Shown in pieces: positions 1-64,000 of a stretch of DNA of 64,000 nucleotides (position 1 is the stretch's first letter; each line of letters opens with the position of its first letter). The translations under genes and the position numbers were made by a program. The stretch lies in assembly GCA_025937835.1 (NCBI GenBank), contig JAICQO010000022.1, positions 1 to 64,000 of the forward strand, written 5' to 3'. The notes below the pieces were generated by a model that searched no databases, had not been told where the DNA came from, and saw nothing but the letters and a program-made list of their open reading frames with translations. Source of the stretch: Polyangiaceae bacterium (GTDB lineage Bacteria; Myxococcota_A; Polyangia; Polyangiales; Polyangiaceae).

Positions 1-145
1 CAAGCGCTTCGCCAGTCGCACGTCACCGAAGTTTGCTCCCCGAAACTCGTCTAAAGCGTGCATGTCGAGCTTTGATCACGCCACGATCTTCAAGGCAAGA
101 AAATTGTGTAGGATCCTGAGGCGCGTGCCGCCCCTGAGAACGGTG

Positions 146-1450
146 CTAGCGCCGCGGCAAATCGACCCCGAGCGCCCGCCAGCGCTCGGCCCACTGGCTG
201 TCGTGGGTGCGGCCTCTCATGGTTTTCCTCACGTGGTTCCAGAGGTTTTTCATGTCGCTGTTGCCGTGTTGCTCTGCGCTCCAATACGACGTACCAAACG
301 CCAGGATCGACAGAGCCAGTATCGCCCCCCGCGCTTGATAAGCGAAGCGCCGGCCGCTCAACTCCTCGGCTTCGGGCTTCAGCAGCGACGTGGTCAAACA
401 GACCAGCACGATCCAAAGCACTAGGAAATACGTGACGTAGCGGGATTGGGTCGTCCCGATGTGGATCCTGCCGACCGCGATGATGCCCGCCACGAACCAG
501 CCGTAGACGAGGCTGGCGAGCCAAAACGCATTCTCGCTCAATCGCTTTTTCTGCCACAGCCGATAGATGCAGAATGCGGACAGCGACGTGACGACAATCC
601 CGCAGATCGCCTGGTGTTCGTCGACCTCGCCGATCGGGCTCCCCACGAGACGCATCAAGAATTCGGCGAGCGACGGCAACAGGCTGCCCAAGTCCGATAA
701 CACCGCGCCGACGTGATGTGCGTGCGCCGCCGAGGTCCGGTACTCGTACGCGTAGATACCGCAAACCACGACCGCGCTGCCGAGCCAGACGGCGTGGTAC
801 CCGAAGCGCCGGCGCGCCAGACACAACAACAAGCACACCCCGGCCGGCCACACCCCGAGGCCCATGGAATGGGAATAGCTCCCGAGCGTCGCCGAAATCA
901 CCGACAGCCCCAGCGCCAGGTACTGCGAGCGCACGCCGAGCTCGGGGCGCAAGGCCCGCTCGAGAAAGTACAACGCTAGCAGCGTGAACGGCAGCGGTGT
1001 CACGAAGCACGGCTGGAAACTGCACAGCAGGTTGCGGCGTTGCCACAGACTGAACAGCAAGAAAGGCACCGTGACGAACCACCACGGTGGGCGGTACCAC
1101 TTGAAACCAAACTGGCGCGCAGCGACGAGCCAGATCGGCACCAGCGAGACCAGCAGCTGCACGTGCGTGAGCAAGGTTTGGGCTCGAAAATCCAGGTCCG
1201 TAGCCGCCCCGATTGCGACGTACAGCGCCATCGGGACGAACATCAGGTGCTCCCCGTTCATCACGAACAGATCCGAGAAACCGAGCGTGCCAGCTCGATA
1301 CTTCTCGTGGACTTCTACCCACATCCAGCCATCGCTGCAGGGTACGTTCAGCGCCCAGTCGAGCGTGAACCGCACGCAGTAGGCGAAAGAGAGCACTGAC
1401 AGCGCGAGAGGCAGCCAGCCCGAGATCTGCGCTAGAACCCTCTTCGCCAT
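146..1450 (-). CDS. Multi-pass membrane protein, possibly a GT-C-like glycosyltransferase
   Basis: A 434-residue protein with about ten hydrophobic segments spread over residues 12-390 and a polar C-terminal tail rich in Arg and Trp. An acidic stretch after the first helix (CSDGWMWVEVHEKY, about residues 38-51) could be an outside loop of the kind that holds the metal or lipid-phosphate site in GT-C enzymes, but I cannot point to a diagnostic motif. The ATG at 1450 places the first hydrophobic helix close to the N-terminus. It stands alone, with 211 bases separating it from the next gene on the other strand. Membrane location is well supported by composition; the enzymatic role is a guess. 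It could equally be a polysaccharide-assembly or other uncharacterised integral protein. Confidence 0.75.
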   Translation of the reverse strand: MAKRVLAQISGWLPLALSVLSFAYCVRFTLDWALNVPCSDGWMWVEVHEKYRAGTLGFSDLFVMNGEHLMFVPMALYVAIGAATDLDFRAQTLLTHVQLLVSLVPIWLVAARQFGFKWYRPPWWFVTVPFLLFSLWQRRNLLCSFQPCFVTPLPFTLLALYFLERALRPELGVRSQYLALGLSVISATLGSYSHSMGLGVWPAGVCLLLCLARRRFGYHAVWLGSAVVVCGIYAYEYRTSAAHAHHVGAVLSDLGSLLPSLAEFLMRLVGSPIGEVDEHQAICGIVVTSLSAFCIYRLWQKKRLSENAFWLASLVYGWFVAGIIAVGRIHIGTTQSRYVTYFLVLWIVLVCLTTSLLKPEAEELSGRRFAYQARGAILALSILAFGTSYWSAEQHGNSDMKNLWNHVRKTMRGRTHDSQWAERWRALGVDLPRR

Positions 1451-1694
1451 CGCGATGGGCTTTTAGCGGACCCAGATGTTGATGACAACCAGGGGGCCTA
1501 GTCGCTCGAAAGCCAATCTTTCTGACGAGCTCGGCCCCGACGGCGCGGAGCGCCGCGGGCCTCGCGTCGGCGAGGGGATGCCCGAAAAGAGCTGGCTCTC
1601 ATTCCGAACAACCGCGCCTGCGTTTCGGCCCTCCTTCGGAAAGATCACCGTTATGAGCTAGGTGGCGGGAAGCCGGCGCATCGGCTCAGCCGAA

Positions 1695-2441
1695 ATGCGA
1701 TACGGTGCACCGGTGGAAACCCGGATCTGCGGTTACGGGCAAGACAGTGAAGGCGATTGGATTGCCGAGCTCGAGTGCGGGCACACGCAACACGTGCGGC
1801 ATCGCCCGCCCTTTCAAATGCGGCCCTGGGTGACCACCCCCGAAGGGCGCGAAAGCCAGCTCTCGAGTCGCATCGACTGCCCGCTGTGCGATCGGGGAGA
1901 ACCGGTGCCAACTCGGGTGGCGGCCCCGAGCGTGCGGATCCTGGCCGTGTGCGGCAGCCTCCAGGCCAAGTCGCGAAACTCGGAGCTGGTGGAGCTAGCG
2001 TGCAGGTCGGCGCCTCGGGACGTAGAAGTGGTCTCGTTCGACGGCTTGCGCGACCTGCCGCATTTCGATCCCGATCTGGAAGCCGACGGCGAGCTCGAGC
2101 CCGTGCGGAAGTGGCGCAGCGCGCTTTCGGCGAGCGATGCCGTCCTGATCGCGAGCCCGGAATACGGCCACAGCTTGCCCGGCGTGCTGAAGAACGCCAT
2201 CGATTGGGTGATCGGCTCGGGTGAGCTCGAGAGCAAGGTGGTGGCGATCACGGCCGTGGTGCCGAGCGAAGAGCGCGGGCGGCGCGGTCTTCAGGCGCTC
2301 GCCGACACGCTGAACGCCGTGCGCGCCACGATCGTCGGCGGCGAGCCGATCGCGCGCGGACCCGACTTCTCCTTGCGCACCGCGCAGCTCCTCGCCGAGC
2401 TCGTCGCGGTCGCCCTCAGGGCGCGGGCCGAGAAAACTTAG
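1695..2441 (+). CDS. DUF3565 domain fused to NADPH-dependent FMN reductase
   Basis: From the ATG at 1695 the protein has 248 residues; an in-frame GTG at 1662 would add 11. The first 60 residues carry a DUF3565-type signature: GYGQDSEGDWIAELECGH, then QHVRHRPPF, then RPWV, ending with a CPLC pair that could bind metal together with the upstream Cys and His. The rest is a flavodoxin-fold FMN reductase with a phosphate-binding loop (CGSLQAKSRNSE) and the SPEYGHSLPGVLKNAIDW signature of the NADPH-dependent FMN reductase/chromate reductase family. Such enzymes reduce flavin, quinones or metals in the cytoplasm using NAD(P)H. The last 26 bases overlap the 3' end of the convergent hydrolase gene. 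The fusion is unusual and is discussed as a finding. Confidence 0.88.
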   Translation: MRYGAPVETRICGYGQDSEGDWIAELECGHTQHVRHRPPFQMRPWVTTPEGRESQLSSRIDCPLCDRGEPVPTRVAAPSVRILAVCGSLQAKSRNSELVELACRSAPRDVEVVSFDGLRDLPHFDPDLEADGELEPVRKWRSALSASDAVLIASPEYGHSLPGVLKNAIDWVIGSGELESKVVAITAVVPSEERGRRGLQALADTLNAVRATIVGGEPIARGPDFSLRTAQLLAELVAVALRARAEKT

Positions 2442-3312
2442 CCAGATCCTTTTCCCCCGTTCGCGCCGCGTCGACCACGGCGTAGACGGCCTGCACCACG
2501 ACTTCGGGCGCTTCGCGCGGCAAATGGTGCCCGCTCTCGGGAACCGTGACGAGCGCGGCGTTCGAGGACAGCGAAGCCAGCGGTTGCTGCTCGCGCTGCC
2601 TGGTCGCAAGAAACTCGCGGGCTTGCTCGGGAGTGAAGCTTGGATCCCGTTGAGGCTTGCCAGCGACGAGCACCAACAGCGGCTTGTCCCCGAGCGAACG
2701 CTTCGACGCGCGGAGCTCCTCGAAGCCCGCGCGCCACGTCCTCAGGTCCAGCCCTTCCAGTCGCTGGATGTTTCGCTCGAAGTCCGCCACCAGCTCGGGC
2801 GGCATCTTCTCGATCGGCGCCGGCTCTGGAGACGAATCGAGCAGCACCATGCCGGCCACGCTCTCGGGGTGTTCGTCCAGTAGGAGCTGAACGTTGGTGC
2901 CGCCCATCGAGTGACCGACGAGGACGTAGGGTCCACGCTCCCCGGCGGTCTGGAGCAAGGCGAACAGCTCCCGCGCCATCTGGCGGTTGCTATGGGGAAA
3001 CCGGAACGGGTCGCTGCGGCCGTGACCCGCGCGGTCGTAGGCGCAGACCCGGGCAAACGCCGCCACGTGGCGCTGTACTCGAGACCACGCCTCGACGCCT
3101 TCCCCCAACCCCGACTCCAGCACGACGACCGGGTGCTCCCGTCCTTCGCACTGGATGTGGAGGGCCAGGCCATGACCGATGTCCACGCGCTCGAATCGGA
3201 GAGAGCTTGCGGGCGGCGGCACCGTCGCGGGCTGTTCGGCTGGTCGAGCTGTACTGCAAGCAAGACTGGAAAAGCCCAGCGCCACGGCGGCGATTCGAAG
3301 CCAGCTCGACAT
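2416..3312 (-). CDS. Lipid-anchored alpha/beta hydrolase
   Basis: A 298-residue protein. The signal sequence ends in a lipobox (SSLAC, Cys19), so the mature enzyme should be lipid-anchored in the envelope. A spacer of about 15 residues leads into an alpha/beta hydrolase fold. It has an oxyanion strand (VVVLESGLGEG), the DRAGHGRSD turn, the nucleophile elbow GHSMGG with Ser135, and a late His in ESGHHLP that completes the triad. The substrate cannot be read from the sequence; esters, lactones or acyl amides are all possible. The gene converges on the flavin reductase gene and overlaps it by 26 bases, so the two 3' ends are locked together. It is divergent from the glycosidase-like gene, with 480 bases between. 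Confidence 0.88.
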   Translation of the reverse strand: MSSWLRIAAVALGFSSLACSTARPAEQPATVPPPASSLRFERVDIGHGLALHIQCEGREHPVVVLESGLGEGVEAWSRVQRHVAAFARVCAYDRAGHGRSDPFRFPHSNRQMARELFALLQTAGERGPYVLVGHSMGGTNVQLLLDEHPESVAGMVLLDSSPEPAPIEKMPPELVADFERNIQRLEGLDLRTWRAGFEELRASKRSLGDKPLLVLVAGKPQRDPSFTPEQAREFLATRQREQQPLASLSSNAALVTVPESGHHLPREAPEVVVQAVYAVVDAARTGEKDLAKFSRPAP

Positions 3313-3792
3313 GGGCCCTGGCTACCCGGCCCGCCAGGACAGGTCAACCCCAACCGTGACTCCCTCGGCGCACGGCAGGGCGAGCTCGAGCCAGCGTATT
3401 GATCAGAGACAGTCTGATTCTGGCACACCGCGTCTGACGCACGACGCGTAACGGCAAACGAGCGTCACACTCGCGTCGGGCGTGAACGTTACGCTTTCGC
3501 TCGCGAAGCCGAATTCGCGGTTCGTTCAGCTCCGGTGAAAGCTGCCAGTGACCGGCACGGCGTCACGACCACGACAGCTGTGGCTCGGTGCACGCGCGGA
3601 TTGCGGGCGTTGCGACACAAACTTGCGGACAGTTGTCCGCGAACAGACACGCCGCGGACACGGTCTCTCGCAGCAACACAGCACGAAATTGGGCGGATCC
3701 TTATCGACCTTGCCATGCTGATCGTTACACCTAGGTATGAAGCGAGCGCTGGCACGAACCGCGCATATTCCCGCTCGCGGAGCTTACAGGTC
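3313..3792. other. 480-base divergent intergenic region, no gene seen
   Basis: This stretch separates the lipoprotein hydrolase (minus) from the glycosidase-like gene (plus). No frame in it has convincing coding character. It contains an exact 7-base inverted repeat (3625-3640, listed separately). A weak sigma-70-like pair, TTGCCA at 3710 and TAGGTAT about 16 bases later, lies upstream of the plus-strand gene and may be its promoter. The reading frame of that gene is open upstream to 3535, but residues there look non-coding. Confidence 0.5.
3625..3640. promoter_or_regulatory. Perfect hyphenated palindrome, candidate operator
   Basis: The sequence GCGGACAGTTGTCCGC has two 7-base arms around a 2-base centre. 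It lies 153 bases upstream of the ATG at 3793 in a divergent promoter region, and a partial copy of one arm (GCGGACA) recurs at about 3654. The size and symmetry suit a dimeric helix-turn-helix repressor. No regulator gene is adjacent, so the binding protein is unknown. Confidence 0.4.
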
Positions 3793-5040
3793 ATGTCCAC
3801 GGACGGTCGGAATTCCAGCAGTACGGTTGACAGCATTGCGCCCCTCGCGAACGACGGGCATCACGGGTTTGGCGTTTGGGTTCGGTCGGTCGGCGCCTCG
3901 GCCACCCGTTCCCGTTGGTTGATGGGAGCGACGCTCGCCGGGGCCGCGCTCATGGCCTCGACCTGGGTCGGTATCCGGACGCTGCCGTGGTTTGGACCGA
4001 TGCTGGCCGACGGGATGCGCGCCGTGGTCGGCGCCGAGAACGTGACGAAGCTCGAAGAGGTCGTGGCGCATGTCGAAGACCGCGTTCAGGCGGCCACGAG
4101 CAGCGGCACGGTTCGCAGCTTGAGCGACTCGACGCCGCCCGAGCTGCTGGCCGCGGCGCCCCTGGCCACCCCGGTCACGCCGTCGGTCAGTGACAACCGT
4201 CCGCCTGACGCCCAGGCGCTCTACCCCCGCGTCGCGAGCCCCGAAGACGGCGTGTGGCAAGCCGTGCCCGTGCGCGGCGAAAACGGCCCGGTGCTGTATC
4301 GCACCATGCTCCACCCCGACGCCCAGCGCGCCTACTCCGAGCTCTTCGTTTTCGCGCTCGACATGACGCAGCTCAAGGTGCAAGCCGTCGCCGGCAGCAT
4401 CGAGCCCAAGACTGAATCGCCGAAGCCGGGCGTGTCGCGCCCCGGTCTGGTGCCCGAGGGCGACCGCGAAAAGCTGGTGGCCGCGTTCAACGGCGGCTTC
4501 AAGGCCGAGCACGGTAAGTTCGGGATGATGGTCGCGGGTAACGAGCTGCTCGCTCCCCGCCCCAACTCCTGCACCTTCGCCGAGCGCTCGGACGGCACGC
4601 TGGGAATCGCCACCTGGACCGCGATCTCGGCCGAGCCCGTCCTCTTCAGCTGGTGGCGCCAGACTCCGGCTTGCATGCTCGAGAACGGCGCGCTGCACCC
4701 CGGATTGCAGACCGAAGACTCCAAGAACTGGGGCGCCACGCTGGAAGGCAAGACCGTGATCCGCCGCTCCGCCGTAGGTCTCGGCGCCGACGGACGCACC
4801 CTGTACGTCGGCATCAGCAACTCGACCACGGCGCGCGCCCTCGCCCTCGGCATGAAGCAAGTCGGCGCCACGAACGTCGCCCAGCTCGACGTCAACCACT
4901 CCTTCCCGCGCTTCCTCCTCTACACCGCCGGCCCCACCGGCCTCACCGCGCAAGGTGCGGTGAAGGGCCTGCTCTACCAGAAGGACGAATTTTTGGGCCG
5001 CCCCTCCACGCGCGACTTCTTCTACGTCACCCTGCGTTAG
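3793..5040 (+). CDS. Phosphodiester glycosidase (NAGPA/DUF2233-like), membrane-anchored
   Basis: Starting at the ATG at 3793, this is a 415-residue protein. A single hydrophobic segment at residues 42-61 acts as a signal anchor, followed by a variable linker and then the catalytic domain over roughly the last 240 residues. That domain shows the family marks: LVAAFNGGFK, the Gly-rich core MMVAGNELL, and a late AQLDVNHSFPRFLLY segment where an Asp/Asn-rich loop precedes the C-terminal strand. Relatives remove sugar phosphodiester caps or act on cell-wall and exopolysaccharide phosphodiesters outside the cytoplasm. The frame is open back to 3535, but the upstream residues have no domain character, so I prefer the internal ATG. 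Family assignment is moderately firm; the substrate is not known. Confidence 0.8.
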   Translation: MSTDGRNSSSTVDSIAPLANDGHHGFGVWVRSVGASATRSRWLMGATLAGAALMASTWVGIRTLPWFGPMLADGMRAVVGAENVTKLEEVVAHVEDRVQAATSSGTVRSLSDSTPPELLAAAPLATPVTPSVSDNRPPDAQALYPRVASPEDGVWQAVPVRGENGPVLYRTMLHPDAQRAYSELFVFALDMTQLKVQAVAGSIEPKTESPKPGVSRPGLVPEGDREKLVAAFNGGFKAEHGKFGMMVAGNELLAPRPNSCTFAERSDGTLGIATWTAISAEPVLFSWWRQTPACMLENGALHPGLQTEDSKNWGATLEGKTVIRRSAVGLGADGRTLYVGISNSTTARALALGMKQVGATNVAQLDVNHSFPRFLLYTAGPTGLTAQGAVKGLLYQKDEFLGRPSTRDFFYVTLR

Positions 5041-5052
5041 ACAGTCGCCACG

Positions 5053-5991
5053 TTAGACGGCTTCGGCGAGCGTCGGGTCCCACCTGATCACGCGGTTTCG
5101 GCCCTCGTGCTTGGCTCGATACAGAGCCTGATCGGCGCGCCCGAGCAGCTCTTCCGGGCTGACGGGTGCGCCCTGGCCGTCGTAGGACGCCACACCGAAG
5201 CTCGCCGTCTTGAAGATGGCCTTGCCCTGATAGTCGTGCGGCGCTGCGGCCACCATCGCGCGCAGCCGCTCGGCGACCTCGAACGCGCCCTGGAGCGGCG
5301 TCTGCGTGAGGATCACGGCCAGCTCTTCTCCGCCGAAACGCGCCACGAAGTCGGTGGTCCGCACGCCGCCCATCACCACCCGGCTGAGGTTGCGCAGCAC
5401 CTGGTCACCCGTCGAGTGCCCGTAGGTGTCGTTGACCTGCTTGAAGTGATCGATGTCGACGAGCACGACACTCACCGGAACCTTGTAGCGCAGCGAGCGC
5501 TGCAGCTCGCCCACCAGCAAGCTGTCGAAGTGCCTGCGGTTGAACAGGCCCGTGAGACCGTCGGTTACCGCCAGGTTCTCGAGCCGCAGATTCGCCTCGC
5601 GGAGCTGGTCCTGCAGCACCTTGACGCGCAGGTGAACGCGCACCCGCGCGAGCAGCTCCTTGTCGTTGAAGGGCTTGGTGACGTAGTCGGAGGCGCCGCG
5701 GTCGAGGATCTCCGCCTTGCGCTCCGAGTCCTGCTCGGCGGTGAGCATGATCACCGGAATGTGCGCGAGCTCCGGTCGTGTCCCGCGCAGGGCCAAAAAC
5801 TTCATGCCGTCGAAGACCGGCATCACCAGATCGCAGACCACCACGTCGGGCTTGTGTTCGGCGAGGAGCTTGAACGCTTGGAGGCCGTCGTCCGCCTCGA
5901 GGAAGCGCGAGAATTCTCCGGTTCCCTCGAGCACACTGCGGATCTGATTTCTAATCGTGGGACTGTCGTCCACGAGTAGCATCACGGCCAT
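5053..5991 (-). CDS. Response regulator with diguanylate cyclase output (REC-GGDEF)
   Basis: A 312-residue protein. Residues 1-120 form a receiver domain with acidic pair Asp8/Asp9, phosphoacceptor Asp54 (VVCDLVMP), a conserved Thr (MLTAEQD) and Lys (VTKPFND). A short coiled linker (QDQLREANLRLENLAV) leads to a GGDEF domain with an intact active-site motif, ARFGGEEL. It should therefore make cyclic di-GMP when phosphorylated. The product-inhibition I-site is also present: RTTD sits five residues before the Gly-Gly, the canonical spacing. This is the PleD/WspR type of cytoplasmic signalling enzyme. No histidine kinase lies next to it, so it is an orphan regulator. It ends 12 bases from the convergent glycosidase-like gene. 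Confidence 0.95.
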   Translation of the reverse strand: MAVMLLVDDSPTIRNQIRSVLEGTGEFSRFLEADDGLQAFKLLAEHKPDVVVCDLVMPVFDGMKFLALRGTRPELAHIPVIMLTAEQDSERKAEILDRGASDYVTKPFNDKELLARVRVHLRVKVLQDQLREANLRLENLAVTDGLTGLFNRRHFDSLLVGELQRSLRYKVPVSVVLVDIDHFKQVNDTYGHSTGDQVLRNLSRVVMGGVRTTDFVARFGGEELAVILTQTPLQGAFEVAERLRAMVAAAPHDYQGKAIFKTASFGVASYDGQGAPVSPEELLGRADQALYRAKHEGRNRVIRWDPTLAEAV

Positions 5992-6081
5992 CGTGACAGG
6001 GTACCCCGAAACGCCGTGTGAGTAGACAGGCGGAATTGGCGCCGCTGTCCCAGGGTGTGCGCGGGACGGCGCGCGCCGGAG

Positions 6082-9000
6082 TCAAGCGACCAGCACGCGC
6101 TTTCGGGCCAGGGGCGAGATCCGCGCATCGGGGGTCAGAATCCCCCGCAGGTTCAGCGGATCGGCGGCCGAAACGTGGATTGGCTCGCCGGGCCCGCGCC
6201 GGCGCACGCTGCGGAGGAGCGTCACGGCTTCGGGCAGCGCGTATTGTTCACCGTCGAAGCCGGACACGAAGCGCCCGCCGCGCGCCTCGCCCCGGCTCTC
6301 GAGCGTGCGGAAAACGCGCAGCAGATCGCGATACGGGTGCGGCTGCCGCTCGCGGAGCAAGGTCTTTCTGAGCACCACGCCGTAGCGGCGGAGCAGCGTC
6401 CGCGCCATCGCCTCGGCGTCGAGGGGCTCACCCACGTCGTAACGCAGCAAGCTGAAGCGCCCGGCGCTCGCGCTCCGGGGCAGATTGCGCTTCGACACCA
6501 AGAGGCCGCGCAACGCCGCGAACGAATCCGCGGTCGCGAGCCCGCGCGTCACGAGCTCGGCGAGCCCGGCCTCCAGCACGTCTCGCGGTTCCCCGCACGC
6601 ACGCAGCAGCTCTTGCGCGAACATCGCACCCCGCGAGCCGAGCAGGCCGTGCAGCTTGGCCGCGGCCTCGCTCAGGTTCGCGTGGTCGGGCGTGCGCGAC
6701 AGCGCCGCCCAGGCTCCGAGCGTCTCGCGCGGCACCAGACACAGCGGCGTGGACCCGAGCGCGCTCGCGGTGCTGCCCCAGAGCCTGCCCCACGCCACCT
6801 CGCCGGACAGCGTCAGCTCGTCGAGCCACTCGCGCCGATAGTTCTTGATCCGGGCGGGTAAAAGGCTCGACTCCCACGCCCGGGCCGGCGCTTCGAACCC
6901 CGCTAGCTGCTCGATCACCTCGAGCGTGCCGCGCGGCCCCTCGACGCGATACTCGGGATCGACCTTCTGCCAGGCGAGCAGGAAGCGCAAATAGTCCGCG
7001 GCGTTGACGGGCTCGATCTCGCGCCGCAGCCGCTCCAGCGTGTAGCGGTGAATGCGAGCCAGGAGCCGCCGGCTGCACCAACCCGGTCTGCCTTCGAAGC
7101 GCCCGCGCAGCACGAAGCCCTCGCGCTCGAGCTCGAACAAGAGCGGATCGTCGCTGACGATCGGACCCAGCGCCTCGAGCCGCCCGCGCAGCACCTCCTT
7201 CGGGTCGCGCGTCGCCTCGCGCGCGTACCAGCGCTCGCCCTCGCGCACGACGCGGCCCGCCGCCAAGAGCTCCGCGAGCCACGCCGCCCAGGGCTCGGCC
7301 TCGCTCTCCGTCGCGTAGCCCATCCACAGCAGCGCCTCGTGCACCTCTTCCGCGTTGGCCGGGCTGGGAAACGCCTCTTCGCGCACGCGCGCGATCGCCT
7401 CGGGGTCGAGCGCCCCGAGCTCGTCGGCGCTCTTCACGTCGAGCGTGCGGCGCGTGATCACCGCCTGGGTGCGGCGCTCTTCGAGCGGCGCGTCGTCGAG
7501 GAACGCATACGGCGCAGCCGTCAGAATACCGTGGGCGAAGCTCGACGGCGTCGGCGTGTCGACCGCGACGCGCTCGATGCGGCCGTCGCGGAGCCCGTGG
7601 AGGACCTCGATCAGCCCGTCGATGTCCATCGCCTCGCGCAGGCAATCCTCGACGGTCTGGCGCACGATCGGGTGCTCCATCGGCACCTCGATGTCACCCG
7701 GTGGCAGCGTCTCGCCGCACGCCTGCACCTCGGGAAAGCTCGCCGCGAGCAAGTCCTCGGAGCGCATGCGCACGATCGGCGCGGGCGTCTTCTTGCCGGA
7801 GCGCGTGCGCTCGATCAGAAGCGCGCGCGAGGCGTTCCAACGCCAGCGCGTCTTGAACACGGGCGCGGTGAGGATCGCCTGCGTCAATACCTTCTCGACG
7901 CTGTTCGGGTTGAGGTAGTCGAACACCTCCTCGAGCGGGAAGCTGTGCTGCATGCCGAGCGACAGCACGATCGCCTCCTCGTTGGCGGCCGCCTGCAGCT
8001 CGAACCCGAACTGGCGGCAGAAGCGCTTGCGCAGCGCGAGGCCGAAGGCGCGGTTGATGCGGCCGCCGAACGGCGCGTGCACGACCAGCTGCATCCCGCC
8101 GCTCTCGTCGAAGAAGCGCTCGATCACGATCCGCCGCGTGCTGGGCACGGCCCCCAGCGCCCGCACGCCCTCGCCCACGTACTCGGCGAGCTGCGCCGCG
8201 ACCGGCGCGTCGAACTCCGCGGCCAGCGCAGCCGGATCCGCCGCTTTTTCCCGGAGCTCCGCGATCTCGGCCGAGAGCTCGCGCGTGCGCGCCGGGGCCT
8301 CGCCCAGCCAGAACGGGATCGTGGGCGGCGCGCCCTGAGCGTCCGCCACACGCACCACGCCGCCGCTCACGCGTAAGATCCGCCACGAGGTCGTCCCGAG
8401 CTGGAAGATGTCGCCGCGATTCGACTCGATCGCGAAGTCCTCGTTCAGCGTACCGATCTGGTTGCCGTCCGGCTCGAGCACCACTTGATAGTCGGCGTTG
8501 TCGGGGATTGCGCCGCCCGACATCACGGCCGTGAGCCGGGCACGCCGCGTTGCGCGGATCACGCCGCCCACGCCGTCCCGGTGCAACAGCGACCAGCGCT
8601 GTCCCGAGTGCAGCGACACCACGCGATCGAAATCTTCACGCTCGAGCTCGCGGTACGGGTAGGCTCGCCGGAAGCGCTCGAACAGCGCCTGCTCCGACCA
8701 CGGCTCGCTCACACACGCCGCCACCACCTGCTGAGCCAGAATATCGAGCGGGCGTCCCGGCTGCGGCGTTCGGTCCAGCGTACCGCTGCGGATCGAGCGC
8801 AAGAGCGCGGCGGACTCGACCAGCTCGTCGCGAGTCAGCGGGAAAATCCGGCCTTTCGGAGTGCGGTGGACGCCGTGGCCGGCGCGGCCCACGCGCTGCA
8901 ACAAGGTCGCGATCGAGCGCGCCGCGCCGACCTGCACCACCAGATCGATGTCACCGATGTCGATGCCGAGCTCGAGCGACGCGGTCGCGACCAGCGCCCG

Positions 9001-9951
9001 CAGCTCCCCCGCCTTCAGCCGCTCTTCGGCGTTCTTGCGCAGCGCCTGCGACAGGCTGCCGTGGTGACACGCCACGAGCCCCGCGCCGAGCCGCGGCACG
9101 AGCCGCGCAGCGACCCGCTCGGCGAGCTTCCGCGTGTTGACGAAGACCAGCGTCGTCTTGTGCTCGCGCGAAAGCTCCGCGATCCGCTCGTAGATCTCGT
9201 CCCAGACCTCGTGCGAGCACACGGCCGACAACGGCGACGGCGGCAGCTCGATCGCGAGGTCCAGCGCGCGCCGGTGACCCGCGTCTACCGTCGCGCACTC
9301 GCGCCCGACGCCGACCAGGAACCTCGCGACGTCCTCGATCGGCTTCTGCGTCGCCGACAGCCCAATCCGCTGCAGACCGCCGTCCGGCGCGGCCAGCGCC
9401 TCCAGCCGCTCGAGCGAAAGCGAAAGGTGCGAGCCGCGCTTATCGCGACAAAGCTGGTGGATTTCGTCGACGATCACCGTCTTGACCGTCGACAGGATGC
9501 GGCGCCCGCCCTCGCTCGTGAGCAAGATGTAGAGCGACTCCGGCGTCGTCACCAGCAAGTGCGGCGGCCGCCGCGACATCCCGGCGCGCGCCTTGGGATC
9601 CGTATCCCCGGTGCGGACCAGCGCGCGCAGCTCCGGCAAGCTCGGATCGAGCTCGCGGATGGCCGAGAGCGGCCCCTCCAGATTCTTTTGTATGTCGGTC
9701 GCGAGCGCCTTCAACGGCGAGACGTACAGCACGCGCGTCTCGTCCGGCAGTGCAGCGCGCTCGGAAAACAACGCGTCCAGCGCACACAGGAACGCCGCGA
9801 GCGTCTTACCCGAGCCGGTCGGAGCCGCGATCAGCGTGTGCCGGCCCGCGCGGATGTGGCTCCAGCCTTCGATCTGCGCGGGGGTCGGCTCACCGAGCCG
9901 CTCCGAGAACCAGCGGCGGATGGCGGGATGAAACGGCGCGAGAGCGTTCAC
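6082..9951 (-). CDS. lhr: Lhr-family DEAD/DEAH-box helicase
   Basis: From the GTG at 9951 the protein has 1289 residues; an in-frame TTG at 9981 is possible, but the Lhr-like core begins right after the GTG (NALAPFHPAIRRWF). Motif I is AAPTGSGKT, motif II DEIH, and motif VI lies in the QRVGRAGHG segment. These are followed by the winged-helix and DEAD/H-associated regions typical of large helicase-related (Lhr) proteins. Lhr is a 3'-to-5' ssDNA-dependent ATPase that unwinds RNA:DNA hybrids and is linked to DNA repair. E. coli Lhr has about 1540 residues, and this one is shorter at the C-terminus. It is a single gene, divergent from the GlxA-like regulator, and it covers nearly 4 kb in which many antisense frames are only shadows. 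Confidence 0.93.
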   Translation of the reverse strand: MNALAPFHPAIRRWFSERLGEPTPAQIEGWSHIRAGRHTLIAAPTGSGKTLAAFLCALDALFSERAALPDETRVLYVSPLKALATDIQKNLEGPLSAIRELDPSLPELRALVRTGDTDPKARAGMSRRPPHLLVTTPESLYILLTSEGGRRILSTVKTVIVDEIHQLCRDKRGSHLSLSLERLEALAAPDGGLQRIGLSATQKPIEDVARFLVGVGRECATVDAGHRRALDLAIELPPSPLSAVCSHEVWDEIYERIAELSREHKTTLVFVNTRKLAERVAARLVPRLGAGLVACHHGSLSQALRKNAEERLKAGELRALVATASLELGIDIGDIDLVVQVGAARSIATLLQRVGRAGHGVHRTPKGRIFPLTRDELVESAALLRSIRSGTLDRTPQPGRPLDILAQQVVAACVSEPWSEQALFERFRRAYPYRELEREDFDRVVSLHSGQRWSLLHRDGVGGVIRATRRARLTAVMSGGAIPDNADYQVVLEPDGNQIGTLNEDFAIESNRGDIFQLGTTSWRILRVSGGVVRVADAQGAPPTIPFWLGEAPARTRELSAEIAELREKAADPAALAAEFDAPVAAQLAEYVGEGVRALGAVPSTRRIVIERFFDESGGMQLVVHAPFGGRINRAFGLALRKRFCRQFGFELQAAANEEAIVLSLGMQHSFPLEEVFDYLNPNSVEKVLTQAILTAPVFKTRWRWNASRALLIERTRSGKKTPAPIVRMRSEDLLAASFPEVQACGETLPPGDIEVPMEHPIVRQTVEDCLREAMDIDGLIEVLHGLRDGRIERVAVDTPTPSSFAHGILTAAPYAFLDDAPLEERRTQAVITRRTLDVKSADELGALDPEAIARVREEAFPSPANAEEVHEALLWMGYATESEAEPWAAWLAELLAAGRVVREGERWYAREATRDPKEVLRGRLEALGPIVSDDPLLFELEREGFVLRGRFEGRPGWCSRRLLARIHRYTLERLRREIEPVNAADYLRFLLAWQKVDPEYRVEGPRGTLEVIEQLAGFEAPARAWESSLLPARIKNYRREWLDELTLSGEVAWGRLWGSTASALGSTPLCLVPRETLGAWAALSRTPDHANLSEAAAKLHGLLGSRGAMFAQELLRACGEPRDVLEAGLAELVTRGLATADSFAALRGLLVSKRNLPRSASAGRFSLLRYDVGEPLDAEAMARTLLRRYGVVLRKTLLRERQPHPYRDLLRVFRTLESRGEARGGRFVSGFDGEQYALPEAVTLLRSVRRRGPGEPIHVSAADPLNLRGILTPDARISPLARKRVLVA

Positions 9952-9995
9952 GGGCGGCCAAGTGTGCCATGCCGCGAACAACTAGCCATGCCGGG

Positions 9996-10131
9996 GTTGC
10001 CTCCACCCGTCTCGCTTCGCTCGCCGACCTCCTCCAAGTTCGTGCTCGCCCGTTCGGGCTGCGCGCGAACGGAGGAGGTCCCCGCAACACGCCGCTCCGC
10101 CCACGCCTCACAGTCAGAATTCTGACTGTGG
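9996..10131 (+). repeat. Structured intergenic repeat, copy A
   Basis: This fills the middle of the gap between the helicase and the GlxA-like gene (9952-10282), in which I see no coding sequence. It opens with GTTGCC and a CCCGTCTCGCTTCGCTCGCC block. A hairpin follows: arm 10026-10042 (GACCTCCTCC, bulged AA, GTTCG) pairs with 10066-10080 (CGAAC, GGAGGAGGTC). It closes with a perfect palindrome, CAGTCAGAATTCTGACTG, extended by CA/TG on each side (10109-10130). The same order of parts, with paired base changes, is found inverted at 17925-18093. Confidence 0.75.
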
Positions 10132-10282
10132 AATCGCTTCGGGAAGCAGCCTGTGCAGCTCCTCCCTCTTTGAATCGGATTCTCGCCGCCACCGGGAACG
10201 CCGGCGGCGCCAGGCCCCCTCTGTCCCAAATCGTCCGATCCACGTCCTTGTGCCAGGCGGCTCGCTCCGTCATTTTGAAGGG

Positions 10283-11296
10283 GTGACGCGCTCCGTCGTC
10301 GTGCTCGGCTTCGAAGGTTGTCAGTCCCTGGACGTCACAGGTCCGCTCGAGGTCTTCGCCGAGGCGAACCAAGCCGTGCACCAGTCCCGATCCCGCGCGC
10401 ACGGTTACAGCCTGCGCTTCGCTGGCCCGTCGCTGGCTCCGCTTCGCGCCGAGAGCGGTCTCCATTTGCTCCCGGAGGTCAGCCTCGAACAGCTCGCTCG
10501 ACGCCGAGCTCCCGCGCTCGACACACTCGTGATTGCGGGAGGCAAAGGTGCCCGTCAAATCGCGTCGCAAGACCCGGAGCTGGTGCGCCTCGTGCGGCAG
10601 CTTGCGACGAAGGCCCGGCGCGTGACGAGCGTGTGCACCGGTGCGTTCGTGCTGGCCGCGACCGGGCTCCTCTCCGGACGCCGAGCGACGACGCACTGGG
10701 CGTCCTGCGACGAGCTGTCACGGCGCTTCCCGAAGCTCCAGGTCGAGCGCGATCCGATCTACGTCCGCGACGGCCGCTACTGGACGTCTGCGGGCGTCAC
10801 GGCGGGCATGGACCTCGCTCTGGCGCTGGTGGAGGCCGATCTAGGGCGCAAGTTGGCGATGCAGGTCGCGCGTTCGCTGGTGATGTTCGTGCGGCGCTCG
10901 GGTGGACAGTCGCAGTTCAGCGAGCCGTTGAAGGTACAGTCCGCCGAGCGCGCGCCGCTCCGCGATCTGCAGGCGTACATCGTCGAACACCCCACCGCGG
11001 AGCTCGACGTGCCGGCGCTTGCGCAGCGCGTGGCCATGAGCCCGCGTCACTTTTCAAGGATTTTCCGGGCACAGGTCGGAGCATCGCCCGCTGCTTACGT
11101 CGAAGCCGTGCGCGTCGAGGCCGCGCGGCGCCTGCTCGAGGACAGCAGGGAGGGCATCGAGGGCGTAGCTGCCGCGGCCGGCTTCGGAACGCCGGAAGCC
11201 CTGCGGCGAGCCTTCGCGCGTCGCGTCGGTTTGAGCCCGCGCGAGTACCGCTCCCGGTTCGGCTGCAGCGAGGCCGAGCCCGCGCACGAGGCCTGA
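10283..11296 (+). CDS. GlxA-like transcriptional regulator (DJ-1/PfpI domain plus AraC HTH)
   Basis: From the GTG at 10283 the protein has 337 residues, and homology to the family begins at once (VVVLGFEGCQSLDVTGPLEVF). Residues 1-190 are a DJ-1/PfpI-like class I glutamine amidotransferase domain with a nucleophile-elbow Cys in SVCTGAFVL. The last 100 residues are an AraC-type double helix-turn-helix (VPALAQRVAMSPRHFSRIF, then GVAAAAGFGTPEALRRAF). Proteins of this kind sense small nitrogenous or aldehyde metabolites and activate catabolic genes. An ATG at 10250 would add 11 unconserved residues. The gene is convergent with the RTX lipoprotein, with a terminator-like hairpin between. The effector and target genes are unknown. 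Confidence 0.9.
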   Translation: MTRSVVVLGFEGCQSLDVTGPLEVFAEANQAVHQSRSRAHGYSLRFAGPSLAPLRAESGLHLLPEVSLEQLARRRAPALDTLVIAGGKGARQIASQDPELVRLVRQLATKARRVTSVCTGAFVLAATGLLSGRRATTHWASCDELSRRFPKLQVERDPIYVRDGRYWTSAGVTAGMDLALALVEADLGRKLAMQVARSLVMFVRRSGGQSQFSEPLKVQSAERAPLRDLQAYIVEHPTAELDVPALAQRVAMSPRHFSRIFRAQVGASPAAYVEAVRVEAARRLLEDSREGIEGVAAAAGFGTPEALRRAFARRVGLSPREYRSRFGCSEAEPAHEA

Positions 11297-11299
11297 CGA

Positions 11300-11324
11300 C
11301 GGCGCAGAATCGGTCTCTGCGCCG
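11300..11324. terminator. Bidirectional hairpin between convergent genes
   Basis: A 9-base perfect stem (CGGCGCAGA paired with TCTGCGCCG) encloses a 7-base loop. It begins 4 bases after the regulator gene stop and ends 14 bases before the stop of the convergent RTX lipoprotein gene. There is no T-run, so it is terminator-like by position and stem strength only. Confidence 0.5.
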
Positions 11325-11338
11325 CCGCTCAGCGTGAT

Positions 11339-12013
11339 TCAGGGTGCGCAGGCCGCGGTGCTCTCGCAACCCGTCGCAGTGCTATCGCGCTTCGAGAACT
11401 GGCAGAGGTCGCCCGCGCCGGCGCCACCGTCGAGCCGGTTGTGGCCGAGGCAATCGCCGATTAGGTCGTTGCCCGAGCCACCGAACAGCTGGTCGTCGCC
11501 CTGGCCGCCGTCCACGCTGTCTTCGTCACCGGCGTCGCCGTTGACGATGTCGTTGCCGTTCTGGCCGTTCAGCACGTCGGTGCCGTCACCGCCGGAGATC
11601 CGATCGTCGCCATCACCGCCGACGATGCGATCGTTACCGGCCTCGCCGAACAGGCGGTCCTGACCGGTGCCGCCGTCGAGCGTGTCGTCGCCCTCACCGC
11701 CGAACACCTGATCATCGCCGTCGCCGGCGTAGATGATGTCGTTGCCGCCCTTGCCGTTGATCCGATCTTGGCCGCCGCGCGCTGCGATACAGTCCGCGTT
11801 TTCGGTGCCGCTGATCACGTCGTCGTTGGTGGTGCCGATGATCACGTTCAGACCGCTGGCCTTGCAGGCAGCCACCGGATCGAACGGTTTCACCGTCACT
11901 CCTGACGCGTCGATCCCGGTCGACTCGTCCTCCAACGGGTCCGCAGCCGAGCAGCCGCTGGCGATCGCGACCACGCCCAAAACCCAAGCCCGCATTGCCT
12001 TCGATGACATCAT
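11339..12013 (-). CDS. Lipoprotein with RTX (haemolysin-type calcium-binding) repeats
   Basis: Starting at the ATG pair at 12013/12010, preceded by a GGGAG ribosome site, the product has about 224 residues. A signal peptide ends in a lipobox (VAIASGC, Cys21). Residues 60-200 are nearly all Gly-Gly-x-Gly-x-Asp nonapeptides (for example GGNDIIYAGDGDDQVFGG), which fold into a calcium-binding parallel beta-roll. Two Cys near the end of the repeats and two in the tail may form disulfides. RTX proteins are normally secreted whole by type I systems through a C-terminal signal. Here the Sec/lipid anchor replaces that, and no type I transporter is nearby. It probably serves as a surface calcium-binding or adhesive protein. 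Confidence 0.88.
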   Translation of the reverse strand: MMSSKAMRAWVLGVVAIASGCSAADPLEDESTGIDASGVTVKPFDPVAACKASGLNVIIGTTNDDVISGTENADCIAARGGQDRINGKGGNDIIYAGDGDDQVFGGEGDDTLDGGTGQDRLFGEAGNDRIVGGDGDDRISGGDGTDVLNGQNGNDIVNGDAGDEDSVDGGQGDDQLFGGSGNDLIGDCLGHNRLDGGAGAGDLCQFSKRDSTATGCESTAACAP

Positions 12014-12364
12014 GTGCGTCTCCCTTGTTGGCCGCCACGCCCTCTCGCGACCCGGCGGCACCCTCGGCGCCGCGACTCCCAATCGCCGCGCCGAGGCGGA
12101 TACTGACACAACGCAACGTCGTTGCGGAAGCCCTTCTGTCGACGGTCCGCGCCACGACATCACCGTAACGATCGTGTTGCTAAGCAGCGTTGGCCGCGGC
12201 CTCTGCATGCGGCTCGTGCAGGCTGATCAGCTTGTCCTTCCGTGTCGCGAACGACAGCGATGTAACCGGGCCTGCCGATATCGGCCTTCGGGAGGACGAC
12301 TTCGAGCCGGCCACGCAGCTGACAGCTTTTTGTCAGGATAGTTCCCCGCACGCCCGAAAACGGC
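12014..12364. other. 351-base intergenic stretch with a small hairpin
   Basis: It lies between two minus-strand lipoprotein genes. No frame in it looks coding. A hairpin, CTGACA with loop GCTTTT and TGTCAG, occupies 12319-12336 about 30 bases after the upstream gene stop (read on the minus strand). It may end that transcript, although no T-run follows. The region near 12014-12100 must hold the promoter and leader of the RTX lipoprotein; I recognise no consensus promoter. Confidence 0.4.
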
Positions 12365-13078
12365 TTAGCCCGGTTGTTTCGCGAACTCCCAGGTCGCTCC
12401 GCCGGTCTGTTTCGAGGTGATCTTCAATTTGCCGTCGGCGCAGGTGTAGCTCGAGCTCGAGAGCACCGGGTTCGCGTCGATCCCCTGCGGCGCGGGCGGC
12501 GCGCTGGGAGGCGCCGCGGAGTCGATGCCGAGTGAGTCGGCGACGCCCTTGCCCAGCGTCGCAAGCTGACTCACGGGTGTGTCTTGCACGAGCGGCATCT
12601 TGCCGATCCCCGGAATGTTGGCGGTCGCGCTGACCCGCAGCCCCGACCAGTCGGCGTCGCTGCTCGTGATGGTCTCCTGGTCCGCGATCAGCGTCGCCGT
12701 GGCCTTGCCGGAGTAGCGAAAGTCGAACTTGAACGCCGGTGTGCTGGCGTGGACGTCGGACATCTCGCCGAAGTCGATGGTGCTCTTGCCGGTGCCCGCG
12801 ATCTCGAGCTTCACGTTTTCACCGCCCTCGCCGCGCACCGGGTCGACCTGGAGCGTGGCCTTGGTGCTCTTCCATTTGCCGACGAGACAAGCAGGGAATC
12901 CGGCGTTTGCCCGCTCCTTCATTTCGTGCTTCTGCGGCTCGGCGCCAGCCGTCCCGGTCGCCGCCGCCGCGCTCGCCCCGGGCGCAGGCTCGCTCTTCGA
13001 GCGATTGCAGCCCACGGCCAGCGCTGAGAGCAGGGCGAAAAACACAGCACGAGTCCCGAACGCAGCGTGAACCACCAT
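12365..13078 (-). CDS. Lipoprotein of unknown function
   Basis: A 237-residue protein with a signal sequence and lipobox (SALAVGC, Cys24), then a low-complexity Ala/Pro/Gly spacer to about residue 50. The body contains a segment starting FPACLVGKWKST, which resembles the opening strand of lipocalin-like or calycin beta-barrels (a Gly-x-Trp near the start of the barrel). Alternating hydrophobic strands follow (LKLEIAGTGKSTIDF, FKFDFRYSGKATATL). A Pro/Ala stretch near residue 190 and a Cys-containing tail (SYTCADGKLKI) end it; Cys in FPAC and YTC could pair. I do not recognise a named family. It belongs to a run of four same-strand lipoprotein genes (11339-16656), which suggests an envelope or extracellular role. 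Confidence 0.72.
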   Translation of the reverse strand: MVVHAAFGTRAVFFALLSALAVGCNRSKSEPAPGASAAAATGTAGAEPQKHEMKERANAGFPACLVGKWKSTKATLQVDPVRGEGGENVKLEIAGTGKSTIDFGEMSDVHASTPAFKFDFRYSGKATATLIADQETITSSDADWSGLRVSATANIPGIGKMPLVQDTPVSQLATLGKGVADSLGIDSAAPPSAPPAPQGIDANPVLSSSSYTCADGKLKITSKQTGGATWEFAKQPG

Positions 13079-13158
13079 GGCGGGATCACGCTCTTACGCC
13101 CTGCGCTTGTCCAGAAAAATTCAGCGCTTCGTCCAGGCGAGCACGCGCTGGCAAACAC

Positions 13159-14868
13159 TCACGGCGCCGCGCGGAGCCCTAGCCCCTGGTGCGGTGAATC
13201 GGGTGCGAGCCGGACGTCGTCGGCAGGCGGCGGGAGCTCGCGCCAGGCCTCCGGGTGCTCGTCCGGGGCGAGCCCGGAGCTCTCGACCAGGGCTTCGTAG
13301 AACGTGCCGCGGTGGACGACCAGCGCGCCCGCTGGGTAGACGACGGGCGGCGTTTCGGGGTGGCGCGTGGCGCGGTCCGTCCACCACTCGAGCTTGCGGT
13401 AGTTCTGGTCGAGCAGCTCGCCCATGAAGTCCACGAAGCGCACGGGCTCGACGCTGCCGGCGACGTTGTTTTCCTCGGTGACGCTCGGAAACGTCCATTT
13501 CAGGAACGGGTACGGGGAGTCCGCGACGTTGTCCTTCAGTAGGTGCGGATTCGGCGAGTTCGAGCCGACGCCGAACACCTGCACCGGCTCGCTCGCGTCC
13601 GGGTGGACCTCCGGATACGTCCAGTGGAAGCCGCGGAACAGGTTGCGCTCGAAGCGGAGCGTGACCCCAGTGTCGTCGGCGTGGGTATAGACGCCGGAGG
13701 CCGACGTGTCCGAGAAGTAATTGTCCTCGAAGCGCACGCTGTCGCCTGCGGCGCGCGGATCGCCGTCGACCACCGTCGGAAAGAGCTCGACGAACAGATC
13801 GCCGGTGCCAATCACGATGTTGTGGTGGAAGCTCGAGCTGCCGTAGCGCTGCCCATACTGAACGTTGCCGTCCTGATAGTCGGCGAAGGCGGAGCGCCAG
13901 CGGACGGCGCCGGGGCCGAGCACATTGTGGTGGATCTCGCAGTCGTTGCCGAGCTGACCGACCTGCAGCGCCTCGGTGCCCGTGCGCAAGAATCGATTGT
14001 CGTAGATCTGCAAGCCCTCGAAGGCATGCTGCGGCTGGGCCTGGGTGCTGCCGAAGTAGATGCCTTCGGAGCCGGTGTCGTGGACGTACAGGTCGTGGAC
14101 GCGCACGTTGCGCATCACCGCGTCGCCGTCGTCGTCCGTCTTGGCCACGATGCCCGCAAACTCCGCGCGCGCGACCTCGAGGAACTCGAGCTCGAAGTCG
14201 CTGGCGCCGCCTCCGATGGCGAGGCCCGAGAGCCCCGCCTTGCTGAACGCGTCGTCGATCAGAAAGCCGTACGTGCCCTGGCTATGCGCATAAGCGCCGT
14301 CCGCGTGGCCTGGGAACGCAGCGTCGCCGGTCTGGGCCGCTTCGTCGTAGCGCCCCGTGAGCACCCAGCCCTTGCCGCCGTTGATCGAGAACACGTAATT
14401 GGCGGCACGCCCGCCGACGCGAACCTGGCCGCCCAGGTTGCTGATCACGAGCGGGCGCTCTGCCTCGCGCTCGGGCAAGCCGCCGAGCAAGACCGTGCGA
14501 TACTCACCCGCGGGGATGTAGAGCCGATCGAGCTTCTCGAAGTCGACGTCGGGAAAGTCACCGCCGAGGTCGGGGTGGTAGAGCGCGGGTGCGTCGCCGT
14601 CGGGGACCGGCAAGGTGAAGGTGCTGAGCGGCCCTTCGGAACGACCGCCGGTCGGAGCCTCGGCGCGGCCGCCGGTTGCGCTGCCGGCGCGGCCCCCGCT
14701 CGCTGGCGTCGAGCCGCGGCCGCCCGTCGACATCGAGCTGCGGCCGCCGGCTGCGTCGCTACCCCCCGTCTGAGCCGGGGCGTCGCCACTACCCCCCGAG
14801 TCGCCACCACCGCAAGCACAGACGAGCAGCGCGCCGAATGCGAGGGACCGGATCCGCATCCGACCCAT
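13159..14868 (-). CDS. Secreted beta-helix lipoprotein with chitin-binding-like C-terminus
   Basis: From the ATG at 14868 the product has 569 residues (a second ATG at 14859 is also possible). A signal peptide with lipobox (LLVCAC) is followed by a Gly/Thr-Gly-Gly linker to about residue 80. The middle 350 residues have the repeating short strands and Asn/His-rich turns of right-handed parallel beta-helix proteins (IYDNRFLRTGTEALQVG, CEIHHNVLGPG, SSFHHNIVIG). This is the fold of polysaccharide lyases and GH28-like hydrolases. Near the C-terminus, YPAGALVVHRGTFYEALV with a later WREL resembles CBM5/12 carbohydrate-binding modules. It lies 42 bases downstream of the GH30 gene on the same strand, so both probably serve in polysaccharide breakdown. 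The exact substrate and catalytic residues are not evident. Confidence 0.85.
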   Translation of the reverse strand: MGRMRIRSLAFGALLVCACGGGDSGGSGDAPAQTGGSDAAGGRSSMSTGGRGSTPASGGRAGSATGGRAEAPTGGRSEGPLSTFTLPVPDGDAPALYHPDLGGDFPDVDFEKLDRLYIPAGEYRTVLLGGLPEREAERPLVISNLGGQVRVGGRAANYVFSINGGKGWVLTGRYDEAAQTGDAAFPGHADGAYAHSQGTYGFLIDDAFSKAGLSGLAIGGGASDFELEFLEVARAEFAGIVAKTDDDGDAVMRNVRVHDLYVHDTGSEGIYFGSTQAQPQHAFEGLQIYDNRFLRTGTEALQVGQLGNDCEIHHNVLGPGAVRWRSAFADYQDGNVQYGQRYGSSSFHHNIVIGTGDLFVELFPTVVDGDPRAAGDSVRFEDNYFSDTSASGVYTHADDTGVTLRFERNLFRGFHWTYPEVHPDASEPVQVFGVGSNSPNPHLLKDNVADSPYPFLKWTFPSVTEENNVAGSVEPVRFVDFMGELLDQNYRKLEWWTDRATRHPETPPVVYPAGALVVHRGTFYEALVESSGLAPDEHPEAWRELPPPADDVRLAPDSPHQGLGLRAAP

Positions 14869-14910
14869 GGTCTCCGGATCGGAGCGCGGCTGCAACCGCC
14901 GAAGCGCGGC

Positions 14911-16656
14911 TCACTTCCAGTTGACGGTGGCCCAGCCGTTGGCGGGTAGGTCGAACTGTAGGAGCTTGCCGCCGATCGACACCGTCTCTTTCTTGGCGCC
15001 GCCGGAGTTGAACATCGCCACGACCAGCGTGCCGTCCGGGTTCTTGAAGGCCAGCGCGTTGCCGCCCTGGGTCCCGATGCGGGTGGCGCCCGGATCGACG
15101 AACTCGGAGACGTGCCGGAACGCGTAATAGGCCGGCGTGATGTTCAGCTTCTTCGTGTCCTTGTCGACCCAGAGCAGCGCGTTCTGCGGCCAGGGGCGCA
15201 TCGTGTCGAGGTTGTGGCCGTTCTTGTCGAGGATCATGTTCCAGGCGCTGTAGGAGGTCGCGCCCGCGGTGATCCAATCCACGATGAGGCCCCAGCTCTC
15301 GACGCCGTAGGCGTGGTCGTTCGGCGGCGTGGTGGCGTTGAAGGTCGCCATTTCCCACGGGTAATTGCCGCATTTGTGCTCGCTCTGCACGATCGGCAGG
15401 TTCCGCGACTTGAGGCTCGAGATCGAGTTGATCATGTTCCACTGGAGCCCGAAGCCCTTCACGTACTTCATGGTTCCGGCGTCGGCGACCACGGTGCTGA
15501 TGATCGTTCCGTCCTTGCCCGCGTCGGCGTTCGACATGGTGCCGAGGAAGATCTGCGCCGGCACCTGGCGCTCTTCGAAGGTGGGACCCAAGAAGTCGCG
15601 GATGAACTCGTTCATCAAGGCCGCGGTCCACAAACAGCTCGGGTAACGCGTCTCGTAGCCGGGCTCGTTCTGCGGGTGAATGGCCTCGATCTTGATCCCG
15701 ACCTTCGCGTACTCCTCGACGAACTTGGCGAGGTAGAGGGCGTGCGCCTTCAGCGTCTGGTCGTCTTCCTTCATGCTGCCGCCGTCGAAGGCGTTGTTCG
15801 TCTTCATCCAGGTGGGCGGCGTCCACGGGCTCGCCCACAGCCGAACGTCGGGCTTCACGGCGAGCGCGGCCTGGATGTATGGGATCATCGCGCCCTTGTC
15901 GTGCTCGATGGAGAAGCTCTCCATCGCATAATCCCCGGCCTTCTCGTTCAGCGTGTAGCGGGTGAGCCCGTAGTCGCTCGAGCCGATCGGCACGCGACCG
16001 AACGCGAAGCGCGCGCCGTCCACGCCGAACAGCAGGTCGATCGCGAGCTTGCGATCCGACTCGCTGAGCAGCTGGAGCATGGCCCAGCCGACCTCGTTGA
16101 ACGTCCCGCCGAAGCCGTCCCACTTCTGGAAAGTGGTGTTCTCGTTGACGGTGACGCCGGCGCTGCCGCTCGCGACCTCGGTCAGCGTGCCCACCTTCCA
16201 GTACGCGCTCTTTTCGGAGGTCACGAGCTCGGGCTCGACGAACGTCGACGGGGCGCCGCCGGCATCCGGGCTGCCGCCGCTCCCGCTCCCGCTGGCGCCG
16301 GGATTGCCTCCCGGCGCTCCGCCCGTCGCCGTGGGCGCACTTCCACCGGAACCGCCGTTCATCACCGGCGCGCCGCTCGCGCCCGGAGTGCCTCCGTTCG
16401 AGGTCGGCGCACCGCCGGTTGGCGTGTTGGGCGTGCCGCCGGCTGCGCCCGGCGTGCCCGCGTTCGTGCTCGGCTTGCCGGCGTTCGTGCCCGGCGAACC
16501 GCCCATCGCGCTCGGTGCGCCGCCGGTCGACGTCGGGGGTGAGACGCTCGCTCCACCGGTCGGGCCCGGCTCACCGCCGCCCGATTCAGACGAGCTGCAT
16601 GCGAACGGGAGGGTCAACAGCCAAAGGTACGCAGTCCCTGCGAGCGCTTTCTTCAC
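14911..16656 (-). CDS. GH30-family glycosidase, lipid-anchored
   Basis: A 581-residue protein. The signal peptide ends in a lipobox (TLPFAC, Cys20). Residues 22-125 are a long Thr/Ala-Gly-Gly linker, and the catalytic domain follows. GH30 marks are clear: KWDGFGGTFNEVGWAML at the N-terminal edge, LWASPWTPPTWMKTN, acid/base Glu331 in HPQNEP, and nucleophile Glu426 in VQSEHKCGN. The C-terminal 80 residues form the small beta domain typical of the family (VVAMFNSGGAKKETVSIGG). GH30 enzymes hydrolyse beta-glucosyl, beta-xylosyl or beta-glucuronoxylan links with retention. The subfamily cannot be decided by eye. It is the upstream gene of a likely pair with the beta-helix lipoprotein. Confidence 0.93.
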   Translation of the reverse strand: MKKALAGTAYLWLLTLPFACSSSESGGGEPGPTGGASVSPPTSTGGAPSAMGGSPGTNAGKPSTNAGTPGAAGGTPNTPTGGAPTSNGGTPGASGAPVMNGGSGGSAPTATGGAPGGNPGASGSGSGGSPDAGGAPSTFVEPELVTSEKSAYWKVGTLTEVASGSAGVTVNENTTFQKWDGFGGTFNEVGWAMLQLLSESDRKLAIDLLFGVDGARFAFGRVPIGSSDYGLTRYTLNEKAGDYAMESFSIEHDKGAMIPYIQAALAVKPDVRLWASPWTPPTWMKTNNAFDGGSMKEDDQTLKAHALYLAKFVEEYAKVGIKIEAIHPQNEPGYETRYPSCLWTAALMNEFIRDFLGPTFEERQVPAQIFLGTMSNADAGKDGTIISTVVADAGTMKYVKGFGLQWNMINSISSLKSRNLPIVQSEHKCGNYPWEMATFNATTPPNDHAYGVESWGLIVDWITAGATSYSAWNMILDKNGHNLDTMRPWPQNALLWVDKDTKKLNITPAYYAFRHVSEFVDPGATRIGTQGGNALAFKNPDGTLVVAMFNSGGAKKETVSIGGKLLQFDLPANGWATVNWK

Positions 16657-16788
16657 CGCGGAAACCTAACCGAGGGCAACCAGCGCGTCGAGGCGACCTC
16701 GGCGCATTCACCGGGCGCGTTCGACTCGAAAGATGCAGCAAAATGCGAACTCGCCCGCCGCTGATGCAAACCCTGGTAAATCGCGGCC

Positions 16789-17895
16789 GTGCTCCTGGTG
16801 CTCGCGGCCCCCGACTCGAAAGACGCTCTGCAGCGCGAGCTCGCCGTCGCGTTCCCGCTAGCGCAGCGCGAGCTCGAGCCGGGCCTGTTCGCGTGCGAGC
16901 CGGCGTCGGAGTCGCTCCCCTACCTCGCGTACGCTCGCCAGGCGCTGCCGCTCGCGCTTGCGGTCGAGGCCGCCTCGATCCGCGCTTGGGCGGAGCTGAT
17001 CGTCGATGCGGTGGCGGGCGTGCTGCCCGATCAAAAGCCGTGGTCCCTCCACGTGCTGCCGTTCCGGGCCGTTGGCGAGCACACGCGCATGGGGGCGCGG
17101 GCATGGCACAGCCAGGGCCGCGCCGGAGCCCGCGTTTCGCCCGGCCCCGAGCCCGCACCCACGGTCGGTCCCAACCGCTGCCGCCTGATCCGCGAAACCG
17201 TGACGGAGCTGCTCGCCAAGCGCCGCCGCCACCTCGGCCGCCATTTACGCGAGCAGACTCGAGCCTTCTCCGCGGACGAGTCGCTGGTGCAGGTGCTCCT
17301 CACCTCGCTCGAGCACGGCTTCCTGTCCGTCGCGCCGGCTCCGCTCGCGTACCAACAACGTCACCTCGTCTCTCACCTGCCGGGCGGCGAGCAGCCGCTC
17401 GCTTCCGACAAGCAGGCGCCGAGCCGCGCCTTCACCAAGCTCGTCGAAGCCGAAGTGCGACTGGGACGAAAGATCGCGGGCGGCGAGAGCTGCGTCGATC
17501 TCGGGGCGGCCCCGGGAAGCTGGACTTACGTGGCGGTGCAGCGCGGAGCGCGTGTCACGGCCGTCGACCGAGCCGAGCTCCGCGCCGATCTGCTCCTGCA
17601 CCGCCGCGTCCGGTTCCAGCGCGGCGATGCCTTCCGCTTCGAGCCCGAGGCCCCCGTGGATTGGCTGCTCTGCGACGTCATCGCCGAGGCCGAGCGCACG
17701 GCGGAGCTGCTCTTGCGCTGGCTCGAGAACGGCTGGTGCCGCCACTTCGTCGTCACGCTCAAGGTGGACGATAGCGGTAGCGTGCCCTTGCTCGAATCCC
17801 TGAAGCGCGAGCTTCCGCGCCACACCAGCGAGCTCCGTTTGTTGCGCCTCTCCGCCAACAAGAAAGAGGTCTGTGCGTTCGGCGAGCGCACGTAA
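16789..17895 (+). CDS. RlmM-like 2'-O-ribose rRNA methyltransferase
   Basis: A 368-residue protein starting at GTG 16789. The N-terminal 200 residues resemble a THUMP-type RNA-binding region. The C-terminal part is a Rossmann-like RrmJ/FtsJ methyltransferase with the SAM loop DLGAAPGSWT (residues 237-246). All four residues of the K-D-K-E catalytic set are in place: Lys217 (AFTKL), Asp296 (LLCDVIAE), Lys325 (VTLKVDD) and Glu360 (NKKEV). E. coli RlmM has this same architecture and similar length, and methylates the ribose of C2498 in 23S rRNA. The exact target base in this organism is inferred from that similarity. It stands alone between the GH30 gene and the repeat element. Confidence 0.88.
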   Translation: MLLVLAAPDSKDALQRELAVAFPLAQRELEPGLFACEPASESLPYLAYARQALPLALAVEAASIRAWAELIVDAVAGVLPDQKPWSLHVLPFRAVGEHTRMGARAWHSQGRAGARVSPGPEPAPTVGPNRCRLIRETVTELLAKRRRHLGRHLREQTRAFSADESLVQVLLTSLEHGFLSVAPAPLAYQQRHLVSHLPGGEQPLASDKQAPSRAFTKLVEAEVRLGRKIAGGESCVDLGAAPGSWTYVAVQRGARVTAVDRAELRADLLLHRRVRFQRGDAFRFEPEAPVDWLLCDVIAEAERTAELLLRWLENGWCRHFVVTLKVDDSGSVPLLESLKRELPRHTSELRLLRLSANKKEVCAFGERT

Positions 17896-17924
17896 TCAAA
17901 AGAGCGCTCTCGAACACGACTTTG

Positions 17925-18093
17925 CAGTCAGGATCCTGACTGTGACTCGGGGTCGTACGAAGGTCATCTGGGACGGGGCCCGTGACGGCCGTCACCCGCG
18001 CGGGCCACGACTACCTCCCCCGAGCCGCGCGCAGCGGAGCGAGCACGGCTCTTGGGGGAGGTCGGCGAGCGAAGCGAGACGGGTGGGGGCAAC
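17925..18093 (-). repeat. Structured intergenic repeat, copy B (inverted relative to copy A)
   Basis: It fills the gap between two convergent genes. On the plus strand it begins with the palindrome CAGTCAGGATCCTGACTG (17925-17942) and has a second palindrome, GTGACGGCCGTCAC (17982-17995). A bulged hairpin follows: 18013-18027 (ACCTCCCCC, GAGCCG) pairs with 18046-18062. It ends in the block GGCGAGCGAAGCGAGACGGG and GGGGGCAAC. Read on the minus strand, the parts match copy A at 9996-10131 in order. It could act as a transcription terminator for both neighbours. Confidence 0.75.
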
Positions 18094-18100
18094 GGCCACC

Positions 18101-18472
18101 CTAGTTCTGGCACTTCGGATAGAAGTCTTCGAAGTCCTTGTTGTTGCAGAAGGCCATGGTGTCCTGGACCTCGACCTTGCAACAGCAGCCGACCTCGCCG
18201 TTCGGGGCGGTGACGAGCTGGCACTGCTGCTGGACGAAGATGGTGCACAGGCCGTCGTGCAGCTCGTGGAAGCCGCTGCGCGCCTCACACGCGACCGGAT
18301 CGTCGAGCTGCGGGAAGCAACAACGGTTCCTGTCTTCGGGTTGGATGGCAAGGCTCGACTCGCCGACTTCTTCGACGGCTTCCGGCACGCTCGCCGGATC
18401 GCCCGACGCGCAACCGAGCGGCAAACACGGCAGGAGCAGCAGCAGACATAGCCATTTTTGGTTCGATTTCAT
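18101..18472 (-). CDS. Small Cys-rich lipoprotein, unknown
   Basis: The ATG at 18472, preceded by a GAGGT ribosome site, gives 123 residues. A strongly hydrophobic signal peptide ends in a lipobox (CLPLGC, Cys21). The mature part holds about nine Cys, including adjacent pairs RCCF and GCCCK, so a disulfide-stabilised small domain is likely. Acidic spacer residues (VPEAVEEVGESS) follow the anchor. I recognise no family. It is divergent from the sigma-factor gene with 152 bases between, so the two may share a promoter region. Confidence 0.72.
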   Translation of the reverse strand: MKSNQKWLCLLLLLPCLPLGCASGDPASVPEAVEEVGESSLAIQPEDRNRCCFPQLDDPVACEARSGFHELHDGLCTIFVQQQCQLVTAPNGEVGCCCKVEVQDTMAFCNNKDFEDFYPKCQN

Positions 18473-18624
18473 GACGACCTCCCGGGGTTTCAGGATCTTC
18501 GTCCCTCCGCGGGCCACCGCGGCGAGTCACACGGTTGTTCGCCGCACCTCGCGCGAACCTGACTTCGGCGACTAAACAAAGTGCGCTTCTCGCGCGACGC
18601 GATCGCGGCTATCTCCAAGGGCGG

Positions 18625-19290
18625 ATGGCTTCGCAAGCTCTGGTGAAGCGCGCGCTCGCGGGAGATCGCGCGGCGATCGAGGCGCTCGTCGTGGAGCTGA
18701 GCCCCGTCGTTCAGGCCCGCGTCGCGGCCGCGCTGTTTCGCTGCGGGCGCTCCTCGCGTCAGGAACTCGAAGATCTGACCCAGGAAATACTCATGGATTT
18801 GTTCACGGGGGACGGCCGCGTGCTCGCGAGCTGGGAGCCGGAGCGCGGTCTCACCCTAGCCTCGTTCGTCGGCCTCGTGGCTCAGCGTCAGGTGTATTCT
18901 CGACTGCGGAGCCGGCGGCAGAGCCCGTTCACGCAAGAGCCCACGGATCCGAGCGCGCTCGACGCTTCACTGTCCGCCTCCGCGCCGGCTCACGCGGCGG
19001 AAGAACCATTCGCCGCGCGTGAGATGCTGCGCTTGCTGTTCGAACGCCTGCACGCGGAGCTCTCGCCCAAGGCACTCGAGATGTTCTACCGTCTGTACGT
19101 CTGGCAGCAGGAGCCGGAGCGGATCGCGAACGAGACCGGCTCGAAGCTCGACGCGATTTACCAGTGGCGGACCCGGCTGAAGAAGGAGGTCGCCGCGCTC
19201 GAAGCAAGCCTGTCGCGAACGCGTGGCCTGGCCCCGAGCTTCGTGGTCCTCCGCTCTCCAACCCCCGGTGGCTCCGATGCCTCTTCCTGA
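18625..19290 (+). CDS. ECF-like RNA polymerase sigma factor
   Basis: The ATG at 18625 gives 221 residues, beginning with SQALVKRALAGDRAAIEALV, the usual start of region 2 in ECF factors. Region 2 continues through ELEDLTQEILMDLF and LASFVGLVAQRQVYSRLRSR, which bind the core enzyme and the -10 element. Region 4 is SPKALEMFYRLYVWQQEPERIANETGSKLDAIY, a helix-turn-helix for the -35 element. A short extra tail with Pro/Ser follows region 4. The stop overlaps the start of the next gene by 14 bases, so the two should be translated together. It probably directs transcription of its own operon and other genes when released by a membrane partner. Confidence 0.9.
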   Translation: MASQALVKRALAGDRAAIEALVVELSPVVQARVAAALFRCGRSSRQELEDLTQEILMDLFTGDGRVLASWEPERGLTLASFVGLVAQRQVYSRLRSRRQSPFTQEPTDPSALDASLSASAPAHAAEEPFAAREMLRLLFERLHAELSPKALEMFYRLYVWQQEPERIANETGSKLDAIYQWRTRLKKEVAALEASLSRTRGLAPSFVVLRSPTPGGSDASS

Positions 19291-19867
19291 GCAAACCCTC
19301 GCGGAGCTTGCGCGCCTGGCTCGCGAAGACGAGGCGCTCGAGCAGCACTTGCCGCCCCAGCTATCGACGCCGATTTCTGCAGAAAAGACGGCCGCGCTGG
19401 TGGGCGCGATCCACGGCAAGCTCGGCGCCCGCAGCCGGCGCCGCAACTTCCTCGCAGCGGGCGGCGTCGTCGTCGCGATGGCCGCGGGCGTGGCTCTGGT
19501 TATCGCGGTCGGTCGCGAGGGGGATCCGCTTCCGGTCTACGAGGCGCGCGTCGAGGGCGGGCAGCAGAGCGAGCGCTCGAGCGCCCCGCAGAGCGCGCTG
19601 CTGCGGCTGCGCGCTGGCTCGAAGCTGCGGTTCGAGCTTCGTCCGCGCAGCGACTATCCGGAGCCGGTGCACGCGCGAGTCCAGATCCTCGGCGTCGGCA
19701 AGAATCTCGAGATCGACGAGCAGCGCTCGGCGGCCGGCGCGTTGAAGCTCGAGGCCCAGCTCCCCGCGTCGCTGCCAGAACGCGGCGAGCTCGTCGTGAC
19801 CATCGAGCGCGCGAGCTCCTCCGAAGGCGCACGGCGGTTTTCGTGGCCATTCGAGCGCTCTCCGTAG
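19277..19867 (+). CDS. Single-pass membrane protein, putative anti-sigma partner
   Basis: A 196-residue protein starting at ATG 19277 inside the end of the sigma gene. Residues 1-55 are cytoplasmic and helical (TLAELARLAREDEALEQHL). One transmembrane helix spans about residues 58-78 after an Arg cluster (RSRRRN). The remaining 118 residues should be outside, with a beta-rich pattern (SALLRLRAGSKLRFELRP). The layout is that of anti-sigma factors, but the zinc anti-sigma motif (His-x3-Cys-x2-Cys) is absent, so the role rests on topology and gene order. Its end overlaps the CHAT gene by 25 bases. Confidence 0.78.
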   Translation: MPLPEQTLAELARLAREDEALEQHLPPQLSTPISAEKTAALVGAIHGKLGARSRRRNFLAAGGVVVAMAAGVALVIAVGREGDPLPVYEARVEGGQQSERSSAPQSALLRLRAGSKLRFELRPRSDYPEPVHARVQILGVGKNLEIDEQRSAAGALKLEAQLPASLPERGELVVTIERASSSEGARRFSWPFERSP

Positions 19868-22512
19868 CGCTGTTTTGCGTCGCGGGCGCGGTGTCGCCCC
19901 GCGACCAAGGCACGGCGGCTCGGGCGGGCCGGCTCGAGCTCGAGTTCGCGGGCTGCGCGCGGGTGCGGCCGGGCCCGGTCTGCGAGCTTGGCACCGCACG
20001 CGAGATCACGCTCTGGGTGCCCGGCGCGGAGAGGCCGCAATTGGGAGCCGCGGCCAGGGTTCGCAGAGCGAAGCTCGTCGAGTCGGGGTGGCAGCTGCTG
20101 GTCGACGTCGCTCCGAGCGCTCGCGTGCTGCGGGTGCGCGCGGGCGAACGCCGGGCGGACCTCCGCCTCGCAGAGAGCACCGAGCCGGCCCGGCTCCGCG
20201 AGCTCGCAGAGCTGTGGCGGGATGGCCAATGGGAGCGGGTCCGAGCAACGCTCGACGCAGCCGAAGCCGAGCTCGAGGGGCCGGAGCGCGAGCGCATTTC
20301 CGCTTTCCGCGCGCGGCTCGCGCTGCGCGACGGCGACGATGCGCGCGCCGCGAGCGTGCTCGAACGGACCGCGAAGAGCGCGCAAAAGGCCGGATTGCTG
20401 CTCGAAGCGGGGCATGATCGCTTCGCCGCGGCGTACGTCCGCAGCGTGCGCCTCGGGCAATACGAGCGCGCTCGCGTCGAGCTCGACGCCACGGCGGAGC
20501 TCGACGCGGTCCCGGAGGTGCGCGCGCGCGTCGCCTATCACCGCGGCGTCCTCGCGAGAACGACCGGCGACACGCAGGGCGCGCTGACGCACTTTCGCGA
20601 AGCCAGCGTGCGCTCGCGGCGGCTCGACCTCGTCGCGGACGAGCTCACTGCGCGTCAGGAGCTTGCGCTGACGCTGAATCGGCTGCACCGGCACGCCGAG
20701 GCGCTGGCCGAGCAAGAGGCGGTCGTCGCCCGCGACGCCAAGCTGCCGAGCTGCGTAGACTCGCTGCGCTGGGAGAACCTTTCGTGGATCCTGTTGAGCC
20801 AGCCCGAGCCGTCGGTGGAGCGAGCCGCCCTGGCGCTCGATCGCGTCGAACGCCTGCAGTCGCGCTGCCCAGACCCGCTGAGCCGCCGCAACCAGGCGCT
20901 GAATCGCGTGGAGCTCGCGCTGCTGCGCGGAGAGCTGGCGGACGCTGCGCAGCGTCTCGGCGCGCTCGAAGACGACGCCACGGGTCGCAGCACACGGCTC
21001 GCGGCGTGGCAGGCGCTGTACTCCGGCCGGCTCTCGTTGGCTCGGAAGGAGAGCTCGCGTGCTCTCGCAGCCTTCGAACAGGCCGCCGCGCTCGCCGAGA
21101 GCGCCCAGCGTCTGGACTGCAGCTACCTCGCGAACCTCGGGCGCGCTCGCTCGCTCGCAGAACGAGGAGACCCGGACACCGCCGCTGCCTATCTCGAGGC
21201 GGAAGACGCGGTCGACGCCCTGGTGAGAGCGGCGCCGTTCGGACAAGGCCAGCAGCTCACCGCTCTCCAGGCTCAGGAAAGCGCACGAGAGCTCTTGTCG
21301 TTGCTCGTCGAGCAAAAGCGCGTCGCGGACGCCTACGCGCTCACGGTTCGGGCGGCGCGCCGGGCGTGGGCCGCAAACTTCAGGGGCGGTCGCATCAGCG
21401 CGCTGCGCGGGCCGCAAAAGGCGCGCTGGGATCGCGCCGTCGCCGAATACCTGACGCGACGGCAAGCCCTGGAGCGAGCCGCCCAAGACGATTGGAAGCT
21501 GTCGAGCGAAGGCCTCACGCAAACGCGGTTGTCGCGCGCGCTCGAGAATCAACGCCTGGAAAATGCGCTCGCCGAAGCCTACTCACTACTCGCGGACGAG
21601 CCGGTCGAAGAGCTTTCGCGCCCGGGTCAGGACGCGGAGCTCACGCTCGCCCGCGGCAGCGACGGCTGGTTCGCGTTTTTACGTCGCGGCGACGACACCC
21701 CGAGGGTCGAGCGGCTGCAAAACGTCGCGCGTGACCTCGGCGTTGCCCTCGAGCGTTTCGAGCGCGAGAAGCTGCTGGATGCGCCGCTGTTGCGCGTCGT
21801 CGTACCGCCGGAGCTCTCGGCGCTCGACGTCCATGCACTCGAAGTCGGCGGGCAGCCGCTGATCGCGCGTGTTCCCGTCGCCTACAGCTTCGAGCCGGGC
21901 CGCGCCAAGCCGCCGGCGCCGGACGCTCGAAGTGGGCCGGCGCTGGTGCTCGGTGACCCGAACCAGGATTTGCCCTGGGCGTTGGCCGAAGCGCGACGGC
22001 TGTCGCAGCGCCTCGCGGGCGCGGTGTCCCTGTTCGGCGAACGAGTGAGCCGGGGAAGCGTCGAGAGCTACCTGCCGAGCGCGACCTTGCTGCACTTCGC
22101 CGGCCACGCGAGCTCCGGCGGTATCGACGGGCTCGACGGCTCGCTCCACCTTGCCGGCGGACAGCGCCTCTCGCTCGGCGACGTGTTCGCGCTGCGCGGC
22201 GTCCCGGAGTTCGTCGTGCTCTCGGCCTGCACGAGCAGCGTCTCTCACGGCTCTGGCACAGGGCTCGGCATCGGCCAGGCGTTCGTCGCAGCCGGCTCGC
22301 GTGCCGTCGTCGGCGCGAGCCGCAACGTGTCGGACCGGCTCGCTCGCGACTTCACCCAGCGGTTCTACGACGCGCTGCTCGGCGCAAGCTCGAGAGCAGT
22401 ATTACCGCGCGACCACTACGCTTGGGCGAGCGCATTTCGAGTCGCTAGTATGAAAGTGATGAGTGAAGATCCAGGCGCCGACTGGGCGAGTTTGCGGCTG
22501 CTCGTCCCCTGA
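19843..22512 (+). CDS. TPR-CHAT caspase-like cysteine protease with N-terminal signal
   Basis: An 889-residue protein read from GTG 19843, overlapping the upstream gene by 25 bases. Residues 1-18 (AIRALSVALFCVAGAV) form a signal-like hydrophobic stretch. A small beta-rich domain (about 20-100) is followed by helical repeats of TPR type to about residue 500 and a helical linker. The CHAT domain occupies roughly residues 700-889. Its catalytic pair is visible: His755 in LLHFAGHAS and Cys796 in FVVLSACTSS. The CHAT fold is a clan CD peptidase related to caspases and separases. If the signal is real, the protease acts in the periplasm. The context (sigma factor, membrane protein, subtilase) suggests a regulated proteolytic cascade. 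Confidence 0.9.
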   Translation: MAIRALSVALFCVAGAVSPRDQGTAARAGRLELEFAGCARVRPGPVCELGTAREITLWVPGAERPQLGAAARVRRAKLVESGWQLLVDVAPSARVLRVRAGERRADLRLAESTEPARLRELAELWRDGQWERVRATLDAAEAELEGPERERISAFRARLALRDGDDARAASVLERTAKSAQKAGLLLEAGHDRFAAAYVRSVRLGQYERARVELDATAELDAVPEVRARVAYHRGVLARTTGDTQGALTHFREASVRSRRLDLVADELTARQELALTLNRLHRHAEALAEQEAVVARDAKLPSCVDSLRWENLSWILLSQPEPSVERAALALDRVERLQSRCPDPLSRRNQALNRVELALLRGELADAAQRLGALEDDATGRSTRLAAWQALYSGRLSLARKESSRALAAFEQAAALAESAQRLDCSYLANLGRARSLAERGDPDTAAAYLEAEDAVDALVRAAPFGQGQQLTALQAQESARELLSLLVEQKRVADAYALTVRAARRAWAANFRGGRISALRGPQKARWDRAVAEYLTRRQALERAAQDDWKLSSEGLTQTRLSRALENQRLENALAEAYSLLADEPVEELSRPGQDAELTLARGSDGWFAFLRRGDDTPRVERLQNVARDLGVALERFEREKLLDAPLLRVVVPPELSALDVHALEVGGQPLIARVPVAYSFEPGRAKPPAPDARSGPALVLGDPNQDLPWALAEARRLSQRLAGAVSLFGERVSRGSVESYLPSATLLHFAGHASSGGIDGLDGSLHLAGGQRLSLGDVFALRGVPEFVVLSACTSSVSHGSGTGLGIGQAFVAAGSRAVVGASRNVSDRLARDFTQRFYDALLGASSRAVLPRDHYAWASAFRVASMKVMSEDPGADWASLRLLVP

Positions 22513-22610
22513 AACCGCGTGTAATCGACGCACTCGCAGAAAGCTGGTCAGGTCGAACAAGCTGGCGGCGAACACACCATCGCTCGCCGCACATCTACCG
22601 AGGAGAGGCC

Positions 22611-24488
22611 ATGATCTGCCGTCGTCGCACCACTTTATCCGTGATTCTCGTCAGCGTTGCCCTGGGCTGTTCGAGCCAGGACCCGCTCGAAAGCTCCGGC
22701 ACCGCGGAGCTCGGAGCCACGACACCGAAGGTGCTCGAATGTCCGAAGACCAACGTCTTGCTGCGAGTCCCCTACACCACGGCGTGCGCGGAAGAGTATC
22801 CCGGCCACGATGGCTCCTGGATTGGCGGTGCGGTGACCCGAGCGCAAGAAGGCGTGGAAGCTCCGCGCCCGCGCTTCTGTAGCTACTACTGGGACGCGCC
22901 GCGGATCCAACCGGATACCAGCGTCTTGCCGGGCGAAGAAGGCCGGGCCTGGCAGTGGGATTGCGCGCGCGTCGGCGCCCACGGCGCCCGCGAGGACATG
23001 TATGCGGCGCTGTCTGCCCACGGCAAGCACCTGCTCGGGGACGGCTTCAAGTGGACGACGAACACGGAGAGCCCGGTGCGCGTGGCGGTGATCGACACGG
23101 CCGCTGGCACGTGGAGCGACCGCGACAACAACCCGCACGGCAAGGCCGTCGGCACCCTGGTACGCGACACCGCCTGCCTCGACCCGACGAGCTGCAAGGT
23201 CCAGGTCGAGAATTACCTCGGACTGCCGCTGATCCGCGTGATGAACACCCCGGGTCGGGTCGTGATCCGTCAGGATTTGGTGCGGGGCGGCGCCTTCGGC
23301 TCGCATGGCGATCTCGCTCGAGCCATCGTCCGAGCGGTCGACGACAACCCCACCCCGAACGAGCCGACCCCGACCGTGATCAACCTGAGCGTCGCTTACG
23401 ACAGCGACGAGCTGCTCGCGACCGGCGAGCCCGACCCGAACGACTTCGAGAACGCCGTCGTGCTCGAGGCGCTGGAGTACGCGCGCTGCCACGGCGCGCT
23501 GATCCTCGCGGCCGCGGGCAACGGGCGTGTGCCGGCGATCGACGATCAAAAGCCAGCGCTGCCGGCGCGTTGGACAGAGCGGCGAGCCCTGGACGCCGCG
23601 ACCTGCAGCGCTCGCTACAACGTGACCCCGGCCGTGAGCGGCGGCCCGCTGCTCTACGCGGTGAGCGGCGTGGATTTCGCGGCCAAGCCGCTCCTGAACA
23701 CGCGCGGACAGGGGCTGTCCGTGCTCACCGCCCTCGGCTTCGCCGTCGTCCGCGACGACCCGAACGGCGGCTACACGCGCATTCTCTCCGGCAGCTCGAT
23801 GGCCACCGCGACCGTCAGCGGCGTCGCGGCTGCGCTCTGGAGCCACGCGCCCGTGGGAACCACGCCGGACGCGATCATCCGCGAGCTCTACGCCGCGAGC
23901 CCGGAGATTTCCGCGCCCGCAGACTTCCCTCCGCTTCAGTCCAGCTTGCCGCCGAAGTTCTTCGACGCCGCTCGACGCATCACGCGCTGCTCGATTGCCA
24001 GCACCAGCTTCGGCGTCGCCAAGTGCACGACCGTGCCCCCCGTGACGACGGTGCCGGACGACGCGGTGCCCGATCTGCCGGAGGATGCTGTCGATGGCAC
24101 GAAGGTCGACGATTACGCTCCGGAACCCGGGATCTACCCGCTGGATTTCCCGTGGCTCCGCCCGCAGCCCGAGGGCGAGCCCGGCTGCACGTCGTGCAGC
24201 ATCAAGCTCGCGCTGAACCGCATCGACCTGATCCTTCGTTCGGGCTTCAGCGTGAAGAGCAACACGCTCCGGCTACTGGCCAAGAAGTCGAACGTGGCCG
24301 GCATCGCCAGCCTGACCTCTGGTGAAACACTCGACGTCGTCGCCGACTTCGCGACCGAGTCGGCCCCTTACACGGTGGACCTCAGCCCCGCCGAGCTCGG
24401 CACGACCACCGCTGCGGAGCTCTCCTATCAAATCCTCGTGGATGGCGTGACCGTGGATCTGAGCGAATCGGTGCTGCTGGAACCGTAG
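22611..24488 (+). CDS. Subtilisin-like (S8) serine protease lipoprotein
   Basis: A 625-residue protein with a strong ribosome site (GAGGAGAG) before ATG 22611. The signal peptide ends in a lipobox (SVALGC, Cys20). A spacer and Cys-containing segment precede the protease domain. The catalytic triad is complete: Asp162 (AVIDTA), His176 (NPHGKAVG) and Ser396 (SGSSMATA). The oxyanion Asn is Asn304 (AAAGNG). Asp and His are only 14 residues apart, closer than in most subtilases. The C-terminal 200 residues include a Pro/Asp-rich hinge and a beta domain (LTSGETLDVVADF). It begins 98 bases after the CHAT gene on the same strand. It should be anchored at the envelope or outer surface. Confidence 0.9.
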   Translation: MICRRRTTLSVILVSVALGCSSQDPLESSGTAELGATTPKVLECPKTNVLLRVPYTTACAEEYPGHDGSWIGGAVTRAQEGVEAPRPRFCSYYWDAPRIQPDTSVLPGEEGRAWQWDCARVGAHGAREDMYAALSAHGKHLLGDGFKWTTNTESPVRVAVIDTAAGTWSDRDNNPHGKAVGTLVRDTACLDPTSCKVQVENYLGLPLIRVMNTPGRVVIRQDLVRGGAFGSHGDLARAIVRAVDDNPTPNEPTPTVINLSVAYDSDELLATGEPDPNDFENAVVLEALEYARCHGALILAAAGNGRVPAIDDQKPALPARWTERRALDAATCSARYNVTPAVSGGPLLYAVSGVDFAAKPLLNTRGQGLSVLTALGFAVVRDDPNGGYTRILSGSSMATATVSGVAAALWSHAPVGTTPDAIIRELYAASPEISAPADFPPLQSSLPPKFFDAARRITRCSIASTSFGVAKCTTVPPVTTVPDDAVPDLPEDAVDGTKVDDYAPEPGIYPLDFPWLRPQPEGEPGCTSCSIKLALNRIDLILRSGFSVKSNTLRLLAKKSNVAGIASLTSGETLDVVADFATESAPYTVDLSPAELGTTTAAELSYQILVDGVTVDLSESVLLEP

Positions 24489-24508
24489 GGCGGGAAGGCG
24501 CCTACCGC

Positions 24509-26041
24509 TCAGGCCGCTGCTCTCTCGCAAGCTCGAGCGACCAATTCCGACAGCAGCGGCGAGACGATCTCGCGGTGCACGCGCGCCGCGATGGTCGTCA
24601 GGTGAGCCTCCGGCAACAAGCCGTGCTCGGCCCGGCGTCGCTGGGCGTGGCTCAGCTCGGCACCGCCCTGAACCTCGGGGAGACTGCCGCGGAGCTCGTC
24701 GAGCACCGCGGCAGAAAGCGTCGGATCGACCTCGAGCGCCCAGCGCACGAAGCGGAACGAGAGCTGCGCGTGCTCCCATTCGTCGCGCCGAATGTGCTCG
24801 AGGGCGGCTCTCACTTGGGGGTCCCGAGCATGCTCGAACGCCTCCGCCGCTTGCACGGCTGCCACCGTTTCGCCGACGCACCCTTCACGCACCGCCGCCT
24901 GCACCACGTCCGCCAGCGTCAAGTGCTCGAGACAGCCGCTCACGTCCAGCGCTCCGGGACCGACCCGTTCAGCGCCGTAGCGAGAGGCCAGCGCGAAGCA
25001 CGCTTGGGCATGTCGAAGCTCCTCGCCCATCGCGCGATGCGCGCCCAGAACCAGCTCGAGCGGTGCCCCGAAGTGCATCAGCTCGAGCAGAAAGCGCGCG
25101 AACGCCGCCACTGAAGCGTGCTCCAGCAACGCGGCGCGCGAGAAGTAGTCGCGAAGCGCGAGGCGATCCGAGGCGGACAGCTCGCTGTCGAGCGCGGCAA
25201 TCACCTCGCCCGCCCAGTCTCCAGCTCCACTCGACGAGGCGCTCGCTGTCCGCACCTCTCCGTCGATCCAGAATGGCCTACCGGGGGTGGCGCAGGGCAT
25301 CTGCCTGCAGCGGTGCGCGCCGGTCGCGTCGGAGACGCACATTTCCGAGGCGCTGCGGTCACAGTCCGCGTTGTGCTGGCACGTATCCTCGGCAGTTTGG
25401 CATTCGAAGCGCGTGACATCGCAAAGATTGGTGGTCGGATCCTGGAAGGCTCGACACTCGAAGCCGTCCTCGCAGTCGGCGTCGGTGCGGCACGTGGCGG
25501 GTGAGCAGGTTCCGGCCACCCCAAAGCACAGGCAGACGCCTCCGCCGGCACAGTCCGCGTCGGTTTTGCAGCCGTAAGAGCAACCGCACGTCAGCGTTTG
25601 AGGCTGTGGTGCACAAGTACCGTACAGCCCGTCCGAACAATCGGCATCGGTCTGACAAGTCCTGTGCTCGGCGTCCTCTGCCGGGCATGCGTCGTCCTCT
25701 CGCGGTAGCCGGATCGCACATTCTTCGGCCGACACGCGGTGACCGCCTCCATTCGCGCACGTCTCGTAGCCCGTCGGGTTGCCCTCGGGGTCCAAGACCG
25801 GCTGCGGATCCTCGCAAGGCCGCGCGACCGCGCTCGTCCCTCCGGTTGCGCTCACTCCACCCGAGGCTGTACCGCCGGTAACGGTTTTCCCACCCGTCGC
25901 CGCGCCCCCGGTGTTCGTCTTGCCTCCGCTACCCGCTCCCTCGTCGTCCTCGTTCGACTTCGTGTCCCCGCCGCACCCCTGCATCCCCAAGCTCGCGGCC
26001 AACGCGAGCGTCAGCGCCGGAAACGAAACCAACGTCTTCAT
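24509..26041 (-). CDS. Cys-rich lipoprotein fused to a ferritin-like diiron domain
   Basis: Starting at ATG 26041 the protein has 510 residues; the frame stays open upstream, but the signal peptide fixes this start. The lipobox is GMQGC (Cys23), followed by a Thr-Gly-Gly linker to about residue 75. A Cys-rich domain of about 200 residues repeats a C-x-T-D-A-D-C unit four times (CQTDADC, CKTDADC, CRTDADC, and a CQHNADC variant). The last 200 residues are a helical ferritin-like domain with metal ligands in EHASVAAF, GEELRHAQ, GETVAA and DEWEHAQ. Diiron ferritin-like proteins handle iron or oxidants. Here the domain would sit outside the inner membrane. The neighbouring gene at 26217 is a paralog that lacks the ferritin part. 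Confidence 0.87.
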   Translation of the reverse strand: MKTLVSFPALTLALAASLGMQGCGGDTKSNEDDEGAGSGGKTNTGGAATGGKTVTGGTASGGVSATGGTSAVARPCEDPQPVLDPEGNPTGYETCANGGGHRVSAEECAIRLPREDDACPAEDAEHRTCQTDADCSDGLYGTCAPQPQTLTCGCSYGCKTDADCAGGGVCLCFGVAGTCSPATCRTDADCEDGFECRAFQDPTTNLCDVTRFECQTAEDTCQHNADCDRSASEMCVSDATGAHRCRQMPCATPGRPFWIDGEVRTASASSSGAGDWAGEVIAALDSELSASDRLALRDYFSRAALLEHASVAAFARFLLELMHFGAPLELVLGAHRAMGEELRHAQACFALASRYGAERVGPGALDVSGCLEHLTLADVVQAAVREGCVGETVAAVQAAEAFEHARDPQVRAALEHIRRDEWEHAQLSFRFVRWALEVDPTLSAAVLDELRGSLPEVQGGAELSHAQRRRAEHGLLPEAHLTTIAARVHREIVSPLLSELVARACERAAA

Positions 26042-26216
26042 GTTCGCTCCTTCAGCAAGCAGCATGCCACCAGAGCCATCGATACTCGAGGCCCGATCGC
26101 GCCCGATCTGCGCCAATTTGTGCCACGCGCCAGCGTACGACCGATGCGTGGGTCCGAGTGGTGCGGGTTCGTGTTCCTGGTGAGCGCGGTGCTTGGTTGT
26201 GGCGCGCAGCGCGCCC

Positions 26217-27035
26217 TCAGCCGACGATGCAGTCGATGAGGACGCAATGATGCACCCCGGCCGCGTCGCCGATGCACGTCGGCGTCGGTAGCTGGCAATC
26301 GTCGTCCCCGTTACAGCGGTCGACCGGCGTCTGGCACTCGAAGCGCTGCGCCCCACACAGCGGCGTGGTCGGATCCTGGAACGCGCGGCATTGGTAGCCC
26401 GCTTCGCAATCTGCATCGGTGCGACAAGTGGCAGGAGCGCAGTAACCCATCGACTCGCTACAAATACAGACGCCGCCGTCGTCGCAATCGCTGTCCGTCT
26501 GGCAGCCGTATCTGCACGCGCAGAAGCCTCCGCGTTGGGGTCCGCACTCCCCGTACGGTTGCTCCACGCAATCGGCGTCGGTCTGACACAGATTGTCGAG
26601 CGGATTCCCGTTGCAGGGCTCTTCGCGCGGCACTCGAATCGTGCACTCCTCGACGGAGACGCGATGATTGCCGCCCGCGATGCAGTCCTCGACTCCCGTG
26701 GCTTCACCGTGGCTGTTCGTGTGCGGCCGCGGTAACTCGCAGAGCCTACTTCCGGTGCCCTTGCCGCCGTACGAGAGCGCGCCCGACGAGCCCTTGCCGC
26801 TACCGTCACCCGACGGCGAGCCCCCGCTCGGCTCGCTGCTACCGGTTTCAGCGCGACCGCCAGTTTCGCTGCGACCGCCGGTCGAGGCCAGGGTGCCGCC
26901 GGTCCCGGGCCGTCCGCCGCTGCCCGTGCTCGGTGCGTCCGCCTTCTGCTTTTCGGTGACCCCGCCGCACGCCTGCAACGCGAGGCTCGCTGCCAGCGCC
27001 GTAGTGCAGCCCCAGAACGAAACCGCGCTGCTCAT
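26217..27035 (-). CDS. Cys-rich lipoprotein, paralog without ferritin domain
   Basis: A 272-residue protein. Its signal peptide closely resembles that of the downstream gene (ALAASLALQAC versus ALAASLGMQGC), with Cys23 as the lipid site. A Gly/Ser/Thr-Gly-Gly linker reaches about residue 85. The Cys-rich domain then matches the downstream paralog block by block: HRVSVEECTIRVPREE, CQTDADC, YGCQTDSDC, CRTDADCEAGYQCRAFQDPTT, FECQTPVDRC. It stops shortly after the last Cys, where the paralog continues into a ferritin-like domain. The two lie in tandem, separated by 175 bases on the same strand, so they probably arose by duplication. No function is known. Confidence 0.85.
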   Translation of the reverse strand: MSSAVSFWGCTTALAASLALQACGGVTEKQKADAPSTGSGGRPGTGGTLASTGGRSETGGRAETGSSEPSGGSPSGDGSGKGSSGALSYGGKGTGSRLCELPRPHTNSHGEATGVEDCIAGGNHRVSVEECTIRVPREEPCNGNPLDNLCQTDADCVEQPYGECGPQRGGFCACRYGCQTDSDCDDGGVCICSESMGYCAPATCRTDADCEAGYQCRAFQDPTTPLCGAQRFECQTPVDRCNGDDDCQLPTPTCIGDAAGVHHCVLIDCIVG

Positions 27036-27087
27036 GCCGGGAGTGTACCAGGCCGCTCGACCAACGGGCCTCTGCTAGAGTGCCGTC

Positions 27088-27327
27088 GTGCCTTCGGATC
27101 CCAAGACCCGCGCCGCGCTTCGACTCCGGGAGGCGTCGAAATGGCCGATACGCAGCCACAACTTGGGAGAAGAGCCGCTGCGGGACGCACTCGACACTTC
27201 TACGGTGGACGAACGCATCGCCATGATGTGGCCGCTCGCCAAGGAAGGCTGGTCAGTCGCCGGAAAGCCGATGCCGACCTATGCTCGCGCCACCATGCCG
27301 GGGGCGTTGCTACGGCGCGACGGCTGA
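27088..27327 (+). CDS. Small conserved protein upstream of nucleotidyltransferase
   Basis: A 79-residue protein with a GTG start at 27088, 52 bases from the divergent lipoprotein gene. The sequence is charged and soluble with no signal peptide. The segment TVDERIAMMWPLAKEGW followed by PMPTYARATMPGALLRR looks like a conserved helical small protein that I associate from memory with DUF6036-type nucleotidyltransferase genes, without a named role. It ends 5 bases before the nucleotidyltransferase gene, so the two should be co-translated. The arrangement (small protein first, enzyme second) resembles a toxin-antitoxin or regulator-enzyme pair, which is inference from gene order. Confidence 0.72.
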   Translation: MPSDPKTRAALRLREASKWPIRSHNLGEEPLRDALDTSTVDERIAMMWPLAKEGWSVAGKPMPTYARATMPGALLRRDG

Positions 27328-27332
27328 CTCCG

Positions 27333-27788
27333 ATGGACGTCAACGAAGACTTCGTAGACATCGCTCGCGCGTTCCTCGATACCCACGTCGAGTTCGTGAT
27401 CGTCGGCGCTTACGCGCTCGCGGCGCACGGGTTCCCCCGGATGACGGGCGACATCGACTTCCTGGTGCGGCCATCCCCGGAGAACGCAGCGCGGGTGTTT
27501 CGCGCCCTCGCAGCCTTCGGTGCTCCAGTCAGCGCGCACGGCGTGAGCGCGCAGGACTTCGCGGTCGAGGGCAAGGTCTACCAGCTCGGCCTGCCGCCTC
27601 GACGCATCGACATCCTCACGTCCATCTCTGGGGTCTCCTTCGATGAAGCGATCGCGGAGGCGATCGAAGGCCACTTGGGTCCCGTAAAAGTCCGCTTCAT
27701 CGGCAAGGCGGCCATGGCCAGGAACAAGCTCGCCTCCGGGCGGCCCAAAGACCTGGTCGACGCCCAGCTGTTGTTGGACCCCGATTAG
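27333..27788 (+). CDS. Nucleotidyltransferase-fold protein (DUF6036-like)
   Basis: A 151-residue protein from ATG 27333. The nucleotidyltransferase core appears as FVIVGAYALAAHG, then MTGDIDFLVRP, where Asp-x-Asp provides metal ligands, and later RIDILTSISG, where Asp supplies the third carboxylate. The last segment, RNKLASGRPKDLVDAQLL, is the conserved Lys/Arg-Asp tail of the MNT/AbiEii-like and DUF6036 groups. Members transfer nucleotides to protein or tRNA targets, or to small molecules. It has a 5-base gap from the upstream small protein gene and is 69 bases upstream of the papain-like gene. The substrate is not known. Confidence 0.85.
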   Translation: MDVNEDFVDIARAFLDTHVEFVIVGAYALAAHGFPRMTGDIDFLVRPSPENAARVFRALAAFGAPVSAHGVSAQDFAVEGKVYQLGLPPRRIDILTSISGVSFDEAIAEAIEGHLGPVKVRFIGKAAMARNKLASGRPKDLVDAQLLLDPD

Positions 27789-27857
27789 CGCTCCGCCGCT
27801 CTGTAGGCGAAAGCTTGGGTCACGTCAGGACCGCGCCACCACCCGCGAACTCCTGAC

Positions 27858-29297
27858 ATGACCCAAAACAACCGTCCGTTTCAGTCGACTCTCCTCAGCG
27901 GCAGCATTTTACTCGCGCAGCTCGTCGGCTCCGCGGCGCCCGCCTTCGCCCAATCCCGGTTCGTCCAGGACGAACACGACAGCGTTCGGCGCGCGGTCGA
28001 TTTCCTCAAAGCCAACCCGCAGTCCCAGCAACACGGAGCGGACGCGCGCCTCTTGCAGCAAGCAGAGGCCGCCCTCGCCGCCAAGAACCTGACCCCGCTC
28101 GCCAGCACCAAGGGCAACCGCGTCAACCTCGGCTCGAAGGTGATCGAGCTTCAATCGCCGTATCAGAGCCTGGCCGAGCTCGGCTCTTCCCTACGTCTGC
28201 AAGCCGACCGCAAGAACCTCGAGAAGCACTACCGCCTCGCGCACTGGGTCGCGAGCGCGAACGTGAAGATCCAGTACCCAGACCCCGTGCAGCTCCCCAC
28301 GATGAGCACCCAGGCGATTCGAGTCGAGCTCGACCAGCTGATCCACGACGCGACGCTGAACAGCGTTTACCATCACTTGTTCGGCGTGACCGTTCCCCCG
28401 AGCGCCGCTGCCTGCGCCCTCGAAAAAGGCTACGAAATGGGCACTGACGGCGTCAATGGCACCTGCGGGAGCTACGCCGCGAACGGCATCATGCGCACGG
28501 TCGATTTCCCGCTCAAGAACGACCTCACGTGCGTCCGCGACCAGGGCCGCCGCGGGACTTGCGTGGCGTTCGGCTCCACCGCGGCGATCGAGTCTGCCGT
28601 GCACGTCTTCAACGGCAACAAGGTCAACCTCTCCGAGCAGCACGCCTACTGGTACGGGGAGACGACGGTGGGCTTCAGCGGCCGCTACACCGACGGCCTC
28701 AACACCGTCGACTTCCTACAGGAGCTCGATTCGTCGGGCTACGAGCTCCCGCGAGAGAAGATCTGGAACTACAATCCGTCCCTGCTGCGCAGTGCCCAAG
28801 CCGGCAACGTCTACCCGAACTCCTGTGTCGGCTACTCCGGCGAAGAGTGCAGCGACTACGCCTTCCAGAGCGACGAGATCGCCGTCGGCGCGGTATTCAC
28901 GCATCCGAACCCGATGCCCAACGCGGCCGCGTTCGGCCTCTCCGAAGCCACCGAAATCGGTACCAGCGCCGGCAACCTCGACTTCGGCAAGCTGCTGCTC
29001 GATTACGACATCCCGCTGGTCGTCGCCGTGGACGTCACCAATCGCTTCGTGAGCCCGAGCGCCGACGGCTACGTCACCTACGTGCCCGGGGAGAGCTCAC
29101 TCGGCGGTCACGCGATGGAGGTCGTCGGCTGGGTCGAAAACACGGACCTCCCTGCCGCCGCGCCCGACGGCTCCGGCGGCGGCTACTTCGTGCTCAAGAA
29201 TTCCTGGGGCGAAGACGCCGGCGACTGCGGCTACTACTACGCGCCCTTCGACTACCTGCTCGAATACGGCCGCAGCCTGACGGCAGTCACCCTTTAG
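27858..29297 (+). CDS. Secreted papain-like cysteine protease (C1 family)
   Basis: A 479-residue protein. A Sec signal ends near AAPAFAQS (about residue 32). A long propeptide-like region to about residue 215 contains helices (HRRAVDFLKANPQ-like stretch, LEKHYRLAHWVASAN). The mature protease shows the papain order: Gln229 of the oxyanion hole and Cys235 in DQGRRGTCVAFGS, then NLSEQHAYWY. His418 is in LGGHAMEVVGW and Asn448 in LKNSWGEDAGDCGYYY. All catalytic residues are intact. It should be an inactive precursor exported to the periplasm or outside. It lies 69 bases after the nucleotidyltransferase gene; a functional link is not obvious. The 235 bases after it carry no convincing gene. Confidence 0.92.
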   Translation: MTQNNRPFQSTLLSGSILLAQLVGSAAPAFAQSRFVQDEHDSVRRAVDFLKANPQSQQHGADARLLQQAEAALAAKNLTPLASTKGNRVNLGSKVIELQSPYQSLAELGSSLRLQADRKNLEKHYRLAHWVASANVKIQYPDPVQLPTMSTQAIRVELDQLIHDATLNSVYHHLFGVTVPPSAAACALEKGYEMGTDGVNGTCGSYAANGIMRTVDFPLKNDLTCVRDQGRRGTCVAFGSTAAIESAVHVFNGNKVNLSEQHAYWYGETTVGFSGRYTDGLNTVDFLQELDSSGYELPREKIWNYNPSLLRSAQAGNVYPNSCVGYSGEECSDYAFQSDEIAVGAVFTHPNPMPNAAAFGLSEATEIGTSAGNLDFGKLLLDYDIPLVVAVDVTNRFVSPSADGYVTYVPGESSLGGHAMEVVGWVENTDLPAAAPDGSGGGYFVLKNSWGEDAGDCGYYYAPFDYLLEYGRSLTAVTL

Positions 29298-29532
29298 TGG
29301 TCCCTACGGTTCCAGCGCGGAGCGAATGACCTCCACCGACTCGACGCAGAAGGAGAACGGCGTCGCTTCCTCCGCGCTGGCCGTTCTTCGGGAGTGGCTC
29401 ATTGCCTGTCGTGAGCGACGTGCAGTCGAGTAGAGGAACGCCACCAGCCCTGCTCGCCCGACCACGCGACCGAGCACGCTTGCCGTGAATGGAGAAGCGC
29501 CATTGCCGAGAAGACGACGCCGTATTCGCGCG

Positions 29533-30138
29533 TCATTCGCGCTCCGCGCTCGCCTTGGAGCCGGCGATCAAGAACATGCCACCGACGCCCACCGCGACGC
29601 CCGCCCCCGCCATCACGGCGAACGGAACGCGGCCCTCCTGCTGGATCAGCGCCAGTGAAGTTCCGACAATCGCCGCCGTGCCGCCTACCAACGTCAGCAA
29701 GAAGCCGCTCACGAACTTTCCGCCGTTGAACGGTCGCACCCGGTAAACGCTGGAGCCGGCGCCAATGTTCAGATCAACCGGTGTATTGGCATTCATCGGG
29801 TTGGCTTCACCAAAGCGGATCTTGTAGTAGCCGCTCGGCATCGAGAGCTTGCACGGCGTGATGCACAGATCGTTCGAGACGTCGCCGAAGCTGCTCGCGC
29901 TGTAGCCGAAGTTGCTCGTGGTCTGAGCCGTCATTTGTTCGAGCACGCGACGCACCACCACGTGCTCGCCGGCTTCGGTCCGAAACTCGACGCTGGCCGT
30001 GCCACTACCGCTCTCCACCCCGCCGGACTGCTCGACGCGGATGGAGCCGGGAGCCGAGGGTTCGGCGGAGGCGGTCGCTTGTACACCAGCCGTGAGAGTG
30101 AATGCAGTCAGCGCGGCGAGGAGGGGTCGCTTCTTCAT
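29533..30138 (-). CDS. Exported protein with C-terminal membrane helices
   Basis: The ATG at 30138 gives 201 residues and places a clear signal peptide at the start (KKRPLLAALTAFTLTAGVQATASA). The frame is open further upstream, but those residues look non-coding. The mature protein has a beta-rich region with a possible PEGA-like turn (CITPCKLSMPSGYYKIRFG), then two hydrophobic helices near the C-terminus (GFLLTLVGGTAAIVGTSLALI and FAVMAGAGVAVGVGGMFLIAG). The two-helix end is shared in style with the TPR/PEGA proteins at 32897 and 58200. It is divergent from the lipoprotein at 30334, across a 195-base region holding the TTGCGCAA sites. Function unknown. Confidence 0.75.
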   Translation of the reverse strand: MKKRPLLAALTAFTLTAGVQATASAEPSAPGSIRVEQSGGVESGSGTASVEFRTEAGEHVVVRRVLEQMTAQTTSNFGYSASSFGDVSNDLCITPCKLSMPSGYYKIRFGEANPMNANTPVDLNIGAGSSVYRVRPFNGGKFVSGFLLTLVGGTAAIVGTSLALIQQEGRVPFAVMAGAGVAVGVGGMFLIAGSKASAERE

Positions 30139-30203
30139 GCCCACCGCACGAGCAAGCGACGTACCACGCACGAACGAAGCCAAATGCCGGGTTCCTCGCC
30201 GCG

Positions 30204-30265
30204 CTTGCGCAAGAACCTGCGCAAGCGAACGCCGCTTGCTCGACGTTGCGCAAGGGCTTGCGCAA
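30204..30265. promoter_or_regulatory. Cluster of four TTGCGCAA-type palindromes
   Basis: Copies of the palindrome lie at 30204-30213 (CTTGCGCAAG), 30217-30225 (CTGCGCAAG, one change), 30246-30253 and 30258-30265. Their centres are spaced 12, 29 and 12 bases apart, so they form two matched pairs. They sit between divergent genes, 66 bases upstream of one start and 69 of the other. This looks like a regulator-binding array controlling both genes. Confidence 0.55.
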
Positions 30266-30333
30266 CCGCCAACGGTGCGTGACCAAAGCCCGGGCAAAAC
30301 CGAGCGGCACGCAGCTTGCTCTTCGCACCGAGC

Positions 30334-30747
30334 ATGAAGCTCTCTCCATTTACGTCGGCAGCCCTGCTGGCGTTCGCGTTGCTGCCAGCCTGCGGTCACA
30401 GCACTCCCGTCACTCCCGCGCCAGCCACGGCCGCCGAGGTCGACGCGATGCGTCGCGACATCGTGGGCCGCTGGCAAGCCACCACGCTGCAGAAGCCGGG
30501 CGCCGGAGCCGAGCCCTGGTCCGGCGGCGACATGTTTTTCACGTTTTCACCCGAGGGCAACCTGCGGCTCGAGCTCAACACGAGCCTCGCCGCGCTCGAT
30601 CAGCAGTACGCCTACTCGTTCGAAGGGAAGAACCTCAAGACGACCTATCCCTTCGTCGCGGACGCGCGCGTGGACGCGCTGTCGCCGAGCGAGCTGAAGC
30701 TCTTCAACTACGGCAACAGCGAGACCATCTCGTTCGCGAGGCGCTGA
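30334..30747 (+). CDS. Small lipoprotein, possibly lipocalin-like
   Basis: A 137-residue protein from ATG 30334. The signal peptide ends in a lipobox (FALLPAC, Cys20). The mature part includes RRDIVGRWQATTL, a Gly-x-Trp motif as in the first strand of lipocalin-like barrels. Strands follow, such as DMFFTFSPEGNLRLELN, YAYSFEGKNLKTTYP and PSELKLFNYGNSETISFAR. That order fits the small lipocalin-like DUF domains found in bacterial lipoproteins, which bind hydrophobic ligands or act in the envelope. It ends 2 bases before the outer-membrane barrel gene, so the two are probably one operon. Confidence 0.75.
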   Translation: MKLSPFTSAALLAFALLPACGHSTPVTPAPATAAEVDAMRRDIVGRWQATTLQKPGAGAEPWSGGDMFFTFSPEGNLRLELNTSLAALDQQYAYSFEGKNLKTTYPFVADARVDALSPSELKLFNYGNSETISFARR

Positions 30748-30749
30748 AC

Positions 30750-31436
30750 ATGAACTACCGGTACTCGATGAGCCTCGCGGCCGCGGTCTTCGCGTTGTCG
30801 ACGGTCGCCCAAGCGCAGACCCCGCCACCCTCACCGCCACCCCCACCGGCGCCCTCCGCGCAGCCGACCGTCTTCGTCCTACCCCCGCTCGATCACCGCT
30901 TCGAAGGCGCGGCGCGCCTGGGACTCATGCTCCCCGGCGAGCTCACTCCCTCTGACTTTCGGCCAGCCGAGACGGGCCTCTCGCCGACGCTGATCCTGGA
31001 CGCGAGCTGGATCGTTCACCCGTTCTTCGCGATCGGTCCCTATCTGCAGTACACGGCCCTCTCCACCGAGCGCGAGTCCAACGACACCCTGTACGACGGC
31101 AGCGCCTCGTGGCTGAGCCTCGGAGCCATCGCGCGCGCCCGCTTTCAGGTTTCCCAGCAGGCGCTCTTGCGGTTCGGTCTGAGCGTGGGTCCCAATTTCC
31201 TCTCCATGACGGGTGAAACGTCGAGCTCGGATTACGAAGCCACCGGCTCCGGTCTGAACCTGGGTTTGGTCGCCGACGGCGTCTTGCGCTTCTCGCAGCG
31301 CTGGGGCGCGTCGGCGCAGCTCGGGTTTCTGAGTCAGGTGAGTGGCAAGTTCGAGCTCGAAGGGGACGACGAAGAGCGCGACTTCGCTTTCAAGCCGATC
31401 TTCTTCATCGCCGTCGGTCCGGAGCTCTTCCTTTAG
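30750..31436 (+). CDS. Outer-membrane beta-barrel-like protein
   Basis: A 228-residue protein from ATG 30750. The signal peptide ends at about VAQAQ. A Pro-rich spacer (PPPSPPPPPAPSAQP) leads to a body of alternating hydrophobic strands ending in aromatic or small residues (EGAARLGLMLPGE, ASWIVHPFFAIGPYLQY, LLRFGLSVGPNFL, AFKPIFFIAVGPELFL). The last residue pattern, with Phe close to the end, fits an outer-membrane barrel of eight or so strands. It is the second gene of a pair with the lipoprotein at 30334. Its 3' end is 7 bases from that of the convergent FHA regulator gene. Confidence 0.78.
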   Translation: MNYRYSMSLAAAVFALSTVAQAQTPPPSPPPPPAPSAQPTVFVLPPLDHRFEGAARLGLMLPGELTPSDFRPAETGLSPTLILDASWIVHPFFAIGPYLQYTALSTERESNDTLYDGSASWLSLGAIARARFQVSQQALLRFGLSVGPNFLSMTGETSSSDYEATGSGLNLGLVADGVLRFSQRWGASAQLGFLSQVSGKFELEGDDEERDFAFKPIFFIAVGPELFL

Positions 31437-31443
31437 CCGCGCC

Positions 31444-32796
31444 TCACGCTTCGTCCGGGCGTTTGCGCGGGCGCGGCACGTCCAGCTCGCCGAGGCGCGT
31501 CACCAGCGTGCGCCGCGAGATCCCGAGCAGCTTGGCTGCCTGGGTTTGGTTGCCGCTGCACTGATTCAGCGCTTCGACGATGCGGCCGCGTTCGAGCGAG
31601 CGAACGGCGTCGTCGAAGCTACTGCGGTCGAGTGTGGGCACCCTGCCCGTCTGCAGCGCGGTGGGCAGGTGCTCGGCCGTGATCGACTCGCCCGCGCACA
31701 GCACCACGGCGCGCTCGATCACGTTGCGGAGCTCGCGCACGTTGCCGGGCCAGTCGTGGGCACGGAGTAGCTGCATGGCTTCGGGCGACACACCGAGCGG
31801 TTGGCGGTCGAGCTGGCGGCTGGTCGCGTTCACGAACGCCGTGACCAGCGCTTCGAGCTCCGCAGGCCGCTTCCGCAGCGGTGGAATGGTCAGCGCGATG
31901 CCGTTCAAACGAAAGAACAGGTCCTGCCGGAATCGTCCGTCGCGGACCTCCTGCTCCAGGTCGCGGTTGGTCGCCGAGATGAAACGGAGGTCGATGGCTT
32001 TGGGGGTGCGCGCGCCGACCCGCACCACGCTGCGCTCCTCGAGCACCCGCAATAGCTTCACCTGGGTCGAGAGCGGTAACTCGCCGACTTCATCGAGGAA
32101 AATGCTGCCGCCGTCGGCGGCCTCGAACAGACCTTCACGAGCTTGAGTGGCCCCCGTGAACGCGCCGCGCTCGTGACCGAAGAGCTCGCCCTCGAGCAAG
32201 GTTTCGCTCAGCGCGGCGCAGTTGAAAGCAACGAACGGCCCTTTTGCCCGCGGCGAGCGCGCATGGATCGCCCGCGCGAGTACCTCTTTTCCGACACCCG
32301 TCTCGCCCAACAGCAACACGCTGATCAGCGCCCGTGCGGCGCGGTCGGCCTGGGCGTACACGGCCTTCATCGAAGGATCGAGCACGACCACGCCGTGCGC
32401 CGAGCCGCCATTGGCGTCGAGCTCCGGAAACCCCGTCGCGGTGTCCGGCGCATGGCGGATCACCGCGCTCACGCTCCCGAACACCAGGGTGTCCCCGACC
32501 GTGATCGGCGCGCGGTCTTTCATGAGCCGCCGCAGCCCCTGGGTCTGCCCGGTCGGCCCCGAGCGGGTCACGTCGCGGAGAAAGGTCCCGTTGGCGCCGC
32601 CGAGATCCTCGACCAACAGCTCGCTATCGAGGAGCAGCTTGGCGTGCCTTCGCGACACGGACGGATCGTCGAGGCGCACCACGTTCCCCTCGCCGCGGCC
32701 GATGCTCACCACGCCGATCGGGGGCAGGTCCACGACTCGCACCCCGTCGCTCGAACACAGCAGTAGTTGAAGGTGCGCCGTCTCTTTCGGGCTCAA
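31444..32796 (-). CDS. FHA domain sigma-54-dependent enhancer-binding protein
   Basis: A 450-residue regulator. Residues 27-110 form an FHA domain ([24 protein letters not shown], then GGANGTFL), which binds phosphothreonine. Residues 140-390 are the AAA+ domain. Walker A is GETGVGKE (164-171), the sigma-54-contacting GAFTGA loop is 211-216, and Walker B is FLDEVGE. The C-terminal 45 residues are a Fis-type helix-turn-helix ([23 protein letters not shown]). It should bind DNA upstream of sigma-54 promoters and activate them when its FHA domain reads a Ser/Thr kinase signal. Such proteins are a hallmark of myxobacteria. A kinase gene at 34437 lies 1.6 kb away. Confidence 0.95.
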
Positions 32797-32896
32797 ACCG
32801 GCAGCCTATCCCAGCGCCGGCGCGTGCCGCAAGCACGCGAAAGAACAACTATTGTTGCCAAAACTCGCCGTGATAGCGTCGCCGCTCCCCGGTTTC

Positions 32897-33910
32897 ATGA
32901 GTCGCCGACGTCGAGCCCTCTGGGTCTCCTGCTCTCTCCTTCTGTTCGTCGAGAGCGCTCGCGCCCAGTCCGACGTGGAACGCGCCGCCGAAGCGACCAC
33001 GTCGCAGCGCGCGCTCGCGGAGGTCTTGTTTCGGCAAGGCCGCGAGCTGATGGAGCAGAAACGCACCACAGAGGCCTGCGCCAAGTTCGCGGAGAGCCTG
33101 CGGCTCGACGTGGCGCTCGGCACCTCGCTCAATCTCGCGGTGTGCTTCGAGACGCAAGGGCGGCTCGCCAGCGCGTGGTCCGAGTACCACCGCGCCGCGT
33201 CCCTCGCCCGGCGCGCTGGGGACACGGCGCGCACCGACTACGCCGAGCAGGCATTGGAGCGCCTCGAGACGCTGCTTGCCACGCTGCGCGTGACCCTATC
33301 GCCGGGGGCTCAAAGCATTCGCGGCTTGACGCTCGAGCTCGACGGGAAAGAGCTCGGCGCTGCCACGCTCGACACGCCGATCCCGCTCGACGCGGGCTCG
33401 CACGTGCTCGTCGCCCGGGCCGAGGGCCATCAGCCGTGGTCGGCTCAGGTTCAGGCCACCGCGGAGACTCGAGCCATGGCCCTCACGGTGCCCGCGCTCG
33501 TGCCGGTGCCCGCGCCTGCTGCACATTCGGCACCCGCACTGCCAGCGCAGGGCACGCCGTCCATGCCGGAAAAAGCGCCCGAAAGGCCCGGTCAAACGCA
33601 GCGCTGGCTCGGGCTCGCTGCCGGGGGAGCCGGCGTCGCGGGCGTCGCCGTCGGCAGCGTGTTCGGGCTACGAGCGCTGTCGAAGAAGGGGCAGCGCGAC
33701 GACGCATGCCCCGCCCGCGGTTGCTCCCCCGCCGGCATCGAGGCGCACCGCGACGCCCGCGACGCCGCATCGGTCGCCAACGTCGCCTTTGCGGCTGGCG
33801 GCGCTTTGCTCGTCGCAGGGGGCTGGCTCTACTTCACCGCCCCCGAGGCTCCCGTCGCGTTCACCGCGTCGCCCCGCAGCGCTTACGTCTCGGTGCATCG
33901 GTCATGGTAG
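32897..33910 (+). CDS. Exported TPR/PEGA-like protein with C-terminal membrane helices
   Basis: From ATG 32897 the protein has 337 residues; upstream in-frame codons to 32852 look non-coding. A signal peptide (ALWVSCSLLLFVESARAQ) is followed by a short TPR-like helical region (LAEVLFRQGRELMEQKRTTEAC, then SLNLAVCFETQGRLASAWSEY). A PEGA-like beta segment comes next (LTLELDGKELGAATLDTPIPLDAGSHVL divided over residues 140-175), then a Pro/Ala linker. Two hydrophobic helices follow (GLAAGGAGVAGVAVGSVFGL and ANVAFAAGGALLVAGGWLYF), with a Cys pair in the loop between. The protein at 58200 has the same plan. The stop overlaps the next gene by 7 bases. Confidence 0.82.
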   Translation: MSRRRRALWVSCSLLLFVESARAQSDVERAAEATTSQRALAEVLFRQGRELMEQKRTTEACAKFAESLRLDVALGTSLNLAVCFETQGRLASAWSEYHRAASLARRAGDTARTDYAEQALERLETLLATLRVTLSPGAQSIRGLTLELDGKELGAATLDTPIPLDAGSHVLVARAEGHQPWSAQVQATAETRAMALTVPALVPVPAPAAHSAPALPAQGTPSMPEKAPERPGQTQRWLGLAAGGAGVAGVAVGSVFGLRALSKKGQRDDACPARGCSPAGIEAHRDARDAASVANVAFAAGGALLVAGGWLYFTAPEAPVAFTASPRSAYVSVHRSW

Positions 33911-34431
33911 CCAGGCGCGCGGTTCTGCTGCTGGCCTCCGGCCTCGCGTCGGGCGTGCTCAGCGCGTGCGGCGAGGTGATTGGCCTCGGCGACGAACCAG
34001 AGCCGGCGCTGACGGCCGAGATCTGTAAGTTCCCGCCGGCGAGGAAACCGGCCTGCACGGAGTGCGTGATCCGCAGCGCCTGCGACCAGTCCAAGGCCTG
34101 TGCCGCCAACGCAGAGTGTGCTGACGCGGCCGCGAACTGCTTATCCCAATGCTGGGAACCTCAGTGCCCAACCAAATGCCTCGAGGGTCTGGGAGAGGAG
34201 GCGCAACGACGCCTGACCGCACTCATCATCGAGGGCCGTGATTGCCACGTCGAGTGCCTTCCTGCCGAAGGTAGCGAGTGTGAGGCGCTTGCCGGAGGCT
34301 GCTGTAGTGCGATCGAGGATCCCGTCGAAAAACGAAGCTGCATCGACACGGCACTCGCGGGCGACGAAGCCAAATGCGTCGCGTTTCATCAGCGCGCAGT
34401 AGAGTCATACTGTCCTCCACCCGAAAACTGA
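33904..34431 (+). CDS. Cys-rich lipoprotein of unknown function
   Basis: A 175-residue protein starting at ATG 33904 inside the end of the TPR/PEGA gene (7-base overlap), so it is co-translated. The signal peptide ends in lipobox SGVLSAC (Cys22). The mature region contains about 16 Cys, several in close pairs (CTECVIRSAC, CLSQCWEPQCPTKC, GCCSAIED), which suggests a disulfide-knotted domain. It ends 5 bases before the 3' end of the convergent kinase gene. I do not recognise the family; similar Cys-rich lipoproteins are frequent in Polyangiales. Confidence 0.78.
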   Translation: MVARRAVLLLASGLASGVLSACGEVIGLGDEPEPALTAEICKFPPARKPACTECVIRSACDQSKACAANAECADAAANCLSQCWEPQCPTKCLEGLGEEAQRRLTALIIEGRDCHVECLPAEGSECEALAGGCCSAIEDPVEKRSCIDTALAGDEAKCVAFHQRAVESYCPPPEN

Positions 34432-34436
34432 GCGCT

Positions 34437-35756
34437 TCACTCCCGCTCGCGCAACAAATCCGCCGCCGACCGCGCTGACATCGACGGCGCTGGCACCGCT
34501 CGCGGCGCTGCCACGACGACGGGCGCTGGCCTCGCTCGCAGCGGAGTAGACGCCGAGACAGCCGGAGCCGAGGCCACGGGCTCCGGCGGCCGCGCCGCCT
34601 CTTCGCTCGCCGCGGGCGCGCTCACGCTTGGAGTCGCTTCCACGGCCGAGGCCGTCGTGGTCGGGGGTGGCGCCGGCTCTTCGCGCTGCGAGCGCACCCA
34701 AAAGCCGATGCCAACCAGCGAAGCCAGCCCGGCGACGATCGGCCAGCGCCACACCGTGCTCGGCGTTCGCTCGGCGCGCGTCGATACCGCAGCCGTCGTC
34801 GATTCGAGCGAGGCGCGTGCTGCATAGAGCTCGACGGTGGCCGCGTTGGCGTCCGCCCCGGGCGGCGCCACCGAAGCGTCGGCAGCGGGCGGAGCCGAGC
34901 TCACCAAACGCACGGCACCCGAGACGGGCACCAAGATCCGCCGCAGCTCCTCGACGAGCTCCCGCACGGAAGCGTGGCGCCGCCCCGGGTCGTGCTCCGT
35001 TGCTTTCGCGAACCACGCATCGAAGCCCTCGGGCACGGGATGCACCATCGACGGCACCGGCGGAGGGTCGCGGCAGATCTTCGCGATCAGCTCGCCCCAA
35101 CCGGCACCCTGAAAAGGCACCCTCCCGGTCAGGCACTGAAACGCGATCACCCCGAGCGACCACTGATCCGAGCGCTGATCGACGACCTTGGCGCCGTGCG
35201 CCTGCTCCGGGCTCATGTAGAGCGGGCTCCCGAGCAGCGCCCCCGTGGACGTCCCGAGGTCGTCGTGTCGCGGCGCCTTGGCCACGCCAAAGTCGAGCAC
35301 CTTGGCGACCAGCTCTTCGCCACTCCCAACGAGGAACACGTTGTCCGGCTTCAGATCGCGATGCACGATCCCCGCGTCGTGCGCCTTCTGCATGGCGCGC
35401 CCGACATGCGTGAAGATCGTGCTCAGAAGCTCGGGCTCGACGATCCGCTCCCGTTCCAGCCGCTGACCCAGGGTTTCCCCCGCGAGCCGCTCCATCACGA
35501 TGAACGGCGTCCCTTCCTCGATCCCGTAGTCGAAGATTTGCACCACGTGCGGGCTCGAGAGCGACGCCGCCGCCTTCGCTTCCTGAAGGAACCTGCGCCG
35601 GGCCGTCTCGTCGTCGGCGTTGGCGGGCTCGATCACCTTGATTGCCACCTCCGAGCCCAACGTCAGGTGCTCGGCGAGCCACACCGAGCCCATGCCCCCG
35701 CGTCCGAGCTGTGAGCGAACGCGATACTTACTGGCGAGCGTCCGCCCCGGCCGCAC
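34437..35756 (-). CDS. Membrane Ser/Thr protein kinase (Hanks type)
   Basis: About 439 residues from a GTG at 35756; a TTG at 35765 overlaps the upstream stop as TTGA and is the alternative. The kinase domain spans residues 8-275: Gly loop LGRGGMGSVW, Lys40 in VAIKV, HRDLKPDN (Asp134), DFG (155-157), SPLYMSPEQA and the SDQWSLGVI segment. A variable linker and one transmembrane helix (338-355) follow, and the Pro/Ala-rich tail lies outside. It should phosphorylate Ser/Thr in the cytoplasm in response to signals sensed by the tail. It lies next to a small lipoprotein (35762), a TPR/PEGA protein and a Cys-rich lipoprotein, and is close to the FHA regulator. Confidence 0.93.
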   Translation of the reverse strand: MRPGRTLASKYRVRSQLGRGGMGSVWLAEHLTLGSEVAIKVIEPANADDETARRRFLQEAKAAASLSSPHVVQIFDYGIEEGTPFIVMERLAGETLGQRLERERIVEPELLSTIFTHVGRAMQKAHDAGIVHRDLKPDNVFLVGSGEELVAKVLDFGVAKAPRHDDLGTSTGALLGSPLYMSPEQAHGAKVVDQRSDQWSLGVIAFQCLTGRVPFQGAGWGELIAKICRDPPPVPSMVHPVPEGFDAWFAKATEHDPGRRHASVRELVEELRRILVPVSGAVRLVSSAPPAADASVAPPGADANAATVELYAARASLESTTAAVSTRAERTPSTVWRWPIVAGLASLVGIGFWVRSQREEPAPPPTTTASAVEATPSVSAPAASEEAARPPEPVASAPAVSASTPLRARPAPVVVAAPRAVPAPSMSARSAADLLRERE

Positions 35757-35761
35757 CCCGC

Positions 35762-36001
35762 TCAATCGTCGCACTCCGCCATCAGCTCGGCGTGCCGCTC
35801 GCAGAGCGCGTCGTACTTCTCGGGACGCTCGGCGTCCTGGCACACGCTTTCGGGCGCGATGCCGTCGTTCTCGGCCTCGTCGAGGATCTGCTGCGCGACG
35901 TCGTTGGCCTCGCTGCAGCCCTCTTCATCGCCCTCGACGCAACCGGACACGGACACGGTCAGGAGGGCCAGACGAAACAAAACGCGCGCCGCCGGGAGCA
36001 T
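35762..36001 (-). CDS. Small acidic lipoprotein
   Basis: A 79-residue protein from ATG 36001. The signal sequence ends in a lipobox (TVSVSGC, Cys21). The mature part is acidic (CVEGDEEGCSEANDVAQQIL, DEAENDGIAP) with four further Cys spaced widely, probably forming disulfides. Its stop codon meets the kinase gene start: it overlaps the TTG alternative by two bases and ends 5 bases before the GTG. The two genes should therefore be co-expressed. It may be an outside partner of the kinase; that is inference from gene order. Confidence 0.75.
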   Translation of the reverse strand: MLPAARVLFRLALLTVSVSGCVEGDEEGCSEANDVAQQILDEAENDGIAPESVCQDAERPEKYDALCERHAELMAECDD

Positions 36002-36081
36002 GGGTTGGTGGCAGGAGCTTACCCGAGCGGCACGCGCCGGTGGAGACTTCGCCCCCGGAGGAGGCTAGAACTTCAGGAAAG

Positions 36082-37908
36082 ATGGCCGCCGAAGCAAGCA
36101 CGCAGGAGTTGATCACGACGGTGGGGCTGCTCGGAGCCGCGGTCGTCGCGGTGCCGATCTTCCGGCGCCTGGGGTTGGGCTCGGTCCTCGGCTACCTGGC
36201 GGGCGGGCTCGCGATCGGGCCTTTCGGGCTCGGATGGGTCTCCGATCCGCACAGCATCCTGCACGTGGCAGAGCTCGGCGTCGTGATGTTCCTGTTCGTG
36301 ATCGGGCTCGAAATGCGCCCGTCACACCTGTGGGGGCTGCGGCGTGAAATCTTCGGGCTCGGGGCGCTGCAGGTCGCGGCCTGCACGGCGTTGCTCACCG
36401 GCGTCGCGCTGGCGTTCGGCTTGCCACCGAACGTGGCGTTCGTCGGGGCCATGGGGTTCGTGCTCACGTCGACGGCGATCGTGATCCAGGTGCTCGAGGA
36501 ACGCGGTGACATCGCGCTCCCGGGCGGACGACGCATCGTCTCGATCCTGCTGTTCGAAGATTTGCTGATCGTGCCCCTGCTCGCGATCGTCGCGGCGCTC
36601 TCGCCCACGGCTGCCACGCCGGCGTCCGGTTCGGGCTGGACCGGGTTCGCGATGGGCACCGGCGCGCTCGCCGCCGTCGTGGTCGTCGGAGTGTGGCTGC
36701 TAAACCCGCTGTTCCGCCTGCTCGCAGCAGCGAAGGCGCGCGAGGTGCTGACCGCCGCCGCCTTGCTGGTCGTGCTCGGCTCCGCGCTCTTGATGCAGCT
36801 CGGCGGCCTGTCGATGGCCATGGGCGCCTTCCTCGCCGGAGTGTTGCTCTCTCGATCCGCCTTCCGCCACCAAATCGAGGCGGATATCGAGCCGTTTCGC
36901 GGGATCCTCCTGGGTCTGTTCTTCCTCGGTGTCGGCATGTCGCTCGATCTCGGCGTCGTCGCCGAAAACTTCGCGCTGATAGCGGGCCTGGTCCTGGCGA
37001 TGATGGCCGTCAAGGCGCTCACGATCTACGGCGTCGCGCGCCTGCTGCGCTCGCAGCCCGCCGAGGCGTTGGACCGCGCCATCGTGATGGCCCAGGGCGG
37101 AGAGTTCGCTTTCGTGCTCTACGCCGCGGCCGTCGCCTACGGCGTGCTCGACCCCGCGACGAGCGCGAACTTCACCGCCGTCGTGGTGCTCTCGATGGCG
37201 CTCACCCCGCTGCTCGTGATCGCGCTGCGCCGCGTCACCCCGAAGGCCACCGTATCGCTCGAGGGCGTCGAAGCCGCGGACGGCCTCGCGGGCAGCGTGC
37301 TGCTGATCGGCTTCGGCCGCTTCGGGCAGGTCGTGAGCCAGGCGTTGCTCGCGCGCGACGCCGACGTGGCCATCATCGACGCGGACGTCGAGATGATCCG
37401 CAGCGCCGACGAATTCGGCTTCAAGATCTACTACGGCGACGGCACCCGCCTCGACGTGCTTCGCGCCTCCGGTGCGCACACCGCGCGCGTGATCGCCGTC
37501 TGCATCGACGACCGAAAAGCGTCGAACCGCATCGTCGAGCTCGTGCGCAGTGAGTTTCCCCAGGCACGATTGCTGGTGCGCTCCTTCGACCGCCAGCACG
37601 CCCTCGAGCTCGTGCAAGCCGGCGTCGACTACCAGGTCCGCGAAACCTTCGAGTCGGCCATGGAGTTCGGGGCCGCCGCCCTGCGCGAGCTCGGCCTGCC
37701 CGAGGCCGATGCCCTCGAGATCAGCAACGAAGTGCGCCGCCGCGACGCCGAGCGCTTCGAGCTCGAAATGGCGGGCGGCCGCAACGCCGGTCGGGACCTC
37801 GTGCGTGGCAGCACCTGGAAGCCGACGCCGCTGCTTTCACCCCGGCGCGAGGGCAAGGCGCTCAGCCCCGAGACGGAGAACGTCACGCTGCCCTCGAGCA
37901 CGCCGTAG
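36082..37908 (+). CDS. Kef-type monovalent cation:proton antiporter with TrkA-N domain
   Basis: From ATG 36082, preceded by AGGAAAG, the protein has 608 residues; the frame is open upstream but non-coding. Residues 10-385 form about twelve transmembrane helices of the CPA2 family. Markers include LGYLAGGLAIGPFG, VVMFLFVIGLEM, the GFVLTSTAIVIQVL segment and GAFLAGVLLS. Residues 405-530 are a TrkA-N/RCK nucleotide-binding domain with GFGRFGQ and IIDADVEMI. A hydrophilic tail ends the protein. KefB/KefC-type proteins exchange potassium or sodium for protons, and the RCK domain gates them by nucleotide or glutathione state. No KefF/KefG ancillary flavoprotein is adjacent. Confidence 0.93.
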   Translation: MAAEASTQELITTVGLLGAAVVAVPIFRRLGLGSVLGYLAGGLAIGPFGLGWVSDPHSILHVAELGVVMFLFVIGLEMRPSHLWGLRREIFGLGALQVAACTALLTGVALAFGLPPNVAFVGAMGFVLTSTAIVIQVLEERGDIALPGGRRIVSILLFEDLLIVPLLAIVAALSPTAATPASGSGWTGFAMGTGALAAVVVVGVWLLNPLFRLLAAAKAREVLTAAALLVVLGSALLMQLGGLSMAMGAFLAGVLLSRSAFRHQIEADIEPFRGILLGLFFLGVGMSLDLGVVAENFALIAGLVLAMMAVKALTIYGVARLLRSQPAEALDRAIVMAQGGEFAFVLYAAAVAYGVLDPATSANFTAVVVLSMALTPLLVIALRRVTPKATVSLEGVEAADGLAGSVLLIGFGRFGQVVSQALLARDADVAIIDADVEMIRSADEFGFKIYYGDGTRLDVLRASGAHTARVIAVCIDDRKASNRIVELVRSEFPQARLLVRSFDRQHALELVQAGVDYQVRETFESAMEFGAAALRELGLPEADALEISNEVRRRDAERFELEMAGGRNAGRDLVRGSTWKPTPLLSPRREGKALSPETENVTLPSSTP

Positions 37909-37943
37909 CTTCGGCACGGAAAACACCAGGCGGCTATCGCCGC

Positions 37944-39314
37944 TTGAGTGCCAACGGGCGCGGCGAAAACGCTATACCTCGCAGCAGCTTGACCCCTCCT
38001 GCTCCTGCCGAGCCATCCCAGCCGCGCGCGTTCGCGGCCTTCGCAGCACCCGGCTTCCGCCCCTACCTCGTCACGTTCTTTCTGACGATGATGGCGGACA
38101 ACATCGAGCACGTCATCAGCTACTGGCTGATGTTCCAGAAGTTCCACTCGGCGGCGCTGGGCGGCTTCGCCGTGATCGCGCACTGGGTGCCGTTTCTCGT
38201 CTTCTCGTTGCCGGTCGGCGCGTTGAACGACCGCTTTGATTCGCGCCGCCTGATCCAGATCGGCGGCGGGCTGTTCGCCTTCGTGTCGCTCGCCTGGGGT
38301 TATCTGTTCCTCACCGACACGCTCGAGGTGTGGCACGCGATGGTGCTGCTCGTGCTGCACGGCTGCGCGGGCGTGTTCTGGTCCACCTCCAGCCAGATGT
38401 TGCTGTACGACATCGTCGGCCCCGCCGCGCTGAAGAGCGCCGTGCGTCTGAACGCGACGGCGCGCTACCTCGGCGTGCTGGTCGGGCCGGGCATCGGCAG
38501 CCTGGTCATGCTCACGCTCGGGCCGACTCGCGGCATTTTCCTGAATGCCTGCTTCTATCTGCCGCTCCTCGTCTGGCTCGCGCGCGCGCCGTACGGCCGG
38601 CACTTTCGCGCCGCGCACGCAGAGCCGGTCGCCCCGGTCGAGGCCACGCCGCTCGACGCTCCCGCGGCACATTCGCTGTCCGTTCCAGCCCCACCGCCGC
38701 AACGGCGCGCCGTGCGCGGCCTCGACGATCTCGTGCAGTCGCTCCGCGAGGTCCGCCAGATCCCGGTGATCGGCAGCATGGTTGCGCTGGCCGGCGCCGC
38801 CTCGTTCTTCGTCGGCAACAGCTACCAGGCTCAGATGCCCGGCTTCGCGAGCCACCTGGGCCACGGCGATCCGGGCATCGCCTACACGTCTCTGCTCGCC
38901 GCCGACGCCGCGGGGGCACTGCTCGGCGGGCTACTGCTGGAGATGCGCTCGGATCGCTTCGGCACGACGGCCACTTCGGCGTTGAAGCTGGCCGCGCTCT
39001 GGGGCCTCGCGCTCGCGGGCTTCGCCGTGTCGCAGATTTATCCGCTCGCGCTGGTGCTGCTCTTCATCGCCGGCTTCTTCGAGCTGTCGTTCAACAGCGT
39101 GGCCCAGACGCTGGTTCAGTTGCATGCACCCGATGCGGCTCGTGGCCGCGTGCTCGGGCTCTACGCCATGGCGGCCTCGGGCCTGCGCACCTTCAGCGGC
39201 ATCACGGTCGGCCTCGCCGCAAGCTTCAGCAGCATTCACACCTCGCTCGCCGTCTCCGCAGCGCTGTTCGTCGGAGTGTGCGTCGTGCTGCAAAAGTTCG
39301 TGAAGCGAGCGTAG
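37944..39314 (+). CDS. MFS transporter
   Basis: About 456 residues from a TTG at 37944; no ATG lies before the first membrane helix, so the start is uncertain. There are about twelve hydrophobic segments with a polar middle loop (about residues 225-270). The loop between helices 2 and 3 has the MFS signature GALNDRFDSRRLIQIGGG, a variant of G-x3-D-x2-G-R-R. The pattern resembles the enterobactin-exporter-like MFS group that lacks a strong drug signature. The substrate is unknown. It follows the Kef gene by 35 bases on the same strand and may share its transcript. Its 3' end is 12 bases from that of the convergent DUF3817 gene. Confidence 0.85.
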   Translation: MSANGRGENAIPRSSLTPPAPAEPSQPRAFAAFAAPGFRPYLVTFFLTMMADNIEHVISYWLMFQKFHSAALGGFAVIAHWVPFLVFSLPVGALNDRFDSRRLIQIGGGLFAFVSLAWGYLFLTDTLEVWHAMVLLVLHGCAGVFWSTSSQMLLYDIVGPAALKSAVRLNATARYLGVLVGPGIGSLVMLTLGPTRGIFLNACFYLPLLVWLARAPYGRHFRAAHAEPVAPVEATPLDAPAAHSLSVPAPPPQRRAVRGLDDLVQSLREVRQIPVIGSMVALAGAASFFVGNSYQAQMPGFASHLGHGDPGIAYTSLLAADAAGALLGGLLLEMRSDRFGTTATSALKLAALWGLALAGFAVSQIYPLALVLLFIAGFFELSFNSVAQTLVQLHAPDAARGRVLGLYAMAASGLRTFSGITVGLAASFSSIHTSLAVSAALFVGVCVVLQKFVKRA

Positions 39315-39326
39315 CGCAAGCGGTCG

Positions 39327-39641
39327 TCAGCTGGTTTGGTTCGGAAGCGTGCCTGGCGTGTCCCCCACCTCACCCAGCTTCCCGTCGAGCCAGAACGTGC
39401 CGCCGGGGATCAACGATACGACCGCGGCGAGCGCGGTGAGGCGCGGGCCCAGGGCTCGCGCTGCCAGAGCGAGCAGCACCAGGTACGCGACGAACAAGGC
39501 ACCGTGCAAGGACCCGACGACGCGCACCGCGACCGCAAGGCCCAGCCCGTACTTCAGCGGCATCGCGATCAGCAGCAATACGAGGTAAGAAATGCCTTCC
39601 CAGTAGGCGACGATGCGAAACCGCGACACGCTAGTCTTCAT
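39327..39641 (-). CDS. DUF3817-type small membrane protein
   Basis: A 104-residue protein from ATG 39641. It has three hydrophobic helices. It starts with SRFRIVAYWEGISYLVLLLIAMPLK, matching the conserved N-terminal helix of DUF3817. Next comes VRVVGSLHGALFVAYLVLL, where the His-Gly is conserved, and a final helix with GTFWLDGKL. The family is a small integral membrane group of unknown function, often found next to transport or cytochrome genes. It is divergent from the truncated haemoglobin gene with 69 bases between, so the two may share a promoter region. Confidence 0.88.
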   Translation of the reverse strand: MKTSVSRFRIVAYWEGISYLVLLLIAMPLKYGLGLAVAVRVVGSLHGALFVAYLVLLALAARALGPRLTALAAVVSLIPGGTFWLDGKLGEVGDTPGTLPNQTS

Positions 39642-39710
39642 CGGTGCAGAGAGTGCCACCGTTTGCACGACGGGCAACGGCGCCTGCCGGTGAACTGCCA
39701 CGAGAAAGCC

Positions 39711-40178
39711 ATGAGCAACACCCCCAGCTTGTACGAGTGGATCGGCGGAATGCCGGCGCTCGAACGTCTGACGAAGACCTTCTACGAACGCGTTCGGGAC
39801 GATGAAGTGCTGGCGCCGGTCTTCAGCCGCATGTCCCCGGAGCACCCGCAGCACGTCGCCGAGTTCTTGGCGGAGGTGTTCGGGGGGCCCAAGACGTACA
39901 GCGGCGAACGCGGTGGACACGCCGGCATGATCCGCCACCACCTCGATCGAAGCTTGACCCATGCGCAGCGCCGCCGCTGGATCGACTTGCTATTGGCCTG
40001 CGCCGACGATCTCGGCGTCCCCGACGATCCGGAGTTCCGCTCAGCCTTCGTCGGCTACCTCGAGTGGGGGACGCGGCTCGCGGTCATCAACTCGCAGCCC
40101 GGGGCCGAAGTCGGCGAAGAAGCCCCGATGCCGAAGTGGGGTTGGGGTGAGGTGGGCGGCCCCTGGCAGCCGAAGTAG
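39711..40178 (+). CDS. Truncated haemoglobin (group II-like)
   Basis: A 155-residue protein from ATG 39711. The globin core covers residues 5-130: LYEWIGGMPALERLTKTFYERV (helices A-B), a Phe/Tyr-rich distal side, FGGPKTYSGERGGHAGMIRHHL, in which His76 is the likely proximal haem ligand, and AQRRRWIDLLLACADD, with Trp at G8 as in group II. The C-terminal tail (EEAPMPKWGWGEVGGPW) is Trp-rich. It should bind haem and oxygen or NO in the cytoplasm. It ends 4 bases before the 3' end of the convergent hydrolase gene. Confidence 0.93.
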   Translation: MSNTPSLYEWIGGMPALERLTKTFYERVRDDEVLAPVFSRMSPEHPQHVAEFLAEVFGGPKTYSGERGGHAGMIRHHLDRSLTHAQRRRWIDLLLACADDLGVPDDPEFRSAFVGYLEWGTRLAVINSQPGAEVGEEAPMPKWGWGEVGGPWQPK

Positions 40179-40182
40179 AGCG

Positions 40183-40728
40183 CTATTCTTCCAGGCTTCG
40201 AATGTCCGCAACCAGCTCCGGGAACTCCGGCTGGTCGAAGTCGTGGCCGCGCCCTTCCAGGGTCCGCACCACCGCGTGCGGCAGTGCCTTGCGGTAACGC
40301 TCCAAGTGCTCGAGCGGTATCACTTCATCATCCGAGCTCCGGTAGAAATACAAGGGCGACAGATCCCGAAGCCGACCACCGAAGTCCGCACGCAGCGCAA
40401 GCTCCGGAAACTTCGGTCCCCAGAACGGCACGGCAGCCAGAAACACCCCGAAGAGCGGCGGCCGCTCGCTGACCTCCGAGAGGTACTTGAGGATCACGGA
40501 CGCCCCGAAGGAGTGACCGACCAGCACCGGTGCATCGGTTTGCTCGAGCAGCTCTGCCAGGCGCTCGGACCAGTCGCGATAGCTCGGGTCTTCCGGCTCC
40601 GGCATTCGAGGGGCGCGCACTTCGTAGCCCGAACCCAAGCCGCGCTGCAGCAGCGGCTCCCAGTAAACCTTCCCGGCACGCCGCAGCGGTTCCCCGGCAC
40701 CGTGGATCACGAGCACGTTGCGCGTCAT
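40183..40728 (-). CDS. Small serine hydrolase (RBBP9/YdeN-like)
   Basis: The ATG at 40728 gives 181 residues. It has the compact alpha/beta hydrolase form of the RBBP9/YdeN group: NVLVIHGAGEP at the start, a nucleophile elbow GHSFGAS with Ser73, an Asp in YRSSDDEVIP, and His in EGRGHDFDQPEFPE. The size is typical of the family. The substrate is unknown; relatives act on small esters or as regulators. It lies 70 bases downstream of the ABC-F gene on the same strand and may be the third gene of the hflX transcript. Confidence 0.85.
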   Translation of the reverse strand: MTRNVLVIHGAGEPLRRAGKVYWEPLLQRGLGSGYEVRAPRMPEPEDPSYRDWSERLAELLEQTDAPVLVGHSFGASVILKYLSEVSERPPLFGVFLAAVPFWGPKFPELALRADFGGRLRDLSPLYFYRSSDDEVIPLEHLERYRKALPHAVVRTLEGRGHDFDQPEFPELVADIRSLEE

Positions 40729-40798
40729 GGACACGACCTTGCGTCGCAAGCTGCCAGGCGACAACGGAAAATTCGCCCCCGCGACGACGCAGAATGCC

Positions 40799-42238
40799 TC
40801 AAGCCACCCCCTGAAAATAGTCGTCACGAGCGCTCTCGTGCGACAGCGCGAGTTCGATCGTCTGCTCGATGCCGAGTTCCTCCAAGAGCTCGCGATCATG
40901 GCTGGCGATCAACAGCCCTCCTGGCCATTTCCGCAGCGCCTCCTTCAAGGCGCGCAAGCCGACTAGGTCGAGGCTGAAGGTCGGCTCGTCGAGGACCAGC
41001 AGCTCCACCGCGTTTGGCCGAGAAAACAGCGCAATCAGCGCGGCGCGGGCGCGCTCGCCCGGGCTCAGCGAACGGAAGGAACGCTCGGCGAGGGCCAGGG
41101 GGAAACGGTGAGCGACGAGGATTCGGGCGACCTCCGCGTCGGAGAGCGACAGGTTGCGCAGGTGTTCGCGCAGGGAGCAGTCGCGGAGCCAGTTACTGCC
41201 GCCCTGCGCGATGTAGCCAATTCGGGAGAGGTCGGCGCTCACAGAGCCCGAGTCCGGCCTGCGCTGGCGCGTGACGATCTCGAGCAGCGTGGTCTTGCCC
41301 GCGCCGTTCGGACCAACGACGGCCACGCGCTCGCGGTTCAAGGCGAGGTCGAGCTCCGTAAAGAGCGCTCGCTCAGGGGTGCGCACGCTGACGCCGCACA
41401 GGCTGACGAGCGGCTCGTTCGAGGCCGGGGGAAGAGCCGGCAGCGTGAGCTCCAGGTCCAGGTCGATTCCCAAAGCGCGACGCGAGGCAGCGGTCCAGTC
41501 GCGCAGGGCGTCCAGGCGCTGCTGGCGGATCTGCGCGAGTCGCCCCTGGTAGACCTGCGCCTGGCCGCGCTTCTGGTTGAGGCGGATCCGGGGAGTACAC
41601 CGATCGAGCTCTCGGGTGCGTCCGCTCCGCTTCTTCCGGTCCCGGCGGCGCGCGATGTGGGCAGTGTCCGCTTCGCGCTCCGCGAGGCGATGCAGGTCGC
41701 GCGCGTAGCGCTGCTCGTGAGCGCGATGATCGCGCTCGAGGTGGCGCTCGAGCTCGTCGAGCGAGCCGCCAAAGTAGTGACCGCCCGCTTCCCGAAGCAC
41801 CAGGAAGTGGTGCAGATCACGCAGCAAGCGCCGGTCGTGCGAGGCGACGATCACGCAGCCCGGATACTCGGCCAGCCACGCGCGCAGCCACGCCACGCCC
41901 TTGTCGTCGAGGTGCAGCGTGGGCTCGTCGAGCAGCAGGATCTCGGCGTGGGAGCTGCGCGCGGCGTCGAGGGCGGCCCGGCGCAGCTCTCCGCGGCTGA
42001 GCGGCGCGGACAGCTCATCGAGCTGCGGCACGTAGTGCGGTTTGCTCCGCACGCGCACGCGCCCCGAGCTCTCGGCTCCCTCACCCGCGATCAGAGACAG
42101 CAGCGTGGACTTCCCGACGCCGTTGCGCCCGACCAGCGCCACGTGCTCGTGGTCCATCCGCAGGTTCAGGCCTTCGAACAGGGCGCGACCGCTCGCGGTC
42201 CTGACGGAGACGTCCGTCAGCTCTATCGTTGCAGGCAT
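40799..42238 (-). CDS. ABC-F family ATPase (ribosome-associated)
   Basis: Starting at ATG 42238 the protein has 479 residues with two ABC domains and no membrane segments. Domain 1: Walker A GRNGVGKS (37-44), signature LSRGE, Walker B ILLLDEPT. The linker of about 100 residues is highly charged and helical (LAEREADTAHIARRRDRKKRSG). Domain 2: Walker A GPNGAGKT, signature LSPGE, Walker B LLVLDEPTFSLD. ABC-F proteins bind the ribosomal E site and either act in translation or protect ribosomes from antibiotics. The long basic linker corresponds to the P-site tRNA interaction motif, whose length affects drug specificity. The start overlaps the hflX stop (TGATG), so the two should be translationally coupled. 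Confidence 0.93.
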   Translation of the reverse strand: MPATIELTDVSVRTASGRALFEGLNLRMDHEHVALVGRNGVGKSTLLSLIAGEGAESSGRVRVRSKPHYVPQLDELSAPLSRGELRRAALDAARSSHAEILLLDEPTLHLDDKGVAWLRAWLAEYPGCVIVASHDRRLLRDLHHFLVLREAGGHYFGGSLDELERHLERDHRAHEQRYARDLHRLAEREADTAHIARRRDRKKRSGRTRELDRCTPRIRLNQKRGQAQVYQGRLAQIRQQRLDALRDWTAASRRALGIDLDLELTLPALPPASNEPLVSLCGVSVRTPERALFTELDLALNRERVAVVGPNGAGKTTLLEIVTRQRRPDSGSVSADLSRIGYIAQGGSNWLRDCSLREHLRNLSLSDAEVARILVAHRFPLALAERSFRSLSPGERARAALIALFSRPNAVELLVLDEPTFSLDLVGLRALKEALRKWPGGLLIASHDRELLEELGIEQTIELALSHESARDDYFQGVA

Positions 42239-43608
42239 CAGTGAACTCCCTTCAAGCTGCCCCGCAGGCGGGCCATCACGGCGGGCGACGCCTGCACCCG
42301 TAGCTTCAGACCGGCGTCTCCCGCTTCGCTGCCGAGCACGCGGCAGTTGGCATAAATCAAGCTCAATTGGTTCGAATGCCGATACGGGATGAACAGCGTG
42401 TTCTCCTGTTCTCGGCTGCGCACCTGCTCGATCAATCGCCGCTCCAGCTGGGCGACGGCTGGGGCATCGTGGGCGCTCAACATCACCCACGGCTGACCCT
42501 CGCACAGCGCGGAGAGCTCGGCCGGATCCGGCGGCGCGGGCAAGCGGTCCAGCTTGTTGAACACGTAGAATCGCGGCACGTCCTGCGCGCCCATCTGCTC
42601 GATCAGCCGGAGTGTGGTCTCGAGCTGCAGTTCGCGCTCCGGATCGGACACATCGACCACGATCAAGAGTAGCGAAGCCTCGCTGATCTCCGACAGTGTC
42701 GAGTGAAAGCTCGCAAGCAGCCGCTCGGGCAAACGCCGGATGAATCCGACGGTATCACTGAGCACGATTTCTCCTCCGTGACGCGTGAGGCAGCGCGAGG
42801 TGGTGTCGAGCGTTTCGAACGGCATGTCGCGGGCCGAGAGCTCGGCCTGAGTCAAGGCGTTCATCAGCGAGGTCTTGCCGGCGTTGGTGTAGCCGACCAG
42901 AGCGACGCGCTGGCATTGGCTGCGCTGTTGACGCTGCACCTGGCTGCTCGTCTCACAGCCCGAAAGCGAGAGCTTCAGCTGTTTGAGGCGTCCGTCGAGC
43001 TTCCGCGCCATCAACTCCGAGGCCGTTTCGCCGGGGCCTCGCGCGTACTTGTTGCCGCCCGTCTGTTGGTCCATGTCGAGCCCCAGACCGCGGATCCGCG
43101 GTCGCAGGTACTCGAGCTGCGCGATCTCGACCTGGATCCGCGCCCGCCGCGTCCGCGCGTGACGCAAGAACACGTTCAAGATCACCGCTTCGCGATCGCA
43201 CAAGGGCATCCCGAGCGCGTCTTCCAGGTTGCGCGTTTGCGACGGTGTCAGCTCCGCGTCGAGCACGAGCATGGTCGCGCCCCGTTCCCGTGCTCGCTCG
43301 GCGATGGTCTGCGCCGTTCCGGTACCGAGCAAGGTGCGCGCGTGCGGTCGCGTCAGCCGCACGATTTCTTGCCCTACCACCTGCCCGCCCTGGTGCTCGA
43401 CCAGCGCGACGATCTCCGACAGCTGCGCCGCGCGCGCGACCGGATCCCGCTCTGGCCCGACCGACACCACGTAACACGCAGCCCCTTCTGGCCCGCTCGG
43501 CACCGCATCGCGGGCGCTGAAGCGCTCGATGAGCTTCTCGAGCTCGCCATCGTCGCCGAGCGGCACCTCGGAGTGCTCGGCAACAGGCTTGGAATTGAAT
43601 TTGAGCAT
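42238..43608 (-). CDS. hflX: HflX-family ribosome-associated GTPase
   Basis: A 456-residue protein from ATG 43608, with an AGGGG ribosome site 6-8 bases upstream. The N-terminal HflX domain shows VVGQEIVRLTRPHARTLLG, LVLDAELTPSQTRNLED, DREAVILNVFLRHARTRRARIQVE and the GGNKYARGPGE glycine loop. The G domain has G1 GYTNAGKTS (239-247), G3 DTVGF (285-289) and G4 NKLD. HflX splits stalled or heat-damaged 70S ribosomes using GTP. Some relatives (HflXr) give resistance to macrolides and lincosamides. The glycine loop differs from the usual IGTRGPGE form. The stop meets the start of the ABC-F gene as TGATG, and the same transcript likely covers the hydrolase at 40183. Confidence 0.93.
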   Translation of the reverse strand: MLKFNSKPVAEHSEVPLGDDGELEKLIERFSARDAVPSGPEGAACYVVSVGPERDPVARAAQLSEIVALVEHQGGQVVGQEIVRLTRPHARTLLGTGTAQTIAERARERGATMLVLDAELTPSQTRNLEDALGMPLCDREAVILNVFLRHARTRRARIQVEIAQLEYLRPRIRGLGLDMDQQTGGNKYARGPGETASELMARKLDGRLKQLKLSLSGCETSSQVQRQQRSQCQRVALVGYTNAGKTSLMNALTQAELSARDMPFETLDTTSRCLTRHGGEIVLSDTVGFIRRLPERLLASFHSTLSEISEASLLLIVVDVSDPERELQLETTLRLIEQMGAQDVPRFYVFNKLDRLPAPPDPAELSALCEGQPWVMLSAHDAPAVAQLERRLIEQVRSREQENTLFIPYRHSNQLSLIYANCRVLGSEAGDAGLKLRVQASPAVMARLRGSLKGVH

Positions 43609-44021
43609 ACAAACCCCTTTTCGTCGAATATCGACTCTCGAATCACGGACACACATTCGCGCGCGCATGTCCCAATTGACTGGAACAGCGTGTTTGCGCG
43701 GCCCGCGCCAGCGATGGCCTCGACGACTCCTCGCCGGGCCCCGTGCTTCGCCGTCACTCTACGCTCGGCGCATCAGCGCCAAGGGCTCGAATGACGGCAA
43801 ATACAGGGTGAACCGGGGGAGCTCGATGCTCCGTGGCAGAACCTTCGCAAAGACGGGAAACGAACCGCTCGAACACCGTGCCGCGTCGCCAAAGGCGCAC
43901 GCGGTGGCTCGACCTGCTCGATCAGGGTCTCAGACGAACTCGTTCAGCCACATAGTGGTCCGGCATTTAACACGCCTGACGTTCTCGTCAAGCGGGGTCG
44001 TCTGCGTTTTGCTCGTGTCTC
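43609..44021. other. 413-base leader/intergenic region upstream of hflX
   Basis: This lies between the AraC/GyrI regulator (44022) and hflX, both on the minus strand. No intact gene is present. A dyad at 43623-43635 lies close to the hflX start (listed separately). On the plus strand, 43790-43900 reads as a fragment loosely like the end of formylglycine-enzyme domains (GKYRVNRGSS, then GNEPLEHRA), which may be a worn gene remnant or chance. The length suits a regulated leader for hflX. Confidence 0.4.
43623..43635. promoter_or_regulatory. Dyad next to hflX start
   Basis: GTCGAATATCGAC has 5-base arms around a 3-base centre and lies 15 bases upstream of the hflX start codon, next to its ribosome site. 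It could be an operator or a small hairpin in the mRNA leader. No bound protein is known. Confidence 0.3.
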
Positions 44022-44900
44022 TCAGAGAACTGGCAAATAGATTTCGGTGACAGCCTCGTGTTCCGGGACATCGGGGAAGAAGCGCACGCGGCGCGCAAAG
44101 AGCGGAAAGTCGCGCGGCTCTTCGCCGCTCTTCGGAAGCCACGTCGAGTACAGGTAGCGGATGGCGGCGCCGAGCGTGTCGTCCGAACCGACGTGTCGGA
44201 GCACGGCGCAGCGCCCGGCGGGGATGGACTTCTGAGTGACGCCCGACGAGTCCGGGACAATGTCGGAAGAAATGGCCGCGCACAGGTCGAGCCGAAAGTC
44301 TTCGGGGGACTCAGTGGGCTCGTGAAAGAGGTTGAAGGTGGCGCTCACGCGCGGCGGAAGGCGGTTCTGCTTTCGCCATTCGATGAACCTGCGGATCGAA
44401 TCGCCGAGCCGGCGTGGATCACCGCGGTGTTCGAGGACCGCCACTCGAGTCTCTGGAAAGTCCTGGATGCTGACGTCTTCGTAGCGATAAGCGGGGTTCA
44501 TGTGCTCGCTCCTGACTCCGGTGAGTGGTGCCTGGGTTTGGTGAAAACGCTCCCAGTCCGGCCCGGCTCGAAACTCGGACGGGGCCTGTTCGAACGCCTT
44601 GCGGAAGGCGCGGGAGAAGGCTTCGTGGCTCTCGTAACCGCTCGACAAAGCGATATCGAGGATGCTGTCGCCACGGAACGCGAGCCGGTACGACGCCCGC
44701 TTCAGCCGCAAGAGTTGCACGTACCTGTGCACCCCCACTCCGAATAGCTCGCTGAATTGCCGATGAAAGTGGAACTTCGAGAACGCCGCCACGCTGCTCA
44801 GCGCCTCCACTGACAAGTCCGCATCGGCGTCGGCACGTGTGTCGATGTACTCGAGCACGCGGCGGAAGCGCCCGAAGTAGGCCTCGGCTGGCGTCGTCAT
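44022..44900 (-). CDS. AraC-family regulator with GyrI-like effector domain
   Basis: A 292-residue protein from ATG 44900. Residues 10-110 are the AraC double helix-turn-helix (SVEALSSVAAFSKFHFHRQF and ILDIALSSGYESHEAFSRAFRK), placed N-terminally as in MarA/Rob-type regulators. Residues 140-290 form a GyrI-like domain (RYEDVSIQDFPETRVAVLEH, then AAISSDIVPDSSGV, and the end VRFFPDVPEHEAVTEIYLPV). GyrI-like domains bind drugs and other hydrophobic small molecules in Rob- and BmrR-type sensors. It is the next gene upstream of hflX on the same strand. It may sense an antibiotic and control hflX/ABC-F or itself. Confidence 0.92.
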   Translation of the reverse strand: MTTPAEAYFGRFRRVLEYIDTRADADADLSVEALSSVAAFSKFHFHRQFSELFGVGVHRYVQLLRLKRASYRLAFRGDSILDIALSSGYESHEAFSRAFRKAFEQAPSEFRAGPDWERFHQTQAPLTGVRSEHMNPAYRYEDVSIQDFPETRVAVLEHRGDPRRLGDSIRRFIEWRKQNRLPPRVSATFNLFHEPTESPEDFRLDLCAAISSDIVPDSSGVTQKSIPAGRCAVLRHVGSDDTLGAAIRYLYSTWLPKSGEEPRDFPLFARRVRFFPDVPEHEAVTEIYLPVL

Positions 44901-45019
44901 CGACCGGACCGTAGCCGTCACGCCCAGGGATTGCCTGACCGATCTTGCTTTCCCCGCGACAACCCCGGTGACAGCAATTCGCCGGATTGTGCTTGCCGCC
45001 GGGTTCACGCCACCGTCTC

Positions 45020-46120
45020 ATGGAGCGCATGGGTTTTCGGGTGTCGTGGTGGATGGTGATGTCGCTATCGGTCGCTATGGTGGCGAACTGTGCAGGCAAG
45101 AGCTCGGAGGAGCCCGACGAGGGCAACGCCGCGGACACGGGCGGCAGCAGCTCCGGCAGCTCCAGCACGGGGGGCCGCAAGGGCTCCGGCGGACGGGCCC
45201 CGGGTGGTCGCAACGCGGAAGCGGGACGAGCCGCGGCGGGAGGGCCTGGAACGGGAGGCTCTGCAACCGGCGGTGACAGTGCTGAAGGCGGCCAAGCTGA
45301 AGCCGGCGAGGTGTCAACCGGCGGCACCGTCACCACGGGCGCTCCCTATCCCCGAACGCTGGAGGGGTTGTTCCAGGCGCAATGCGATGCGGCCGTCTCG
45401 TGTTGCGACAAGAAGGGACTGAGCGCGTTGCCCGCCCGCTGCGCGAGCGAGTTCGGCTGGGTCGTCATCGAGCGGAACTTCGAACGCGGCGTGGTGGGGC
45501 TCGATCCCGATGCACTCGAGGACTGCATCACCGCCTACGAAAACGCGGCAACGACCTGCACAGAAACCGGCATCGCCAAAGCCTGCCGCGGCTTGCTCGC
45601 CGGAACCCAGGGTCCGGGCGAACCGTGCGCCGGCTTTCAGGAATGCGATCGGAGCGACGGACCGGTGATCTGCCGGTTCACGGGAACCGACCCGGTCGGG
45701 ACTTGCACCCCACTCATCCACGCCAAGGAGGGAGAGCCCTGCGAGGCCGATTGCCAGAACAGCACTGAGTGCTCCGGGAACGAAGGCGGACTGACCACAG
45801 GACCCCGCGTTTACTGCTTCGAAGACGAGGGCCTGTATTGCTCCTACGAAGACGGAGCGCAAACCTGTCGCCCGCTTCGCGCAGTCGGCGAGGAGTGCCA
45901 GAACGCCATCGCCTGCGGCTCCGAGGGCCGTTGCTACTCTGCGCCCTCGACACCAGCGGAGCGGAGCTGCGCGCTCGGCCTCCCCCTCGGCGAGGAGTGC
46001 CGCACCATCGACCGAGCCGCCTGCGCGAACGAGCTGTGGTGCGACGGCCCGAGCGGGGTGGACGAGGTCGGCGTTTGCCGGGAGTACGAGTTTTACAAGG
46101 AAGCCGTCTGCCCGGAATAA
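45020..46120 (+). CDS. Cys-rich lipoprotein with Gly-Gly linker
   Basis: From ATG 45020 the protein has 366 residues (an ATG at 45029 is possible). The signal peptide ends in lipobox VAMVANC (Cys24). A Ser/Thr-Gly-Gly linker extends to about residue 110. The rest is a Cys-rich region with units of the form GE-x-C-x5-C (GEPCEADCQNSTEC, VGEECQNAIACGSEGRC, LGEECRTIDRAAC), resembling Dickkopf-type or EGF-like repeats of myxobacterial lipoproteins. It probably lies on the cell surface. No catalytic motif is seen. It is divergent from the AraC/GyrI gene across 119 bases and convergent with the glutathione transferase gene. Confidence 0.82.
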   Translation: MERMGFRVSWWMVMSLSVAMVANCAGKSSEEPDEGNAADTGGSSSGSSSTGGRKGSGGRAPGGRNAEAGRAAAGGPGTGGSATGGDSAEGGQAEAGEVSTGGTVTTGAPYPRTLEGLFQAQCDAAVSCCDKKGLSALPARCASEFGWVVIERNFERGVVGLDPDALEDCITAYENAATTCTETGIAKACRGLLAGTQGPGEPCAGFQECDRSDGPVICRFTGTDPVGTCTPLIHAKEGEPCEADCQNSTECSGNEGGLTTGPRVYCFEDEGLYCSYEDGAQTCRPLRAVGEECQNAIACGSEGRCYSAPSTPAERSCALGLPLGEECRTIDRAACANELWCDGPSGVDEVGVCREYEFYKEAVCPE

Positions 46121-46133
46121 CCCGCGTGTGTCA

Positions 46134-46808
46134 TCAGCGGATCTGCTCGATGCCGACCCCGAACCGCTGCGCGTATTGCGCGAGTGTGCGCTCCCAGGCC
46201 GGCCGCGAGAAGCAGCGCTCGTAGTAGGCCCGGACCCGCGGAAGCGGCTGCATCAGCTGGCTTTTGCGGATCGTCCGCAGCACGCCCGCCATCATGATGT
46301 CGGCAACCGTGAAGTCGGAGCAGGCGATCCACTCCCGGTCCTCGAGCCGCCGCTCGACCCCTTCGAGCCACCGGTGCGCGAGCTTCGGCACTTCCTCGTG
46401 CATGCGAGCTGCCGCCTTGTTCTCGTCGAAGATCCCCATCAAATCCAGACACGTGAGCGTCGGCTCGACGGTGGCGACGGCGGCGAAGCACCACTGCACC
46501 ACGCGCGTTCGCCCCTGAAAATCGCTCGGCAAGAGCTTGCCGGCCTTCTCCGCCAGGTACAGCACGATCGCGGCCGACTCCGTGATCACGAACCCGTCGT
46601 CGTACAGGACCGGCACTTGCCGGAACGGATTGAGCCGCACGTAGCCAGCGTCGTCGAGATCGCCCGCGGGTTGATCGAGCGCGCGCACCTGGTACTCGAG
46701 CCCGGTCTCCTCGAGCGCCCACTGCACCCGAAGATCCTTCGTCTCACCCACCCCACCGGGGAAGATGCGTCCAAAGCCGTACAGCGTGATCATCGCGCCG
46801 CGAAGCAT
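46134..46808 (-). CDS. Glutathione S-transferase family protein
   Basis: A 224-residue protein; ATG 46808 is used, and ATG 46793 (start of MITLYGFGR) is equally good. The N-terminal thioredoxin-fold domain has the cis-Pro of FRQVPVLYDDG and the GSH-binding ITESAAIVLYLAE segment (Glu-Ser). The C-terminal helical domain includes FTVADIMMAGVLRTI with the conserved N-capping Asp. This is the usual cytosolic transferase plan of detoxifying enzymes. It is divergent from trkH and ends 13 bases from the convergent lipoprotein gene. Confidence 0.92.
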   Translation of the reverse strand: MLRGAMITLYGFGRIFPGGVGETKDLRVQWALEETGLEYQVRALDQPAGDLDDAGYVRLNPFRQVPVLYDDGFVITESAAIVLYLAEKAGKLLPSDFQGRTRVVQWCFAAVATVEPTLTCLDLMGIFDENKAAARMHEEVPKLAHRWLEGVERRLEDREWIACSDFTVADIMMAGVLRTIRKSQLMQPLPRVRAYYERCFSRPAWERTLAQYAQRFGVGIEQIR

Positions 46809-46922
46809 GTCACGGACCGCAGCAAGGCGGAGCTAGCGTTATTCCTCCGCTGCGGTCGTGTCGTCCTGTCTGCTCGGAGTATCGGGTTTCAGCGGCGTGC
46901 TGCGGCGGCTATCCTGGGCCCG

Positions 46923-48755
46923 GTGTCCCCGCCCGCTTCCGACTTTCCACGACCCAGCACTGTTCCGAGCGTGCCCGCCGGGGCTCGCACGAGCCTGATC
47001 CCCGCGCTGGATCGAAGGCGCGCGCGGACGGAGCGGGCGCTGTGGACGGTGTGTGGCGCGCAGTCGGCCTTGCTCGCGCTGGACTTTGCGTGGCCGCTGC
47101 ACTTTGCGGCCGTCGCCTGGTTGGGTGCCGTGGCGCTGCTGTTCTTGCCGTGGTCGTACCTGGTGTTGCGCTTGCCAGGCTCCGAGCACGAGTCGTTCCG
47201 GCAAACGCTGGGCGTGCGGCTGGCGGTGGTCGGGCTCGCGGTGGGGTTCTTCGCAGCGCGCGGCTGGGTGTACCTCGCCAGCCGCGGGCTCGAGCCGGAG
47301 TACTTCGCGGGTTCGGCGCGCAGCTACTCGGTGGCGGTGATGGCCGTGCTGCTGCTCGGTCCTCTGTCGTCGGGTTCCTGGATCGCGCGCCTGGCTCGGC
47401 AAGTCGCCGACCACCCGTCCCGTTCGCTCGCCGCGTCGTTCGCCGGGGCCGGGCTGTTCGGGACGTTCCTCTTGTCGCTGCCGTTGTCGATGCGGCACGT
47501 GAGCGAGCTGTCGTTCTTCGACAACCTGTTCATGGCCTTCAGCGCCGTCTGTATCACCGGCCTCTCGGTGAGCACCCTGTCGGAGACATACACGGAGTTC
47601 GGCCAGCTCGTGCTGTGTGTGTTGGTCCAGATCGGCGGCATCGGCATCATGGTGCTGTCTTCTGCGATTGCGATGCTGATCGGACAGCGCATGCGGGTGC
47701 GGAGCCGCGTGGCGCTCGCGCACGTGGTGGATACGCACTCGCTCGCCGGTTTGCGCCGCACGGTCTCGTCGATCGTCATCTATACCCTGTTGATCGAGCT
47801 CGTCGGGGCGCTGCTGCTCTACCGGTCCTTTCGCTCGAGCGAGCTCGCCGAGGGCGCCGGGGCGCTCGGAATGGACGGCGCGCTGTGGGCGTCGATTTTT
47901 CACGCCGTGAGCGCCTTCTGCAACGCGGGCTTCTCGATCTTTCCGCGCGGCCTCGAGCCGTTCGTCGCGGATCCAGCGGTGCTCGGCACCGTCTCGGCGC
48001 TGATTCTGCTGGGCGGGATCGGCTTTCCGGTGATCGACGAGCTGCTCGGTAGGCTGGTCGCGCGCATGCGCAGGAGGCGCCCCGATCGCCTGAGCCTCCA
48101 CGCGCGCGTCTGCCTCGTCACGAGCGGCTCGCTGCTCGTGATCCTTTCGTTCGTATACCTCGTGCTCGAATGGCGCGGCGCCTTCGCCGAGCTCTCGCCG
48201 CTCTCTCGCCTGAGTGCGGCCGTGTTCCAGTCGATCTCGGCGCGCACCGCCGGCTTTCACCTGGTGGACCTCGGCGGCTATCAAGCAGCTACACTGCTCG
48301 TCACCTGCGCTGCCATGTTCGTGGGCGCGAGTCCCGGCTCCTGCGGCGGCGGCATCAAGACCACCACCGTTGCCGCCCTGTATGCCGGCCTGCGCGCGGA
48401 GCTCACCGCCCGCGATCCTCGACTGTTCGATCGCGCCCTGCCCGAGGCGATCCTGCGCCGTTCGATCGGCGTGGTGTTCATGAGCATCTCGATCGTCTCG
48501 CTGGCGATCCTCGGACTGTTCCTCGTCGAAGACCACCCGCCCCTCGAGCTGGTCTTCGAGGCGTTCAGCGCGTTTTCCACGGCCGGGCTGTCCACGGGCA
48601 TCACGCCCGAGCTCAGCGTGCCCGGCAAGGTGTTGGTCACGGCGCTGATGTTCGTCGGCAGGATCGGCCCGCTGACACTTGCGCTGGCGGTCGCGTCGAA
48701 GGCAAGCTCTCCCGCCGTGCTCAAGCTCCCCGAAGAGCGCGTGCTGATCGGCTGA
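46923..48755 (+). CDS. trkH: TrkH/KtrB-type potassium uptake channel subunit
   Basis: From a GTG at 46923 the protein has 610 residues; the frame is open far upstream over the antisense of the transferase gene, which is not coding. It has the four repeats of K+ transporters, each with a pore Gly: AVCITGLSV, AFCNAGFSI, SARTAGFHL and AFSTAGLSTG. About ten membrane helices surround these. An N-terminal extension with extra helices is present compared with KtrB. It forms the transmembrane part of a Trk/Ktr potassium system and is followed after 16 bases by its regulatory partner trkA. Confidence 0.92.
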   Translation: MSPPASDFPRPSTVPSVPAGARTSLIPALDRRRARTERALWTVCGAQSALLALDFAWPLHFAAVAWLGAVALLFLPWSYLVLRLPGSEHESFRQTLGVRLAVVGLAVGFFAARGWVYLASRGLEPEYFAGSARSYSVAVMAVLLLGPLSSGSWIARLARQVADHPSRSLAASFAGAGLFGTFLLSLPLSMRHVSELSFFDNLFMAFSAVCITGLSVSTLSETYTEFGQLVLCVLVQIGGIGIMVLSSAIAMLIGQRMRVRSRVALAHVVDTHSLAGLRRTVSSIVIYTLLIELVGALLLYRSFRSSELAEGAGALGMDGALWASIFHAVSAFCNAGFSIFPRGLEPFVADPAVLGTVSALILLGGIGFPVIDELLGRLVARMRRRRPDRLSLHARVCLVTSGSLLVILSFVYLVLEWRGAFAELSPLSRLSAAVFQSISARTAGFHLVDLGGYQAATLLVTCAAMFVGASPGSCGGGIKTTTVAALYAGLRAELTARDPRLFDRALPEAILRRSIGVVFMSISIVSLAILGLFLVEDHPPLELVFEAFSAFSTAGLSTGITPELSVPGKVLVTALMFVGRIGPLTLALAVASKASSPAVLKLPEERVLIG

Positions 48756-48771
48756 GCCCGAGCGGAACCCC

Positions 48772-49440
48772 ATGAAACGACCTCGCAAGGTGCTGGTAAT
48801 TGGCGTCGGCCGCTTTGGCGGAGCCCTCGTGGACGAGCTCTGGCAGAGCGGCTGTGAAGTCGTCGTCGTCGACAAGCAGCCCGAAGCCGTCGAGAGCGTC
48901 CGCTCCAAGACTTCTGCCGCGTTCGTGGCCGACGCGACCGATCCCGCCGTGCTCGACAACGTCGGCGCCCGCGACATGGACGTGGCCGTGGTCACCGCGG
49001 GCGAAGCCTTCGAGGGCGTCGTGCTGTGCGTCTCGCAGCTCGCCCAGCTCGGTCTCAAGGTCATCTTCGCGCGAGCTGCCAACGATCGCCAGGCGCACGT
49101 CCTCCAGCGCGTCGGCGCCACGCGCGCGATCCAGGTCGAGAACGAAATGGGCCGCCGCCTCGCCGTTCAAGTCCTGAACCCCGTAGCCGGGCACATCCTC
49201 GACTTCGCCATGCACTTCCGCGTGGTGCCCTGGTCCGTCACCCCGGCATACGTCGACAAGACCCTCACCGAGGCCGCCTTCCGCCGTTTCGAGCTCAACG
49301 TGATCGGCTGGTTCGCCGGCGAGGACGCGCCACGCCTCAACTTCGCCGCGCCGGACTACCGCCTGAAGCAGGGCCACACCTTGCTGCTCGTCGGACAGGA
49401 AGACGCGATCGAAAAATTCCTCGCGCACGCGGAGGAGTGA
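48772..49440 (+). CDS. trkA: TrkA/KtrA-type RCK regulatory subunit
   Basis: A 222-residue protein from ATG 48772. The N-terminal RCK domain has the nucleotide-binding GVGRFGGAL loop and the acidic residue in VVVDKQPE that binds the adenosine ribose. The C-terminal TrkA-C domain includes YRLKQGHTLLLVGQEDAIEKF. It gates TrkH in the membrane according to NAD(H)/ATP. Its size corresponds to single-RCK KtrA rather than the double E. coli TrkA. It follows trkH by 16 bases in one operon. Confidence 0.94.
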   Translation: MKRPRKVLVIGVGRFGGALVDELWQSGCEVVVVDKQPEAVESVRSKTSAAFVADATDPAVLDNVGARDMDVAVVTAGEAFEGVVLCVSQLAQLGLKVIFARAANDRQAHVLQRVGATRAIQVENEMGRRLAVQVLNPVAGHILDFAMHFRVVPWSVTPAYVDKTLTEAAFRRFELNVIGWFAGEDAPRLNFAAPDYRLKQGHTLLLVGQEDAIEKFLAHAEE

Positions 49441-49448
49441 GCGCGCCC

Positions 49449-49892
49449 TCAGCCCGGCTCCCAAACTTGACCAATCAGTGAGAGCGTCCGCTGATCGGGC
49501 TCTCCACCGTAGTACCTGGAGAGCGCCTCCCGGAACAACCGCTCATTCGGTGCTGCAGCCGCGAAGAGCGTCATCGATGACCGGAACTTGAGGTCGTCGG
49601 GAGTCCCGAAGATCTGGAGCGCGCTCAGACCTCGAAGCTCGTTCACGAGGTGGACGCACTCCCTCAGCCGGGCGCCGAGCACCGGATGAGCGACATAGGC
49701 CGCGGCCTCCTCCACGCCGGAGAGCGCAAACCGTTCCGCCGTCGCGCTCCTGCCGAGCCCGCGCACTTGCGGGAACACGAACCACATCCAGTGCGAGGTC
49801 TTGCGGCCTTCGCGAAGCTCCTTCACGACGCTCGCATACACGCCATCCTGCGCGGCCATAAAGCGAGCGAGGTGGAACTGATCGTCGTGCAT
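49449..49892 (-). CDS. DUF1810 family protein
   Basis: From ATG 49892 the protein has 147 residues. Conserved DUF1810 segments are present: FHLARFMAAQDGVYASVVKEL at the start, the HWMWFVFPQVRGLGRS core, and later FGTPDDLKFRSSMTLF and FREALSRYYGGEPDQRTLSLI. The family belongs to calpastatin-like or ADP-ribose-binding related small cytosolic proteins; its function is unresolved. It converges with trkA across 8 bases. Confidence 0.92.
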   Translation of the reverse strand: MHDDQFHLARFMAAQDGVYASVVKELREGRKTSHWMWFVFPQVRGLGRSATAERFALSGVEEAAAYVAHPVLGARLRECVHLVNELRGLSALQIFGTPDDLKFRSSMTLFAAAAPNERLFREALSRYYGGEPDQRTLSLIGQVWEPG

Positions 49893-49959
49893 TGACCTGG
49901 GTGCTCGCTTTGCGCGTTGCCAACGGACCGCGTGAATGCACGCTGCGGACAAGCAGGTC

Positions 49960-50238
49960 TCAAGGAGTGCTCGTGGCGCCCGCGGTGCCGCCGGTCCCAC
50001 TTTGCCACGTGCCCGACGAGCCAGCGGTCGGAGCCGCTGGGCCAGCATCCGCAGCCTTGGCCGTGGCCGCCGGGGAGCTGAACGTCCCGTCCGGCTGGCT
50101 GGGGCTGAAATCGGGCCCTGAATTCGGGTTGTCCGTGACCGCCTCGACACCGCTCGAAGACGGCGCGGCCGGCGGGGTCTCGCGCGAGGCGCACGCCAAC
50201 GAAACTGCAACACCCAGGAGCATGGAGAAGAACTTCAT
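49960..50238 (-). CDS. Small Ser/Pro/Gly-rich lipoprotein
   Basis: A 92-residue protein from ATG 50238. The signal peptide ends in a lipobox (VAVSLAC, Cys16). The mature part is low-complexity, rich in Ser, Pro, Ala and Gly, without Cys or recognisable fold (GTFSSPAATAKAADAGPA). Such short anchored peptides often work as flexible tethers; I assign no function. It lies 67 bases upstream of the DUF1810 gene on the same strand. Confidence 0.6.
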   Translation of the reverse strand: MKFFSMLLGVAVSLACASRETPPAAPSSSGVEAVTDNPNSGPDFSPSQPDGTFSSPAATAKAADAGPAAPTAGSSGTWQSGTGGTAGATSTP

Positions 50239-50350
50239 GGATACCTCGAACGCCGGAGACAGGTTCCGGCGCCGAGAACCGTTAGCAAAGAGCGCGCCGT
50301 ATCCATTCTAACCAGAGCGCGTTTCCGCGCGGTGAGCTAGCAACGCTGGC

Positions 50351-50635
50351 CTACGAGCTCCAAACCATGAACAGGAGACCGGCCGACAGGAGTAGCAACA
50401 GCACCCAGCCGACGAAGCGCACCAGCCATCCCGGACTTGCAACGTCCACGCGGGGGCCTTTGCTTCCGCCCCAGCCGATCGTGCCTCCGAGCGCGTCTGC
50501 GAATGCGATGACGAAAGTGCAGACCGCAGCCAAGGCCAGGTAAAGGGCTGCTCGCGACACGCCGAGCGTTGCGGTGATGAATCCCGCGACCACCAGCGCG
50601 AGGATGACTGCAACGAACACGTGCATACCGATCAT
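50351..50635 (-). CDS. Small membrane protein, three helices
   Basis: From ATG 50635 the product has 94 residues; an in-frame ATG at 50626 is an alternative and the frame is open upstream. Three hydrophobic stretches are evident (HVFVAVILALVVAGFITATLG, AALYLALAAVCTFVIAFADALG, LVRFVGWVLLLLLSAGLLFMV) with a short polar loop between the last two. No family recognised. Confidence 0.65.
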   Translation of the reverse strand: MIGMHVFVAVILALVVAGFITATLGVSRAALYLALAAVCTFVIAFADALGGTIGWGGSKGPRVDVASPGWLVRFVGWVLLLLLSAGLLFMVWSS

Positions 50636-50870
50636 CGAAAGCTCGATTGTCCCGCGAGTCCCTGGGATGCGCACTGTCGTAGCCCACGGCTTGGAGCCCG
50701 AGCGGGAGCGGAGACCCGACGAATGACGTACTTTGAACTGGACTGGAGCATGGCTGGGGAGGCAGCTGACCGGTGCCAAGCGTTGGGTAAGGTTCGTTAG
50801 GTATTCCTGGCGTGCCCCTCGCCAGTTGCCTCCGTCTACCTCCCCGGTCAGCGCGCAGGACCGGGCGCGA

Positions 50871-50912
50871 GCCCTTTTGGGCGAAAGCGGCGAGCGAAGC
50901 TAGACGGACCGG
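50871..50912 (-). repeat. Possible diverged copy C of the intergenic repeat
   Basis: On the minus strand it carries CGTCTAGCTTCGCTCGCCG, one base from the conserved block of copies A and B, followed by a small hairpin (GCCC, TTTT, GGGC at 50871-50882). The closing palindrome is absent. It lies in the 281-base gap between two minus-strand genes. Confidence 0.4.
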
Positions 50913-50916
50913 CGAC

Positions 50917-52785
50917 CTACGGCTTTTGCGCGACCACGATGATGCGCGGCGAGTGTTCACCGAAGAACACGCCGGGCACCGACGGATGGCCCGTGCACTC
51001 CGTCACCCTGAATCCGACGTCGTGGAGGAGCTTGCCGAGCTCGTGGAGGGAGTAGACGCGGATGGAGTAGGTGCACTCGCGGGTTCGGCCGTCGTCGAGG
51101 ATCACCGAGCGCTTGACGCGCAGGCGGCTGGTGATGAAGTCGAGGCTCATGTCGTCCATGCAAACGCAGCCTTCGCCTTCGTACCAGTTCTGGCTCGGGG
51201 ACTGAGACGCGGCGAAGTCGCGGTTGACGACGTCTACCAGGAACATGCCGCCGGGCTTGAGGGCGCGGAAGACGCGCTGGAGCACGGAGAGGTTCTTCTC
51301 TTCTTCGAAGTAGCCGAAGCTGGTGTTCCAGGAGAAGACGCCGTCGAACATGTCTTCGAAGGCCATCTCGCGCATGTCGCCCTGCATGAAGTTGATCTTC
51401 TGGGCGCGGGCCTGGGCAACGTCGGCGGCGAGGGAGAGCTGGTAGAGGGAGAGATCGTAACCGACCATCCCGTAGCCGCGCGCAGCGAGCTCGACGGCGT
51501 GGTGGCCCGCGCCGCAGGCCAGATCGAGCACGACGCCACCGGGGGCGATGCCGAGCGAGCTCTCGATGAAGTCGACTTCGCGCGCGACGTGGCTCGTGCT
51601 GGCCTTGGGAGCAGCGCGGATGAACTCTTCGCCGAACACGTCTTCCCACCACGGGCGGCGCTGGCGCTTCTTGGCCGTGGGGAGCGTCTTGCCGGGGGGC
51701 GTGGACTTGGTCGCGGTCTTGCGTCGCGGTGGAGGGGGCGGCTGCTTGCCGGCCTCGCCCTCGGTCGGAATGTCGGGCGGCGCTTCGTCGCCGGTGGGGC
51801 TGATCTCGGGAACGGGCGTGTCGGCTTCGATCTCGATCGGGGGGATCGAGATCGTCTCTTCACGCGCGGTGACCTCGGGCGCTGCAACTTCGGCGCGCAT
51901 CGGGGTCTGCGTGGAGTCCGGCGCGACGTCGGCGTCGGACAGCTCGACGGGCTCCGGCGTGAGGCGCTCGACGTACGGCGGCGTGTCGTCGTCGAAGTTG
52001 GCATCGGCCGGCTGTTCGAGCCCCGAAGCGAGCGCGTTCGGGAGGTCTACGTGGATCTCGATGTCTTGCTCGATGTCGGGTCCGACTTCGGGCGGATCGC
52101 TGACGGTCGGCGCGCCGACGGCGATGATCTTCATCGCCAGAATCGCAACCGAGGGCTTGGGAGGCTCGGGAGCTTGCGGCTCGGACGGGCCGTACGCCGA
52201 GTCGTAGGGCGCGGGGGGATTGCCGGCGGCCGGCGGAGGCGGCGCGATTTCGAGCGTCTGCGGCGCGGCCGCAGCGGGGGCCGCTGGCTGCGGCGGCTGC
52301 TGCGCGACCTCGAGGGCGGGCGGCGGGAACGACGGCGAGCGCGCGCGTGCGGAGCCCGCACTGCTGACGCCGACGACCGGAGACGGCTCACCGCGCACGG
52401 GCGACGCGGCGGGGCTCTGCGCGCTCGGCCGGTTGGAGCGCGAGATGAGCGGGATCGCGTTCTCGAGACTGACGGGCGCGGGAGGCGGGAGCGGGAAGGA
52501 TGGAACGCGTTCGCGCGGGCGCGGCGGATCGGAGACAGCGGCGCGCGGGCGCGGCGGATCGGAGCGGCCGTATGCGCCTTCGCTCGGGCGGGGCGCGGGC
52601 TGCTGATCGGCGGGGATCAGCGGCACGCGCGGCGCGGACGGAATGGAACCGCTGACCGGGTCTCCCGTGGCCACGCCGACGGAGTCGCGACGCGGCTTGG
52701 GCGGCGGCGTGAGTTTGAGTTCCTCGGCGGCGGCGTCGAGGTCGCTCGCGCGCAGAGTCTCGTCGGTGTCCTTCTCGCCCGTCAT
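50917..52785 (-). CDS. SAM-dependent methyltransferase with long disordered N-terminus
   Basis: A 622-residue protein from ATG 52785. Residues 1-375 are low complexity: Pro, Ala and acidic residues with no predicted fold (PPPAAGNPPAPYDSAYG). Residues 375-622 are a class I methyltransferase with SAM loop VLDLACGAGHHAVELA, an acidic strand end VGYDLS, and motif IV FDGVFSWNTSFGYF. Its start overlaps the stop of psd as ATGA, so they are translationally coupled. This suggests a role in phospholipid or envelope modification, but methylation of phosphatidylethanolamine is only a hypothesis; the acceptor is not evident from the sequence. Confidence 0.85.
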   Translation of the reverse strand: MTGEKDTDETLRASDLDAAAEELKLTPPPKPRRDSVGVATGDPVSGSIPSAPRVPLIPADQQPAPRPSEGAYGRSDPPRPRAAVSDPPRPRERVPSFPLPPPAPVSLENAIPLISRSNRPSAQSPAASPVRGEPSPVVGVSSAGSARARSPSFPPPALEVAQQPPQPAAPAAAAPQTLEIAPPPPAAGNPPAPYDSAYGPSEPQAPEPPKPSVAILAMKIIAVGAPTVSDPPEVGPDIEQDIEIHVDLPNALASGLEQPADANFDDDTPPYVERLTPEPVELSDADVAPDSTQTPMRAEVAAPEVTAREETISIPPIEIEADTPVPEISPTGDEAPPDIPTEGEAGKQPPPPPRRKTATKSTPPGKTLPTAKKRQRRPWWEDVFGEEFIRAAPKASTSHVAREVDFIESSLGIAPGGVVLDLACGAGHHAVELAARGYGMVGYDLSLYQLSLAADVAQARAQKINFMQGDMREMAFEDMFDGVFSWNTSFGYFEEEKNLSVLQRVFRALKPGGMFLVDVVNRDFAASQSPSQNWYEGEGCVCMDDMSLDFITSRLRVKRSVILDDGRTRECTYSIRVYSLHELGKLLHDVGFRVTECTGHPSVPGVFFGEHSPRIIVVAQKP

Positions 52786-53561
52786 GATTTGAGCAGGGAT
52801 TCGCCGTAGCGAATGCGTCCGAGCTTGCGCTCGATGTGCGTGCCGGGTTCGAGGAGCAACACGACCGTCGAACCGAGATGAAACATGCCGAGCTCGGCGC
52901 CGCGTTCGATCGCGAGCGGTGGCTCGAAGCGATGCAAACCGGGCGGGACGTCGGGCGCATCGATGCCCGTGACGGACATGCGGCCGACGATCACCGCGCC
53001 GACCATGACGGCCATCACGTGTCCGAGCCCTGGCGCATCGATCTGGATCGCCACGCGACTATTCTCCACGAAAAGTCGGGGGACGTGGCGCTCACCGATG
53101 GAATTGACGGGATAAAGATCGCCCGGGATGCCGCGCACGGTCACGATCTGCCCCGTGACCGGGGAGTGGACGCGATGGTAGTCCCCGGGTGCGAGGTAGA
53201 CGACGCCGAACTCGCCGCCGCGGTAACGATCGGCCAGGACCGGATCACCGATCAGGTCGCCCACGTCGTAGGGCCGGCCTTTGACCGAGATGCGCAGGCC
53301 CGGATCGATCGGACCGACCGAGGACAGACGGCCGTCCGCGGGGCTCACGACGGCGTCGCTGCTGACTTCACGAGCGCCCTCGCGCAGCTGGCGCGTGAAA
53401 AAGGCGTCGAAGCTGCAGTAACCGTCCGGACAATCCGCCGCTTCGTCCAGGTTCACACCGTAGGCACGGCTGTAGACGCGGACGATCTGGTCGGCGACGC
53501 TGCGAGGCAAGGTGCGGTCGCACAGGCGGCCGACGGCGCGGCTGATCCGAACGCGCGGCAA
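52782..53561 (-). CDS. psd: Phosphatidylserine decarboxylase
   Basis: At least 259 residues. The only in-frame start near 53561 is TTG; upstream codons look conserved but offer just CTG, so the start is uncertain. The enzyme makes phosphatidylethanolamine at the inner membrane. Self-cleavage motif LGST occurs in FHLGSTVVLLL, with Ser231 becoming the pyruvoyl group. Other marks are DAFFTRQL, SPADGRL and YLAPGDYHRVHSPVTG, with His in the catalytic region. The gene is the upstream member of a coupled pair with the methyltransferase gene (ATGA overlap). Confidence 0.95.
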   Translation of the reverse strand: MPRVRISRAVGRLCDRTLPRSVADQIVRVYSRAYGVNLDEAADCPDGYCSFDAFFTRQLREGAREVSSDAVVSPADGRLSSVGPIDPGLRISVKGRPYDVGDLIGDPVLADRYRGGEFGVVYLAPGDYHRVHSPVTGQIVTVRGIPGDLYPVNSIGERHVPRLFVENSRVAIQIDAPGLGHVMAVMVGAVIVGRMSVTGIDAPDVPPGLHRFEPPLAIERGAELGMFHLGSTVVLLLEPGTHIERKLGRIRYGESLLKS

Positions 53562-53739
53562 GGCGCGGAGCAGTTGGTGGGCGGTAAAAGAGGCGAGACT
53601 CAGCGGTCACTCCCGGAGCGCTACGAGGGCCTGATGCCCACCGGGAGAGCGGTGGTCTTTGTGGGCGGAACGAGCGCGGACAAATTTGCGATCACGATGC
53701 GAAATTGGCCCCCATCGTAGGCTTTTCGGGCCAGCCCGG

Positions 53740-55284
53740 TCAATGTCGGACGCGGTCGCGCGCTGCACGACAGAGTGCGCTACGGCTCGGGTCGGTCGGG
53801 AGTTTAGCCGTCGCGAGCTCGCCTTTCGGGGCGCGTTCGCCCTCGCACGCCACGTCCTCCGACAAGGGGTTCACGGCGATGCCCACGTCGAAGGCCTGCT
53901 CGGCCCCGGCAAGATCGCCCTGCGCCCGCAGGAAGCGACCGTGCAAGGCAAACCAGGCTCCGTAGACACTGTGAATTTCCGATAGCGTACCAAGGGCTTT
54001 TTGAGCCTCGGACTGGTTGCCGGCGTCGAGCTCGGCGCGCGCGACGCGGAACCGCAACGAGGGGTCCCGGAGCTCGGGCACGAGCACGGGCGAGATGACC
54101 TCGGCGGCCGAAGCGGCGCGGCCCTGCTCGAGCAACAGGTCCGAGAGGCGTGCGCGGCGGGCGGTGTCGCGCGTGAACGGGACCTGGGGCGGCCGGGCGC
54201 CCGGGGCGGGCTGCGGCGCCGCGGCCAAGTCTTTTTGCCAGGCGGCGTTCCATTCGGCGAGCGACCGGCCCGTGACGCTGCGCAGGGCCGGCTCCGCCGA
54301 GCGGGCGCCGATGCCCTTCAGGTCCGCGAGCAGCATGCGCAGCGCGGGCTCGCCCGCGTCTCTCAGGAAATAGCCGATGAAGCTCGTGACCTCGGCGAAG
54401 GCGATCGACGCGGCTTCCGGCGTCGGCAGCATCGCGATCGAGGGGCCGAGCTGATCGATGCCGATCGAGCGGCCGTTCTCGAGCGCGCGGCGAGCGACGG
54501 TGTCGGCCCAGGCGCGATCGTCGAACGGACGTTCGGCGCGCCAGCTCGACTCGAGGCGTTTGGCGAGCCCTTCCTGGAGCCAGAGCGGGGCGTAGTCGCG
54601 CGTGGCGCGCGTGACGATCAGGTGCGTGATCTCGTGAGCGAGCGTGTCTTCCCACGGGAAGCCGAGCGTCGCGGCACGCGGAGTGATCATGATCACGCGG
54701 CCCCAGCGCGCGACCGCGAGCGTGCCGGTGGTCTCGGCCGCCGCGACGGGCAACCCGGACACGGCCGAGAGCGAGTACTGATCGCGGACCAGGTCGATGC
54801 GCAGCGGGCGCGGCAGATCGACGCCGAGGGTGCGGGTGATCGCGTCGCGGGCACGCGCCGCGACGTCGAAGACGTAGGGAGCGAGGGCGCGGTCGGCGTC
54901 GTCTTGCAAGCGCAGCCAGATGCCGCGCGGCTGATCTTCCAGCACGAAGCCGGCCACGGTGGCGCGCGCGCAGCTCTCGGCCAGCGCGGCGAGATCCGCT
55001 CCCTCCCTGGTTTCGCGGAGATCGGGGCTGGCCAGCGTGGCGGTCGCGGCGTCGCAGTCGCCGCGGTAGATGGCGAGGCGCGCGCGTTCGAAGGAGAGCG
55101 AGCGCGATTCGCCACCCGCATCGGCGAGCAGTGCTTCGGCGCGCTTCACGTCGATTTCGGTGATGGCGTCGGAGACCTCGGCGACGCGGCTCTTGCCAGC
55201 GCCGAGCACCGACGCGGCGGGCAGCGCGACGAGCGCGGCGCCGAGAGACAGCGTCGCGGCGAACAGGCGAGGCGTGCGGATCAT
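53740..55284 (-). CDS. Exported HEXXH metallopeptidase with TPR region (peptidase MA-like)
   Basis: A 514-residue protein from ATG 55284. A signal peptide (FAATLSLGAALVALPAASVLG) is followed by a helical region. The metallopeptidase domain has HEITH (His217, Glu218, His221) followed by WLQEGLAKRLE, in which Glu supplies the third zinc ligand, as in the peptidase MA/gluzincin group. The C-terminal 150 residues contain TPR-like helices (ARRARLSDLLLEQGRAASAAEV and GTLSEIHSVYGAWFALHGRFL). It should act in the periplasm. Its start overlaps the upstream DUF4175-like gene by four bases (ATGA), so they form one operon. Confidence 0.88.
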   Translation of the reverse strand: MIRTPRLFAATLSLGAALVALPAASVLGAGKSRVAEVSDAITEIDVKRAEALLADAGGESRSLSFERARLAIYRGDCDAATATLASPDLRETREGADLAALAESCARATVAGFVLEDQPRGIWLRLQDDADRALAPYVFDVAARARDAITRTLGVDLPRPLRIDLVRDQYSLSAVSGLPVAAAETTGTLAVARWGRVIMITPRAATLGFPWEDTLAHEITHLIVTRATRDYAPLWLQEGLAKRLESSWRAERPFDDRAWADTVARRALENGRSIGIDQLGPSIAMLPTPEAASIAFAEVTSFIGYFLRDAGEPALRMLLADLKGIGARSAEPALRSVTGRSLAEWNAAWQKDLAAAPQPAPGARPPQVPFTRDTARRARLSDLLLEQGRAASAAEVISPVLVPELRDPSLRFRVARAELDAGNQSEAQKALGTLSEIHSVYGAWFALHGRFLRAQGDLAGAEQAFDVGIAVNPLSEDVACEGERAPKGELATAKLPTDPSRSALCRAARDRVRH

Positions 55285-58133
55285 TCGAGCAGGCCCTCTG
55301 CGTAGCGTTCGACGGCCGGGCTCAGGCGACCGCGCCGCTCTTTCGACAAGCCGTCGAGCACGCGCTTTCTGAACTCCGCCGCGCGCTCGGCTTGCTCCGC
55401 CGCGGGCACTTCGCCCGATTGAGCCGGCTTTCGCCCCTGCGAACCGTCACCGCTCTCCTGGTTCTGAGACGACTGGGGCTCGCTTTCGTCGGTGGTACGG
55501 CCCGAGCTCGAGCGCTCGAGCAATCGCTGGGCTTCGCGCTGGAGCTCGAGGCCGGCCTGGCCCCGGCCCGAAGCCAGCTCGCGCGCGGCGTCGCGCATCA
55601 CGCTCTCGGCGCGCTCGAGCGAGTCTTCGACGTCTTCCGGCAGGCGCGCCTCGCTGTGCGAGCCGCGGCCGGCGAGGTTCGAGGCGCGCTCGGCGAACTT
55701 GTCCTCGCGATCGGCGGCGTCGCTCAGGTCGCGCGCGGCGTTCTGTGCGGCCTTGTCGCGCAGCCGCTGCAGGGCTTGTTCGGCCCAGGCCAGGGCCTCG
55801 TCGAGCGGGCGTTTCGCGCCGTCGATCTCGTCGCGCTCGTTTCGATCCAGCCAGTCGTTGACGCGGTTGGGATCGGCCGCGAGGCGTTCGGCTTGATGGA
55901 TCTGATCCTTGGCGCTGCTGCCGTTGCCGACGGCGTCTTCCAGCGCGAGCCGCTCGAGGTTCTGCGCCATCGCGTTCATGTGCTCGCGCGCGAGCGCGGC
56001 GGCCGCGCGCGCCGAGCCCGCCTGCGCCCCAGTATTCGGCAAATCCTGGAGCGCCCTGCGCAGCTTGTCGGCCTGCTCTTTGGCTTCGGCCGCGAGCTCT
56101 TCGGCGCTCGCCGCCTGGTCGGCTTCTTCGAGCGAGCGCTCGACGCGCCGGATCTGCTCGGCGTGCTGCGCGGCGAGCTGCTCGAGCTCCTGCATCAGCT
56201 GGTCGAACTGCTTGTCGGCCTCCGACGCGGGCCCGGGGCTCTCGGCGCCCTTGCCGGATTCCACGTTGCCGCCCGCGGAGCCGAACGAGGGCGTGGGGCG
56301 GCGCAGCCGGCCAGCGAGGTGTCGCGCGACGAGCTCCACCTGACCGAGCGACTGAGCCGCCTCGGCCCGCCGGATGCGGCGGATCTCGCTCTCGGCCACG
56401 CTGCCGAGATCCGCGCCGAGCGCGCTCAGGCGGCGCAAATTCGCCGAGCCCTGGTCGAGCACGCCGAGCGCGAGGGCCACGCGCTCGAGGCCGCGGGAGC
56501 GCTTTTCGCTGCGAAGCGCGAGCCGGGCGCCGTCCGCGACCTCGTCCGCAGCGTCCGCGAGTCGCTTGGCGACCTCCGCCGCGTCGCGGGCGCCGAGGCC
56601 TCGCAGCGCGGCATCGAGCGCGAGCAGCACGTCCTCCGTGCGACGGCGCGAGACGTCCTTGGCCCGGAGCGCGCGCGCCTGACCGAGCACGAACGTCGAA
56701 AGGCCCGTAGACAACCGCGCCCCCGCGTAAGCGTTGCTCGTGACGGCGTCGAGCTTCTTCAACACCTCTGCGACGAGCTCCTTCTCGGCCTCCGCGCGCT
56801 GCTTGCGCTCGGCCGGCGGCAGGGCTTGCTTCTTCCGGCGCTCGGTTTCCATCTGCTGGTCGAGCAGAAGGACCAGGCTGTCCCGCGCCGACTCGAGCGC
56901 CGCGTAGCGCAGGCCCTCGGGCTCGCCGATCGCGGGCGGCAAGATCGTCACCGCCTGGCTCTTGCCCCAGCGTTCGCCCTTCGCCTTCTCGTTGTCGCGC
57001 GCCTCGATCGTGGCCACGACCGGCAAGAACATGCGGCGGAGGAAGGCGTCGCGCGCGTCGAGGGCGTGCGCGCCGCGCTCGCGCTTGGACTCGCCGTCGA
57101 GCTTCAGCAGCATGCGGCGCTCTTCCCTGGCCCCGGAGCGCAAGACGAGCTCCACACGCTCGAGGCCGTGGTCGTCCATGACCAGGTATTCGAACTCGAT
57201 GCGGTCGTGCTCCTTCAGAGACAGCGTGCGCGGCGCGCCCTCGAGCTCGATCTCGGGCACCGCGTCCTTCACGGGCACGAGCTCGAGCGCTTCCGGATCC
57301 AAGATCACGACGTCACCGAAGCGCGCCGCCACGCGCAGCGTCGCGGGCTCTTGCAGCTTCCAGCGAGCGACCACGCCGTCGGCGCCGTCGTCCACGAAAG
57401 AGACCTCGGTCTTGCCGTCCGTGAGCACCAGCCGGCGTCCTTCGCGGATCGGCTTGCCGCGCACCACGATCTGGCTACTTTCCGGGAGCTGCGCGGCGCC
57501 CCAGGGCAGGATGGCCTGCTCGGTGGCGCGCAAATAGGCGGGTGGTTGCACGGTGACGCGCAGCGCTTCGAGCCAGCTCAAGGGTATCGGTGCGACGCCG
57601 CGGCGCGCGACCAACACGTCGAAGCCCTCGAACACGCGCATCGGCTCGACGGCGACGGCCACGAAGGCGGCGCTCACGAGCGCGAGCGACACGAACGCGA
57701 GACGGGCACCGCGGCGCCGCGCCTCGGCCGTCACGCGCTCTACCGAGACTTTATCGAGCACGCGCGCAAAGTGCGCGCGCGCGAGCTCGGGCGAGCCCGC
57801 GGTGGGATCCGTCTCCGTGCGCGTCGATAGCGCCTCGGCACGCAGCGCTCGGGCGCCGAGCTCCGGCTCGATCGGCACGAGGATGCGGCGGATCGCGCCG
57901 CGTTGCGTGGAGAGCGCGCGGCGCTCGCGCAAGAGCAGCGAGATACCGAGCACGAGCCCGAACAGCAACAGCGCCGCAGCCGAGGCCCGCGCCGGCAGCG
58001 TTCCGCGCCAGGCGAGGTGGGCCGCGGCGATCGCCGCCGCGAATGCGAGCGAGAGGCACAAGCGCCGCAACCGGTTGCCGACGTGCTCGTGCCAGAGCGC
58101 CGTCCATCGCAAAATCCGGCTCGGTTCGGCCAC
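55281..58133 (-). CDS. DUF4175-like large membrane protein
   Basis: A 950-residue protein from a GTG at 58133. Two or three hydrophobic segments occupy residues 25-75 and 150-170, and a beta-rich region lies around residues 200-400. The last 500 residues are almost wholly helical and charged, with long coiled-coil stretches rich in Arg, Glu and Ala (QLMQELEQLAAQHAEQIRRVE) and a Gln/Ser tail. This is the DUF4175 plan. The coiled tail would be in the periplasm or cytoplasm depending on topology. It is coupled to the metallopeptidase gene downstream (ATGA). DUF4175 proteins are often near MoxR/DUF58 operons, but none is seen here. Function unknown. Confidence 0.8.
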   Translation of the reverse strand: MAEPSRILRWTALWHEHVGNRLRRLCLSLAFAAAIAAAHLAWRGTLPARASAAALLLFGLVLGISLLLRERRALSTQRGAIRRILVPIEPELGARALRAEALSTRTETDPTAGSPELARAHFARVLDKVSVERVTAEARRRGARLAFVSLALVSAAFVAVAVEPMRVFEGFDVLVARRGVAPIPLSWLEALRVTVQPPAYLRATEQAILPWGAAQLPESSQIVVRGKPIREGRRLVLTDGKTEVSFVDDGADGVVARWKLQEPATLRVAARFGDVVILDPEALELVPVKDAVPEIELEGAPRTLSLKEHDRIEFEYLVMDDHGLERVELVLRSGAREERRMLLKLDGESKRERGAHALDARDAFLRRMFLPVVATIEARDNEKAKGERWGKSQAVTILPPAIGEPEGLRYAALESARDSLVLLLDQQMETERRKKQALPPAERKQRAEAEKELVAEVLKKLDAVTSNAYAGARLSTGLSTFVLGQARALRAKDVSRRRTEDVLLALDAALRGLGARDAAEVAKRLADAADEVADGARLALRSEKRSRGLERVALALGVLDQGSANLRRLSALGADLGSVAESEIRRIRRAEAAQSLGQVELVARHLAGRLRRPTPSFGSAGGNVESGKGAESPGPASEADKQFDQLMQELEQLAAQHAEQIRRVERSLEEADQAASAEELAAEAKEQADKLRRALQDLPNTGAQAGSARAAAALAREHMNAMAQNLERLALEDAVGNGSSAKDQIHQAERLAADPNRVNDWLDRNERDEIDGAKRPLDEALAWAEQALQRLRDKAAQNAARDLSDAADREDKFAERASNLAGRGSHSEARLPEDVEDSLERAESVMRDAARELASGRGQAGLELQREAQRLLERSSSGRTTDESEPQSSQNQESGDGSQGRKPAQSGEVPAAEQAERAAEFRKRVLDGLSKERRGRLSPAVERYAEGLLE

Positions 58134-58199
58134 GGCCGTAGCCTTGCAGCTGGTGACGAGGCGGACAAGCGGGCGGCAGCGCGGCCCGCGGGCGCGCGC

Positions 58200-59216
58200 T
58201 CAGAACTTGCCGGCCAGCACGGCCGAGCCCGGGCCGAGCCGCAGCGACAGCGCCGACTCCCGCGGCTTCTGCCTCGGCGCGGTCAACAGCAGCACGGCGC
58301 CGCCGGCCGCGAGCGCGCCGCCAGCGACGAAGCCGATGGTCGAGAGCGAGCGCATGCGGTTGTACGAGTCCACGTCGCCGCTGCTCGGGCCGCCGTCGCT
58401 CGGACAGCGTCCGTCGTCGCAGCCCTCGTCTTTCAGAGCGCTCCACTTGCCAGCGGCGATCACGCCCGTGACGCCGCCGAACACCGCGGCGGCCCCTCCG
58501 CCGATCAACAGCGCGTAGCCCACGGTCCGCTGGCCGCTACCCGTGCGGCCGCTGTCGGCGGGCGGAACGCTGACGGCGGAAACCACCGGGGCCGGAGCGA
58601 CGGGCGCGGGCGGCGCGACCGGCGCCGGTTCGGCGAAGTGCAGCACCAGCGTCTCGTGCTGCCCTTCCTGCAGGGTGACTTCCCCCGTCTGCAGGTCCTT
58701 CCCGCGCCGGGCCTCGACCACGTGGCGGCCTGGATTCAGCGACAGCTGCTCGCCGACCAGCGGGGTCGATAGCGGCCGCCCGCCGAGCATCACCGTGGTT
58801 TCGGACGGCGTGGCGCCCTCGAGCCGGACGACCAGGCTCGGGATGCGCGCGGCGAGCTCGTCGAGCTCGACCTTGGCCTCGGCCTGCGACTGCTGTTGCA
58901 CGTCGATGTCGCCACCGGAAACCTCGAGCGTCGTGACCTCCAGGTAGCGGCCGGACGCTTCGACGAGCTTGCCGAGCTTCACGAGTGCGCGCGCGGACCA
59001 CAAGCCGAGCGACGGAACCCGGAGCACGGTGTAGGCCTTTTCGAGACGGTCGCTCGCGGTCTCGAAGTCACCCCGCTGAAACGCTTCTACCCCCGAGTAC
59101 CCGAGCGCGCGGGCTGCACCACGGGTCACGTCGTCGCTCGGCTGAGCACTGGCCGGGCCTGGTGGGAAGCACACACACCAGGCGATGAGGACGACTCGGA
59201 CCCACCTGCCTCGCAT
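58200..59216 (-). CDS. Exported TPR/PEGA-like protein beside a kinase
   Basis: From ATG 59216 the protein has 338 residues. A signal peptide (RVVLIAWCVCFPPGPASAQ) precedes a TPR-like helical segment (GVEAFQRGDFETASDRLEKAY). A PEGA-like region (LVVRLEGATPSETTVMLGG, then LNPGRHVVEARRG) and a Pro/Ala linker follow. Two hydrophobic helices come last (VGYALLIGGGAAAVFGGVTG and TIGFVAGGALAAGGAVLLL), with a Cys pair in the loop between. The order matches the protein at 32897. It is divergent from the kinase at 59310 with 93 bases between, so they may be co-regulated. Confidence 0.85.
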   Translation of the reverse strand: MRGRWVRVVLIAWCVCFPPGPASAQPSDDVTRGAARALGYSGVEAFQRGDFETASDRLEKAYTVLRVPSLGLWSARALVKLGKLVEASGRYLEVTTLEVSGGDIDVQQQSQAEAKVELDELAARIPSLVVRLEGATPSETTVMLGGRPLSTPLVGEQLSLNPGRHVVEARRGKDLQTGEVTLQEGQHETLVLHFAEPAPVAPPAPVAPAPVVSAVSVPPADSGRTGSGQRTVGYALLIGGGAAAVFGGVTGVIAAGKWSALKDEGCDDGRCPSDGGPSSGDVDSYNRMRSLSTIGFVAGGALAAGGAVLLLTAPRQKPRESALSLRLGPGSAVLAGKF

Positions 59217-59309
59217 CGCGTGATTCAACTTCTTTTCTCGCGGATTCGCAAGGGTTTGCGGTGCTTGTGGTTTGCTCCGTCCGGGCAAACCTCGTACTCT
59301 CGGTGAGAC

Positions 59310-60623
59310 ATGCCGTCTCCTCCCAGTCCGACGGTGCTGGCGGGCAAGTTCCGCTTGGTCCGTAAGCTTGGCGAAGGCGGTATGGGCACGGTCTGGCAAG
59401 CCGATCACCTGGTCCTGAACTCCAAGGTCGCGATCAAGGTGCTGGGCCCCGAGGTCGCGCAAGACGCCGAGGCGCTCGCGCGTTTCCTGCGGGAGGCGCA
59501 GTCGGCCGCGTCGCTTCGCAGCCCGCACGTGGTGCAGATCCTCGATCACGGCGTCGATCACGGCCAGCCGTACATCGCGATGGAGTTGCTCGAGGGTGAG
59601 TCGCTCGCCGAGCGCCTGATCCGCGACGGCACGCTCTCGCCGGTCGAGACGTCCCGGATCATCACCCACATGGCGCGAGCGCTGTCGCGCGCGCACGAGG
59701 CCGGCATCGTCCACCGCGATCTCAAGCCGGACAACGTGTTCCTCGTCCGGAACGACGAGGAGCACCTCGCCAAGCTCCTCGACTTCGGCATCGCCAAGGC
59801 CACTGGCAAGCTTACCTCGGGCATCGGGCGCGCCACGCGCACCGGCACGGTCATGGGCTCGCCGTATTACATGAGCCCGGAACAAGCCGAGGGGTTGAAG
59901 ACGCTCGACCACCGCACGGACATCTGGTCGCTCGGGGTGATCGCGTTCGAGTGTCTGCTCGGGCAACGGCCGTTCGACGGCGAATCGGTGGGCGGGCTGG
60001 TGCTCGCGATCTGCACGCGGCCGATGCCCGTGCCCTCGAAATTCGGCAAGGTGCCGGCGGGTTTCGACCGCTGGTTCGCCAAGGTTTGCTCGCGTGATTT
60101 GAAGCACCGCTACGGCTCCGCCAAACAAGCGGCCGCGGATCTGCGCGAGCTGTGCGACGGCAAGTTCGAGCGCACCGACTACCGGCCGCGCGCCGAGAGC
60201 TTCGCGGGTGATGCCAACGGCGAGGACAACACCCTGCTCGCCTCGGCCACTTATTTCGACGCTGGCGAGCGCCGGCGTCGCTCATCGCGCTACTGGATGA
60301 TCGGCGCGGCCGGCGCCTGCGTGCTCGCGGTCGGCGTCGTCGCCTTGCTGCGCCTCGGTGGAAGGGCCGATCCCGCGGTCACCACCTCGGCGACGCGCGC
60401 GCTCGCCGCGCCGCCCGCGCCCAGCACGCTCGCCGCGCCGCCCCCGCCCGTGGAGACGGCCGTCCCAGAGCCGGCCGCGACCGAGCCGGCACCGCCCCCG
60501 GTTGCGAGCGCGAGCGCGCCCGAAAAGCGCGCGCGCCCGGCAAGGGCACCGCGGCGCGCCGCTCCGCGCAGCTCGCCGAAGCCCGCCGCACCGCAGAATC
60601 CCAAAGTCAACCTCGGGATCTGA
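59310..60623 (+). CDS. Membrane Ser/Thr protein kinase (Hanks type)
   Basis: A 437-residue protein from ATG 59310. The kinase domain covers residues 14-285: LGEGGMGTVW, Lys43 in VAIKV, HRDLKPDN (Asp137), DFG (158-160), SPYYMSPEQA and TDIWSLGVIAFE. A basic linker precedes one transmembrane helix (329-349). The tail of about 85 residues is Pro/Ala-rich and basic, probably outside. It is closely like the kinase at 34437 in plan. It is the first gene of a pair with the protein at 60629, 5 bases downstream, and is divergent from the TPR/PEGA gene. Confidence 0.94.
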   Translation: MPSPPSPTVLAGKFRLVRKLGEGGMGTVWQADHLVLNSKVAIKVLGPEVAQDAEALARFLREAQSAASLRSPHVVQILDHGVDHGQPYIAMELLEGESLAERLIRDGTLSPVETSRIITHMARALSRAHEAGIVHRDLKPDNVFLVRNDEEHLAKLLDFGIAKATGKLTSGIGRATRTGTVMGSPYYMSPEQAEGLKTLDHRTDIWSLGVIAFECLLGQRPFDGESVGGLVLAICTRPMPVPSKFGKVPAGFDRWFAKVCSRDLKHRYGSAKQAAADLRELCDGKFERTDYRPRAESFAGDANGEDNTLLASATYFDAGERRRRSSRYWMIGAAGACVLAVGVVALLRLGGRADPAVTTSATRALAAPPAPSTLAAPPPPVETAVPEPAATEPAPPPVASASAPEKRARPARAPRRAAPRSSPKPAAPQNPKVNLGI

Positions 60624-60628
60624 ACGGC

Positions 60629-61390
60629 GTGTCCGACGAGGGTGGGAGGCTTTTCACGGTCCTGCGCTCGCTTCCGAGCGCCGCGCTGCGCGTCAGCTTC
60701 TTGCGCGCGTATCTGGGCGACGCCTCGCGACTCGAAGCCGCACGCACCTTCGATCGGATCTGTCACGACGGGGCGCGCGGCGGCGACAAAGAGGCGTTGT
60801 TCGCGGTCGCGCTCCTGCTCTCGAGCCTCGCCGCCGATCCCGTCCTCGACCGCCTCGGGGAACACGCCGCGCGCGGTCGGCTGGAAGATCTGGGACGGCT
60901 GTTACGCCGCGGTGCGGTCGCCTCGCAACCGCCGCCCAGCAGGGTGCCGGAGTATCGCGCCGATCGCGAGCTCACGATCGGCGAGCGCCGGAGCATGGCG
61001 CGCCGGCCCGATCGCCGATTTTTCGAGAAGCTGCTCGCGGATCCGAACCCGCTCGTGATCGAGCGGCTGCTCGAAAATCCGCGGCTGACGGAAGACGACG
61101 TGGTCCGCCTCGCCGCGCGGCGCCCGGCGCCGGTCGAGGCTCAGCTCGTGCTGGCGCGGACTCCGTGGCTGTCCCGAAGGCGCGTGCGGCTCACGCTGCT
61201 CCAGAACCCGGGAGCGCCTCCGGCCGTGACAGTGCCGCTGCTCGCGCTGTGCACCCACACCGAGCTCCGAATGCTGTCGAAGAGCTTCGAGAGCGCGGCG
61301 ATCGTCCGTCAGGTCGCGCGCGAGCTACTTTCGATCCGCGACGGGAACGAGCCGGAAGGTCAGCCTTCCTCTTCCTCTTCGTCGTCGTAG
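60629..61390 (+). CDS. Helical-repeat protein of unknown function
   Basis: A 253-residue protein starting at GTG 60629, five bases after the kinase stop. It is soluble and helical. Two-helix units recur (KLLADPNPLVIERLLENPRLTEDDVVRLAARRP divided over residues 135-168), each with an Asn-Pro or Asn-Pro-like turn, as in DUF2336-type or HEAT-like repeats. Such repeats usually bind proteins. It may be a kinase partner or substrate. The last eight codons encode a Ser run whose DNA overlaps the end of the convergent gene, where it encodes an acidic run. Confidence 0.78.
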   Translation: MSDEGGRLFTVLRSLPSAALRVSFLRAYLGDASRLEAARTFDRICHDGARGGDKEALFAVALLLSSLAADPVLDRLGEHAARGRLEDLGRLLRRGAVASQPPPSRVPEYRADRELTIGERRSMARRPDRRFFEKLLADPNPLVIERLLENPRLTEDDVVRLAARRPAPVEAQLVLARTPWLSRRRVRLTLLQNPGAPPAVTVPLLALCTHTELRMLSKSFESAAIVRQVARELLSIRDGNEPEGQPSSSSSSS

Positions 61391-61632
61391 CCGAGGAGCG
61401 CGCCGACCGAGACCTTCATCGCGCATTCCTCGCACAGCGGCGGCTCTTCGTAACGAACCTCGTCGCCGCGCGTCCAGATGAACAGCCCCGAGCCGGAAGG
61501 CTCGCCGTCGAACCCCTTACCGCACGCGTCACACTCGAAGTGTTTCTCCGGGCGGGCCTCCGAACGCCGAGACTGCAGCGACTCTTCGAGCTCGCCGCGA
61601 TCGGAGGACAGGAGCGGAGGGGGAGGACGCAT
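61360..61632 (-). CDS. Small zinc-ribbon-like protein
   Basis: A 90-residue protein from ATG 61632. Two CxxC pairs, CDACGKGF and CEECAMKV about 30 residues apart, suit a zinc ribbon. An acidic tail (GYDDEEEEEG) overlaps the antisense Ser run of the gene at 60629. The middle (GLFIWTRGDEVRYEEPPL) looks like a beta strand pair between metal knuckles. Function unknown. Confidence 0.75.
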   Translation of the reverse strand: MRPPPPLLSSDRGELEESLQSRRSEARPEKHFECDACGKGFDGEPSGSGLFIWTRGDEVRYEEPPLCEECAMKVSVGALLGYDDEEEEEG

Positions 61633-61741
61633 GGTCGGAGTATAGTGCGAGGTTTCTGGCGCGCGAGCGTGCCTGACCGAAAGCGGAGGGATTGCGCGGA
61701 GCTACGCCGTGGCGTTGCTAGCTTCGGCACTCCCCGGCCGG

Positions 61742-61819
61742 CGGTTCTAGTGGGCGGCCGCCGCGCTCTGCGCGGACGGACGGTTCTAGTTTGCGGCCGC
61801 CGCGCTCTGCGCGGACGGA
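61742..61819. repeat. 39-base tandem duplication at a gene end
   Basis: Two 39-base units (61742-61780 and 61781-61819) differ at two bases. Each starts CGGTTCTAGT and includes GCGGCCGCCGCGCTCTGCGC. The second unit covers the last codons and stop of the Fe-S oxidoreductase gene; the first repeats them, including a stop codon, just beyond it. Confidence 0.85.
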
Positions 61820-63981
61820 GCGACGGCCCCGTCGTCTGGTCCCGAGGCGCACGCGAGCGCGAGCAACTCGACGACGTCGTAGTTGGCGATCGTGTCCTCC
61901 TTCGACTGACTCTTGATGCCGTCCCCGACCATCGTCATGCAGAACGGGCACGCGGTCGCGAGCTTGGTCGCGCCGGTGTCGATCAGCTGCAGCGTGCGTT
62001 TGACGTTCACGCGGTCGTTGTTCTGCTCCTCCATCCACATCTGTGCGCCGCCCGCCCCGCAGCACAGACCCTTGTTCCGCTGGAAGCGCTCGACCTCGAC
62101 CAGCTCGACGCCCTCGATGCGTGACAGGATCTCGCGCGGCGACTCGTAGATGCCGTTGTAGCGGCCGAGATAACAGGAGTCGTGGTAGACGACCTTGCCG
62201 CGCACGGGCTTGGACGGCACGAGCCTCTTCTCCGCGAGCAGCCCGAGCAGGTAGTCGCTGTGGTGCACGACCTCGAAGCGCGCACCGAAGTCCGGGTATT
62301 CGTTGGTCAGCGTGTTGAAGCAGTGCGGGCAGGTGGTGAGGATCGTGCGAATACCGCCCTGCTCCTTGTAGCCATTCAGCGTGGCGGCGTTGGTTTCGGC
62401 CAGCATCGTGAACAGGTACTCGTTGCCGGCGCGGCGCGCGGGGTCGCCCGTGCACGTCTCTTCGTCGCCCAAGATCGCGAAGTCCACGCCGGCTTGTTTC
62501 AAGAGCTGGGCCGTGGAGCGGGCGATGCGCTTGGCGCGGTCGTCGTAGCTCGCCGCGCAGCCCACCCAGAACAGCACCGGCGTCGTCGGCTTCTCCTTGA
62601 AGGTCGGGATCTCGAGCCCGTCGGCCCAGGTGCCGCGATCCGAACGCGACAGGTTCCACGGATTGCCGTTCACTTCCATGCCCTCGAACGGCTTCGCGAG
62701 CTCCCTCGGGAACTCGCCGCGCAGCACCACGAGGCTGCGCCGCATCTGCACGATCTTGTCCACGTAGGTGATGTTGACCGGGCACTGCTCCTCGCACGCG
62801 CGGCAGCTCGTGCAGGCCCAGAGCACGTCTGGATCGATCACCGTCGGGACCAGATCCTCCTTCTTGCGCTCACCGGCGATCAGCTCTTTCTGCCGCGAGT
62901 AGAGGTTGTCCCGGAGCGCGAGCGTGAAGTGCTTGGGGCTGAGCTTCTTGCCGGTCATCGTGGCCGGGCAATTGTCGGAGCAGCGCCCGCACTCGGTGCA
63001 GGTGTAAAAGTCGAGGTTGTCTTTCCACGGAAAGTGCTCGATGCGCCCGTAGCCGATGCGCGCCCCGTGCAGGTCGTCGCCCTCGTTCGCCTTTTCGACG
63101 AGGCCCATCAAGGCTTCGGTGCTGGGGGCGAGCGGCTTCAGGCGGCCGAGCGGCGTGAGGTCGCCGAAGAACACGTTCGGCACCGCGGTGATGATGTGGA
63201 AGTGCTTGCTGTAGGGCAGGATGTTGAGAAAGACGAGCACCAGCGTCGAGTGCGTCCAGAAGCCGGCGTGGGCGAGCGCAATCAGCGGTCCGGTCCCGAG
63301 CCCCGCGAGCAAGAGCGACATGGTCGAGCCCGCAGGCTCGGCCGCGTTGAAGTGCGGCGGCATGGTCGAAAGCTCGCTGCCGAGCGGCGCGACGATGGTC
63401 TGCACCGCGTTGCAGTTCTCCGCGATCAACGCCTTGCACTCGCTGAACGAGCGGCTCGCGAGCACCAGGCTCGCGCCGTCGTACAGGATGTCCGCGAGCA
63501 TCATCACCATGATGATGCCGAGGATCACCACGCCCTCGCCGCTCAGCGTCATGCGCCGCTCACGGCGCACCACGCGCAGATACAGGAAGACGCTCGCGCC
63601 GATCAGCACCAAAAGCGCGAAGCAATCTTTGACGAAGCCGTAAATCGCGCCGAGCGGCGCGCCGAAGCTGCCCTCGGGCCCGAGCACGAACAGGTTGAAG
63701 CCCGGGTCGAAGCCGCGGCCCCACAGCACCAGGGTGCGCAGCAGCAGCACCACGAAGCCGGCGAAGATCAGGTAGTGCGCGGCTGCCGCGAGCTTGTAGT
63801 TCGGCATCTTCGTCTGCAGCACCGCGAAGCGCAGCACCTCGCGCGCCCGCTCCGGGATGCGATCGAAGCGGGTCTCCCAGGTCGGTTGCCCGACTCGCAA
63901 CAACTTGTAGCGATTGCGAGCGCTGACCGCGAATGCGGACACCAACCCGATCAGGATCAGGGCCATCAAAATCGGATTCAT
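61786..63981 (-). CDS. Membrane-bound Fe-S oxidoreductase (heterodisulfide reductase-like)
   Basis: A 731-residue protein from ATG 63981. The N-terminal 270 residues hold six or so membrane helices with conserved His (AAAAHYLIFAGF and FWTHSTLVLVFLN), as in NarI-like cytochrome b domains. Next come two [4Fe-4S] ferredoxin motifs, CTECGRCSDNCP and CTSCRACEEQCP. The C-terminal half has CCG domains (VGCAASYDDR, TCPHCFN, HDSCYLGRYNG, GLCCGAGG) that hold a non-cubane or cubane cluster in HdrB-like proteins. Such fusions are often ETF-menaquinone oxidoreductase-type enzymes that pass electrons from flavoproteins to quinone. No etf genes are in the window, though the region upstream of 63981 is not shown. 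The end carries the 39-base duplication. Confidence 0.92.
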   Translation of the reverse strand: MNPILMALILIGLVSAFAVSARNRYKLLRVGQPTWETRFDRIPERAREVLRFAVLQTKMPNYKLAAAAHYLIFAGFVVLLLRTLVLWGRGFDPGFNLFVLGPEGSFGAPLGAIYGFVKDCFALLVLIGASVFLYLRVVRRERRMTLSGEGVVILGIIMVMMLADILYDGASLVLASRSFSECKALIAENCNAVQTIVAPLGSELSTMPPHFNAAEPAGSTMSLLLAGLGTGPLIALAHAGFWTHSTLVLVFLNILPYSKHFHIITAVPNVFFGDLTPLGRLKPLAPSTEALMGLVEKANEGDDLHGARIGYGRIEHFPWKDNLDFYTCTECGRCSDNCPATMTGKKLSPKHFTLALRDNLYSRQKELIAGERKKEDLVPTVIDPDVLWACTSCRACEEQCPVNITYVDKIVQMRRSLVVLRGEFPRELAKPFEGMEVNGNPWNLSRSDRGTWADGLEIPTFKEKPTTPVLFWVGCAASYDDRAKRIARSTAQLLKQAGVDFAILGDEETCTGDPARRAGNEYLFTMLAETNAATLNGYKEQGGIRTILTTCPHCFNTLTNEYPDFGARFEVVHHSDYLLGLLAEKRLVPSKPVRGKVVYHDSCYLGRYNGIYESPREILSRIEGVELVEVERFQRNKGLCCGAGGAQMWMEEQNNDRVNVKRTLQLIDTGATKLATACPFCMTMVGDGIKSQSKEDTIANYDVVELLALACASGPDDGAVAPSAQSAAAAN

Positions 63982-64000
63982 GACTTCGAAACTCCGGCGT

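Follow-up and report, generated by a model that had tools for sequence, protein, structure and literature searches.

A four-gene cassette in a Polyangiaceae bacterium appears to encode a split form of the DdvS/DdvA-type outside-in switch, along with an S8/CxxC lipoprotein dedicated to it; in this switch, a CHAT protease would free a sigma factor by cutting its membrane anti-sigma factor. We put the probability of this reading at roughly 60%. The genes encode a sigma factor (P0001), a membrane protein (P0002), a TPR-CHAT protein (P0003), and an S8 lipoprotein (P0004), and occupy positions 18625 to 24488 on one strand (+) of the window, by which we mean the whole 64,000-nucleotide (nt) stretch of DNA that was analyzed. 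The first and second genes overlap by 14 nt and the second and third by 25 nt, and a gap of 98 nt separates the third from the fourth. An original prediction made from the sequence alone had given these coordinates and spacings, as well as the domains and catalytic residues of the two proteases, and all were reproduced here (Table 1). A search of the region for sigma-70-like promoters found none, and the number of terminator-like sites there (7, versus 3.9 expected) is uninformative.

Table 1. Genes of the cassette and features of their products, by position in the window.
Feature	Position	Strand	Basis
ECF-type sigma factor P0001, 221 aa	18625-19290	+	TIGR02937, 6e-8; family profile to 9isn, 3.6e-12
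One-helix membrane protein P0002, putative anti-sigma factor, 196 aa	19277-19867	+	Adjoins sigma in 30/33 sigma-first loci
P0002 transmembrane segment, residues ~57-78	19445-19510	+	Hydrophobic run after RSRRR; position conserved in alignment
P0002 conserved extracytoplasmic domain, LPxYxxxxxGG...LRP	19526-19864	+	Alignments
Exported (predicted) TPR-CHAT caspase-like protease P0003, 889 aa	19843-22512	+	Pfam CHAT, 2.6e-27; AlphaFold2 pLDDT 87
P0003 signal-like N-terminus, MAIRALSVALFCVAGAVS	19843-19902	+	Heuristic and family lipobox statistics
P0003 N-terminal beta-sandwich, paired Cys (AGCxxVxxGPxC)	19930-20175	+	Structure model, alignment
P0003 TPR superhelix, residues 116-581	20188-21585	+	Structure model
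P0003 CHAT domain; His755 codon 22105-22107, Cys796 codon 22228-22230	21634-22509	+	Pfam; invariant dyad
S8 subtilase lipoprotein P0004, 625 aa; lipobox VALGC, Cys20	22611-24488	+	Pfam Peptidase_S8, 5.3e-12
P0004 C-terminal PQPxxxxCxxC beta tail	24165-24485	+	38/41 cassette S8s vs 0/17 controls

P0001 has the makeup of an ECF sigma factor, with regions 2 and 4 only and a match to the ECF model TIGR02937 over residues 20 to 188 that, at 6e-8, lies below the model's cut-off. Its match to Pfam Sigma70_r2 (2.6e-4) is also below cut-off. Relatives of P0001 that are 36 to 42% identical to it were assembled into a 16-sequence alignment, and the resulting profile matches the solved ECF sigma factor 9isn at 3.6e-12 over positions 7 to 196.

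The adjacent membrane protein was matched by no Pfam family, those of anti-sigma factors included, and the same holds for the 28 members of its family that were searched. The best PDB match of the family profile is the anti-sigma factor CnrY, at a nonsignificant E value of 1.2. P0002 has no cysteines and the zinc motif of anti-sigma factors is absent, a motif that is optional in Class I anti-sigma domains (PMC7406223). By our own signal heuristic, 5/67 family members have a signal-like N-terminus and none has a lipobox. From its gene pairing, topology, and homologues, we infer that P0002 is a membrane anti-sigma factor.

The AlphaFold2 model of P0003 (pLDDT 87) consists of a beta-sandwich (residues 30 to 111), a TPR region (116 to 581), and a CHAT domain (598 to 889) whose His755/Cys796 dyad is invariant in CHAT alignments of both 15 and 22 sequences. 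The N-terminus of the protein is hydrophobic and signal-like but carries no lipobox, and no start codon lies farther upstream in the frame than the GTG at 19843. Among relatives of P0003, 55/69 have signal-like N-termini and 32/69 have a lipobox, compared with 3/68 and 0/68 of the sigma factors by the same heuristic. Background genes of these regions score as 48% signal-like and 20% with a lipobox, and the telling contrast is thus that with the sigma factor and the membrane protein. P0003, like its relatives, is therefore predicted to be exported, a point that the original prediction had set as a check.

A Foldseek search with the P0003 model returned DdvA as the best match (E = 1.4e-13), with Csx29 and separase next. 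With VIA-align, P0003 was superimposed on Csx29 with a Z score of 28.9 (600 residues, rmsd 9.2), on separase with a Z score of 27.1, and on DdvA with a Z score of 24.6 (627 residues, rmsd 6.3, 19% identity). The DdvA alignment begins at P0003 residue 36, within the N-terminal beta domain. The 22-sequence CHAT profile also matches the DdvA sequence, at 3.6e-12, with the DdvA His and Cys aligned to the dyad.

These matches connect the cassette to the DdvS/DdvA system of Myxococcus xanthus (structures 8rot and 8rw5), which likewise pairs an ECF sigma factor with a membrane anti-sigma factor and in which DdvA shares the beta-TPR-CHAT fold of P0003. DdvA has its TPR-CHAT part on the outside of the cytoplasm, and a 2024 paper on the protein reportedly proposed autoproteolysis ahead of intramembrane cleavage. 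DdvS is active once DdvA has been inactivated, by a signal that was given as unknown in 2015 (PMC4374960). The cassette shares with this system an ECF sigma factor encoded with a one-helix membrane protein, as well as a TPR-CHAT protein of the DdvA fold (by model) that is extracytoplasmic (by prediction). It differs in that DdvA carries the anti-sigma part, the transmembrane segment, and the TPR-CHAT part on one fused chain, whereas the window has separate anti-sigma and CHAT genes. DdvA-like fused proteins of one further genome (G216) have an N-terminal HxxxCxxC motif, unlike the cysteine-free P0002, as well as a transmembrane segment, and one of them (at L178) has a sigma-like gene directly upstream. 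The same genome holds another split form (L179), in which a different ECF-like sigma factor and a short membrane protein are encoded divergently from a 745-aa CHAT lipoprotein.

The principle of a sigma factor, an anti-sigma factor, and an extracytoplasmic TPR-CHAT protein is already known from DdvS/DdvA, and Csx29-Csx30-CASP-sigma is a functional precedent for the arrangement, whose exact combination with a subtilase lipoprotein the original prediction could not name. In the literature searched, no S8/CxxC lipoprotein is described alongside DdvA, and the split arrangement with such a lipoprotein of its own did not turn up either; with the main DdvA papers outside that literature, this is weak evidence of novelty. 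In the CASP/Craspase system (Cas7-11, Csx29, Csx30, and CASP-sigma), a TPR-CHAT protein is likewise genetically linked to an ECF-like sigma factor and its inhibitor, and cleavage of Csx30 has been proposed to lift the inhibition of sigma (PMC10028731). Csx29 resembles P0003 in fold (Z up to 28.9) and in having a TPR-CHAT architecture with a His/Cys dyad. It is, however, intracellular and RNA guided, whereas signal-like N-termini and lipoboxes in the P0003 family predict a protease outside the cytoplasm, and no direct repeats of at least 22 nt within 100 nt, as in a CRISPR array, were found at positions 8000 to 36000 of the window; among the nearby genes as annotated, no Cas protein came up. 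Outside-in control of an ECF sigma factor is also known from the RseA/DegS/RseP system, in which the membrane anti-sigma factor is cut in steps (PMC8103513) and where the site-1 protease is the PDZ-containing serine protease DegS/HtrA and not, like the candidate here, a caspase-like CHAT protein.

Full-length relatives of P0003, with about 30 to 38% identity, occur throughout the order and the phylum. We examined 59 CHAT loci in Myxococcota, with genes taken from a simple codon-based caller and annotated by profiles built here. Within 7 kb of the CHAT gene, a sigma gene is present in 47 loci, the membrane protein in 52 (in five of these as a fusion to CHAT), and in 37 there is an S8 gene, for the most part immediately 3' of CHAT. 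A count of 113 S8 matches over 14 of the genomes corresponds to about 0.85 per Mb; at that density, the binomial probability of such S8 proximity by chance is about 3e-56, a value that ignores kinship and should be read as "not chance" only. Across 379 genomes, 36 have both the membrane protein and CHAT, three the membrane protein alone, and two CHAT alone (Fisher P of about 2e-44, kinship again ignored). An independent search that started from the sigma factor used a 5-row alignment, the 16-row version having no stretch that was conserved enough; in the 33 loci found, the membrane protein adjoins sigma in 30 and a CHAT gene is present in 23. These loci include Sorangium cellulosum So ce26 and So0157-2, Polyangium fumosum, and Acidobacteriota metagenome-assembled genomes (MAGs) (Thermoanaerobaculum and Holophagales).

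Conservation of gene order had been set beforehand as a check, and it extends from Polyangiales to other Myxococcota and to the Acidobacteriota MAGs. A scan of genome contigs with P0003 as the sole query found nothing. Three genomes of the same genus have no P0003 match, a patchiness that would fit an ordinary ECF pair standing beside exported proteases by accident. Conservation over two phyla, co-occurrence at the genome level, and natural fusions make that very improbable, and we rejected it on the strength of the conserved gene order. In one genome (G031), the sigma factor and membrane protein are encoded on one contig and the sole strong CHAT relative on another (L109 and L130), an arrangement which suggests that the components are able to function when encoded apart.

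The fusions of the membrane protein to CHAT are found in five Polyangium-type loci (L044, L045, L085, L105, and L111) and correspond to one change on a tree of 72 distinct CHAT proteins, that is, a single origin. A phmmer search of the PDB with one fused sequence returned nothing. Because the nearest Foldseek relative is DdvA and because these five fusions join the membrane protein to CHAT, control of the sigma factor from outside is the best reading of the cassette. The original suggestion that an outside proteolytic event governs an inside sigma factor thus remains the preferred one; the S8 domain is not obligatory. In the five fused loci, a gene for a conserved secreted protein (about 955 aa) also stands between CHAT and S8, and neither Pfam nor PADLOC matched the copy at L045.

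The cassette might instead be an output module, in which the sigma factor induces its own operon and both exported proteases are effectors in envelope defense, predation, or cell death, with CHAT exerting no control over sigma. Such a module would account for the co-directional, overlapping genes and for the divergent orientation of CHAT relative to the sigma/membrane pair in some loci, and DdvS controls an antiphage defense island in M. xanthus (PMC12288465). We nonetheless consider it unlikely: the fusions and the DdvA fold match place CHAT in the anti-sigma complex, no shared bipartite promoter motif emerged upstream of 68 sigma genes (counts are near those of shuffled controls), no CRISPR array was seen at positions 8000 to 36000, and the PADLOC matches of flanking genes are weak or at the level of fold only.

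The fourth protein had been described as a lipid-anchored S8 protease, and its VALGC lipobox is indeed clear. P0004 scores 46.1 bits against PF00082 (cut-off, 21.8) and has the catalytic triad and the oxyanion Asn; Asp162, His176, Asn304, and Ser396 are invariant across eight S8 sequences. By our heuristic, 38/43 of the cassette S8 proteins have a signal-like N-terminus and 31/43 have a lipobox, which predicts export for them too. The P0004 structure model is poor (pLDDT 52), and its fold matches serve only to call the core S8-like.

A C-terminal CxxC-beta segment, mostly PQPxxxxCxxC followed by about 90 to 110 residues, is present in 38 of the 41 cassette S8 proteins and in none of 17 control S8 proteins of the same genomes. 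The tail is all-beta in the low-confidence P0004 model. Where the S8 gene is missing, a small lipoprotein with a comparable CxxC tail often replaces it: the following co-directional gene frequently codes for a short protein whose CxxC lies 50 to 125 residues from the end, compared with 3.2% of background genes. The tail profile is significant in several of these small proteins (L034_g6, 2.8e-6; L122_g12, 3.5e-6; and L033_g6, 7e-5). Among the 72 distinct CHAT proteins, 44 are accompanied by an S8 protein, 13 by a small CxxC protein, and 15 by neither an S8 protein nor a recognized CxxC neighbor. S8 presence requires at least 10 changes on the CHAT tree. Since S8 has been gained or lost often and small CxxC proteins stand in S8-less loci, the tail outlives the protease domain. 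The constant part of the fourth protein is therefore the CxxC beta tail, and the S8 domain is usual but replaceable. One 1,084-aa open reading frame (L093_g1) scores for both S8 and sigma models and is either a real fusion or an artifact of gene calling or a frameshift.

These counts bear on whether the S8 lipoprotein might itself be the site-1 protease that acts on the anti-sigma factor, with TPR-CHAT mainly a scaffold or sensor. S8 enzymes have a precedent as site-1 proteases in animals, and here the S8 gene lies directly downstream in most loci and its catalytic residues are kept. Yet 28 of the 72 distinct CHAT loci have no nearby S8 gene, and all aligned members keep the His/Cys dyad of CHAT, which together make this role for S8 quite improbable.

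In the DdvA-type switch that we favor, P0002 would hold the ECF sigma factor P0001 at the inner membrane, and P0003 would work from the outer face in concert with P0002's extracytoplasmic domain, through a contact that we infer. By analogy with DdvA, RseA, and Csx29/Csx30, a signal would let CHAT cleave the anti-sigma factor on the outside of the membrane, and further proteolysis would then free sigma and switch on its genes. Against this reading speak the lack of a significant anti-sigma family match for P0002, the missing lipobox of P0003, the 15 CHAT proteins with neither kind of partner, the failure of any shared promoter motif to emerge, and the single-chain form of DdvA. P0004 would be the extracytoplasmic lipoprotein partner of the cassette: P0003 or P0002 is the probable docking site of its CxxC beta tail, and an S8 domain would be its usual, replaceable working part. 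It could deliver the signal, serve as a CHAT substrate, or be an output, and we slightly favor a role as input or co-sensor over one as output. More tentatively, the cassette may be a two-protease switch in which the S8/CxxC lipoprotein is the trigger or substrate partner of the anti-sigma-cutting CHAT and the tail a portable docking module.

A conserved lipoprotein encoded beside a split DdvA-like system is a concrete candidate for its input. If the switch operates as proposed, caspase-like proteolytic signaling, known from CRISPR-guided complexes in the cytoplasm, would reach the cell envelope as well, and a two-protease version would mirror the Craspase pathway there. The PQPxxxxCxxC tail would be a new domain; as a portable docking module, it would allow varied lipoproteins to feed one switch, whether or not they have a protease domain.

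Several genes flank the cassette. Divergent from the sigma gene, positions 18101 to 18472 (-) encode a small Cys-rich lipoprotein (MKSNQKWLC...LGCASG) with no Pfam match. The DdvA-like loci L177 and L178 also have divergent small lipoproteins, whose sequences look unrelated to it. Farther upstream are a glycosyl hydrolase of family 30 with a lipoprotein-like N-terminus (14911 to 16656, -; Pfam, 1.1e-38) and an FtsJ-like methyltransferase (16789 to 17895, +) that matches the PADLOC mad2 model at 7.9e-13, probably through the shared methyltransferase fold. Downstream lie genes for an AbiEii-like nucleotidyltransferase (27333 to 27788, +; 3.8e-5) and a papain-family C1 protease whose N-terminus is signal-like (27858 to 29297, +; 1.6e-13).
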